Source: Caprimulgus europaeus | Taxonomy: Eukaryota > Chordata > Aves > Caprimulgiformes > Caprimulgidae | NCBI GenBank assembly: GCA_907165065.1 | Contig: OU015539.1 | Coordinates: 13,794,816-13,858,815, forward strand | DNA: 64,000 nucleotides | Direction of reading: 5' to 3' | Part shown: piece by piece, positions 1 to 64,000 of the stretch | Position numbering within the stretch: position 1 is the first letter of the stretch | Layout: the number at the start of each line of letters is the position of its first letter | Notes under the pieces: model-generated | The model's input: the letters and a program-made list of their open reading frames with translations, nothing else | The model's database searches: none | What the model was told of the DNA's origin: nothing | Program-made: the position numbers and the translations under genes

Positions 1-3000
1 ACCCAGACTGTCGTTGCAGGTTTTTCTTATGTGCTTCACCTACTCATGCAAAAGGACTGACTTTTTTGAAAAAGTAATGTCACTACTGGCAGCTGACTTT
101 ATAACACTGCAGCAGGGAGACATGTAAGCTGGAGAAATTCTGTGAAAGCATAAGATGGTGATGGAAACTCAGCTTACTGCGCTGATCTTGGGGGACTGAA
201 AGGGTGACTTATGTTGGTGGAATCATTCCCAGTGGGTAGATAGCAGCTGCACTTACATTAACTCCCTGTAAGTAAGTAAAACTATACAACTTTCTTTAGA
301 GAAGACGTGAATAATTGAGTCCTGGTAGGTAGTACCGGTAACACGAAGAAGTTGACAGCAACTTGGTTGCGTTTTTTAAGTTTAAGAGCATCCTCTCATC
401 AAACATTGTCACAGGAGCTGTGCAGCGTGTGACAGAAGGTTCCCCTGCAGCCTGTTAGGAAATGGGCTGGTCTGGGTGTGATGAGAGATGTGGTCAAAGT
501 TGTAATGATTTCTTCTAGCTCGTTCTTACACCTTAAATGTTAGTAGATTGCCAGAAGGGTACTAAAAGTCGAAAATCTCAGTCCCGAAGAATAACTGCCA
601 GTTCAGACTGCAATTTTATACATGAAGTTAGGACTTCTCCTCTGTATCACTTATTTTTATATACATAAAAATGATTATATATAAAAATATATATTATTTA
701 ATTCTAATTTCACCTGCCACTTTATCAGCTTGTCATTTAGGATTTCAGGTATTGTTTTTTTGGAAGAAAATACTTTTTAAATTCTTCTGTCAGCTCACGT
801 TTGTGTTGCTTTGGTTTTAGAAAGTTACAGGTGATTGCTTATATAAAAATATAACAGAATTCATAAGTTCTTCACATTTTCCACACATACAGACTACATT
901 ATTTGTAAGATGCTGCCACTTAGACTGTTTTTGAGTCAAACTCTCTTGTCCTCATGATATCAAGGCTAAGTACTTCACCGATTTGTGGAGATAATGTACA
1001 CATGAAGTTATTCCTCGCACGTTGTCAGTGACCTTTCACACACAAATGCCTTGGGAGTCTCATCCTCTGCTTGGATTAAGGTTCTTCCGTAGCTGCATTC
1101 CTGCATGCCCTGATAATTGTATATTCAGATTTTAGACCAAAAATTAATTAAATTTTCTGTTAGTTTTTATTTTGAAGTGATGCTTTTTTCATCACCTTAA
1201 AGTGCCATTGCATGTACTGGTGTTTGCATGCAAATTCTTGGTACCAGTACTTTGCACATCTAGATAAAGGTTGTAAATGGTACAACCCCAATGTTCAACA
1301 AGTTTCATGCAGATGCAGAAAATTGCTTTGCCAAAAATTTTTGAAAATAATTTGAATCAAAATAGTCTTTGTTTGGTGGGAATGTATTTTGTTTTGTTTG
1401 GGTTTTTGTTTGTTTGTTTTTTCTTCCCACAAGAGCAGTAAAGTTTTCTGTAAAATTATTATAAAAAACTAGGTAAGAAAGTGTATTCACGTTGTCTTGA
1501 AATGGATGTAGTGGTTTAAATGCAAATGTAGCTATAATATGAATTTATGCATGTGCTTGTAAATGAGTTGGCAAAGATTCAGGCATTCCCTGTGCAATGG
1601 TGTCATTTTTTTAGTGGCATCCTTCGTTGGATAGCCAGCCTGGTACAGTTTGCCTTGTGTCTGATCGACATCTCATGGTACACTTTGAAGGCACCTGATA
1701 TTTAGCATATATGTTTTTACTGGGAAAACTTGTACATTGGCAGCACAGACAAGTTTGATAGAGACAGCTGAGAAAAAATTTCCATAAATGATAGGAAAAC
1801 TTTTATTCCCTGTACCCTCAAAAGTAGCAATAATTTTAGGGGAAAATGGTATAAAACTTCTCAACAATGTGACTTTAGTTATCCAAAATGTTTGGATGTT
1901 CGATGAAGAAAATTGAAGGTTTTTTCATTTCAATCCTATAAAATAAAGTGGTTCCAGCATTTTTGGAGTAGGTGAGAAGGATGGAGACTGGCTATGTTAT
2001 ACATCATACATAAAATCAGCCTGATCTCATAGAACTTTATAATACCCTGTGTTCACAGTTCGGGGGCGAAATAAAAGGTATTGTAGATAGTGATTATCTG
2101 ATTCATCTTTATGCTTATGAACACCCAGGAGAATGCCATAGCAATAGTAAATATCTGATGCCATCGAGGACCATGGTGGTATTAGCAAAGGAACCGCTGT
2201 TATTGGCGTTTGGAAGTGGGTAACTGAGGCACTGCTCCCCTGAACCCCAGAGGGGACTTCTTTGTCAGCTCTCCGCTTTGTGGCTTGTCAGTGCAAAGAA
2301 ATCTCTTTGTGTTGGGTTTGCAGCTCTTCTGAGGCTCTCAGTAAAACTCCTGCATGTTGCTATGTAAAATCCTGTATCCCTGGGTGGCATTTAGACTTTC
2401 AGTATTCAGGACATTGTTTTTCCCTACCCAGAGGAATAAATGTTCATCAGTTGTAGATTGATGTGTACCTCTGCGGGGAAATCCAGCACTGTAATGTAAA
2501 TTCAACTCTAGGAGTTTTGTGATGGGCAGCAGGGTAAAAATATCCCCTCGTTTGGGATGGAAACGTGCCTCCCTATCGCCAGGCAAGGGTTTTTTTAGGG
2601 AGCTCGTCTGTTGTGCCAAGCCAATCTGCAGTGCTGGCATTTCAGCGTTGTTTATAGCTTTATTGTGTGAGTCCGTAGGGTGAGACGTAAGAGCAGTTTA
2701 CTGAGGCTCTAAGAAAACCAGTTCTGAGTAACTGAGGCAGTTGTTGACTTTTTGACAGACAGCTGTGCTGTAGCTAAACTATGACTTCTAAGTAGTTCTT
2801 AGTGCCTTGAGTCTTCTTTTCATCTTCTTAGTGGTTATATCATATGCTCTTAATGGTTATATTATTTAAATGCCTTATTTGTTGAGTGGAATTGGTCTAT
2901 ATCTGTCTTAGATGTCTTAAAGAAGTGGGTATCTGAGTAAAATTGCTTGTAAAGTTTTCTTTGCAGAAATAAAAATACAAAACTTAACAATATAAAATGT

Positions 3001-6000
3001 CAGAACTGGCAGTGCTACTTAAAACCCCTGCAGGACAGGGGTGGCTTTCTGTGGTGTGGTTTTTTTGGTGGGGTTTTTTGTGTTGTTTTTTTTTCTCCGA
3101 AAGAATAAAGGAAAAGTGTAATTTATGCCCAGATAATCAGTGGTGTTTTACCACTGAAATGTACACCACTTGGAGGAATAGTCACTGGAGCCTTTCACAC
3201 CTGCACGGGGTATGGAATTCCAAACAATTAAAACAATTAATATTTCCTCTTGAAAGGAAGTCTTTTGTGCTTTAGCAAAAAGCATATTGCAGGAATGAAA
3301 ACAAATGTGGTAAAGCAGAATGTGTGATGAATGGAAAATGTACTGTTTCTGACACATCTTTTCATCCCTGAAATTAAATGTGGAATAACTTTGTGAGCAA
3401 GTGTCACCTGCAAGGCCAAATTTATTGTATTCCTTGTGAAAGGCTTTTGCTTTTCAAGAATCGTAACGGGGAGTTGTGTGGCTTTGTTTGCTTCTTAAAG
3501 ACAAAAGAGACATAAAAAGGTAGTGTCATTTGGTCTTTTGGTTGAAAAGAGAAAACAAGATGTATGGGGTTAAAAGTAATCTTAAAAATGAACAACTTGC
3601 CTGTATTCCTACTTATCTTCTAGCTGAAAGGAACTGTAGAAGAGGGTGCACCACACAAGTTTTTGTAGTAAATGTTGGTTCACTTTGTCGTGTCTTTGCT
3701 GCTTATGTGTTCATTCTCTATTACTTCAAAGGGGAGAAAAAAGACCACAGTGTATCAGTCACTTCATTTTTACACTTGCATATTCCATGGATGTCTAGAC
3801 TTTTGTTGTTACATTTAAAAAAAAAAATTATATGTACCTTGAGAAGGTGAATACCTGAAAAGAAGGCTCTTAGCTGACAGCTCCAAATGTCATTCCTCAG
3901 TGTTCATGGAAGTATATTAAAATCATTTCTTTAGAAGAGAAAAGGAGATGACTTGTTTGACAAAAAGAAAAAAAAAAAAGCATTTGACTTTCATTTGTTT
4001 GTGGTTTCATGTTCATCTTTGTAGAGAAAGGGTGAAAAAGCATTTAAGAAGACAAAAGATGAAATCCTTCTTTGCAGCCCTGGTGCAAAGCAGGAAGAGC
4101 TGCCTGTGCTCTGCAGGCTCTCCATCCCTCTCCCAGTTCCCTATTTTTGGAAGCCTCTGTAGAAGGTCAGTGAGAAACATAACCCCCAGCTCCTAAGGCA
4201 AAAGCAGCCTGGGTTATCACTCACGAGAAACTGAAGAGGGATTACTAGTAGAGAGCAAATAGTTATTCCTGTTAGTATTTCCTAGATGAGCGCAAGCAGC
4301 TTAAATTTCAGTTCAAAATTAGTTGATGAATTTTAAAAAATGTTTAACTCTATTCCACCCCCCCCTCCTGGGTCAGTCATTCGTTGTTTATATCTAATGT
4401 CTGAAATCTAATCACTGTTGCTGAGAACATATTTCAGGAAACTATCTAGACAAAGGTTTTTTAATGGAAATTTTAAGAGAACAGTTATTTGTCAATTTGG
4501 TAAGAATAATCATATCTTTTGTTCTGTTTTAATGTGCAATTAGGAAGCAATGAATACCCATATTGATACTTTATGTGTTTTATTAGAAATAGCCATTGAA
4601 AGAAAAACATACAGCAAATCTCTAGAGAGTTGTTTGGAAAATCCTTGCTTCCCTGATGGTTTTCTCGTATTGAGGCTGCTTGGTTCTGGTCTCTGGTCAG
4701 ACTGGGATGCACTGGACAAGAGGTTGCTTCCTGTATCTGTGATCTGTGCTGGCTTTTGACTCTAACAAAAAAAAGGAGGATTGGGATAGAGGGGAGTGTT
4801 AGAGTGAGGTACGTGGAGGATTTGACTTGGGATTTTGATCCCAGTGTGCCTGTGCACATGCTACTCTTTTGCTCCAGCTCCCCAGTGAGTGTCTCTTCAC
4901 GAATGCAGTAGCGCTGGGTTTTTCCCGTTGTCCCCAGCACATCCCTGGTCAGGAGCTCTGGCTTTGTCCCTCTCGTGCCAATCGGTGGCTGTGACTCTTA
5001 AGAAATCTCAGTATGTGCCTTCTCCAAGAAAAACTGGATTTGTGTTGTCTTTTAAAAGATCTTTTTAATATTAACTGAAATAATCAAATCTTAAAGTGTG
5101 TTTAGAAGTTGCATTTTAAAACTCCAGACCTTCAGATGGGGAGAAAGCACCAGTTTCATCATTTGATGAATACCAAAAGCTGATTTATGGCTTCTTTCGA
5201 CACTCAGTCATGCAGTGGAGGCAAAGGAGCAGCTGGTAATGCAACCAGTAAAAGTTAAAATTAAGAGGAGGAAATGCTATGTAACAGAAGCACAGGGATA
5301 TTCTTAGCTCCTGCACTCTGCTAGAGAAGATCCAGGGAATGGGAGAAGCTCTTTAAGAGGCCAGGGAAATGTCCTTTGGGCTCCTGTAGCCATCTCCCAC
5401 CCACCACCTTTCAGGACTGGTGTTTCCCAGCCAGAGCCAGTCTGGACCAGGCTGTGCCATGACAGAGACGAGGGGTGGTAGATGCAGAGGGGTGCTGGGC
5501 TGTACCACAGCTGAGTCCTGCACTTGCAGTGTGTTTTTGCTGAAAGGGATTTCTACAGTGTAATTGAATGTGCTGGGTAAGAGAGAAAATATAATGAGTT
5601 GGAGGCAGCTTGGAGAATTAAAACTGGACTTTTTTTCTGCATGTTACATTATCAGACTGGGCCAAAGCAGGGTGACCATCCATTTGAAGACAGGTAGCAA
5701 AGTACAGGCCTGCTGGACAGGTGTTGCTGATTGCACCTGGATTGCAGTGCTCAGAGGATGTCATGTCAGTAGTGCATGGGAAATGGGAACTCCTGTTCCT
5801 GTCCTGTACAGCCTGCTGTCATGGAAACATGGGGCAGTCCCTCTCCTAACCTTCAGGGCTTGCTCTTAAAGCCTTCAGTCTTGCTCATATATCTCTCGGT
5901 GAGAAACTGCTCCCGACACTGATTGCTCTGACAGTGCAACCTCCTCCTCTTCCTCCTCCTGTTTGACCACCTGCTTCCTAAGATGAGCCCCCAACCCACC

Positions 6001-7007
6001 AGAGCTCAGTAGGCTGGCAAGAAGTGTGAGGTGCTGTAATGTGTTCAGATTCAAATTTCTGCAAGGAGTGAAAAGGCAAGAAAAATTAACATTAGTAATA
6101 TTTAACTTAAAAAAAATAAATCAAACCAACCAACCAAAAAAAAAAAAACCCAAACCCTCAACACCCACCCTGACTTTCTTAAAACAGAAAGCAGCTCTTC
6201 GCATAGGAAACCACAGAAGGAGCATTTAAAATGCCAAAGGAAGAAGAATTCACGTCCTGGAAGAGGTACCTGTGATACCAAATGAGGCCAGGTCTGGTTC
6301 ACAATGGTTTTTGTGACCCTTCTGCACATATTCCAGATGACATTGCTCTTTGTTAAATGCTGAGAGAGTTGAACCATAGCCGGTACACTGAAGGAGATAC
6401 TGCTGACGCTTGCGTAGCGGCACGAGTACTTCCGCGCGTCTGCCAAGGACTCCTCTTGTGATACAGCATAAGATAGCATTCCCTGTTTTCAGAAGTGCAT
6501 CATGTTGATGCTTATAGTTACTGCAGGACCAACTGAGGCAATCAACTGCTTCTCAATCACTTGCAGCTTTTAATGAGCTATGAAATTGTAAAAATGAACC
6601 CTTGCAATTAGTCTCATGCATTTAACATTGTGTTTTACAGTATCAAAAGGTCGCTCTCACTTGCATTTTTTCCTAAGTTTAGCCAGTTCCTTGTATACAG
6701 CAGCCTCCAAATTCTTTTCTGCTGGCAATGCTTTTCAATTTAATTCATTGAAAGATTTTGTACTTTTGTCTCAAGATGGTGAATGAAAATATTAAAGATA
6801 TGTCCTATAGCTATTCTTGACAATTTCTGCCAGTAGTTTTTCTCCAGCCTGATACTTCTCAAAAATACTCATTTCCATTTTGTCTTGGCTCGACTTCTCA
6901 GGCAATTTAGTTTCTCTGCTAATCTTGAATCTTCTTTTGAGTAATGTTTCTCCTGTATCACAGTGTCAAATGGTTTATTAATGTCCAAACTTCAGAGATC
7001 ATAAGAG
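1..7007. other. No supported gene; AT-rich non-coding DNA
   Basis: I see no exon, RNA gene or named repeat. Notable items are an AT-rich block (655-710, mainly TATATAAAA words), T and A homopolymers (6134-6148 is A-rich), and many scattered AATAAA motifs. Frames of up to 151 codons (4485-4940, minus) show no family features or splice context. It could be intronic or 3' flanking sequence of a gene to the left. Confidence 0.6.
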
Positions 7008-7241
7008 TCATAGAATCATACAGTGTGAGTTAGAAGGGACCCACAAGGATCATCGAGTCCAGCTCTTGCCCTAGCATAGGACGGTCACAAGATTCAGACG
7101 ATGTGTCTGAGGGCCTTGTCCAAAAGCTTCTTGATATTGTCAGGCTTGGTGCCATGACCACCTCCCTGGGGAGCCTGTGCCAGTGCCCCACCACCTTCTG
7201 AGTGAAGAACCTTTTCCTCATGGCCAACCTTAAGCTTCCTT
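7008..7241 (-). mobile_element. CR1 LINE 3' fragment
   Basis: The + strand begins with TCATAGAATCAT, the reverse complement of the CR1 3' terminal repeat, and continues with the CR1 3' untranslated region (grouping words such as CGAGTCCAGCTC and CACCTCCCTGGGGAGCC). It is 5'-truncated and inserted in antisense to the window. Confidence 0.9.
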
Positions 7242-10200
7242 TGATAAAAGTTTTGTAGAAGAAAAGTGTCATTTAATTGGGTACACACAATACTTGGTAA
7301 ATTGGTCTGTTTTATACATTTGCTTTTCACTTTGTCTCATCAAGCTTCTCCCTCCTTTCCTTCAGGATTTCTTCAAAAGCATTAAGTACTTAAATCTGAT
7401 TCTTTGGAGTAATTTCTCTGAGCTGTGTTTTTAAATATTGGCACTGTGTTCTTGCACTATATTTTTTTTAATCATCTGGAAGCATCTGTGACCTGGAAAA
7501 CCTGTCATAAATACTTAATGTAGCAGCTTCTGCCTTTCTTTCACTTCTGTGTTTGCCAGGTTGGATATATTGAATTTCTTGAGTTTTGCTTCCATCTTAG
7601 TTGTGATCATCTCATATCCTCATTGCCATTATTTATATTGCCCTGTTCCATCTTGAAAACCGAGGTCAAGTTCTCATTTAAAGCTGTATCTGGATCACCC
7701 TCGATCTATGTCCTATCTGTACTGTATAACACCCTTTTTTATTTGTTTTGCTCCCTTGCTGTTCTCTTGAACACAACAAGTTCTTGCTGTTTGTTCTGAG
7801 ATACAACTCTTCAAATTCACAAAATGGCATTTGTTCAAATGGTATTCAAAAATAGAATAACCTTTCTTATTGACAGTGTGTTATTTTTCATGTACTTTAA
7901 GCTTTTTTCTAAATTTGTTGTGCACTTTTTAAAATCAGGTATGCATTTGTGCCATCTTAGAAAGTGGAGTATGTTTTATTCATTTTAAAAAAGAGCTAAA
8001 AAGGAGAAGCAACAGCTCCCAAACTGCAGACTGAAAATTAGTTTGTCCTTAGCAAGTGAGATGGTTTTGGCAGCAATCGCACTAAACAGGGATTTTCCAG
8101 TGTTGGCTGCTAACATGAGATGCCTTGTTTGGGATCACATTGCTTGTAGATTACAGAATTGGCCACAGAATAGACACACTACTCAAATGACAGATTTGTC
8201 CAACCTGTGCTGTGTTACAGGAAACGGGGCCATGTTTTGTAAACCAGAGCTAATATTTTCCATCTGTAACCAAGTACAAGACTGATGAAGGACATAAAGA
8301 ATATTCTGCAATGGAGAAGGACTGAAAGAAGAAATTCCTAGTCTTAAACAAAAATGAAATGCATTTTTAAAAATTTCTCCTATTGTAATTTGTGGTGTTC
8401 TGAATATTAATATTATTCTTTTCTAGAAAAGTGTACCTTAAACAGCCCAAAGCAGCTATGAGCAGACAGATTCTCCAGAGGGACGTTTGTAGTTCTTCTG
8501 CACTTTAAGACAAAGCATTTCTGTTTAGTAGTTGACTTTGTAACATTCCCATGAAAATGCATTGCATGTGTTATTGGGCAAAATGTCAAAGGTGGGTCAC
8601 TTATGATGTGCTTTGTGCCTCCCTTCTTTCTCCAGGACTGAACAGGTTCTGCCAAACCTTATTTCTTTTCTAGTATACCCAAAATTGTACGTTACAAAAA
8701 AAACCCCAACCAAGACTCCTACTTCTGCTTTACCCCAGCAATCCCCACTGAACGTGACAAATCTAGAAATGAATGCTAGATATTGGCCACGGAGAGCTCC
8801 CTATTTCTCTACATGAAGAATGAGCAATGGTTAATATTTTATGTGTGTCCACTTCCACAAATGCTGTAGTACTGGGGGATAGTCAGCTCTTGGTAATTGT
8901 TAATAGATATTTAGCTTATCAAAGCACTAAAAGGTCCCACTGAAGTACCGCTTCCCATTGGGGAATGGGGGGAGATGGGCTCTCCTAAACCACTGAAGAG
9001 AGACCCACGTGGGAGCTGCTCCTCTTGGATAGTCAGTGTACAGAAATAAGAATATTTCTCCAAGGTTGTGGTGCCTGCAGCAGTCATGAGGCTGTGTTTT
9101 AACCACAGTGTGAAAAACGCTGCATGTATGAAGTCAGTAGTCCCCTGCCCACTTGTATTTGATGACAATACTGCTCAAAGCCCTGTACGTGGCTATTTTT
9201 TGTTTGTTTGTTTCATAAAGATTGTCACTCCTGTGAACCATTGCACATACTTCCACCCTTATTTCCATCTGCACAGACTAGCACCTGGCTAATCTAGGAC
9301 TGTGACAGAGGTGTACAAATATTTTGAAGTGCTCCTAGAAAGTAAATTTTATGTATAAATATTAGCAAATCTCTGTTGGGAAATTCAACTCAGTTGTGTT
9401 TCAAGAAATAAAGTTGCAGAGATGACTTTCTTTTAGCAGACAGTGGACCCGGCTGTAAAATTTCAGTTAGTAATCTTATATTTCTGATATATAGAGAGAC
9501 AATTTACTTAACTTCTCAGTGTTTGTAAAACAAACAGATACTTTAAAGGTTAGTGCCGAACAAAATGGTTTTCTCATACTGAGTAACAAACTTTTCTAGG
9601 GGGAAATGGCTTGTAGTGATGTTGCAGCCCCAACCTCAGGACACTATATGAGAGAAATATTGGTACCCTCTCAAATGATAACAGTATTAGGGACTGTTCC
9701 TTCACAGAAGCTCTCATCTTACTTAGGTGGTCAGTGTCTATGAAAATAGTGATGGAAAAAATTGGAGACTGTGATTAGGATTTGGTTCATCTGGGGCAAT
9801 GGGCACTGCTTGAGATGGCTGCTGTTCCGAACTGGGAGTCCGTGTTAGCCTTATTGTAAACTGAGACTCTGAGCAATGGTCTGGGGCACACTGTGGTATT
9901 TGTAACTCCCATTTGAGTGAGGGAATGCTGACAATTCCAGTTAGTCTTAAAGAGAGGGTTTGAGGTATCTACCTATAAGGGGTGGAGGGGGTTGCTTTTT
10001 TTTGCATTTTCGTCTGGTAAGAGTGAGAAAAGATTTTCCAAGGTAAGTCTTGAATTTGCTTTAGATTGGGGTTTAAGATAAGTCATATTTTGGCTCTCTT
10101 TGGGCCAAAAAGTAGGTGTACTTGTGTATTTGTTAATGTTAGTTCTTCTAGAGTGAACACTGGTATTATTTTAATGTCATACGTTCTTCACCTTATGAAA

Positions 10201-10652
10201 CAATAATTAGTGATGCTTGATACTGCTTTTGCTAGGGTTAAGTCTGGAGTTTAAGCTTTGCTTAGGTCTAATTTGAGAAACAGAAAAGCCTCATTATTAA
10301 CAGTTCATGTTAATCACAGGGAGATGGGACAGGAGAGCAAGGTACCACTTCCCACATCTTCAGCTGGGAGGAGTTGAAAGAGCAGCACTTCGGTGGTTGC
10401 AGTGTGGAGATGAAATTGGGTTTGGAACTGGAGAGCTTGTTTGACCTAGAAAACAGAGACACACAATAAAGCAAATCCTCCCCGAGTGAGAGCTGGTGTT
10501 GGGATCGCTGAGTGCCGCCTTTCTCTTCCAAAGCAGGTCATGGACAATTGGCTGTCTCTGCTCACTGGGTCAGGGCTTAGGGTGGCTTTGTTTCTGGCTG
10601 GTTCCGATGAAAGCTGGTACTGTCTGCTGCTTTGTGCCAGTTTTGGCCAGGC
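7242..10652. other. No supported gene
   Basis: Mixed-composition DNA with no recognisable exon or repeat beyond short homopolymers. Open frames are under 90 codons and not protein-like. Confidence 0.6.
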
Positions 10653-10787
10653 AGTTTAAGGGCAGGCGTGAGCTGTCCCACGCACAGGCTGCCCCGCTTG
10701 GCTGGTAGGCTGCTCTTAGCAGTTTAAGGGCAGGCGTGAGCTGTCCACGCACAGGCTGCCCCGCTTGTCTGGTAGGCTGCTCTTAGC
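10653..10787. repeat. 68-bp tandem duplication
   Basis: A 68-bp unit starting AGTTTAAGGGCAGGCGTGAG at 10653 is followed at once by a 67-bp copy from 10721. The copies differ by one missing C and one substitution, so the duplication is recent. Both end in GGCTGCTCTTAGC. Overlapping open frames here are by-products. Confidence 0.95.
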
Positions 10788-13124
10788 AGTAGTAACAAAG
10801 CTGGGAAATAGGGTTGTTTCAGAAAAACAGGCGTAGCTGAGCCTACATAACTAGGGGATCTCTCGATGGTTGCAGCTGCAAGAGAAAGGCCAGCTTTAGC
10901 AGACACACACATTTCCATTCAGCATTTGCCAGAAATACCCATGATCATTGTGACTAGATCTGCAGATTGTGGCTTTGTTTGAGTAGCACTGGAGCTAGGT
11001 TTGTCAGCACGGGGTTCAGACACACGTTTCTTGTGGGAACATAGTCCTGCATAGGAGGTAGGATGAGAGCTGGCACTTGGAGGAACCTGCTCCTCTTTGG
11101 AGTGGTGTTAAGGTTTAGTTCTCCTAAACTGAACTAAACACTTCTGTAGTATTAAGGCAGTGGTTAGTGCTGAGAATGGAGACTCCAGCTGAGGAAAGCT
11201 GCGGCTGTTGGTTCTGCTCTTGGATCTTTGTACTGTAGTCAAAGCTGGATGGGGAAAAGGAGAATGCTTTCTCATGTCCGGTGTTGGTCAGGGATCTTGC
11301 CTTGCAGCTCCCAGTACCAGGACCCCAGCTGGTCCCTGGAACTGGTTTGCTAGATTTGATTTAAGAATGAGTTACCAAAGGCTGGATCTAGTGACAGCTG
11401 AGGGTGGAAGTTACCAGTGGGACTGCAGACTTGCTTCCGCCCTTTGCCCTGCCTTTCAGGTTTAGGCTGAGGCTGGGTCTCGGTGTGCGGTTTTCTAGTG
11501 ACTCATCCTGGGGCAGGGCTTGCAGGCCGGATTAACACCTGATGAAGTAAAGGTGTGGGACCAAAATGAATTAAACACCTTATTTGTTCAGTTCTTCCCA
11601 TTTTTTCCCATTTTGGGAAGTATACTTTTCAGCCTGTGTTCAACTTGCTCAGAAGCTCCTTTTGTGGCTGATACGTGAATCTCGGAGCACAGGTCTGACC
11701 CTTTACATTTCTTTTCAATAGTAAATTGTTATTTATAGCAGTGAGTTTGACAGAGACTGTGGAATTATTGGCTGTACATTTTATAAAGCAAGCCAAACGA
11801 TGAACAAAAATAATTCGGATTCAAATTCCTTTAAGTTCAAGCTCTTCATAAGCTTTGCTGCTATTTATTCATGTGATCCATAAAAATCCACATTAAAGCC
11901 TTCCAGTTTTGTTCAGTTCTTCTGTTATCTTGCAGAATTTGGACCTTTAGCCTAATTGAACCCTTGAAAAATAAGAATTTGGTGTAGCCGGAAATTTGAT
12001 AGTAGACATGGAAGAAGATGGTGCATGAACTGTTAAACTGCTGCAATGTGAGGACGTGGATAGGAGGAACATATGGAGCGAAGGGGGACGGTGGCACCAC
12101 TGTTTGGGAAAAGCTGTTGTGTTGTTGCAGAGCGTTTCTCTGGGATGGGGAATGACCTGGGACGCCCTGGAGACAGACCTGGGCACCAAGTCAGAGTCAC
12201 GCACTAACACGTGGCGAGGGGCTGACTTGCACTTGGCCCTGGCCGTTTGCTTTTCCATTTGCGCAGCGAGTAGGTCAGTCACTACACGAGCAGTTTAAGA
12301 GTCTGCCATCTTCCTGTGGCTCAGCAGTGATCTCCTGGGGCTTGGAAAGGCATGGAGAGGGCAGTAAGAAAAGCCGTAGCCAGATGGGGTTGTAAGCTGC
12401 TCAGAAAGCACGAGGGAAGAATGGAGAACAGTTGTAATAGTTGTGAATATTATCTGTATCAGACTGTATGTGTCGTGATGTTGTGGAAAACCTGGGCAGT
12501 GCTGTGCAGTGACATGGGAGCAGATGAAAAGTGGAAGTGATCGTGCTAAACACTTGTGTGATTTTACCCTTCTGAATGTTTGTTTATGTGGGCCAGCTTG
12601 TGTGTTATCCCTGATCACCTGCTTGCTGCTGAGTATTTTCCTTTTCCTCCTTGGACGTTAATGGAATGGAGCAGAAATGTAATAAGGGACTGGATTTCTT
12701 TTCCACCTCTGTTCTGCTAATATCCCGTTAGGAAGATGATTTAAATGTCCTGGCAAGCAGATCTGAAGCGTGTCCCTGAGCTTTTGGGAGACGTAGCGAG
12801 GATCCCTGTGTCATGTCCCCAGCACTCCCAGGGGTCCTGTCAGACTAGAAATGGGGGTTTTGGTGTTGCTAAAAGGTGAGAAAAATCAGTATTTAGTTCC
12901 TTTGCTCATAAACACCCAACTTGCTCAGCCCTCTACGTTTTGGAGGGTTATGCCCAGGTCCTTGGTGAGCCTGGGCATGCCCAGTCTGTCCCTGTCCCCC
13001 AGCATACTTGCTGTGCGGTTCGACAGCCCGGGGACGCATGTGTTTGAACCAGAAGGTCCTGGGGGTTGTTCCCCCCCTCTCAGACTCCCCATGGTGTGTG
13101 TCATCCACGCTTTCCTCACCACAG

Positions 13125-13251
13125 GGGACGCTTCTGGAGGCTGATATTTCATATCGCCACGTTGCCACCACCCGCCATGACAAGGAGAAAATTTCAGCCA
13201 CTCGCCTCTTTGGGTTGCAACCCTTTCTGAATACCGCAGCTAACGGCCCGG
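13125..13251 (+). other. Candidate plus-strand internal exon
   Basis: A 127-nt segment between CTTTCCTCACCACAG and CCCGG/GTGAGT is open in one frame (42 codons plus one base). It is the best exon-sized candidate in the first 15 kb. The frame is also open upstream of the acceptor and an overlapping minus-strand frame exists, so openness alone says little. No family is recognised. Confidence 0.2.
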
Positions 13252-14879
13252 GTGAGTGGAAGATTAATTTCCATACCACCTGGCAGCAAGCTGTGGATTA
13301 GGCTGCTGTCCCTGGTGTGGGTTTAGTGGTGGAGGAACAGGGCACTTGAGTACCCAGACAATCGGCCTCTTGTTTAAACAATAAGCTGCTCGGTCTTGTT
13401 AGCCAGTGCTCTTAAATTTTCATTTTATTGTGGTATGCAGGCTTGTGTGATGTGGAGAATTGCTTCAGCACAGAAAGACTGCAAACCTGTTCAATTAAAG
13501 GAAATGCTCAGATCCAGCTGTTGGTGTCCCATGAATGCCAGTGCTCCTCATGGAGTAAATAAGACCAACACACTCTGCCCTTGGAACAGATACGACAATT
13601 TGTGCCTTAATTCTCTTAAAAAGAAAAAAAAAAAAAAGAAAGAGCCTTTGTTGGGGAAGGCGGGTTGGGGAAAAGCGGGGGAATGCAGCGCCTGGTGCAG
13701 AAAATGTCCAGTGAGACAGAGCCTTCTGCAGCTCACAGTGAGGGTCTCCAGCGAGAGCCTAGGAACAAGGCGCTGCAAGAAGCACGTACAGGCCGAGCTC
13801 CTGTTACTCCTATGGAATTGGCTTGTAAATGCTGAATGCGTTCCTCTTGTGAAAATCCATATGGTGCAGAGTAACTCACCCTCTGCTGGCACTGCCGAGC
13901 CCCAGGCTGGTGAGTGTAGCTGTGCTGTGCGCCTTTGTGTCTGCTTTGTCAGTTGCCTTGCTTTTGGGGACATGGTCCTGCTGCCATTTGTGGGTGACAG
14001 GATTGTTTGGACAGTATTAGATGGTCAGTTGGTTATGCTGGATGGCTTTGTATAGGGCAGGAGAAAACGTGGTGTGCATAAAAGACCTTTTGGTATATCT
14101 ATACACATAACTATATTTTCTCTATATATTATTATTTTATATGAAAATATAATCTCTGTAGGCCTGTAGCAGTGTCAGTAGGTGCTGAATACACCGCAGT
14201 TACAAGCGCACAGCAGCCGGACTAATGCTTGTGTGCCAGCCTGGAGCCAAGTACTGGGCCTGGGGCAGGGGAAGGGAGATGATGGGACAAACCACAGGAA
14301 GAAAGGAGTGGCCGTGGACCTGGGCTGCAGCTGGACATCATCTCCTGTGGCCCCAGAGGTGGTGGACCCTGGCACCTGAATCCTCGCCCCAGCAGGGACT
14401 GGAAACCTCCTGCCTGCCACCAGGAACCGCTGTCTGGAAGTGCCGCTCTGCCCACTGCTGCCGTCTCTTCCCTGTCATCGGCCTGCTTAAGAACTGTGAC
14501 ATGGGGGCTCTGAAATGTCACTGGCCCCAGTGTCAGCTGCTGAGGTGGAAACAGGTCTTCACATGGCCCTCGGTGCCAGGTGACCTGCTTGCTGGCCCTT
14601 AGCTTGAGCACTTGAGCCATCTGTCATGCAGGTAAAAAACAGAGAGCTGCATTTTACCTTACTGGTTGGGACTGGGAGGGGCACAGGATGGCAGCCCATC
14701 GCTGAACTGGGTGATCAGGTGCTTGGGTGGGGATTGGCCACGCAGGAAGTGCCTGGTGCTAGGCCAGCGCCTGCCATCTGCCATGTACTGCATGGCATAA
14801 ATGTATATCCATATAGGTAATTGTGGGTGGCACTCCAGGTGTGAGCGTGAGTGAGTGTGTGTGGTGGATCCAAACCCCA

Positions 14880-14907
14880 CCAGTGCCACACCAGTGCCAC
14901 ACCAGTG
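14880..14907. repeat. Short 11-bp tandem repeat
   Basis: CCAGTGCCACA is repeated twice and begun a third time, some 200 bp before the large array and within DNA that is already CAC-rich. It may be an early or degenerate edge of the array. Confidence 0.7.
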
Positions 14908-14941
14908 GGGACAGGACCTGTCTGCTACTCCCGCAACACCC

Positions 14942-14948
14942 AGGTAAG
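14942..14948 (+). other. Consensus splice donor just before the array
   Basis: CACCCAG/GTAAGT is a near-perfect 5' splice site 160 bp before the array; the last exon base would be 14942. If real, the array would be the bulk of an intron of a + strand transcript ending at the poly(A) signal at 21700. No matching upstream acceptor is clear. Confidence 0.25.
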
Positions 14949-15103
14949 TCCCAAACCAGCACCATGTGCCACACACCACCCACAGCTCCTGCACCTGTGC
15001 AGCACACGACACAGCACTGACACTGCAGCACAGGACACATCATCAGACACCGCGTGCAGCATCTGCCACACACACCGCACGGGTGGCTCTGCGCACACCT
15101 GAC

Positions 15104-18100
15104 ACCACACACACTCACACATTCACACTCTCACTTATACACACCCTCTCTCTCTCACACACACACGCACTCACACTGTCATACACATTCACACACACAG
15201 TCTCACTCCTACACACTCACACACACTCGCACACACTTGTGCACACATTCTCCTACACGCACTCACATTCATACACTCACGCTCATTCACACACAGGCAC
15301 TCACACATGCACTTTCACACACACTCATACACATTCACACACACATATGCACACACACATGCACTCCCACGCTCAAGCCCTCTCACACATTCACACACAC
15401 TCATGCACTCGCAAGCTCACACTTACACACAAATGCACTCACACTCACACTTTCATACACATTCACACATGCATTCACGCTTATGCACTCACGCACATGA
15501 ACACACACTCCCACACTCACTCGCACTCATACTTGCACTCACTCATGCACACTCTCAAGACACATTCACACACACTCAAACACATGCTCACTCATAACTC
15601 GCACTCATACGCACTCTCACATGCACTCGCACTCATACACGTTCACACACATTCGCACACTATCATACACACACTCATACACATTCACAGTCTCAAATGT
15701 ACTCACACACAAACGCACACAAACACACACTCCCACACTCATACTAACACACACACTCATACACATTCACACTCACACTCTTGTACGCACTCATACACAG
15801 CTACACACACACATGCACGCACACACTCATGCATTCACACTCACACACTCGTACTCACGCACTCACACACGTGAACACACACTCCCATGCTGACATGCAC
15901 TCATACGCACTCTCAAATGCACAGGCTCATGCACATGTACACTCGCACTCACACACACACTTTCACTCACACTAACGTACTCACACACACGCATCCACAC
16001 ACTCATGCACATGAACAAACACTCCCACACTCACATTCACTCATGCTCACACACACTTGTACGAACTCTCTCTCATACTCACAGACATGCACACTCACGC
16101 ACCCACTCACGCTCTGTCATACTCTCTCACACTCACTCCTGCACATTCATACAGACACTTGCACCCACACTCATACACATTCACACACACACTTTCATTC
16201 ACACACACGAACACTCCCACTTACTCGCACACTCACTCATGCACACTCATACACATTCACACATACACTCAAAACACACACACGCACTCACTCATACACA
16301 CACTTTCAAAGGCACATGCACTCGCTTACACACACACATTCTCACTCATACACATGCACACACTCCCACACTCACTCTCACTCACACACCTCATACACTC
16401 GTGCACTCTCACTCTCAAATGCACTCACACTCACCCACACTCATTCTCTTGTGCACACACACACACACTCGCACGCAGTCTTATGCACACACTCATACAC
16501 ACTCACACTCAGACACACTCATACACACATACTCACACAGGCACTTTCTCACACTCATTCTCATGCACATGAACACACTCACCTGCACTCACACTCATGC
16601 ACATGAACACGCCCACATTCACACGCACTCACACCCACTCTCATACCCACACACACACTCACACTCCCTCTCCCATGCACACACAAACTTGCACACACTC
16701 TCTCACATGCAGTCATACTCACTTATACACACTCACGCACTCACTCATACACATTCACTCACACTCAGACGCACACTCGCACTCATGCACTCTCACGCAC
16801 ATGAACACATACTCGCACTCATGCATGCAATCCTACTCATACATTCACACTCATACACATTCACACATGCTCTCATGCACACAAACACACACTCCCACTC
16901 ATACTAACACACTCATACATTCACACACACTTGTACACATGCACTCGCACTCACTCATACACAGCTACACATTCACATGCACTCACTCATACACATTCAC
17001 ACTCACACTCGTACTCACGTACTCATGCACGAGAACACACACTCCCATGCTGACACACACTCACACACACACTTGCACACACTCATGCACTCGCATGCAG
17101 TCATACTCACTCATACTCACTCACGCACTCAACCACACACTCATACTCACGCGTTCACACGCTCTCACGCACATGTACACTCGCAGTCACACTCATATAC
17201 ACACGCATCCACACTCTCACTCACACGAACACACCCTCCCACACTCACATTCACTCACGCTCACTCACACTTGTACACACACTCTCACTCACATGGGAAC
17301 TCTCACTCATACTCACAGACACACACACTCACACACCCAGTCATATTCTCTCTCACTCCTGCACATTCACACACACTCAAAACACACACTCACTCTTATA
17401 TGCACTCACTCATACACACACTCTCAAAGGCACATGCACTCTTACACACACACATTCTCACTCATACACACGCACATGAACACGCACTCACACTCTCGAA
17501 TGCACTCACACTCATTCTCTTGTGCACACACACGCTCACTCGCACACAGTCGTACAAACACACACTCACTCATACACGTTCACTCACAAAGACACACACA
17601 TACACAGGCACTTTCTCACACTCACACTCATGCACTCAAACTCACTCTCATGCACATGAACACACTCACTTGCACTCACACTTATACACACACACGCACT
17701 TGCCCCCACACTCTCTCATACACATTCTCACACACTCACCTGCACTCACACGCCCACATTCACACACGCTCACACTCAAACTCTCATACTAGCACACACG
17801 CACTCACACCCACACACTCACACACAAGAACCCTCTCGCATGCTCCCAGTCTCACACTCACACACATGCACTCACACTCACTCATACACACGCACGCACA
17901 CACATACTCCCACACGCACACTAACACACTCACTCACTCAAACACTCTTGTGCGCACGTGCACACACACGCATTCGCATTCACTCACTCACACACAGCTA
18001 CACACACACATGCACTCACACGCACATGCACGCACACTCATATGCACTCACACTCGTACTCACGTACATGAACACACACTGCCATGCTGACACACACTCA

Positions 18101-21100
18101 TACACACACTCTCAAATGCACTCACACTTGCACACACTCATGCACACACATGCACTCGCATGCAGTCATACTCACTCATACACACTCGCTCACGCACTTA
18201 ACCACACTCATACTCACGCACTCACACGCTCTCACGCACATGTACACTCGCAGTCACACTCATACATACACGCATCCACACACAAATGCTCCAACTCACG
18301 CTCACACACACTCAAACGCACTCTCACACACACACGCATCCACACTCACACAAACCCTGCCACGCTCACGCACACTCACACTAACGCACTCACACACACA
18401 CACAAATCCACACACTCATGCACACGAACAAACACTCCCACACTCACATTCACTCACGCTCACACACACTTGTACACACACTCACTCACATGAGAACTCT
18501 CATACTCGCAGACACGCACACTCACGCACCCACTCACGCCGTCATACTCACACTCACTCACACACTCATATACACACTTGCACCCACACTCATACGCATT
18601 CACACACACTTGCACTCACACACATGAACACTCCCACTTACTCGCGCTCACTCACACACTCACTCTCATGCAATCACACTCACTCATACACATTCACACA
18701 CACACACACGCACTCACTCATACACACACTCTCAAAGGCACACACACTTACACACACGCATTCTCATACACACGCACATGAACACTCCCACACTCACTCT
18801 CACACCTCATGCACCCACACTCATTCTCTTGTGCACACACATGCTCACTCGCACGCAGTCTCACACACATATTCACTCACACTCAGACACACTCATACTC
18901 ACATACATACTCACACAGGCACTTTCTCACACTCAAACACTCTCTCATGCACATGAACACACTTGCACTCACAATTGCCCCCACACTCTCTCATACACAT
19001 TCTCACACACACTCACATGCACTCACACTCACGAACACGCCCATATTCACATGCACTCACGCTCAAACTCTCATACTAGCACACACGCACTCACGCACTC
19101 ACACCCACAAACCCACTCACATGCTCCCACTGTCACACTCACACTCCCTCTCCCATGCACACAAACTTGCACACACTCACTCTCACATGCAGTCATACTC
19201 ACTTATACACACTCACGCACTCATACACATTCACTCACAAACGCACACTCGCACTTATGCACTCCTACTCATACATTCACACTCATACACACTCACACTC
19301 ATACACTCTCATGCACATGAACACGCACTCACACTCATACACATTCACCCATACATTCTCACTCACGCACTCACTCATGCACACTCACACATACTCACTC
19401 TCACTTCACACTCGCACACAGGCACGCACATGCACTCACACTCGTGCAAACACTCACACGCACTCATACACTCTCGCACACACTCGAACGCTCACTCATA
19501 CTCGCACTCACACATGCACTCACACTCGTGCACAGTCACTGTCATATGCACTCATACTCACACTCAAATGCACGCAGAGTGCCACTCACACTGTCTCAGT
19601 CACACACGCACTCACACTCATTCTCTCACATGCAAACTCATACATTCACACACTCACGCATACATTCACACTCATGTTCGTGCACTCTCATACACGTTCA
19701 CACACACACACACACACACTCATGCACTCACACTATCATACGCACTCACACGCAAACTCACACGCTCATTCACTCTCAAATGCACTACGCACACTTGCAC
19801 TCCCACTCGCACTCATACGCACACTCATACACACACTCACACTCTCAAATTAACTCGCGCACTCCCACACTCCCTCGCACTTTCTCTCACACTGGCGCAC
19901 ACTCTCATATTTGCACTCACACACATGCACTCTCCCATTCACACACTCCTACTCACACATACACACTCATGCACTCAGTCGCACTCTCTCATACTCACAC
20001 GCACCCACTCCCACTCATGCACTCACACTCTCACCTGCACTCACACACTCACACTCAGTCACTATCATACACACTCACACACACACTCAAATGCACGCAC
20101 GCACTCATACTCACAGTTATACTCATGCATGCACACACTCACTCATACACCGGCACTCACACTCATTCATACACACAATATCACGCAGTCATACTCACTC
20201 TCAAATGCACTCCCACACTCGCACTCACACTCACGCACTCACTCTCACCCAGTCTCATGCAAACTCACACTCATACGCACTCACACTCACGCTCAATTTC
20301 AAATGCACACACCCACACTCCCACTCTCTCCCACTTATACCCTCACTCTCACATTCACTTGCACACACCCACCCACTCCCACACGCACTCATACACACCC
20401 CCACGCTCACACTCACACTGAGTCACTATCATACGCACTCACTCACACACATTCACTCTCATGCACTCACACACACTCCCTCACATGCGCACACACACTT
20501 CCACTCACTCGCACTCTCACACATGCACTCATGCATCCAGTCATACTCTTATACACTCACGCACTCTCACACACATGAACACACTCCCACTCACTTGCAC
20601 TCCCTCACACACACACTCACTCACATTCACACTCCTATGCACTCATACTCTCACTCACTCTCATACACATTCACACACTCACGCACAGTCACACTCCCAC
20701 GGATTCATACACGCACAGTCACACTCCCATACACGTACACTCACACATACTGTCATACTCATGCACTCTCAAATGCACACACACTCACACATACACTCAC
20801 ACTCTCGCACGCACTCGTACTCACTCATACACACTTATGCACTCACACTCTCTCATTCACACATGTACACGCTCACTCTCAAATGCTCTCACACGCACAC
20901 TCACGCATTCACGCACTCATACGCAGTCACACACACTCATGCACTCTCACACTCATACTCACCCTCACGCTCTCACACTCACGCACCCACTCTCACATGC
21001 ACTCATTCACACACTCACTCACACACATTCACACTCTCATTCACTTTCAAATGCACTCACTCGTACTCACACATACAGACTCATGCACTCACTCATACTT

Positions 21101-21625
21101 ACGCACTCCCGCACACTCCCACATTTCCACACTCACTCATAAACACACTCATGCACTCACACACGCACTCACACTTAGTCACACACAAACTCACTCGCAC
21201 TCATATGCACTCATATTCACTCTCAAATGCACTCGTATTCACAGACTCACGCGCTTACATACATGGACTCAGCTGCACTCACACGCACCCACTCTCAAAT
21301 GCACTCACTCGTGCATACTCACACACTCACTCACTTGTACTCATACTCACTCTCATACTTGCACACACACACCCACTCTCACATGCACTCATACTCACTC
21401 ACACACCCTCACACACTTACTCTTCACACTCATGCACACATACATGCACTCACTCATACGCATTCACTCTCAAATGCACTCACACTCACGCAGTTTCATA
21501 CACATTCACACTCAAATACACTCCATACTCACGCACTTGCACTCATGCTCTCACACTCACACATGCACATTCAAACACACACTCTCACACTCAGTCACTC
21601 ACTATCTCACACAGTCACACCCCCC
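15104..21625. repeat. 6.5-kb CA/CTCA/CATA array with kilobase-scale higher-order repeats
   Basis: About 6.5 kb consist almost only of short words such as CACA, CTCA, CATA and GCAC, with very few G residues on the + strand. Longer blocks recur in the same order. The word CATGCTGAC is at 15886, 17046 and 18083; TCATTCTCTT at 16441, 17512 and 18821; AAAGGCACA at 16308, 17426 and 18734. The spacing is 1.04-1.31 kb, showing at least three diverged copies of a long unit. From about 19.3 kb a second subfamily with CTCTCAAATGCACTC words takes over to the end. The array gives open frames up to 597 codons in several frames at once, encoding His-Thr-Ser strings, because the composition excludes stop codons. 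Confidence 0.95.
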
Positions 21626-21699
21626 CCGCCATGACTCACCCTTGCCTTTGGCTGCTGTGTCCGTGTCCGTGCCGGAGCTGCTGTGCGGCAGTGCCGCTC

Positions 21700-21705
21700 A
21701 ATAAA
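21700..21705 (+). terminator. Poly(A) signal, + strand
   Basis: AATAAA lies 75 bp after the end of the array in a non-repetitive GC-rich segment. A CA-rich cleavage region follows, then the T-rich stretch near 21738-21747, as expected of a real 3' end. It also overlaps the stop of an open frame coming out of the array. It probably marks the 3' end of a + strand transcript of unknown identity. Confidence 0.4.
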
Positions 21706-21740
21706 CCCTTGCACCAAACACACCAGCCTTTGAGACGTTT

Positions 21741-21746
21741 TTTATT
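21741..21746 (-). terminator. Poly(A) signal, - strand (convergent)
   Basis: TTTATT on the + strand reads AATAAA on the minus strand, 36 bp beyond the + strand signal. The two would give overlapping convergent 3' ends. A single hexamer in a T-rich stretch may be chance. Confidence 0.2.
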
Positions 21747-22162
21747 TCACGATTCTCTTGTTGCCCCTTGACTCACATCAGACACTACCACCAGCCTCCA
21801 GGCAGGGCTGCAGGACCCCGCTCCCCCCCAGCATCCCTGTTTGAGAGCAAGCTGAAAGATCCCCGGCAGCGTTACACTTTGCTTACCTAGAGCGAATTTC
21901 AGCAACAAGTGTTCTCCAGGAGTTTGAAGAGAAGATGCCCCTGTGCCAGTTCACGCTTCCCCAGCGCAGGAGCACTGCTGTCACATACCAGGCACGCCCG
22001 TCACCCCTGCCCTGGCTGGCTGGGCTGTATTGCATATGCCAAGAGAAGCAGTTTCCCCATGAGCTAGCACATTAGCCCTTTGTAGGATCAGCTGATGGGT
22101 TCCTCACTCATTGTCCTGTGCAGGTGAATGGTCCCTTGGTGTGGGGTTTTAAACATTATTTC

Positions 22163-22168
22163 TTTATT
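22163..22168 (-). terminator. Poly(A) signal, - strand
   Basis: AATAAA on the minus strand, in the context CTCAATAAAGAAAT. It is a candidate 3' end for any minus-strand transcript coming from the 22-59 kb interval. Confidence 0.25.
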
Positions 22169-25100
22169 GAGTCAGAGGCAGGTGAGTGCCCCCCGCCCCC
22201 ACCTGGAGTCCTTCAGGAGCCAAGACCTGCACAGCGCACCAACAGCCACCGCTCGCGCGCAGCTCCAGTACCAGCGTGCCCGTCACCGAGAGCCCAGTGC
22301 AGGGGGAGGCAGGGGCTTCACCTGCAGAATTTATGAGATCTGGACACACTCAATAACTCAGAATTGCCGTGAGGGGAACAGATCTTCAGTGTGTCACGCT
22401 GCCTCCAGCTGTGCCCCTCCGAGGCCCTGTCACCCATCTAATGAGTATTAGCAGTAGAGTGTACAAAGCAGTTTCTCCTAGGCCATGCCGAAGGGAAGAG
22501 ACACGCTGGCTGCTCTAATACCTGAAAAAAGGTTTGTGTTATGCACGCCCCTCCTGCTTTAGAAGGGCTTCTGATAGCACTGCAAAGAGAATCACCTTGC
22601 TGGCAGGGGTGAGGGGGCCTGGCACACCTTGCTGGTGAAGGGTCACACAATGCAAATGGACAGGTACCACAACATGCACTGGTGACATCCCTGCACACTC
22701 AGCAGGCAGCCAGAGAAGCCTAAAGCAGTTACAAGCACAAACACCAAGTTCTATGGTACATAAAGGTGTAGAGACGATAAGCGAACATATAAAACAGAGT
22801 TAGTACACTCCTACCTGTCCAAGCCGTGAGCTCCTGGCACCTTACTCAACGTCTCTTCTTCCATGGCAGAGGAGTGGACAGATGATACCACAGGCACCGA
22901 GACCAAGAATTTTACTTCCAAGTTCCTGCCATTCCTCTGTGCAGCACTCACCCAAGTGGCACTCAAACATTTACAGTGATCAAAGTAAAACTGATTTAAC
23001 CCAAAAGAGTTTGCAAGCTCAGCGGTTTTCTAAAGTTATCACCAAAAAACTTTTCAATTTTATTCAGCCTTTGCACACGAGCACAGATGAGGCACTGCTA
23101 CAGTTACACTCTAGCACAGCATATTCTAGCACAACCCCACACCCTGGTGCCATGAAGACAACACACCTGCTGAGCTACCACCACCGTAACTGGAGTTTCT
23201 GTGAAGTAAAAAGTCTGACTCTATTGCCTCTCACTTTGAGTTGAGTGCAGCTTAAAAGCAAGTTGTCATGGCACACTGATGCCTTCACACAAGTAAATGC
23301 TAAGGTGTACAAATTTAAACACTTCTGCACAAGACCAGAGCTGCAGAAACTGAACAAAAGCACCTTCTGACGTGGTGCAGGTACCTCTGCATCAGGCCCC
23401 CCAGATTTATGTGTGTCCATACCTGACCACCGCTCCCCAGCTATATAGTGCACACCATAAAGCCCCTTGTGAAGGCTGCAGATAAAGTGGTGCTGGGCAA
23501 ACTTACTTCTAGGGAGATCTGATGTATGGTCTGAACTTACTTACTCCTTTTCTTTGGCAGCTGTTACTTCATTTTTCTTTCTCCACTGATTGAGGCCAAA
23601 CAGCTAATTTCCAGTATTGCCCTCAGCGTGTCATGCTTTCTAGACCCAGTTGTTGGGGATTTCAGTCCAGTGATCCAGAAGAAGGAGCAGCCTCCTCCAT
23701 CCTGGCCTAATGGCCAGAAGAGTCATGCAGCAAATCCCGCTGGAGTCAGGAATTTTTATCTGGTGACCTAGGAGACATCATTCATGTTGTAATTTGGATT
23801 TATATTTCTGCAGCAAGATGTGAAACATTCATTTCTGGAGGCTGGGCTTGTGGAAAACATTCCTGTTCATCACTGACTCCCACCAAGGGCCTTGCACACA
23901 GCCACGTTAGGCTGATCGAGTCCAAACTGACTTGCCTGGAGCGTCAGACTTACCTGTGAGTGTCCTTCAGGAGGATGATGGGCACGGTCTAATAAAGAAC
24001 AAGGCACGTGCAGTAGGCAAGGATACCTCTGGGTACTTAGTAGGTTAATATTAGTTGTGCTTTCTGTAGAAACTAGAAGGTTTTCCTGCTGCTTACCATG
24101 TCTGTGTGATTCAGTTGCTCATCTGTCACAAAAGAGCCTGGCTGTATTGCTCTAACCGTCTAGATCAGCCCATGTTTATTCTCATTTCTATCTGGCATGC
24201 AATCATTTGTCTCCAGCCTCAAAAACAGAGGGGGAAAAAAGCAAATGACTCATTGGCCCCATTACCACGTCAGTCACCCTCAAACAATGAGGCTCACATC
24301 CCAGTCACAGCACAGGCACACAGCCTGCTGTCAGAGTTTAACATGCACCTCAGTTTTCCAGGGTTTTCCAGAAGTTTTGTCAGTCACTGAGCAGAAGGAC
24401 CCCTGACCTGGGCCCACTGGCCGAGACCACGTTTAGTCCAGGGCTCTGCACAGGATGGTTACAGCTAATTAAGGTACTTCTTCTAACCTAGAAATAGCGT
24501 TGGACCAGCTGCCTTCACTACAAGAAAGGCCAGAAAGACTTACTTTGCCCTCTTCCTCCCCAGCATGTAGACATGTAATGCGTTCTGGAGACTCTGAATG
24601 CTCGAAACAAGAGACAGTCGTTTGTCTTTATGGGCTGCATCAAATGGTGGATTTAACACAGTTGGATGTGTAGAGAGCAAGGGAAGGAATGAGGAAACTT
24701 GGTTTGCTTCCTTGGTAACAAAATCTACAGCACAGCAGGAGAACAGAGCATGATAATTAGGGAATTACAGCTGTTAGTCACAGAAAATACGCTGCAGTTG
24801 CAGGTCAGGGACCTGAGGTTGTGGCACAGGAAGGAAAACTGTAATTTAGAGTCTGTGAGGAACTCGCTGCATGCATTACACTTCTTGCTGCTTACAGCAT
24901 CTCTACACCTGTTTTCCAGGGTGGAAATCAAACCAAGAGCAGAGATCAGCAACAAGCACCAAGGAAACAGAGTTTCTCTGCAAGAGTCAAGACAAGAACT
25001 ACTTTCATAAAAACTATTTTTAATAAGGAGGAATGGATATTCCATCAGCTCCTGTTCATCCTTCTCTGTTGGCAAGCCCCTTTCTAAACAGGAAAATCAG

Positions 25101-28100
25101 GAGCATGAACTGTAAGATGGGGGAGAGGACAAAACTCGACCCACAGAGTTATTCTGGGAGACAGCAGCTCCCTTAAGAAGCACCAGTTGCTACAAGAGAT
25201 GTATAGTGCGAGTCCCACTAAAGCAGGGCTGGGCTTGGCTCGGAGACCTCTCTGCATTAAGCCAGAGCTTTGCATGAGTCTCCTGCAAGTGGTAGCTGTT
25301 CCTGAAGGGAACTGAAGGATACCAAGGGAAATGCAAGCCTCAGACAGAAGACAATACCACTTTATTTTCCTAGCCTTCACTGTACAAAAAAACATAAAGT
25401 GGCCAACTCCAATCAAAGGCACATCCATCCTTAAGCTGCTTCAGAGACAGAGAGCTGACTCTTACAGGTGAGAACTGGAGCATAAGGGAACTTGAGGGAA
25501 CTTAAATTTACTGAGGAACAGAAGAAACACCCACCACACCCCAAGGCTGACCACGAGCTGACAGCCTCTTTTCTTCAGACCTGCACCTGCACAGCCTGAC
25601 CACACAGCTTGGCTTCAGAGGCCAGTCAGGAGACCTCAGGCCATGACGCTTGAAGCTCCTCATAGGGCATCACTTGCTCATTCAAATGTTCAGAAACAAG
25701 ACGTCCAGCACTTGCCTGCTGTACCAGCCAGCAGCTTTGCACCACATAAGCCAAACTCATTCTTTCCACAGAAGAGCAGCTATTAATAACTTCCTATTGC
25801 CCAGCCCAGCCTGCTGACCAGTATCCAGGCCTCCCCAGTTCTCCTTGAAGGCTGGCAGCATGCCATGCACATCAACTAATTCAAACTAATTTGACCTATT
25901 TTGGGCAGGAAGGTATTTCAGTGTCCTAGACCCTCAGACTGCCCTAAGCCAGCCCCTGTTTCAAGGTGATAGAGCATGAATTCACTCACCGCTCAGAGTT
26001 GTAACCCATCCCTTGGTACTCTGCCACCTCTCTGGACATCATGTTTTTCTGACCTTGTGAGCTCTGGGGACAAGTGCAAACACTTACCCTCAACCAAGGG
26101 GTACAATATTTTTATTCTCCCTGGTGAGTTGCCCAGCCTAGGACCCGTGCCTCACTCGGAGTTAGCTGTCAGACAGATGGTTTACTCACTCGGGGGCTGG
26201 GGAACTCATGCCAAACGCTTGACAGAGACTTCCTGCCTTGTTTCTGGTTATTAGCAGACTGGCAGACAAGTTGGCTCTCAATCTCTACTCAGAAGACAAC
26301 CTGTATTCTCCACCTCACTGAGATCCAGAACCTCAGAGAGGCACTGCTGCCATTTGGGATGGAATTTTTTTACATCAAGAACAAATAGGAGCTAACGTGC
26401 ACCTCAGTCTTGTACCCTGTTCACCAGAGCCACACAACCTTAATAACGTGATATTTGGTTTTAAAAACTTCCTGAGGAAGGGTGTAAATTGCATTTTAGA
26501 GTCCCACACAGTGACTTGCCCAAGGTGTACCGACACCCGCTGGTTTTCTTGCTGATACCTCTGCAGTCATTCCTCTGGGGGAGACAAGGATCCACCAGGC
26601 CTTGGTGCAACACAGCCAACACACCTCAGTAAAGCTTCAAGTCCATCCTGATGGTGCCAAGTGCTTGGTGCCATTTTTAGCAAGCAGAATAACTAAATAT
26701 TTAAGGACAAATCCTTCCCCAAATAGACAAGAAGAGCCAATCAGCAGCTGTTTCTCTGGAAAGATTTTGCCAGCACTACAAATACTCCATATGGAAGCAG
26801 AAAGATGCTAGTTCTGAGCAATAAATGCGTGTCAGATGACACTGCCACTAAATATACTTGGTGACTGTGAGCACAATTGTTCTGCTTCCAGCCTGGTTCC
26901 CCTCTCTGGCGTGGGCAGCAAGGGCATCTTAAACGAAACAGCCCCAAGATGAATTTAGTTTAATCACTGCATGTGAAGAGGGGGGGCAGGGAAGAAGGAA
27001 GGAGAACTAATATCAAGCGTGGAAACTAATACAAAAAGCTGCTGGGTTATTAATAGTGTGCTGAACTAATAAGATGCAGTCAAAGCTATGAAGTTTCTGT
27101 AACACCACAGCAGCTGCTACTGTGAAGTAAGAGACTAGAGTGGATCTGTGTATTTACAGCAGTTATCTGAAAGCCTGGGCATGTAATTCCACTCAGAATC
27201 CCCACCAACACACATACATTAAAAGCAGACTCAAAAAGCTCCTGTAAACCCACTAAGCACAATAGCTAAAGTTTCCACAAGAAATAATTCACAGCTATTC
27301 TCACACAGACGGGCTGAGAGCCTTGCTGGACCGAACATGGAGCAGAAGCTCTTGCTCTCTGAGAGCAGCCTGTACTGTAGCAGCCCAAACACCTTCCAAC
27401 CTTGATGGCTCAAGAAGCCTTCTGGGACAGGAACCTTTAACATAAAGAACTCTGCCTCATCGAAATTATGCTGGACAGTCACTGTTTAAAAACCTCAGAA
27501 CCACATCAGCTTTTTTTTAATGCACCTATAGGCAAAGTCATTATTGCCCAGAACTGCCACAATTCTGGGCATGGACCAGGATCCCGTTATGGAATGAGTT
27601 AGATAAGCGTGTAATACATTATGGATTTAAGAGGAGGTGAACACAGTCTCTACACAAGATGACTGCAGTCAAACCAACAGGATCATCATGATCCCCTTGG
27701 TCTCCTAAAGCACCTAACGCCCTTGCCATGGTTACCTGTTCCAGGGAGAGCTCTCTGAAGGCTGAGCAGCAGCGTCATGTTAGATAGCAGGACTTTAAAG
27801 AGTAACAAGCGCCATTTTGTTAAGGAAGCTTTAGAAGAGCTACAGTTTTGAAGACATTTTAAGCTTTTGTCAGTGGCAGGGGAGGGAAGAAGTCAGGTTA
27901 GTTAACTGCTGTTATGACAACTACCAAATAGAAGAGACCAGTGACTCGGAGAACATTGCTATTCACAGCAAAATTCCACTATGCTTTTCATGAGGTGTGT
28001 CCAATTACTTCCAGTATAAATTAGCCAGACAGTTGAAAGCAAGTTTGCAGAAAATGAGTTTAACACTATTATCAAGTGGAAAAAAGAAAACAAGGAAAGA

Positions 28101-29995
28101 TTTGCTTCTCATGAAATAGTCACTAAAGTCTAAAGCTACTTTGGAGATTTCTCAGATCCTGCAAAACCTTTCAGGCTTCCCACGTGCTTCATTGACAAGA
28201 TCCAGGACTCCAAGATAGCACTTGATGTTAAGTTTGTGCAACAGTTCTGGGAATAAAAACCAAGAACCTGCCAGGGTCAGCTGTAGTAGAGCTGACTTCA
28301 AAGTGCACTTTCAGGCTGCTGAGCAACTGCAGATGCAGGCAGATGGCTCATAACACCACTGTTCTACCAACTCACTCATTCAAAGGGTTGCTAATAGAGC
28401 CATGCAGGTAATATTACAAACCCTCGCCCCGGTCCTGCTGGGTTCAGTGACCATTTGCGTTGCAAACTAACAAGTCAGCTTCAGCACCTGCAGTTAGGCC
28501 AGAGGGCAAGTAGGAAAAGAAGACAGGCGTGATACCATGCAACTCCACCATTGGTACTGTGGGCTGCAGTTTTCCCTAGAAGTTCAGGCAATCCTGCCAA
28601 CTCGAGAGAAGTTTCTTTTAGAAAAACTTATGGTTTTCTATTGCACTGACATGCAGAAGGAGAGCCTCATCCTATCTGCAGCACCCAGCTCCACCAAAAG
28701 GAGAGTACACGATCCTATTTCCAATAGGAGACTTCAAAAGCAGAACACACATCAAAAACATGTTTAACCACTTACCATACAGCAAAACTGCAAAGGCCTC
28801 TGCACTTTATCTCCACTTCAAAAGCGAGACAGGGAGGGGTGCACGCACTAACCCCACGACAGCTCCCCCATGGGCACCCTGAGGCTGAAGAGCACTTGTA
28901 CCTGAACCCCGTGCCTGCCCACCCCAGCCTCTCCTCCCTCATCAACCAGAAAGGGCCAACCCTCACCACGGCAGCTCTTGGGAGCACATAATGGGATTAC
29001 ATACACGAATGAGGTGGTAAGAACAGCTCTGCACTGTGAGGAGATGTGAAGGCATACTGCTGTTGGGTAAGCAGCTCTCCCAGTGTGGTTTCTCCAGGCC
29101 ACCAACACTGAGGTGCTCCAAATGTGATCATTAGCAGCCTGAGCACCACACAGCTTAAGACTGTTCTCCAGAGGCAGACCAGCTGGGGCCTATTCTTCCA
29201 CTGTCAGAAGAAGAGGAGGGATCTACATGGAGGGCAAATGAGAGTCCAAAGCACACCCATTCCTAGTTCCCCTCTTGCCTTTATCTTCTCCTCACTGAGG
29301 GAGATTATCTGGAACAGTGCTGTGGTCCTACATTTTGCCTTTTTGCAGCTGGGTGGAACCAGACTGGGAGCACAGCAGTGCAGAATGAGCCATGCACACA
29401 TGACTGAGATAGGAAGAGACACTAATAAAACCTCCAGGGCTTTCTCAGACCATCCTGTCATTCAGTATAAGAATCAGAGGAAACAATTCCACCTTACCTG
29501 AGCTGGGCATTGAAAACAGTCAAGCTGCAACTTTAAATGAGCACACAGTTACTCAAGCACCAGTTAGTACAGAAATAGGCTAGGTGGTTTTTATATTAGC
29601 ACCCAGTTTCAACCAGAAACCAGCAAGATCAAGAAGAGACAGTTGTGTTTTACAGGGACCAAGATAGAGTTTAAAGGAGAATTTCACTATGGTACTCCTT
29701 TGCTCAAGGCAGAGTCTCAACCAAGAGGCACCACAGACAGGTTTTTCATAGCAGAAAGCTTATACTTCAAAGCCACATCTGTTGCCAGTTACAATAGCCA
29801 TGAATACACCAAGCCCTTACTACAACATACTCATAATGCAGAGTTAAAGGTTATATTATCTAGACATCACATTATCAGAAACATGAGTGAATAGGATGCC
29901 TGCACTGAACTTCATGCAAAACAGTTTTCAGTGATGCTACACAGGAGCCAAGAGAGACCATTAAGATTTCATAGACTTTTATAGAAAGTACTTTC

Positions 29996-30009
29996 CACAC
30001 ACACACACA
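29996..30009. repeat. (CA)7 microsatellite
   Basis: A short dinucleotide run. No other structure is seen around it. Confidence 0.85.
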
Positions 30010-30404
30010 TTCAAGGAAAGCCCACCGCTCCACACAGTGCAAGGACCCAGTGCTGCTGCAGATCAAGGGTGTCTCAGCTACTCCAAGGACATTCTTAAAA
30101 CTAGTTGGGAAAAACAAGTAAGTTGATCATAAATTTGGTTTAATTCATTAAGATGTGGCATCATGAATACAATAGGTGTTGAAAGCAGAAGTAAAAGGAC
30201 ACAAAGTTCATAAGAAAACAGGTAGAGCGAGCAGGCAGGCGAAACAGTGGTGAGCAGGTCACAGAAGTGATATTAGCAGAATTATTTGCAGTATTGGTTC
30301 TTCACCCTACAAACACTAAAGTCAGAAATTTACCCACTCTACAGCCAGGTCAGAGACCAGAAGCATTTTCAGTGACTTCTGTCTAATCGCACAAGTGTCA
30401 GTTG

Positions 30405-30465
30405 GAGTTGGACTAGGTGATAGTGGTAGGTCCCTTCCAACTGAAATATTCTATTCTAATTCTCT
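30405..30465 (+). mobile_element. CR1 LINE 3' end, very short
   Basis: The words TTGGACTAGGTGAT, GGTCCCTTCCAACTGAAA and TATTCTATTCTA match the last 60 bp of CR1 in sense orientation. It is a heavily 5'-truncated, diverged copy. Confidence 0.8.
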
Positions 30466-33400
30466 TCCACCATCATGATCTCCAGACAAGGACACCTGGT
30501 CAGTGCCACAGGACTGCACAACAGTGCGGGGCAATTTCCTCCCCTTTCAGCTTCCTGTTTTTTTTGAGAATTCTGGTTTCCCACCAACCAGCAGGAGACT
30601 TCCACGCCCACGCAATAGTCTCAATCTAGTAGAAAGTGATTTTATTGCTTTAAGTCCTGCACAGTGTGAAAGCTGCACGATAGAACTGTGCATGGAAAAA
30701 AGTCCTCAGGAATGAGAGATTTGAGCATTAAAGTGCACAGAAGAAACACTGACTGAGAGAAGGCCTGGGGATCCTGCCTGGATTGTTGGGGTTACTCTCA
30801 GGTCTCACCCATAGCCTGTTACTGGCCCTGATCATTCTGCTCAGAATGCTCTGACACTCTCACCATTTCCTCGGGGCTGGCTGTGACTAGCTACCCACTG
30901 TAGAGCCTCAAGCCTGCAATGGAAGGAGGCTGGTAGGGCGAAGAAGATGGTTTGCACATGAGCTCAGTACCCCCACGTCTGAGCAAGCACCCAGAATTGG
31001 GCAGTTAGTTGGCTACTGGCAGTGAAGGCAGCAAACACGCTCGTTGCACAAGGGGGTGACCACAGAGTGACAGTCTGTCCCTTTCCTCAAGTCCCCAGCT
31101 CCTCCCAGCTACGCAGGGCTCACCCATCAAGAATGTACCACTCACTCCCTCTCCACATTTTTGCCAGTGAGGGAGAAGCAAGGAGACAGAGAGGCTGCTC
31201 ATTTGGTATTTTTGCTCACTGCTTCCATGGTGCAGTGACATCCTAAACAATACCGGCCAAGCTCTACCAGATTTTTGGAAGTCTTAACTCAAGAGACCTC
31301 GCAACACCCCCGTGCGGTTAAGAAAAGGATATTGGCTCCTGCCACCCACCACTGAAACAGACACCCCTGGGCTGGAACGAAGCAGCTGTATGACACCACG
31401 CAGCAACACTTCACAGCATTTTAGGGTAGAAAGCAATTAACCTTTGGCTGAATCTCCTTAGCTCCAAGCCACAAAAAGAGTTTGTTCTGTTTTCTTCTCT
31501 ACCCCCACCTCCCTCAAGTCTGCACAGCTCTGGTGTTCTCATTAGCTCACTGCCTGGGCTGCTTTCTGGACCCTGAAATGGAGGAGAACAGTTGTCACCA
31601 AATTAATGGGCTGTTTATTCAGATATTAATTTTGTTTTTTCTTGCTTCTGCTCCAGAGTAGTAGCAGTTGATTCAGATAAAGTTAGGATAAGGCTGTAGT
31701 GCATTGTTTTTCTGTTCAGACAGTAAAATACACTAGAGCTGAGATCTCAGCTGTACTTCAAAGCAAGTTCACAGTTTGGGCAAGGTTGTCTTTACAGGTC
31801 TGAAAAGAGGAACTTCTTCAGCTGAGGGAAGACATCTCTCTGCTCACCACTGTTTCCTTCTAGGTCTGACTGAAATTTAGTACTATTTTCTGTACTTACA
31901 CAGAACCTTCATCTTCAGGTCCTGCCCTAAGACAGAGCGTCCCAGGATCCAAGTCTGCCAGCTACAGTGTGAATGCCTGGAAATCCCAGCAGTCAGATGT
32001 CCCTTAGATTTTAAGCCATGAATGAATAACTTGTATAGCACAGGTAGAGAGAGAATGATTAAAAGAAAAAAAAAAATCAGAAGGCAGGTAAGTGAAGGTT
32101 TAGGAATATAATCTGGATCTGACTCATCAAGTAGCATTCCCATACTTCACCCTGAGCACCTGTTTCCAAACTTCACCTGTCTCACAGGCAAAGAATGGAT
32201 TCATCTCAAGACTACCATCAATTCAAGACAGGCCTGGCGCGTCGTGCCCTTGAAGGACCAGTACCTCCATCACCTAGGCTCACTCTAGTCAACTCCCATG
32301 CCACACCAGCATGGCCACCTCTGTGCACTCAGCACAGTTCTCCGCTTCTGCAAAGGCAAAGATTGGTTTTGTGTTGCCCTAAAAACACACATCAAACTCT
32401 CCATAGTTTCACCCAAGCCCCAAATTCAAGTCAGGCTAGTTCCCAGCCAACATCAAGGAGACACACTGAATGACCTTAGGGGTTATATTACACACAGAAA
32501 CACAGCACCAAAGCAGCACCTAGAAAGATAAAGCTGCTAATCAGCTTAATCCTATTAGTCTTCCACACTCTTCCATAAAGCACGTTCAGAAGCAGATGTA
32601 GAGAATGACTCCTTCACTTTGGTGCATGTGTCTAACCTTTCCAGAGCATGCTCTGTTCCCAGCCATCAGAAACTGGAAGCTGAGGCTCGGGCTGTGGTCA
32701 CTGTGCAAGCAGAGCCAGACCAGCAGCAGTTTATCACCTGTGAGGGGGAGTGCAAAGTCAGCCTGACACAGGGCCCAACAGGTTGGGCACTTTGGAAGGC
32801 ACCCTCAGGAGTGGTCTGTCCAGTAACCTTCAGGCACCACTAAGACCTGCTTACTCATAGGACCAGCAAGCTCACACTCCCTCAGAGTTGGGGAGAAGAG
32901 CAAGCCCACTGCAGATCCTCAGCCCTAGGCCAAAAACTATTTTGCTACCTTTTGTTTCCATCCCCTGAACGAGACCTTTCACCAGCCCTTGCCAAGTTAG
33001 GGTTCTCAGCTAAGGAGCAAGGCAGATTAGAGACACACAGAGCTAGCTGGGTGTAACTCTGCCGCTTGGCTTCAGGTAGTTACTCGTGAGCCTGTCAATC
33101 CCAAAAATCTGGTCACAGGTAGTGAGGAGCCCTGGGCCATGCTGTGCCTTGGCCTGCAAAACACCAGGGGCTGTGCCTGCACAACAGCACATGCAGAGCT
33201 CACCCAGGTCAGCAGCAGAATCGCCACTGAACTGCTGTTAGCAGGCAACACCTTTCCTAGGTGCTATAAAAGTAGAGTTGAAAATAATCCAAGACCCTCC
33301 CAATTCCTATTGTGAGTTTGCTGTCATATTCAAACACAAGTCTGTTACATTCTTCTTTTCCAATACCTGAAGTCCCTTTTGCCTTAGTTATCTACAAAAA

Positions 33401-36400
33401 AAGGCTGCTGTAAATGCTCCTTCTGGAGCCAAACAAGGAGTCAGAAAACAAAATCAAGAGTCAAAACAAAGCAGTGCTTTCCGTTCTTAAAGTCAGCCTC
33501 ACCAGGGCGATGCAGGCAGGAAGGGAGAGCCTGCATTAGCAGGTACTCTGCTAGCGGGCTCGAAGGAGAAGGAATCCGTAAGGCTCCCAGGCATTCCAGC
33601 AGCCTGGGTACCCAGGATCACTTTCACAGTTTAGGAAACAGTTTCGTCTCAACACCCACAAATTGACCTTGGCAGAACATAGAAGCTTTGCACATAACAG
33701 CCATGTTTCTGCTATGAGTAATCCAGTAATCTAAGTTAATGCTTCATTTTGTTGGTGGAACAAAACTTATCGTATGAATAAGACATTGGGAGGGGGGAAA
33801 GAACTAAACCACTTTAAAATTACATTGATGAGAATTTCTGAAGTCCATTTAACAAGACCCTTCTACCTATGGAATTTCATTATTTTATGCATCTTCACGT
33901 CTTTCCCACATAATTTTCAGTTTTACACACTATCACTTTTTTTCCCAATACACCAGAAGCAAAATACATATGCTCAGGCTGAAACAATGTATTCTGGGCG
34001 GTTAAACGGGCGAGGATCTTCAGATACAACCTGGCACGGATGTTCTGATTACTCACAGCTCAGCGAAAGATGAGTGACTCTCCATTTAGAGACAATATAT
34101 ACAACCTTACTGCAATATCTTCCATTTGCTCTCCATTTTGTCAAGGCTATTGCATACACTCAGAGCTAATCTCATTGAACTCTGCAGTTCAGGTTAGACT
34201 CACTGTGCATCTGAATGTGACAGGAGACTGTTGCCTGCTGCTGGCCAGCAAGGGAAGGAAGGGCACACTGCCACAGCCAGAAGTGGAGAGCACTGCTTAC
34301 ATACCTGCTATCTTATCCCATCACCTAGGTTAAAAAATTAGAGTACGACATTTAGGGGGTTGTAGCTAAGTTGCATTTCTGGTTTTTATTTGTTTTGTCT
34401 TCCAAATTAACTATTTACAGCAACTCTCCAAAAGCGAGTCTACACAAACACAGACTTAAGCATCTAAGGAGAAAAACTCCAGAGCCTCATCCATGTCCTA
34501 TAAAAGCTTCAAGATTGCACATCAATACCCCACAAGGCTTGCTTCCATCTCTTAGAAAAGAAAGCAACTTCAGCAAGTAATCTGTGCCAATTACATGAAA
34601 ATTAGGTCAGGTACCTTACCTATATCAGTCACCCTTGTAATCAGTTCAGGTGCCCTCTGAGATATAGCAGTTTCCAGAAATAAGAACTACTGAATTTGGC
34701 CAAATAAGCTGTGACTTGGTGGAGTGGGAGCAGTGAGAAATATTTAAAGGCTAATGAGTTTGAGCCTACTGGAAGAGCAATGCCTGCTTTTCTAACAAGA
34801 CAAGGTGCCTATTTCTAGCCCAGCTGGGCCAAGTAACACGAACTGTTATAGTTTGCTTATATTCAAAAGCCTGAATCTAAAGCCAGTGACAAGCTGCTTT
34901 TGCCACAGCAAGATGCTGAAGGAAGAGAAAGCATGAAGGACAGATTTAAGTTGTAGTATGTCTTTGAAGCTCTTACACCATTTGTTCTTAGAAGGATCTA
35001 ACACAGACAGAAGGAGAAATAATGCATTAAGAAGTGTGTGGAACCCAAGTTTGTATAGCTTGTGGCTTTGCAAGTTCTCACAGGGTTAGCATGTTCACAT
35101 CCATGCCCAGATCCCATGCTTGGGCTCACAGCTCCCACCAGCCAGTGACACCCACTGTGTCCGTCACACATGCAGCACACAGGCTTCCCCAGCTCCCCCC
35201 ATGCACGTACATACAGGCTTTTTGCTGCTGCAAAGAGGAAGATGGAAGCAAACCAAGGAGAAATGCATTCAGCCCAGTGTTATTTGGCAATGCTGAGCGT
35301 GAGAGGAGTATTAAGCAGCTAGTGCAAACTCACTATGCGATAACTGACTGACAGGCTCCTGGAAGAGCTATAAAGTGCCCTTTCATTCCTGCCTGCCTTC
35401 AGATGGGCAGGTGCAGGCACTAAGGCAGGAGCGTAGAAAGAAACTCTTAGCTCTCCAGACAGTATAGTCTCCAAGGCTGATGTTATGGTCAAACAGCACA
35501 ACCCATAGAGCAGCCCTTCTCCGTCTGTCATCATTCGTGCCTTATTGTCCTGGGCTCTGCTCTGTTCGCAGCGAGCGGGCATGCTCCATTTCTCAGCCAC
35601 ATGCCAGCAAGCATGCTGGCGTGCTGCCCACCCTAAGTACCGTGTAGGCAGGATGGCGCCTCCAATACTTAAAACAATATTTAATGTTGTACATCACTGT
35701 GGGCCTGTAGATTATTTTCTAAATCCATGAAGCAACAGTGGATCAGCATGTGGTTTGCTAATGCTGCACAAGGAAATAATGCACGAGGAGAAGAGATTAG
35801 TGTGGAGCACTTGAAATTACAGTTGGCCTTAGCTATAGAATAACATATAGAACATGATGATCTACTCATCCCGGGCTCCACAGTGCATCTAACACTGGAC
35901 ACCGAGAAAGGCACGTATGGAAGGAAGCCTGCCCAAGCAGCAGACAGTTTCACCATTCTAGTTCTACCCTCCCGTTGTTTCCAGAAGAAAGGACACAGGT
36001 GTAAGGTAAAAACCTCAAACACAAGCCTGCTTCTCATGCACAGGGGAAAAAAATAAATCAACATGACAGGCAGAAAATTACACACTCTGGTTGATGCTGA
36101 CACATCAACCTCAGCACACAGACCTCAAGTTTATACTTACAAAGCATCAATGGATTGTTCTTTCTGCCACTAGTGTTAAAAGTCACCTAAAGACCTGAGC
36201 AAACACCACGGCACTGAAACAATTAAGACAATGGTATAAAATGCAGTTCAAGAACAGTGTCATAAGATATTTGCTGTTTGTCACTCGGAGAAAGTTGCCA
36301 CAAACCACATGAGGAACTCTTACACTCTTCCCAGCTCCATTTGCTCGTTCAGTGATCAACTCCATTATTAAATTAATTTTGCAGGATTAGCGATAAGACC

Positions 36401-39400
36401 CTTTTGGTTTCCTTATATTTGTCACTGGTGAGGGTGACAATCATATCTGCACTTCCAGAACACAAGTCTGAAATAAAAACAGAATTTATCCAAGATGAGC
36501 AGAGAGGTCCACTGACCTCAAGGTCAAGTGACACTTAAGTCTCAAGAAGTTCAAGAAGCCACCCATACATTTGTGTAGTAACTCCTTAGTAGGTACTTGG
36601 AGCCAAGACTAACACACTAGAGACTGCAAGTACCTAGATTGCCCCCCACAGCCACCACAAGGAAACTAAGGTAGCAGAGACACTCCCTTAGAGATGAGGA
36701 GCTGACAACAGAGTGATTAGCCATTTCACCACACAAGCAGTCACCTCTGAAATCCAAATGCCTTGGTCCCACTCAGATCCTCATCCAAGTACAAGCTATT
36801 CTGGTCATGGTGACTAGCCCTGTGCTTTTCCGTAGAGTCACTTCAACAAGATGTTGAAGATGTAGCTATCAGGTTGCAGTCACTGACCAGAAGTGACTGA
36901 GAGCGCTCTGGACACCAAGATCAAGCAGAGCATAGCACACAGTCCTTCCCTGGAAGGAGACACTGACAGCAGAACACCTTATCTTTGTTTTGCTACCAAA
37001 AATCTTTAGGAGCAGGCTTCAAATTGTAAGCCATACTTAAGTGCATTTCAGTACAACAATTAGTATTCAATTACTTATCTGAACTGACCCTACTCAAGTA
37101 GTGTTGGGCAAGGTTTAACTAGGAGAGCTTTCCCAGCTTACCTGGGGGTGTCCATCCTGCCCACCCCCATTCCTCCCCCTCAGTGTTACAGAAAACTCTG
37201 TATTTTGAAGTTGCATCTGCATGGGAACTCAAGTACTGCTCACTATGGCCATTCGTGTTGGCTTTTGCACTTCACAGCCTTCATTCAGTGGTCAGAACTA
37301 TTTTCTGATACAGAAACTTGAATTCAGACCCTTTTTCTGCTCTGCCAGGTTCACCTGACTGTCAGCAGTTTTGTAGCACACGTGCTCACCCTGCCAGTCA
37401 CATGTGAAGAGGCAGAGACCCCCACACTCCCTCCCACAGGTACCTTGGAGCTGTACACAACTTCAAATTCTGCAGAAAACAGATTTCTTGCTTTAATTTA
37501 GAAAAAAAGTGTGAAAATCCTTGAAACTGACGCAGGGCCTTGTTCTTGGAACACATTAATGCTTTTTTCATTTTCTAAAAATTTTGTCTGGCCCCAAATA
37601 ATTTTTCCTTGTCTGTCCAGCCAAACAGAAGAAAAATACCAATTATTCACACATCTCTGGTTTTCAGCAGAAGTCTGTTCAAGCCTTCAGTGCTAGTATT
37701 TTCTCAATACTACAAGAGCTTTCCCATATATATTTAACACTTTTCCTCTTCAAAGAGGACTACTACTGAAGTCACCTCGCAGTGCCTTTTCTGCTTATTT
37801 ACAGCACTGCAGGAAAATGCATTTTTGAAGTTATCTGTATCCTAGGCAAGCGTTATTATCTTGTTTGCAGTGCAACTGTTAGTCTTTTTACACTGAACCT
37901 CTATTTTACTTACTGACATTTTTCTATTATTTCTCAGTAGAGGCTTGCAACTGTTGCTGGATACAAAAATGCTTCTAAAGCAGTTGTGCTCCAGAGACAT
38001 ATGCCTACCCTATGACTCCAGGATTATTTCCTCTAAAATTCGATAGGGAGATGTGTACTACTTTGTAGTATGATCCATTTCAACTGTGTGCCAGCAAGGT
38101 AGGTAATCCTACACTGTCCCAGTTTTATAAGAATCCAGGCAATTTGAATTAATAGCATAAAAGTATAGCACTTGCCATAAACATGGAACAGTTGCTTTAT
38201 TGCACTTGTCAAATGCATTCCTCTCTTTGGTCACAGTTATGGTCGAAGAATTTAACAAAAAAATTAACAAGCAATTCACAATATAAAGGAACTAAAAAAA
38301 AAGTCAAAGCTGGCAAAAGCATCACATACTCTACATGTTTGAATTCTAATGTTTTTTTTTTCCAGCCTGGTTCTCACTCTTAGTTCAGCAAACTTCTTGT
38401 AAGCCCCGTTCCTCGTTCCCTACAAATTCCAGAGCGCAAAGGACACCAGAGAGGCTCTTCCCTTCAGCCTCCCAATAAGCAGGGAGTGACTGAACGAGTA
38501 GTTCCAGAGGTGTTCACGAAGCTCATTTCAAACTGTTCTTCTGGCTGTATCTCCACTGCCCCATAGACCAGGCAGGAAGAAATAGCCATCCACACCATCT
38601 CACCTACTGAAACATGCTCATGATCAGCTTTATGGGGAGCACCACTGCCTGTGGGAAGCCTCAATGCTCCCAGGGCACTTTGCATGGCCTCCAGCTATTC
38701 CCATCTCTCCCATGGTGATGGGGAATGACAGCTTGAGAAGTATCACCCCCTCCCAGCTCCTCTGAGGGCTAAGTGGGATCTGCAGACAGTCTGAGCTCAT
38801 ACTGAGTGCTGGCTCCTTACATGAAGGCCACCACAATGTCCAGGCACCAGTTTGACAGAGGATGGTCCCAAAATTCACGTGCTTCAACAGGTTCACCTTG
38901 GACAAACCCTTAAGATCAAGAGGTTCAGAAGTATTCTGAGTCCTGACACAGAGCACTACCTCAAGTCAACAAGAAGCATCACCCACTTTCCTTGGGACCA
39001 TCTACTACGGAGGAAAGCATCTGAAACTTGCAGTCCACAGTTTGGAAGAGAGGACAGTCCTTTGAAAACCTTTGCTGATGGCAAAAGATTAACAGAAGGT
39101 GTGACTGGAAACAGAAACGTTCCATTTTGAGAAAAGTGAACGATGCTGGACACAGGATAAAGATCTGCCCTATTTGCCAAACAGAAACAGAAGCAGTAGC
39201 TACGGACAGAATGGCTGACTTCATTGTTGCCCAGGTTATTAACCTAGATGGCTCATCATGTGTACAGCCATCTGCCCACAGCTTGCCTTTGAGTCCCAGG
39301 TATCTGAGGGAGAGCCCACGGGCTGCCGTGCCCACAGAGAGCATGGCTAGAGCAGACAAATCCTGCAGCACTGCTGGCCCCACATCCTCACCCTGCTGCC

Positions 39401-42400
39401 AAGCATCAAAGTTTGGCCACCTCATTCCAGGCTGGCCACAGAGCAAACACTTTAAAGTCTAAAAAGTTCTATTTTCCAGCAGAAAAGAACAACAGTGTAT
39501 AAAAGAAATCTCTAATGTGATATTTGGAAAACAAACCTCTTTATTTTTAAAGTACTATAACTGATCTGAAAAATTCATCATAGGAGAGGCAAATAGCTTG
39601 ACAGATCCACTATGAAACGAACAATTTACCAATTTGATGTGGCACGGTGGTGGTAGAAAGCATAATTTCATCTGCTTTTACTCCACTGACCTCTGAACCT
39701 TTGCATCATAATTTGAGAAGCAGCTGTGCATCTAGACTCACAACACCCTGCTACGTTCCTCAGTCTGCCAGGCAAGCGCAGCAAGCGTCAGTCACTCCTG
39801 GTGATTAGCACAGCCACCGAGGAGGCTGCTGCGGGGGAAGACCCAGTGCCCCCTGCCCAAGACAGGTGCACACCACTGTCACATCCAACACGTGTCCTTT
39901 GGGCTTGTTACCAGTGTTGTCAAAGCCAAACATTATCAGTTTATTTATCACTAAGTGCAACATCACACAAGAGACTCCTAGTAGTTTGAATTTAATTAAC
40001 ATCTTAGTGGTGCTTGTCAAACATTTCTTTTCTTCCAGAAGTGCAGCAGGAAGAGTTTAAAGATATGGTACTGGGATCAGAGCAGAAGATGCTGCAGGAA
40101 GTTTTTTTGTTCTCAAATGGCAAAATAAAATATCCTATTAAATAAAATTAACTTTAAGTCAGCAAATAGATTTTTCTTCAAGTATGCCACAGGCCTAGTC
40201 AAGAATTATTCTTGTATGCAAAGTATAAAAGAAATAATATAGCAAAACCTCATGAATTTAAAAAATGAAAAGTTTAAGAAGTGTCTAATACTTGTCAGTC
40301 ATGAGTGTGTTTCAGTAATCCTGCAGGCCCAGGGGTCCATAAAGAAGGTCCTGAACACTGCCAGTTACTTGAGAAAGCAAGGGAACCTCCAGCATATTAG
40401 CATTTTGGCCCTGACCCAAGAAAGCACTTAAGCACATGCTTAACTTTAAGCACATGAGTGCTCCCACCCACATAAAAGGACCACTTATTCACTGAAAATT
40501 AAGCATCTGCAGAAATACTTTACTGTATCAGCTTCTTTGCTGAGCATCTTACAGGATTACACCCTATCAAGTGACTCTCTGGAAAAAAAAAAAAAAAAGA
40601 AAAATACCACCTAAACAGAAGTTGATTTCAGGCAGGGTCGCTGATTGCCAAGAGCAGCCTAAGCACATGTGGCAGTCCCCTGTGGAGGCCCACGTCCTGC
40701 CCGGCTCCCACAACAGCTGCACAGCAGCAAGGAGCCTCTCCCCAGGGCAGCGCGTGTTTAGAGCTGATGTTTCAGCCTTTGCTTCTAAAAAAAGTCATGA
40801 AGAAGCTATCGACTGACCAAAAGCTTGCCTGCTTCACTGACAGCTAGGAGGTGAAGCACAGACCTTCCACCAGGCACTACCTACACAAGGTGAGAGTGCT
40901 TCCAGTTAACACAAACAGGGTGTTAGGGTGAAAACAGCAATCTACCCAACACTGGTTGCTTTGGATCAGACCCTAAAGACCTTAAATTATATAGAGAAGG
41001 AGGCAGTGAGAGGATACAAGCAGCACAGAAATTAATGCATACAGGCAGGGGGTAAGGCAGTAAAAACCAATTCTAAGCAGGCAGAGGAAGGAGACTGTCA
41101 TGTCTCTCTCGTGCATTTTTGGAAGGTCATCACAATCACAACTATTAGCTATTGTTCAGGCTCCCACAGCAGAGTAATACTCATCAATTCCTGCAGCTAC
41201 TTTTAGAAAAGAGAAATTACTCCAAGTGATAGATTAAATATCTCTAAGAAAAGTCCATGCCCAAACACCCTGAAGCCCTTCTAGGAATAGCCTACTTACA
41301 CCTCCCTCTTGCTTGCTGGATCTCCTTCCTTGGTGAAGAAACCTGCGTGCTGAAGGCAGGATCCCAGTATGAGCAACTGGGGAACTGCAGGCTCAGGTAT
41401 TCCACAAAAAGTACTTGCCCTAACACTACAACTTAACCTTAAGGTCATTCTGACTGTTACAGAGCACAGAACTGGTTTAAAGTAACAGTTTATTACTAAT
41501 TACAAGCTAGTAATACCAGTTTGTTAGTGGCAGAAGTTTAAAGACCCATTTGAAGGGAATGCAGGTGGAAACAGCAAGATAGCAGTTCACATTTTACACA
41601 GAAATACTCGTCTGACCAAGGCTGCTGCACCTGTCTGAGCAGCTCCAAGATACACAAATAAACCCCTGGTTTGCAGTGCAGCAACATGATGCTGCCAACC
41701 CAGTCTGAAGTCAGAACATGAGCAGTAGTCAGCCCACTTCAAAGAAAAGCAAGTGCTTCTATTTCTGCACCAAGTTGTGCAACAGGCTGTTCCCGAGTAG
41801 AGAATTTGAGTTATTTGTACTGAAGTCACAACTTGGCCACCCACCACGCAGGTTTCCTACCTGCTGCTCCACACCAAGGCACACCCTGTGTGCAGGACAG
41901 CAGCACAGGCACCTGTCAGCCCCTGTGATTTGTGACCCATCTGACAAGGATGGCTGGAGCCACTGTTTACAGCCCAGTGTCACTTTTGGCTGTGTGTGTT
42001 CCAGCTGCTGTTGTTGGGAGCACTTTCCTTACTGATTCAGATCAAAGGCTGCACCTACACAAACACATGAGTTTTTCAAGTCAGTCAGCTGTGCACCGTA
42101 ACGAAGGTGTGTGTGCCTGAGATGCTCCTTAATATTTCTCTCTTGTGCAAGGATTAAGATCAGGTAGATGGGAACTATGAGCCACAATGTTGGCACCAGG
42201 GGATGAGGTGACATTAAATGAGACTTAGTAAGTAGTTTTGAATGCACATACAGGACCAAGCTGTAGTTCTTAGTCGCCTTCTACCATGGACCAAATGCAA
42301 ACCAGCTTCTTTTACTACCTAATCAGATACACAGACTACTTCAAGATCTAGATACTCAACTTCACGGCACATGACAGAGGTTTCAAGTAGTCCTGTAAAG

Positions 42401-43424
42401 AAATCCTTCATGCTTCTTAACTACACCATTTTCAGAAGAACAATTAATCTTGCACAGAGATCCAGCATGCAGGTCTTGTTAAGCAAGAAATAGTGATGTG
42501 TGAGGCATGGGGTAGAGTCACTGACCAGGCTGAAGTGAACACAATGGAAGTCAAAGTTTCTTGCACCATTATTTTGCTGGTGACTCCCAACTTCAAAGTC
42601 TTACAAGGAATAAGAACCATTTCCACATCTGACTATTTCACTTTGAAAGGAATGAACCGTAGGCTTAGCTATTTTCTTTCTGCATGCATCTAGTAGAGAT
42701 ATATTTATCACCAAGTGATTTTCCTCCTCCTCTTCCCCCCACTTAACAGCTCTTGACTTTGTGTGGCCCCTCTATACCAGTATATTGTTTGTGCTTTTTG
42801 CAAGACCCTACTTTAAAGTATGACATGTTTATGTAAGAGGCGTTGATGGCTAACACAGGCTTCGGCTCAGTAGGGCATTTGGGATGGTGTCACAGAGGAA
42901 TGCTCTCCCCTGATTTATGAGCATGTTCTAGTTATTCAGGTGGAGTGGCAGGACCTGGCAGTAAGCACATCATACAGATCAAATGTGTTTTAAGTTCATA
43001 GATCAGGCTGATCAGCTTTATTTTTTCATTATGCTGTTAGACCTTCCTCTGACACCAACAATTTGGCAACACAACTCTGTAAACCTGTTTTCATATAAAA
43101 GCCTATGGTGAATTGACACACCTCCCATGAAGTAGCAGGAGAGCAAGTCCTTCACAGTTCTGTAATAAGTGGGGGAAGAAAGAGCAGGAAAACAGGTTCT
43201 CTGCAGCATTTCTCATACTAAAACTCTGAGAGTTGTTTAAGTGAAGCCATTTATAATACCACCCCATTCTAGAAGAAAGGCATAATGACTTTATTCCTAA
43301 AAGTCTGTTTATTAATCAATGAGCTTTATGCTGCTGCTCTCACAGAGCTAGGAATGAGGTTACCTTGGCATGCATGATTCCAAATCAGGGAGTTACTTGT
43401 CTGCAGTGAGCATACAAGGGATAT

Positions 43425-43456
43425 AACACATCATGAATAAAACACATCATGAATAA
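43425..43456. repeat. 16-bp tandem duplication
   Basis: AACACATCATGAATAA occurs twice without a gap. It has no evident function. A second small repeat, ATCAATCAATCAGTCAATCAAT, lies near 43952-43975. Confidence 0.85.
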
Positions 43457-46400
43457 GTCTTTACTAGTTTTTACTGTTTTGACCAACTCAAGTCAAAGGG
43501 TCCTATCCTCTTTCAATGAGGGCATAATCCCCACCCCCCCATTAAGGTCAATAAACAGAATTCAGCTAAAAAAACCCAAAAGACCCAGCCAGAAACAGCT
43601 TGATGTACAGTTCTGTGCATAGCAGTTACACATGCTGATAACCAGCCTGTAGCACATGACTTCAACCATTCTACCCAGGTTTGCAGACAAGCAGTTCATT
43701 TTTACACAAATAAAGGATGATTAACTTCCACAGAGATACCACTCTGGCAACAGAGGGAAATGACAACATAGTCAAAACCTGAAAGAAGCTTAACTACTTC
43801 AAAGAGACTTGTAATGCAAGACCTAGGAGAAGAACCAAAGTCTCAGTGCACTGGAACATAGCTGTCTGCTCTTCTGTAAGACCTTGATCCATTATAGAGC
43901 ACAATGTGGAATTTACTTTTAACTTCCCTTTTACGAGCTACAACTCCAGAATAATCAATCAATCAGTCAATCAATCTTTGAGGGTTATTTGCATACATTA
44001 TAAGCATGATAAAAGGCATCAGACTCTGTTATCTATTCCCTTACACTCAAAAAAACCCCCAAACCCACAATCCCAAAAAATAACCCCCACTCCAGCCATA
44101 TTGCCATTTTATCCTTCAGAAATTACCTTGTACTTATTATCACTTTAAGATCAAAGTACCTTTTAGATGTTCACTGCTGCTCTGTGAAAAACTTCAGATC
44201 AGTGGAATTCACTTCAGCTAGTGCATCTTCCATAAGCCTCAGTCTCATCTGCTACTCTTCCCAGAAGGCTGCTGTACTTCTGCCTTCCCCCACACCTGCA
44301 GCTAGCTCAGCCAGGTGGAGAAGGTTCAGGTGAACCTAATCTGTGAGACATTTCGGAGAGGAGAATAAAAGGGATCACCTGTAGCTGGGTTAATTGTAAG
44401 TAACATCCCCCACTATGGGGTAGGAGTAGACTAACTGACTATTTTTGCTGGTTTTATTCAATGCACAATGACTGTAGACAAGGAAAAAGCCAACAACATA
44501 GTTTGCTGGGTTTGAGGTTTTTTTAGTCTGCTTAGAACTTTGCACATTAGCAGAGAAGAAAATGAAATGTCTGTACAAATCATTGTGTTTGAGTATTAGG
44601 CAACATAATTGGAGAGCACATGTACAATGTTACATGGACTCTTCCATTTATTGCTAATAATTAGCAGGTGTGCAAAATTAATGGGTTTTAAAACGAAATT
44701 GTGCCCCCAAACCTGAGGTTCATGCAATCAAATGCTCATCTTCCCTTTTAGAAAACATTCCTAAGTAGAGACGTACTACTTTTCTCTTAGTATGGAAGAG
44801 AATACCATAGTCTGTGTAGCACATGAGATGGCAGTTATCACCAAAACGTCCTTGGGCCATCAGGCATTTCTTTGCTAAACAATCCCAGGGTATTATTCGG
44901 GTTACATTACCTCAGCATTTAAAGAGATCTAGAAGCTGAATGATTTGGAGAGGCTTGGTGAGCCAGTTCCTCCCACAGGACTCACGACCTCCACATGTTC
45001 CACTCACGTTCACCAGAGGGTGCTTGTGTGGTACGAGGCCAGCCTGGGCAAACCTGACTGGCAATCCCATTTTGGGTCCAGGCTGTGGGAAAGGAAATAA
45101 AAGTTTCTTTTTTCCAACTACTGAAATGCTTTTAGCTTCCTTCAGATTTGTCATAACAATACACTTAAGGAATAATCTAATGCTGGCTTAAACCTGTGTT
45201 CAGTACAGACTGCTAAAAATGCCTTTCTCAATTTGATATGCTACACTGATGTACTGCACCTTTCTGTATCTGTTTCAATCCCTTATGGTGGATGAAATTC
45301 AAAGGTATTATACAAAGTAATGGCTAGCCCCAAGTGAGGCAGTTAAACCTACCAATCTGGATGTACAATGAATATAATGTAGTCAAAGCTAATTAATTGC
45401 TCTGTATCAATCATCATTCTGCCATTACAAAGTTCCTTCCCCTTCCTCTCAAGGGCTTTTTCCCTAATTCTATACCATTTTGACTTCTTTCTACTGATGT
45501 CCGAAGCTCTAAAGCTCTCTTACATGAGCCTAGGCTTCTTCTCCAGGACTACTGGCATCATTTCCATGCATGTTTGTGTGAATTTCTTGCTGTTTTATCC
45601 CAAAGCATGTGTATCTTCACTTTAGCCCTGAAGATTTGAACTGAACACAAGTCCTCAGTGCCTTCTGGGTGTGGATCTGTAGATGTTTGCTGCTCCTGCT
45701 TCAGTCTCTAAGACTCATTCTGAAGTCAGCAGAGACAGGAGCAAGACCCTGTAACCATCTCCTCTCCTCCTGTTTTGGTGGAGGGATGAGTTGGCAGGGA
45801 GCAGACACCAGCCTTCCTCACGCCCCTCTCCTTTCTGAGCAGAGGCCCAGGCACACCCGCAGAGAGGCACCACACTAACTGGCAGCTGGCACTGTCTGTC
45901 TCCCAGCAGCAGGGCATTAATAACCATTAACAAAATGCTACACAGTTCCAACATGATGTCAGTGGTATTAACCTCTGTCATTCCTGTATCAGCACTAGTG
46001 AATGGCTTTTTTTTTCCCCCTTTAAAACGTACTTTTGAAATATTCAATAATGTTAAAACCAATAGTGGCTGCTTAGAATAGCTCTTATTTCCAATTCTGA
46101 AAATAAACTATCAGTTATCAGTAGTGACTATATGAGTAAAAACTGAATTTCTCTCATTCATGATTTTTAAATTTTTAACCAGCTTTAAAAAAAAAAGAAC
46201 CAAGGGAAAGCCTTCATACCCTAAGGCTTGTGAGCAGCTTTTGGGAGGTGCTAAGGATTTGCCACCTATTAGAGAAAATAGGTGCAAGAGGTTTGGGAGT
46301 TTTCTGGAACTGACAGTTTATGAACAAATTACTCTGAACGGGTGGATTATAGCAAATCTGCTACTGCTTTCAGGACTATGAAATATAAATATCTTTTCTC

Positions 46401-49400
46401 AGTTCAAACTCGTAACCAGAGCACAAACAATTATTTTTAAAATGGTATACCCAAAGTCTCTTACCATCTTACAGTATCTAGGTAAGCACTTCTTCCCTGC
46501 TCCAAACAAAATAAATGTCTACGCTATAAACAGATAAGATTGGAAGGGGGAGAGAGTCCGTATCATTTATTACAGTAATAAAGATAACTGGAACAAGATA
46601 GAGTTTTCCATGTATTCAAGCACATCTATGTTCTTGGATCACTAATAGGAACACTCCCGTTGAATCTCACTGTGATGATTCAGGATTGACATGCCTTAAG
46701 GTGATTTGAAAGACTGCTGCATTTTCAAGACTTTTATTTTTTGCAGTTTAAGAAGGTCATATTTCCATTGATTATACACTTTGTTATTTACTGTCAAACT
46801 GAGATATGAGATATGCCTAATCCAAGCTCAGGTTAGGTGCATTTACATCCCCCTATCTGCTACAATGCTTTAAGATGTCCACTTTATCACAGTGAAATCT
46901 TTGGTTCTAGAAAACAGGATGGGGTCATCAGACAAACGTTTGCATGGCAAACTATTCCTGCCCATCTCTGGGTCTACACTCATGCCTAACAGCTACCACA
47001 TTTAATATGTACAGGGAGTGGATGTGCAAGAATGGGAATGTTCTGTACTCCTGTGCACTGTATCAGCCACATGATGCAGTTGTTTCTCCAACTCGTGTTC
47101 AACACTTCTTTTTTTTTTTTTTTTAAAGAAACCAAACTTTACCTCTGAAAAAAACCCAAGAAGTTCATGTGATGTACACCTTCAACTGAAGGAGGATACA
47201 GATTTGCCACTTTTGGTTCCTGTGCATAGAGCAGCTGGTCCCAGTGGAATAAAGGCAAAGATAAACCCATTTTCTCTGTAAATGACACCACAAGGGATAC
47301 TGCCACCAAAAGCAAAAGTCCACTCTGTACCAGCTCAGTGCAAACCTCTACCACAAGGAGCTGAGAGCACAGCACAGGCACTGCAGTTGTGTGGAAGCAG
47401 ATGACAGGAGGGAAAGGATGCAACATTTGCAACTCTTCAGCCCTGCTGCAGACCTCCTGAGAAAGTGTATGCTTCAGATTAAATCAAGTGCTAGAGACAC
47501 CCTCTACTAGGCAGTGAACCAGCCAGCAGCACCTCACTGAAGGGCAAATCTGCATGCCTGTGGAAATGGCAGAAAACCGATTAATTTAATCCCATGCCCT
47601 TTCTAAGAAAAGACAGTAAGAGATAGCAAGGGGCAAAATTTGTACAAATGTACCAGTGACTTCCTCCTTCTTTGGCAGAGAAAAGGAGGAGCAGATTCCC
47701 CAAGTCCACCCCTCCCCTGATCACAGCAGTCGGTAGAAGTAGGAGGGAGAAGGGGTTTTCTGCAAAGCCCCATGCCTTTGAGGCAGCAGAAGGGCAAGAG
47801 CTCAGTTTTACGACTCTTGGCCCCAACACAATTTACCATTTACAAACTAATCCTCCTCCGTTCGAGAGCACAAGGCCTGCTAAAGCTCTCATGTCCACTT
47901 CTCTGATTCTCCATTGTCCACACTGACAGAGAGAAGCCGAAGGCCTAATCGGTGTGTAATCCAATCGCTGTCCAGGCTGTGCCACAGCACAATGCTCTGC
48001 TTGTAGCGCCACGGGTTAAGTCAGCCAGCTACTGTTATGCACCACAGCAGGTGTGAAGAACGTCACACGGTCTAACTCTATGTTACCACTCTGTCAGGGT
48101 CTGTTTCTGACACCACTTTCACTCACCACTTAACGATTGTTTTTCCTACGAGCAGCAAGCTAATTGTCAGCTGTACAGTAAAAGGGCACTTTCAGTATTT
48201 TTGACCCTGAATTGGGAATTCCTGCACAGCATAACATGGGCCTCATGCAAAGTAAAGCCCTCTGTTCTCAAGATCCCCAAAATATGGAGGCCTACTAAAA
48301 AGCTCTTTATTTCCCTAGTCATAATCCAGCAATTAGTAAGTTATGACTTACTACATCCAAAGTGCTTCGCTCTGTTCTTCCTCACCACGCAACACACTGG
48401 ACATTGCCACACACCTTTTGAGTATGGCTTGAATCTGCAAACCTTGCAAACTACCTACCTAACTTTGAACTTGGTACCTAACTACATCTAAATCAGCAAG
48501 AGACAGGCACTTCAAAAAATTCTTATCCACATCCAGGTGGTTAGAAGTCTCTGGAAAACAAAATTAAATGTGCTGCCACTCTCAAATACAGATCTCGGCA
48601 CTGTGAGAATGGCATTTGGTTTGTTGTTTTTTTTAAAAAAAATTCTACTCCAAAAGGGGTAGAAAGTTTCACTTCCATTTTTCTTGAATCATACCACAGT
48701 GCAAGGAAGCTGAGGAAGAGGAGTACAGAAGAAGAAGGCAGGGCAACACCTGCCACTGCATGGCCAGAGAAGCAGCAATGGGTGTGTATATCACCCAGCC
48801 ACGCTACCGGGCAGATAAGGAGGCAGTGGGGAACTGCTGCTGATACACCCACAGCAGCACGAGTGAACTGTAATTTACTGAAAGTGGCAAAACCCTAGGG
48901 ACAGGAACCAGGAGCACACCAGAGGATGTCCTCCTCTGGCACAGATGTACACTGGGCAATTTTAATAGTCCTCTGTGATGTTTCTTTCCATGGATAACAG
49001 TGGCATGTCCAAGGGATCTGAGCACAGAATGAGAATGGAAACCTGCTGTTTCTAATGCATCTTTTTCCTTAATAGCCTTGAGAATTTCATTCATGCAGAG
49101 TTTCGATGCTATTTCTCTAATTTCTTCATTCTCCTGTAGAAGTGATACAAATAGGAGGAATACTTGACGGAAGAGCTACACTGGGACAGAGACTGTGCAG
49201 GCCTGTACCAGCAAGAATAGTTTTTCAACTGAAGGAATGAACAACTGAAGTCAGCTGGATAACCTGACCAATCCAAGATAAGGATAAACTAAAATGGAAA
49301 CAATTTCCCTGACACCACACAGATGATCTTCAATCAATATATTTGGTTGTCTAAAGTACTTCTCTGCAATTCTATACAAGAATTATGGTTACCAATCTTA

Positions 49401-50101
49401 CCTAAACTTGTAAAGGGATGAAATACTTTGTCACACTTTCAAATCCTGGGAAGGCAGCAAGGAGACGAAGAAAAATGATCCACTTGCTACAGAAAAGGTC
49501 GTAATATTCATTATTCAGCATATGAATTGGACACCTGTATTTACAACGTTTAACAAGTCTTGCTTAGTGCTGAAGCCAGGCTGTTCATTTCACCCATACT
49601 CGTTTACTGCCATCATTGACGGCTGATTTCCAAACATGGCCAGACACCAGTCTACATGGCAGGGGTCATGAGACATTCTTGCATTCTGAATCAGGATTTA
49701 GCAATGCCATGTGCCAAGCCTTAGAAGCATGCAGAGCATTTGCAACTGAGCACCTGCGGAAATCCCATTTCCTGACAAAGAGAGGTCTCCAATATTCATG
49801 TTTTTCTCCTGCTCTTAGGCCATGCTCTAATGAAATATGGCCTGAATAATCCTTTTCTAGCTACACAGGAAAACGTCCTTGCTTAGCATTTACTCCTCCT
49901 TATAGAGGTTCAGTAGGAACTTGGTTGAACAATCAGCAAAGATACACAGAATGAAAAGCCTGGCTGTTGGGATATGACTGAAACCATGCACAAGGCACAG
50001 ATATAAAGTGGACATGCAGATTATCAGAGAAACTGGAAGGACTCTGGCAACTTCAGTGAATATAGGTAGGAGGAGAGGAACCTAAGGAGTCACATTAAAT
50101 T

Positions 50102-50365
50102 CCATAGAATCACAGAATGTTTTGGGTTGAAGGGACCTTTTTCAAGGCCATCTAGTCCAACCCCTCTGCAGTGAGCAGGGACATCTTCAACTACAGCAGG
50201 TTGCTCAGAGCCCCGTCCAGCCTGACCCTGAATGCTTCCAGGGATGGGATATCTACCACCTCTCACAGTAACCTATGCCACTGTTTCACCAATCTCATTT
50301 TAAAAAACATCTTCCTTACACCTAGTCTGAATCCACCCTCTTTCAGTTTGATGCTAATGCCAACA
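50102..50365 (-). mobile_element. CR1 LINE 3' fragment
   Basis: It starts CCATAGAATCACAGAATG and continues with CATCTAGTCCAACCCCTCTGC and TTGCTCAGAGCCCCGTCCAGC, the reverse complement of the CR1 3' end. About 260 bp, 5'-truncated, antisense. Confidence 0.95.
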
Positions 50366-53300
50366 GTGACACATGCAGACTCAGCCAAACGAGGGAGCAG
50401 TGCACGCTCATGCAAAAGGGAGGCCAGGAGGGCTGTCACTGGCAGCATGTGAACAATCACAGAGCACAGGACTGCACAGAGACCTCTCCTGGGTCAGTGA
50501 GAACAGTCCAAGGGGAATAAACTGAAGGCAGGCTAGATGGGACTTAGAAGGGGCTGGTTGTGAGACCAGCAAAGGGAATGACTGTGATTCCCCTACCCCA
50601 AGAAACCTGCATCCTTGTCCTGTCCCCTTCACCCTAACCCTGGCTTGCTGCTGCTTCACCACTGACATGGGCTGTCTGTGCACCCTCCTCAAACTCTGGC
50701 TGTTACCTCCCAACCACCCACATCTCTGCATGCCCTGACATCGTCTCCTCACGCTCCATTTCCCTGACAGCATCCTCTGTGGCTGCTTCATCACCCCAGA
50801 TTATCTCTGCTTTTGTTTTCTTCCCTTTCTGCTGGCTTTGGCAGTGAGTGTGAAGCCCACACTATCATATGTAGCAGACTATTAGCCTGTACCCTGTTCT
50901 GTGCCTAATCTCACTTGTGCCAGGCCACTCGCTGGACCTTTAAACCAACGACTGCAAACACTGAACAAGTGTGAAACACTGCCAGCCCTCAAAATTTCTC
51001 ACAGACCACCACATACCTGTATCACATCTTCAACTGACAATACAGGTTTGGCAGTTCAGAGATGAACCATTTGTCATGGCCTTGCTGGTCTTTTAATGGT
51101 CCCTCGGTCTCATTTTGGGAACCATCACCCATCACAGTGCTGTGCAGGCTCAGAGCATGCAGCCACTACTTCCCACTTCCACAAGGAAATGCTAAAACAA
51201 TTTTTGTCTGATAAATGCTGGGTATAAAAATCAGGTCTCTGTGGTACACTCCCTTTTCCTTCCTTCCTGCTGATCAGCTCTTCCTCTGGGTACTTCAGGG
51301 GACCTACCCCCTCCTCTTGGCCATGACAGTGTACATTCAAACAGCTGCTAGGGCTGGATGAAGCACCTGCTCTGGGCAACAGCAGCTGGAGTTCATTTTG
51401 GGTCCAAAGGGCCGAGGCCAAGCAGGCTGACCGCATGTGCACTAATCCAGTATCATCACCAACTCCACCAACAACAGGTGCCTCTTTGAAGAGGGAGGGA
51501 AAAACTATTTGGGGAGGAATCAGAGCTTTATAAAGGACATTATGGGCCAAGTCCTCAGCTGGTACATGCTCAGTTAAAGCATGTACTCTCTTGAAGTTAT
51601 ATGAGTAATGCTCTTGTACACCAGTAAAAGATTTGGCCCACTCTCAATGCTGCTTCTCTTCTCTTTTTGGTTTTCCTAAGGATTTTTCACCTCTCTTTGC
51701 TCTGCACTGATCTTCCTTTCAGAAAAGAAAAGAAACCTTCCTGTCACTTGCTTCAGACCAAACAGCTGAAAGTCACAAGCTACATATACTAGACTTCAAC
51801 ATCCTCCTCTACAGAGGTAACACAATCTTAGTGTTGCCTGACAAGATGTGTCCCTCAGTCCTGCTTGAGTCCTGGAGTCCAGATCATAAGCATACATCAA
51901 CAGGAACAAGGGCAATCTCATTCTGGAACAAACCAAGTCAAACCCTGTTAAGGTCCCTTAAGAGAAATCTTTCAGCATTGGCAAGTGGTCCACATCACCC
52001 AGTACATTATTTCAGTGTATGGCCACTACAAAATGACATGAGAGAGCACAAAAAAACCCAGCCAGAAACAGCTACTGGCCAAATTGCTCCAAAGAAAATT
52101 TTCTTCTCACTTCCTTTTGCTAGAACTTGGTTTATGACCCAATGCATACAGGTCTCTTCTTAAAGTCCCTTTTAGTGTATTTCTGATAAAAGTTTGTATT
52201 AATGAAAGCATCTATGTCCTGCCAGTTGTCCTGCCAGTCTGAGCTCCAAGGTCAGTTTTGCAAATCTGGTCTCATTCCTTGCAGTCACTCTGGAGGCTGT
52301 TTCTAGAGAACCTGGAAGCTCTCTGGAGCCTGAGAATGGAGCTGGATTCACACAGGCGGCACTGCAGAGCACTGCCAAATCCACTCTGCTCACACAACAT
52401 GAGTAAAAGCACGCTTTCCAAATTCCTGTCGATGTACTATTAGAGGAAAACATGACCTTGCTACAAGCTGCTCATGCGAACCGGTCACAGCCTTCATAAC
52501 TCTGTATTCCAAAATTTATTTTCCTGAACTGTACATATTTTAATTCATGGCTTTCTGAGATTTAGATTTGTTTAAGTCACTTTCCCCTTGAGACCATGTC
52601 TCAGCTGGGTTATATTACAAAAAGAAGCAGAGACAGTTGAAGGAGCAGAGCTGGTGGTGAGAATAGCACAGGCAGGAAAAATAGTTTCCAAGCCATAACA
52701 GTTACTGGCACCTCATCCACAAGTACCCAGAAGTGTAAACTGTGCTGTGTTGGCTTGCCCCTTCAAATAAGTCTCAGAGAATTTCCCTTGACAAACACTG
52801 CAGTACAGGCTAGACAACTCAATCTCCTCACCAATGAAGAGCCATTCACACAACCACACAGGAACGTCCAGTCCCAGAAACACAATCTCAGCTGCTGCAG
52901 ACTCATGGATTCCCTCTGAGGCTTTAACCATGGGTCCAAAGTTGGAAAACATCAAAGCACAAATAAACATACAAAGAAAGCAATATTGCAAACTTCTGCA
53001 TTAGTTCTGTGCACATATGCCCGAGGTAACCACAGGGCAATCGCCACTCTGGACACATAACACTGAGCAGTATGGATACCTCTATGTTACTGCCTTCACG
53101 GCCAAAGCAATAAAACACTCCCCACATCTGACAGGCACAGAGCTCTTCCTAACCCCCTGAATCCTCTCTGCGGCTCGCTGTCACTGGGCACATTTCACGC
53201 AGGCCAGCTGCACAGGATTTATTCAACCAGTTTTGGAGTATCAAAGCAAACTTTTTTTGTCTTTGCCCCAGGCAGGCACTTGGTATGCAGGATTTAAATC

Positions 53301-55441
53301 AGAGAACAAAATGTTCTGTGAAATTTGCAAATACTCAGCACAGTAATTTCTGAATTCTAAAAAAGATAGCAACTGGAGCTAGTGGTTTAAAAATCAGAAA
53401 GTAAGTAATTTCACTGCATCATTGTGAGTAATGACACTGTGTCCTAAAGACAGAATAAATAACTTTCCAAGATTATCAATTAATGGTGCTGACTGCCTTA
53501 AGTGACAGGAGCCAAACACTCTCCGAGTTACACCTCGTAATTCCAATGAAATTAGGAGAATATCCAATTCAACAAGTGCTCTGCACAAGGCGATGACACT
53601 GAAAACAATTTGTTTGATCTTTGCAAACTGGCACAAAAGACTTTGTCTGGAACATACTGCCACAAAGAGACTACAACCTAACACCTACCATTATAAGATG
53701 TTTATAATGCATTTAAAGCCATTAAAATGGAGTTAGGCAGAAAATGATAGGGAAAGAGATACCCTAGGGAATCACGACACTTACACTATGAAGGATAATA
53801 TGTAGATCGCTTATAAGAGGTGTTTTGAGCAGAAAGCAGCAATAAAGGGTGATTTGTAACTGGAACTAGAAGAGGAATTACTTCATTGGAATTTAGCGTA
53901 GTCTTTAAGGTCTGTGATGTTTGAGTGAAATTATCCGCTTCTATTTTGTCTGATTCACCACCACTGAATCCATATTAATGCAAAATTTAAAACAAACATT
54001 TAGCTGATGAATGTTCACATTAAAGTTTCAAATAAAGAACCTTTTTCATATTTTTTTTCCTCAAGCAGTTTCATTTAAACTTTGAAAAGATTATTTTTCA
54101 AACAAAAACTGTGAAAAGGGTTCATTCATTATTTTTTGGTGAATACAAAAGGTAAAACATTTAGAATAATTTCCTTTTCACCTGCAAACATTTTGCACAC
54201 CTCTCACCATATCTGTGGCTTTAATTTCTTCTCTCTCAAGCCAAGCAGCAAATGGCATCAGTCAAACCATATAACACCTATGAACATTATCAGTAGCATA
54301 CAGCAGCACGGATCTTCATCCCTTGCGTGTAGTTTACTTCTGTTCACTCCAATATTCTGAGTTTGTACAGGGTGCATCTGCTCATGCTCACCTCAAAGAG
54401 GTAGGTCTAGTGCTCCCTCAAGGGCCACCTGGAGCACAGAGTACACTTACCAAAATTCACCGTGCCTGGAAGGCATTACCTGTAGTCACTGATTTCAGAT
54501 GGCACTGCCTTTTTCAACACGTCAAGTCTTATTTTCTCATTTGTCCAAACATAAGTACAGATTCTTATTCACAGCTGTGGAAAGGAAGGTAGAACAGAAA
54601 GGCAAGGTATACAAATTATGACAGACTTTAGGCAGTTTGGTATTGCACAACGTCCTTATGCAACATGTTGCCTGGGGTGTGCCACATGTTTTCAGAAATT
54701 CCACAGAATCCCCTTAAATTTGCTCCAGTGCTGAGACCCAGTGGCTTCAACCTGCAATAAATGACTGGACTTACAATGCACCATGGACAGATTGCAAGGA
54801 TGAGCCTTAAGTTTGCTGGCCTTCGCTTTTTAAAGTGTGGCTTGAAATATTAATTGCAAAATCTCAGAGGCAGATGAACCCTGCCAGTTTATTCTGACTT
54901 ACTCCTAAGCACAGCCTCTTTAAAAAAATCACATGGGTAGTACCAGCCAGTACCACTTGAAATTAACAGTCAACTTACAGCTTAAGTGCATTTGTAAGAG
55001 AAGAAATGGAGACTGAAGGGGCAAGTTGCTGACGAGGCTGAAGCTTGCTCAGCCTGACTGCCGGCCCTCTGCAGCCACCAGGCAGAGAGCAGGGAGCACG
55101 AGAGAGCCCTCAGGGCTCCAGCTCCCCTCGCTGCCTCTCTGCCCAAGCCAAACCATGCACCAAAGTAACAGGGCAGCTCTGAGCATCGGCCACAGTGGCC
55201 ACGAAGGCTCCCTGCTGTGCTGCAAGGCACTGGGCCTCCTCTGGCCCCTGCCAAGAAGGGGCTGAGGCTGCCTGGCTCCTCACATCATCACCTGAAGCAA
55301 ACTCTCTGCTACTGGAAGGGTCCCATGGTAAAAGCAAGCATTAATTACAGATAACATAATTTAAACACTGCAGAGAAGAAAACACCATGAATTAGGGAAC
55401 CCTTTTATACCTGTTTTGTGACACAAGTTTAAAGATAAGCT

Positions 55442-55810
55442 TTGCTTGTATTTCAGAAACTCTTTATGAGCTTGTCTTCTATGTTTGTTTCAGACATGGC
55501 ACAGACAGGCCCACAGGCTGTGGGCATATTCTGTTTGAAGGACAGATTTCAATTAGTAAAGTTTCAAATAGCTCTTACATATCACAATGGTTTATATTAC
55601 CCAGTGTTTGAGAAGTTCCTTAAGGAAGACTTTAATTGCAAAAGACAAATGAGCCAAGTTCTTGGTATCTGTGCCATGCAGACTTGTGTCAAGGAAGCCT
55701 ATGAAACTGAACTGCCCGAGATAAAAGTTACATCAGAGGCACAAAGTGTCGCAACTTTATCACGCTACCGACGCAAAGTGGGAAGACATGGCTGTTTCCA
55801 ACACAACTGA
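55442..55810 (+). other. Unrecognised 122-codon open frame
   Basis: The frame is open from an ATG to TGA. It has balanced composition and looks more protein-like than most frames here, especially the part after the ATG at 55496. An acceptor-like TTCTATGTTTGTTTCAG ends at 55493, just before that second ATG. No domain, signal peptide or family is recognisable, and there is no good donor before the stop. It could be the remains of a retrocopy, a single terminal exon or chance. Confidence 0.15.
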
Positions 55811-56766
55811 GAACATCCTCAAACATCTCAACTGGCTTTAAACATTGCAGTAATGGATGGTTTGCAAATACAAAAATATCAATGAGTGGAAGAAAGTCTT
55901 TGACCCTCTAGAAAAGGAAAGCAGTAGAAACCTAAGCTTTGGCATATTCGAGGAGAGTACCAAAAAAGGCACTTCAGAAATTAATTCCAAAATCAAATTT
56001 AATCCAAGTATTTTGCAAACAGGATTTTGTTGTGGTACCTCATGTTAGCAAATTGAATGTATACATAATACGTGTAGATACTGCACTGCGTAGTAATTTC
56101 CAGTACCTGTAAGCCCCAAAAAATAGGCTCCTGTCTGCTCTGTTTGATACCAACAAGATTAAGGCTGTCTTCAAAGGGATTAGGTTCTAACTTTTACTTT
56201 TGGGAAATCCTTCTCTTGTATCACTAAAACCTGCTGATTTCACAGCACTATAACAAACTGGACCTTTCCATTTGCTCAGTGACACACAGACAAAAAGCCT
56301 TTTCCAGAATGTCCACCTCACAGCCGGGTCACAGTGCTACTGTCACCCCAGGGCCATCTCATGTTTCGCTGATGACTACTTTTACTGTACGACAGTTTAA
56401 AAAAGTTATTTTTCTATGCTTACTTAAGCAGTAACCTCCCAAATTTCAGGCTGCTTTTTTAACTTTATGAGTCATACAGTGCAAAAAGGAAACAAAACAA
56501 CTGCTGTTTTCCCTCTACAGAAAAAGGAAATAAAAAAGAATGGGATGAGACAAAATAGTGAAATGAAGCACCTGTTGAGAATGGAAAGGCATACAGATGA
56601 ACGGGTTAAGTGGCTTCAAGTCCAATACAAGCAATTGTCAATTCACGGGTGTTCATATGAATCATTCCTCATTTCCTGCCAGAGAGCTTAGGTTTCACTT
56701 AATTACAAAACAAAATCATGAATGAAGAAGGCTAATTCACAGGCACACATACCATACATTTATTTA

Positions 56767-56957
56767 TTTATGACTTTTTCCTCACATAGCCCTGCATTTT
56801 CATCATAGCTATTGATGGGCACCGAATGATCACATAAGAAAAAAAGTTTGGCAGCCTTAGATCCACTATTTGCAAAGCACATGAAAAATCTGTCACAGCT
56901 AGAAAGACGCTAACAGATGGTGGCTGGATAGAAGCAACAGGCACAAGTCTCGTTACC
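56767..56957 (-). other. Candidate minus-strand terminal exon with poly(A) signals
   Basis: On the minus strand a strong acceptor (TTTGTTCTTTAACCACAG) at 56958 opens about 60 codons without a stop. They end in TAA, which is embedded in overlapping AATAAATAAATAAA signals near 56755-56770. I do not recognise the product. Splicing in phase from the candidate first exon at 59447 would meet a stop, so the pairing is not supported. It may be chance. Confidence 0.15.
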
Positions 56958-57761
56958 TGTGGTTAAAGAACAAACGGTATCAACTTCAGACTACACAGTG
57001 CAGGTTAAAGAGCCTAGCTTTAAATGAGAAAGAAGGTAGAAAATGGTCAGATAAAACTAAACATTTGCAAAGTAGTCTCAGCAGAAAGGATATTTGCAGA
57101 TGAGTGCTAAAGCCCATGGACAGTAACAGTCCTCTACTGCACTGTGCCAAAGAATAAAAAGAAAGGGGAGAAGTTTGTGTGTGTAAGAGAGCTTCTTTTG
57201 CTGGAATTTTAATTGCAGTTCTGTATACCACGCTGTGGTTGTTTGGCTTCCCACTCTGCCATACCACTTTCAACACTCTCTAATATCTGTTGTACCAAAA
57301 TCATGCCAAAATAAAGACATCCTTCATCAAGGCACATGCCTGACATTACACATTTACATAATCCTAGATTATGGCAATAAACAGGGTCAATCCTGCCACC
57401 CACCCTACTTACAGATGTCACCAACCCTTTTTGCAATGACTTGCACATAACTATCTGCTCTTGCTTTCCCTCAGTCAAGTTCACTCGATGTCCAACCCTC
57501 TTCACCCCAACATCAGTTCACTGAGGATCTAACACAGATTCAATCATTGTATCAAAGTCATATACAGATATTGTTACCCCAAGTGGGTAATAACTTTTCT
57601 AAAACATACAGTTTGGCTGAGAGACACAAGACTCTCCCTTCAGCTTAGGGCATGTGGGATGAAAACCAACTTATCTCAAAAGCAACATTACCTGCAGGAA
57701 GCTGCACTTACTCCATGCCACATTGAAATGTTGTGATACCTTGCTGTAACTACTCACTGAA

Positions 57762-57822
57762 GGGGGGGGCTGGACTAGATGACATATGAAGGTCCCTTCC
57801 AACCCAATACATTCTATGATAC
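57762..57822 (+). mobile_element. CR1 LINE 3' end, very short
   Basis: The words GGCTGGACTAGATGACAT, GGTCCCTTCCAACCC and ATTCTATGATAC are the terminal 60 bp of CR1 in sense orientation. A run of nine G precedes it. Confidence 0.88.
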
Positions 57823-58436
57823 TAAGAAGCTGAACTAAAGCACTTGTTCCCCATGATACAGCATCACTTGAAAACCAAGGCTTGAGATCACAAACTTTTG
57901 GAACAGATGATACTTTTATCAGCCCAGATACGACCAGCATATGACACCACCTCACTGCATGTAGCAAGGATCCCTACATCACTTTGTAATGGAATTTTTC
58001 CACAATACATTTGATTATGGCACAAATGATGTGTATCTTCTTTAGTTCTATTAAGCACAAAGCAAAATAAATTGGTGTTCTCATAAAAGGAGGGGTTAAA
58101 GAACATATGGAGACCAAGGAAATTTAGACTAATTTTTCAGATCAGCTCCATACCTCATAGGTGGCCTTAAGAAATGTCTTTGCATTTTAGTTCTCCAACC
58201 CTGAAATGGGATAACAGGGACTTCCAAGGGACCAGAAGTCCACTAATACGAATATAAGCATCTATGAGCTGACATGCTCAGAAATTGTCATGAATGCCTA
58301 CCTACACAAATTATAACTATAAACTTCCACAGAGACACTAGCTAACTTGCTTTCTACTGCGATTTCACACTTCAAATTATTTGGACTGTCCACAGAAAGG
58401 AGGTCATCAAGTATTTTATTTAGATTAGGATGTCAA

Positions 58437-58465
58437 TGCACACACACACCCCCCCCCCCCCACAC
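58437..58465. repeat. CA repeat joined to a run of 13 C
   Basis: A short (CA) microsatellite passes directly into 13 consecutive C residues (58449-58461) and back into CACAC. The minus strand is a G13 run. Length is likely polymorphic and error-prone in sequencing. Confidence 0.9.
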
Positions 58466-59446
58466 TTGTTCTTCCTTTTCTGAGGCACTCAAAGGATTAT
58501 TCTGGAATAATAAAACACTAGCAGGTATTTTAATGGCTAAAACCAGGACAGTTAGAATGGACAGAACTAAAAGGTAACTGTTGGAAGTACATCTTCCCAG
58601 GAAAAGTCCTTAGGGCCCCAGCAAAACAGAAGACTCTTATTGAGAACTTCAGAACAAGGTTGTTCAACTGACTTGCCAATGAATATATTGAAACTTATGA
58701 ACTTAGTAACTTACTTCAACCTTGCAAACATTACAGGTGTACTTTACACGCATGCAGTTTTACTCAAATGCTTAAAATAAGCATATCCTTAAATGTGTTT
58801 TTTAATGGGAACTTAGTACACTGTTTTACATTTTATTTGCTTAAACTTCTAATTTAACTTAACTACAGCATTAAAAAAACAGCAGAAAATGTACAACTAC
58901 AGTAAACAGAGAGCTGAATAGCGTAAGAGATGGAGGCACCAAACTAAAAGTACGTTAAGTTTCTCATGAGCCATTTTCTCACACCTTTACGTGACTGATC
59001 TCAAATGATGTGTGCTCTGCTCTAGGTAGTCAGATCCAGCTTTAATTAAAATGTGCAACAGAATAATGCTGTTAGCATCCTGAGTTCATGATGTCTGAGT
59101 GGAGTGATCTGCTAGAAAAATATTCCACAGAATGGCATGTAAAGTTAAGCTTACTAAAGAGAAAGTCACTGAACAGAAAACTATCAAATTCAAAGGGCGT
59201 TGAGATTACTCATACTTCCACTCCACTGGCTTGAATCTGTAAAAGGTAAATAAATGCTCAAGCATTAACACTCAGAGCTGCATCCATACAGTAAAGCATT
59301 TGAAAAAGTCAGAAACCTGTATTTTGAAGTTACTGTACAAACTGAGGATTAGTTACTAAAATACTGAAGGTGATTTTATCTGCCTAGACAGGGCCAGTTC
59401 CACACAAACATTTTTAGGCCTAAATCAAAAAAGATAAAGAATTTAC

Positions 59447-59560
59447 CCTGTGGCCAGGACATACATTGATATAATGTTGTTTGCAGGATTTTTTCACAGA
59501 TGGCTCGGTCCCTCAAATAAGCTGTACAGATGCCGAGTCCCTGGCCGGCCCTTCCTGCCT
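59447..59560 (-). other. Candidate first exon of a divergent minus-strand transcript
   Basis: Read on the minus strand, an open segment leaves the CpG island and reaches a donor-like CCACAGG/GTAAAT at 59447-59446. Its last codons read like ordinary protein (ending in Cys-Met-Ser-Trp-Pro-Gln), but the segment may equally be untranslated. The upstream end is not defined. It would be the start of a gene or long non-coding RNA transcribed away from ferritoid. Confidence 0.25.
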
Positions 59561-59902
59561 GGCACAGGGGACACGCACCGGGGCTGAGGGCCGAGGTGCC
59601 GCCCGGCTCCGTGGGCTGCAGTGTACTATACCGGCCCGGCCCCCACCGACAGGCGCTACTCGCCGCGCACAACGGGCTGCGGGCGAGACCGACGGCCGAG
59701 AGGGCCGAGGCTCCCCGGGCACAGGGCGCGCCTGCCCACGGGCACGCACGAAATGGCGGCGCCCCCCCCCGCCCCGGCGAGGGCAGGCGGCCGGCCCCAC
59801 GCACCTCCCGCCGGCGCGGGCCGGGACGGGGGCGGGGAGGAAGGCGGGGAGGGGCCGGCCCGGCGCCGCCGAGTGCGGCAAGGTGTGTCCCAGGTGCCCG
59901 GG

Positions 59903-59910
59903 CTATATCA
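59903..59910 (+). promoter_or_regulatory. TATA-like element upstream of ferritoid
   Basis: CTATATCA lies 31 bp before the first ATG. If used, transcription would start close to 59935-59940, leaving almost no 5' leader before the first ATG and favouring the in-frame ATG at 59956. It is a single short motif and could be chance. Confidence 0.3.
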
Positions 59911-59940
59911 GGCGGCGCGGCGGAGCGGCGCGGCTGCCCC

Positions 59941-60123
59941 ATGGCGGCGCCCGCCATGGCCGAGCCGCGCTCCAAGCGGCCCCGCGTCACGCTGCCCGCC
60001 TGCCCGGCGCACCGCCCGCTGCCCGGCAGTCGCGTGCGGCAGAGCTTCCCGCCCGCCGTGGAGGAAGGCCTCTGCGGTGTCACCGGCGCCCTGCTGGAGC
60101 TCGCCTACTGCCTGCAGGCGCTG
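59941..60123 (+). CDS. Ferritoid (nuclear ferritin-transport protein, ferritin-H-like), coding exon 1
   Basis: Exon 1 encodes residues 1-61 and ends in phase 0 at a GTAAGC donor. Residues 32-61 align without gaps with ferritin H from its VRQ motif to the end of its exon 1 (first half of helix A). Residues 1-31 are mostly an extension that ferritin H lacks; it is rich in Pro, Ala and Arg and contains S11-K-R-P-R-V16, which fits the monopartite nuclear signal K-[KR]-x-[KR]. Ferritoid of chicken corneal epithelium is known to have an SV40-type nuclear signal plus a ferritin-like domain, to bind ferritin and to bring it into the nucleus; this gene fits that description. In the ungapped alignment ferroxidase residues E27 and Y34 are L51 and L58. 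E53 could stand in for E27 only with a two-residue gap. I start at the first ATG, but the in-frame ATG at 59956 (residue 6) has the better Kozak context (GCCATGG). The frame stays open upstream to about 59530, so no stop fixes the start. Exon structure is near certain; the name is an inference from features. Confidence 0.85.
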
Positions 60124-62445
60124 GTAAGCCGGCGGGCCGGGGCCGGGCGGGCAGGCCCCGGGTTGCGGCCGGGGGCGCAGCGGGGAGCTCCACTCTCCCT
60201 GCCCGGGCAGCCGCCGGGCACCGGGCGGTGGGGTAAGGAGGTACCCGGGGGCCGGGGCAGGTCCCGCCGGCGCTGTCGGGGGTTCATGACCGTGTCTTAG
60301 TCGGGCAGGGTCAGAAGAGTGGCGCCTGCCCCGTTACTTGCCCCGGCGGGACCGGGGGCCTCTCTTGGACAGCTCGCGTTCAGAGCCTCCGGCGGCTCCG
60401 GGGCCGCGCTGCCGCCGCTGCACTTACCCCGAGGTGGCTGCTGACATGGCTGGAAAAACAACGAGGAACGTCTGGAACAAGCAGGGGGTGAAGCAGGCAC
60501 TGGTGTGGTTTGGGTAGTTCACAGAGTTACACCTGTGGAAAGAGGGATAGGGAACACTAAGATTTGGAGTGGAACTCGGGTGTTTTGTTTCCCCAAACTT
60601 GATAGGTAAAATAGCTGTGGGTGCTTAACTGATGAAGTAAGTTTATGAACATCATTCTTGGCTTAGGGTTTTTTGCTCCACAGGTAGGAACACTGGATGT
60701 GGATTTTAAGTTATCTTTGATACTGTGTAACATGCATGCTAAAATTGTGTCTGGCTACCTACCAGACACTATGGCAAAAACTGAAATGATCAATGCCACC
60801 CCTTCTGATGCCAAGCATCCACTGAGAAGCAACACAAACTATATTCAATATATCCCCAAGATCCTTTGATCAAGCTTTGTGTCAAGTGTTAGTCCAAGAA
60901 AGATTTAAGTATGCAGTAAAACCTCTACTAAGTGTGAAGATTAAAATGATAGTAGTGATTGGTAGCTGGGCTGGAGGGAGAAAGCTGAATTAGAAATTGA
61001 TGGTGGATAAATTAAACCTAGAAATGTGTACCTCGTAGTTAATGACGGACAGAAAACATTTACCTTAACAGTTATCAGATGTGGCAACGTGCTCTACTTG
61101 AAGTCACATAGCACACTTGCACTGAGGAACTGAATCTTGACTGTTCTGTCAACAAAAACATGAATGAATGACTTCAGGAAAAGGATTATGCAATTATTGC
61201 AATAAATGTTCTTAATAAAACATTCCAGTACATACTTTCTCTTCAATGGTTTATGGTCACACATCTGTATGTGTCACAGGTTTGGGGTATCCCAGATGGC
61301 CATAAAAATAAGAGAAAAACATTAACTTTTATTGTGTATATAACTCTTCTGCATTTTTCTCTAAACAGAGCAACAGAGATGAAACACACATATTTAATAT
61401 TTAAGATTTCATATTAAAGCAGAGAAGACAATAAGCAGAAAAACTTATGAAATGCATGAATTTGTTCTAAACAGACTGATATGCAGTACTGCAATCCAGA
61501 CTGTGTGTGAGAGACAAAAGCTGTGCTGTACTGCATATATATGTTTAGGGAACCAGCAGATCAAGGCACTGTAGCTCCCACAATCCGGTTCAATTTGGTC
61601 CTTGGCATATTCCCAGCTGCTGCCTCTCATTCTCCTCAACACAGGAGCTGTGCACAGCCAGTATTGAAACTAGTACAACCTGGTGGCTCTCCTCTGCTAT
61701 ACCTGTTTCTAATACATTCTTTTTATGGGACAGCAATACCATGAGTAAAATTCTTCTAATGTAAGAGCTGATAGATCTGTTAGCGTAGTTAAATATTGCA
61801 GTGGTTAAGGTTGTTACTTTCCCATATAGAACAGAACAAGGCCTGCAGTGGGTTTAGGGTTTTAACACTTGTGAAGTATTCCTAGGCGTGAGCTACATAC
61901 AATGTTATGTAGCAGTAGTCTTTTTTTTGTGAGTAACATTATGCATCACAAAGCTGATAAACAGATGCAAAGTTGTGCTTGTTCTTTTTGGTATTTGCCA
62001 AATATATTCTCCCACTTTTGAAAGCTAACTTTTCACTGGAATGCTGACCTGAAGGGATAAATTTTATGTTCCCTGTGCTGGGACTGTGTTTAAAAAAAAA
62101 GAAAACCAAACTCAAACAAAAAACGCCACGCACTCTTCCCCCCAACCACTCATACGTAAAATATTCTGAGGATCTGTGACTGCTACGGAGACCATCAGTA
62201 CTGCAGTCACCTTTCCAGTATTAAAGGACAGAAGGAGTTCTAGTAGAACAACAGAAATTTTTTTTAACTTAAGACTGTAACTACTTACTTCATTTACTGC
62301 AGAAATTTGGATTAAGCTCTACAAAGTGATTGTGCTGGTAAAACAGCTTCCACTGGAAGGGCCTCCCAAGTTCTGATAAGGCCATGGTCTGCTGCAAGTG
62401 AGTCCCATCTCCAGCAAACCTTAATCTTGTTTTTTGTATGCTTAG
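60124..62445 (+). other. Ferritoid intron 1
   Basis: A 2322-bp GT-AG intron. The first 300 bp belong to the CpG island; the rest is AT-richer, unique-looking DNA with short A and T runs. I see no further exon or recognisable mobile element. The intron sits at the ferritin H intron 1 position. Confidence 0.85.
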
Positions 62446-62592
62446 GGTGAATATTTTGATCAGTCGCACGTGGCTCTACCAAATGTTTCAAAGTTCTTCT
62501 TACATCAAGCTCTGGAAGAGAGAAAAGCTGCAGAGGCTTTGATGAAGTATCAGCAAGAAAGAGGAGGCCATTACTGTTCTAAAACCATCCAG
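62446..62592 (+). CDS. Ferritoid coding exon 2 (end of helix A, helix B)
   Basis: A 147-nt exon (residues 62-110, phase 0 to phase 0) lies between a TTTTTGTATGCTTAG acceptor and a CAG/GTAGGT donor. Ferritin H exon 2 is also 147 nt with the same phases, so the gene descends from an intron-containing ferritin H gene and is not a processed copy. Conserved ferritin H features include Y64-F-D66, V70-A-L72, F79-L-H-Q82, E85-E-R87, the L93-M-K95 segment and R100-G-G102. Ferroxidase residue E62 is kept (E86), and so is E61 (E85). The metal ligand H65 is A89. Positions 53, 56, 57 and 60, which in light chains carry the nucleation glutamates, are K, L, H and L here, as in a degenerate H chain rather than an L chain. 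Intron 1 before it is 2322 bp. Confidence 0.92.
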
Positions 62593-63905
62593 GTAGGTAG
62601 TAGACAACAAGATTCCAAGCAGCTGCAATCTGCAGTAATTACTCTTAACTTCTTGCATTATACTGTTGGTACTTTCAGATCTCTGCATTCATTCACTGTT
62701 AGGTTTCCAGATAGAATTTCCCTGTCAGATTAGTGTACATGGTTTTGTTCTTGATTGTGATGTCTAGAAACTGTCATCACTGTCAGTCCTAACTCTACAT
62801 GGTGTCTTTCCAGCCCAAAAGAATATGAACAATGGTCCCCTTTTCTTTCACTCAGCTGGAGACTGCTGTTTCAAATGTGTTGTAATCGATTATAAGACTC
62901 TCCTTTGAATGTGCTGAAACAGCCCACTTGTCTCCTTCACACTGAAACTAAATAGAAGCTACTAGCACCAAAAATGGTAAGGAAGGAGGTAGGAGAAACA
63001 TCTGGCTTGGAGCAGTAGTTGATCTATTGGAGCACAACTCAAGATAGACTCTGAACTAGAGATCTGACTTGGGCTTGCATAGGTACAAAGGAATAACTCA
63101 AAGTTATCAGGAAAAAGAACCCACCTCATTTGTTAGAGACCAAGGGGCTGATTCTCCTCTATAAAATCAGTATTCTGTAAATAGTTCATACACAATGCTC
63201 TCTGACCTATCATAGCAGTTGTTAAGCTGTAGAAAGTAAAAATAAAAAGGCTATCCCAAAAAACTTCCTAAATATTCAGTTTGATTCAGGGAAGACCTTA
63301 TAGCAGTACTTAAAGGGGACCTACAGGAGGGATGGGGAGGAACTCTTTATCAGGGAGTCTAGTGATAGGATGAGGGGCAATGGTTTTAAACTGAAAGAGG
63401 GTAGATTTGGATTAGCTATTAGGAAAAAAATACTTTACTGTGAGTGTGATGAGACACTGGAACATGTTGCCCAGAGAAGTTGTGGATGCCCCCTCCTTGG
63501 AAGTATTCAAGACCACCCTGGATGGGGCTTTGAGCAACTTGATCTAGTGGAAAGTGTCCCTGCTGATGGCAGGGGAGTTGGAACTGGATGAGCTTTAAGG
63601 TTCCTTCCAACCCAAATGATTCTTGGGATGCTATGACAGGATTTCCTGCTGTAAGAACGCTCCTCAGGCATAGATGCTGCTATCTAAATCTCTCTTACTT
63701 GAAAAAGTGCTTGGATTCTGCCACTTCTGTATGTTTGCAGCCATCCAACTCTGCAGAAAACAACAGATGCTCCCAAATAGAAGGAGTTATTACAAAATGC
63801 TAGCACATCTTGTTTAGCGTGCTAGGTAAGTTGCAGGAAACCATCAGTGAATACAGTAAGCTGAGCTGTTCTTCTGAATAAATGCAATTCTGTCTTTGTT
63901 TGTAG
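62593..63905 (+). other. Ferritoid intron 2
   Basis: A 1313-bp GT-AG intron at the ferritin H intron 2 position (after the QDIK-equivalent residues 107-110). It contains a sense-oriented CR1 3' end near 63.3-63.64 kb. Apparent open frames in it are CR1 or chance. Confidence 0.85.
63289..63637 (+). mobile_element. CR1 LINE 3' fragment in ferritoid intron 2
   Basis: About 350 bp of CR1 3' end in sense with the gene. It runs from GGGAAGACCTTATAGCAG through CTCTTTATCAGGGAGTCTAG and TGCCCAGAGAAGTTGTGG to GATTCTTGGGATGCTATGAC. The terminal octamer repeats are diverged, so the insertion is old. Confidence 0.95.
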
Positions 63906-64000
63906 AAACCAAACTGTGAGTACGCAGTCTGTCTGATGAAAGCCCTGGAATTAGCAATGGTACAGTGGAAAACTATCATCCGATATTTTGAAGAGCTTTA
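63906..64000 (+). CDS. Ferritoid coding exon 3 (start of helix C), cut by window edge
   Basis: The exon starts after a strong acceptor (TTCTGTCTTTGTTTGTAG) with Lys-Pro-Asn-Cys, matching the Lys-Pro-Asp-Cys that opens ferritin H exon 3. Thirty-one complete codons and two bases are present before the window ends; the ferritin H exon is 126 nt. Aligned to ferritin H, A99, E101, A103, K108, E116 and L117 are kept, while the ferroxidase bridging residue E107 is W131. The rest of helix C, helices D and E, the Q141 position and the stop lie outside the window, so pore and 24-mer assembly residues cannot be judged here. Confidence 0.9.

Follow-up and report, generated by a model that had tools for sequence, protein, structure and literature searches.

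What kind of ferritin is encoded next to MYOD1 in Caprimulgus europaeus, and what could it do after losing most of the residues with which ferritin H oxidizes iron? The answer bears on how ferritin reaches nuclei and shields DNA. We analyzed a stretch of 64,000 nucleotides (the window), the last part of which contains the beginning of this gene.

A complete gene across the window end

The ferritin-like gene is located on the + strand with its first codon at 59941, and comprises 277 open codons in three exons with canonical borders. Its exons in the window are:

59941-60123, + strand, exon 1 (183 nt, 61 codons), N-terminal extension and helix A
62446-62592, + strand, exon 2 (147 nt, the same size as in FTH1), helix B
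63906-64000, + strand, start of a fused exon 3+4 that runs on past the window

All in-window exon borders are GT/AG and in phase 0, without any in-frame stop. The full 277-residue protein was assembled from the window and the adjoining sequence of the same genome, where exons 3 and 4 form a single 504-nt exon (C15:13858721-13859224; locus L004:1721-2224) that extends 409 bases beyond the window end to a TAA stop (L004:2222-2224). The C-terminal tail is encoded in this part, and a poly-A signal lies 337 bases 3' of the stop codon. The initial annotation had described three exons starting at 59941, with exon 2 of exactly 147 nt, and their coordinates, frame and splice sites were verified. The ferritin H phases that it had assigned hold for introns 1 and 2, but intron 3 is absent. 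It had also raised the possibility of a broken frame in exon 4; read from the genome itself, the exon-4 homology stays open to the end of the gene.

Three further features surround the coding sequence:

59501-60500, no strand, CpG island spanning the promoter, exon 1 and the start of intron 1
59904-59909, + strand, putative TATA-like element TATATC, 37 bases 5' of the first ATG
63280-63640, no strand, interspersed repeat in intron 2 (blastn against the window)

The CpG island has a GC content of 0.74-0.81 and a CpG observed/expected ratio of 0.82-0.91 over three overlapping 500-base segments. A start at the upstream in-frame ATG 59530 is unsupported, as the frame there is GC-rich and the TATA-like element lies 3' of that ATG. 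The Rfam IRE_I model found no match in the window or in L004, while the same search scores 49.9 bits on the FTH1 gene of this bird. The single CAGTGN-type loop in 59300-59940, at 59619, was rejected as an iron-responsive element because it forms one of five stem pairs and lacks the bulged C; the human FTH1 element scored 5/5 pairs plus the bulge. The intron 2 repeat, which we take to be CR1-like, has similar pieces at 50103-50349 and 57764-57815 of the window. Pfam searches on 9 of the 38 long open reading frames of the window gave nothing above cut-off and one weak match (E 0.17).

Fold, iron sites and surface

The in-window part of the protein matches Pfam Ferritin (PF00210) with an E-value of 1.2e-8, and the full protein matches it over residues 51-181 with 53.4 bits (E 3.5e-14), above the curated cut-off of 24.5. 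No NCBIfam family exceeded its cut-off with the full protein. Among solved structures, the top match of the in-window part is a ferritin heavy chain, aligned without gaps over residues 30-134 (E 2e-16). The ungapped ferritin H alignment of the initial annotation stood, with the residues it had read from it. The ferritin domain shares 33% of its residues with FTH1 from the same genome (56/169), and conservation peaks in helix B, where 17 of 29 residues are identical. Helix A is weakly conserved, but its register is fixed on both sides: the distance from VRQ to the end of exon 1 is the same in FTH1 of this genome, the best gapped alignment coincides with the ungapped one, and its score was reached by 3 of 20000 shuffles. 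A shifted register that would place E53 on E27 requires compensating gaps and was discarded.

This alignment assigns the ferroxidase positions as follows:

60091-60093, + strand, L51 at E27
60112-60114, + strand, L58 at Y34
62518-62520, + strand, E86 at E62, the sole centre residue kept
62527-62529, + strand, A89 at H65
63966-63968, + strand, W131 (TGG) at E107

As proposed initially, E62 alone survives among these five in-window sites. Position 141 is a lysine, so that positions 27/34/62/65/107/141 read L/L/E/A/W/K and one of the six centre residues is kept, whereas FTH1 of the same genome has all six (E27, Y34, E62, H65, E107, Q141). A ferritin fold without a ferroxidase centre is thus supported at the sequence level. 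The L-chain nucleation glutamates had been described as absent, which is correct for three of the four: positions 57, 60, 61 and 64 are H, L, E and K, and E61 is present, as it is in H chains. Four of the five in-window centre sites are lost, compared with 71 of 112 sites that differ overall, and this is no significant excess over general divergence (P = 0.39). The loss of the ferroxidase centre is real, yet is not alone a mark of targeted selection. Side-chain volume, which changes from 762 to 788 cubic angstrom over the five positions, makes the suggested filling of the di-iron pocket by tryptophan plausible. However, when four substituted sites are drawn at random, 23% of the draws show a change that small, so the match is not unusual and we do not retain W107 as a selected volume-conserving replacement.

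Beyond the window, the losses extend to the three-fold channel, where D131, E134 and T135 are replaced by S, K and K and both carboxylates are gone. In human H ferritin, D131N alone abolished fast Fe2+ uptake (PMC13088775). The protein is basic (pI 8.79, charge about +7), whereas FTH1 of the same genome has a pI of 5.65 and a charge of -7.6. The 2-fold interface residues L56, R63 and E67 are all retained (3/3), and Y39 and N74, listed alongside them, are altered. An H-ferritin triple mutant at L56, R63 and E67 is described as assembling only on copper binding (PMC11638945). Helix D contains a Gly-Pro at residues 139-140. The N-terminus exceeds that of FTH1 from the same genome by 24 residues and harbors a short basic motif:

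59974-59985, + strand, KRPR, residues 12-15, the single K-[KR]-x-[KR] motif of the protein

KRPR looks like an SV40-type nuclear-localization signal (NLS), and the K-[KR]-x-[KR] motif arises in 1.4% of shuffles of the 29-residue N-terminal extension.

Ancestry and the MYOD1 locus

The gene had been called a ferritin H paralogue, which finds no support: over its full length the protein shares 56/169 residues with FTH1 from the same genome and 59/169 with human L, and the tree is non-resolving. It joins the protein to mammal L (62/65) on a branch of 3.8 and does not reject an H grouping (p-AU 0.42). Against solved structures, the full-length protein scores best with a light chain (97.1 bits), closely followed by a heavy chain (97.0 bits). 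This slight lean towards L, together with a genome in which no third ferritin locus was seen and FTL was not found, would agree with a structural subunit that stands in for FTL in the cytosolic shell, in the manner of a light chain. Such a role appears unlikely, as the protein lacks three of the four nucleation glutamates, has lost channel carboxylates that L retains, is basic (pI 8.8 versus 5.5 for L) and carries an NLS-type extension.

The gene is located between NUCB2 and MYOD1/KCNC1. The first-exon frame of MYOD1 (L004:7657-9033) lies on the same strand, just downstream of the ferritin-like stop. Two exon-like stretches are visible on the opposite strand between the two genes, and Pfam found no match in these putative minus-strand exons. 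An exon scan gave five candidates, among them the last exon of MYOD1 and exon 2 of the ferritin-like gene. Pattern searches for relatives returned 11 matches and no relative in viral contigs, and 47 matches with one relative in prokaryote genomes, a bacterial match from Roseibacillus of 34 residues.

In gar and coelacanth, a ferritin-related gene, zgc:172145, is placed directly upstream of MyoD, between Myf7 and MyoD (PMC7530620). An old, perhaps FTL-linked origin is therefore more plausible than an H copy of the bird era. We tentatively suggest that the gene belongs to a third lineage of ferritins, as old as the jawed vertebrates and a sister of FTL from the early whole-genome duplications, that was kept beside MYOD1 in birds, gar and coelacanth but disappeared from mammals, and that may have become an iron-blind basic adaptor setting the destination of the cage and throttling its iron uptake.

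The shared position in gar and coelacanth also argues against a decaying pseudogene, which is very improbable despite the 33% identity to FTH1, the many functional residues lost and a dN of 0.67 against FTH1, a comparison in which dS is saturated. Against decay stand the 277 open codons, the canonical borders of the three exons, the CpG island at the start and the poly-A signal, as well as a pS of 0.80 versus a pN of 0.44 relative to FTH1. When 240 nt were simulated with 40, 80 or 120 neutral substitutions, 908, 316 and 186 of 5000 runs, respectively, remained stop-free, before any indels.

Proposed role and comparison with known ferritins

Ferritoid was reportedly described by Millholland in 2003 as an SV40-type NLS in a unique N-terminus joined to a ferritin-like domain. 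The same layout is found here at the motif level, with an NLS-like N-terminal extension (KRPR, 12-15) ahead of the ferritin-like domain. We consider, with a probability of about three in four, that this gene encodes avian ferritoid, or an ortholog of it, and that its product of 277 residues is a targeting subunit of ferritin fold that no longer handles iron. Ferritoid is the most likely assignment on the basis of the two-domain design of the 2003 work. Ferritoid guides ferritin to corneal epithelial nuclei, as summarized in a review (PMC10052036, citing Linsenmayer 2005, Beazley 2008/2009 and Nurminskaya 2009).

The protein is predicted to co-assemble with H ferritin through the conserved helix B (2-fold) face. 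The N-termini of ferritin subunits face the outside of the shell, so a signal for importin in the basic extension would be exposed and would carry the mixed cage into the nucleus. Each subunit also contributes to one of the eight entry channels, and any cage joined by ferritoid would thus have a reduced iron flux. Stable co-assembly is not certain, given the 33% identity to FTH1 and the Gly-Pro in helix D. A subunit without the residues for iron oxidation and iron entry, but with assembly-face residues and an NLS motif, permits a clean test of whether such subunits alone redirect cages and cut their iron content. The MYOD1 linkage provides a handle for finding vertebrate orthologues and for dating the loss of iron chemistry.

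By its reported design, chicken ferritoid shares the ferritin-like domain and the N-terminal SV40-type NLS. The bird's own FTH1 (C15:2.168-2.173 Mb, L006) shares the fold, the positions of introns 1 and 2 and the 147-nt exon 2, but it is split into four exons, bears an IRE, keeps every ferroxidase and channel residue and has an acidic pI (5.65). Human FTL is alike in lacking a ferroxidase centre, in 59 of 169 residues and in an LG-Y---RL pattern in helix E; it differs in retaining E107, the nucleation glutamates and D131/E134, and has no NLS extension.

Mammalian FTHL17 is likewise a ferroxidase-dead, partly nuclear H-like subunit, described as X-linked and without a known nuclear signal (PMC7760355). 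FTHL17C is reported to bind TET1 and to raise nuclear Fe2+ (PMC13149808). By analogy, the present protein, in which the dead centre is shared and the nuclear address is given by a motif, could be a nuclear ferrous-iron handler that holds Fe2+ for want of ferroxidase activity and hands it to iron-dependent dioxygenases of the nucleus such as TET. We regard this as improbable. FTHL17 is inactivated by E62K with the remaining centre intact save E61D (PMC7760355), whereas here E62 is kept and the other five positions are lost, and with the entry-channel carboxylates also gone little remains to bind Fe2+. Finally, zgc:172145 of gar and coelacanth, compared by position, resembles the present gene in lying just upstream of MyoD (PMC7530620).

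Structure and constraint of the ferritin-like gene

The ferritin-like gene starts with three exons in the window, and those of the initial annotation were all borne out:

59941-60123, plus strand: exon 1, canonical splice sites, phase 0, no in-frame stop
62446-62592, plus strand: exon 2, canonical splice sites, phase 0, no in-frame stop
63906-64000 (window end), plus strand: start of exon 3, canonical splice site, phase 0, stop-free frame

The part of the gene past the window was read from the 1.18-Gb genome, where the window is C15:13794816-13858815 (C15 is contig OU015539.1). There, exon 3 runs unbroken through the region corresponding to exon 4 of other ferritins. This region, for which frame-breaking changes had been considered, stays open to a TAA stop at window coordinates 64407-64409 (L004:2222-2224, L004 being the DNA that overlaps the window's 3' end). 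Intron 3 is absent and exons 3 and 4 form a single 504-nt exon; the proposed H-type layout thus holds for introns 1 and 2 but not for intron 3. The control, FTH1 of the same genome, is divided into four exons, whose coding parts measure 111, 147, 126 and 165 bases. The full protein comprises 277 residues, with the ferritin domain flanked by an N-terminal extension (24 residues longer than the N-terminus of FTH1) and a predicted C-terminal tail of about 73 residues, read as unspliced. A poly-A signal lies 337 bases 3' of the stop.

The full protein matches Pfam Ferritin with 53.4 bits (cut-off 24.5) and the best PDB chains at E about 1e-26. Helix A is the weakest part, yet only 3 of 20000 shuffles reach its alignment score, and its register is secured by the exon 1/exon 2 border common to FTH1 and the ferritin-like gene. 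A bacterial stretch from Roseibacillus (L003 5001-5102) shows 47% identity over 34 residues of exon 2; no other relative was found in the prokaryote genomes searched.

Compared with FTH1, 285 of 546 aligned bases differ, at rates of 0.48, 0.43 and 0.65 for codon positions 1, 2 and 3. The corresponding pN and pS are 0.44 and 0.80; no dN/dS ratio is given because dS is saturated. In simulations with 40, 80 and 120 substitutions, indels being left uncounted, 240 nt taken from exons 2 and 3 remained stop-free in 908, 316 and 186 of 5000 runs, respectively. A long-neutral copy would hardly retain 277 open codons and splice sites.

Elsewhere in the window, simple repeats of the CA/CT type span about 7 kb (14948-21771) and produce spurious stop-free frames, up to 616 residues long and with a high content of His, Thr and Ser.

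Iron sites and three-fold channel

Ferroxidase positions 27/34/62/65/107/141 are L/L/E/A/W/K, with one of the six kept, and E/Y/E/H/E/Q in FTH1 of the same genome. The reported loss of most of the centre, with E62 alone surviving among the first five positions, is thus confirmed, and the full gene adds the lysine at 141. Nucleation positions 57/60/61/64 are H/L/E/K; the L-chain glutamates, described as absent, are indeed missing at 57, 60 and 64, but that at 61 is present. In the three-fold channel, coded past the window end, D131, E134 and T135 are replaced by S, K and K. Passages of PMC13088775 describe Asp131 and Glu134 as the strictly conserved iron entry route of animal cytosolic ferritins and report that D131N alone abolished rapid uptake by human H ferritin, and that a cyanobacterial ferritin manages with one channel carboxylate. 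With both channel carboxylates gone, the subunit therefore lacks an iron door besides a catalytic site. The protein is basic: its pI is 8.79, whereas FTH1 and human L have values of 5.65 and 5.51.

The suggestion that selection specifically dropped iron oxidation was not upheld. Two results count against targeted loss: substitution is no commoner at the centre sites within the window than at the remaining positions (P 0.39), and the volume of the pocket shows no unusual conservation.

Origin and genomic neighbourhood

The designation as an H paralogue finds no backing in the comparisons. Across 169 ferritin-domain columns, the protein matches FTH1 of the same genome in 56 and human L in 59. 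Helix B is closer to FTH1 (17 vs 13 for L) and helix C slightly so (8 vs 7), whereas helices A, D and E are closer to L (9 vs 6, 12 vs 9 and 6 vs 3). The best light and heavy PDB chains score 97.1 and 97.0, and 1gwg (light) and 1fha (heavy) 95.3 and 94.5. In a tree of 12 rows, none dropped, and 176 of 194 columns, the branch of the protein measures 3.8 changes per column and lies nearest mammalian L with weak support (62/65); a grouping with H is not rejected (p-AU 0.42), and the values for bird FTH1, bullfrog M and bullfrog L are 0.20, 0.16 and 0.042. The sequence by itself does not settle the origin; the position of the gene says more.

MYOD1 lies downstream on the same strand (frame L004:7657-9033; Pfam Basic 5.9e-29, HLH 3.8e-15), with its last exon in a further stretch, L005; its identity within the MyoD family is presumed. 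Beyond it is KCNC1 (C15:13885485, 97% to a query fragment). Upstream, five VWD-domain matches about 90 kb before the window (C15:13676215-13705680, 13.676-13.706 Mb) are probably OTOG, NUCB2 gives 10/10 matches at C15:13.490-13.503 Mb, and TEAD1-like exons lie at C15:9.44-9.50 Mb. These surroundings are those of human 11p15.1, and the place of the probable OTOG fits the order of genes next to human MYOD1. Between the ferritin-like gene and MYOD1, the minus strand holds two stretches without stops (L004 4338-4583 and 4714-4965) that resemble exons and have plausible splice borders; neither had a Pfam match.

In human 19q13.33, FTL is located near NUCB1, TEAD2 and KCNC3, the partners of NUCB2, TEAD1 and KCNC1. 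Among the best candidates scored in this genome, none of the four (NUCB1, TEAD2, KCNC3, FTL) was found as a further locus, other KCNC-like and TEAD-like matches being assigned as we infer them, and the only ferritin loci were FTH1 and the ferritin-like gene. The result of 0/4 agrees with the poor representation of the 19q13.3 block in birds described in parts of PMC5608299, which argue that such genes are hidden, not lost, and do not mention FTL. This assembly may lack the block that resembles human 19q13.33, and an assembly gap could explain why these genes were not found.

In gar and coelacanth, according to sections of a MyoD-family study (PMC7530620), the ferritin-related gene zgc:172145 is located between Myf7 and MyoD; the study also describes human chromosomes 1, 11, 12 and 19 as a fourfold paralogy. 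Most likely, the ferritin-like gene is an ancient ferritin gene linked to MYOD1, which may be FTL's sister by duplication, and did not arise from H in the bird era. Since FTH1 is on the same contig, 11.7 Mb away, H could also have been copied within the chromosome.

Putative nuclear signal, proposed function and known systems

KRPR at residues 12-15 is the sole K-[KR]-x-[KR] motif of the 277-residue protein, and such a motif arises in 1.4% of shuffles of the N-terminal extension. The N-termini of ferritin subunits sit on the outside of the shell, and this signal would therefore be exposed. An iron-responsive element (RF00037, 49.9 bits) is present in FTH1 of the same genome. Searches of the window and of L004 revealed none, and a low-threshold scan of 59300-60200 gave a single match, to another family and far below that family's cut-off.

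The anatomy, the lost residues, the NLS-type motif, the charge and the failure to find an iron-responsive element were observed directly. The best-supported account of the gene is ferritoid, an iron-blind subunit. The 2-fold face residues L56, R63 and E67 are kept. The subunit would join H cages via this conserved face, bring them a nuclear localization signal for import, and lower iron flux in the cage. Ferritoid itself has reportedly been known since 2003. In the portions consulted of the literature on ferritoid, nuclear ferritin and corneal epithelium (the primary ferritoid papers lying outside this scope), and on bird ferritin paralogues, FTL ohnologues and zgc:172145, no statement of the channel loss, the intron loss or the link to the MyoD-side ferritin gene was found; we claim no newness for these points, which may be published elsewhere.

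A comparable but separate example is mammalian FTHL17, which, as presented in parts of PMC7760355, lacks ferroxidase activity and is partly nuclear. Because a 2026 study, in the part available, proposes FTHL17C as an Fe2+ supplier to TET1 (PMC13149808), a role as iron donor is the main functional rival to the iron-blind ferritoid subunit. In those parts of PMC7760355, FTHL17 is inactivated via E62K and has no known nuclear signal, which sets it apart from the ferritin-like protein described here.
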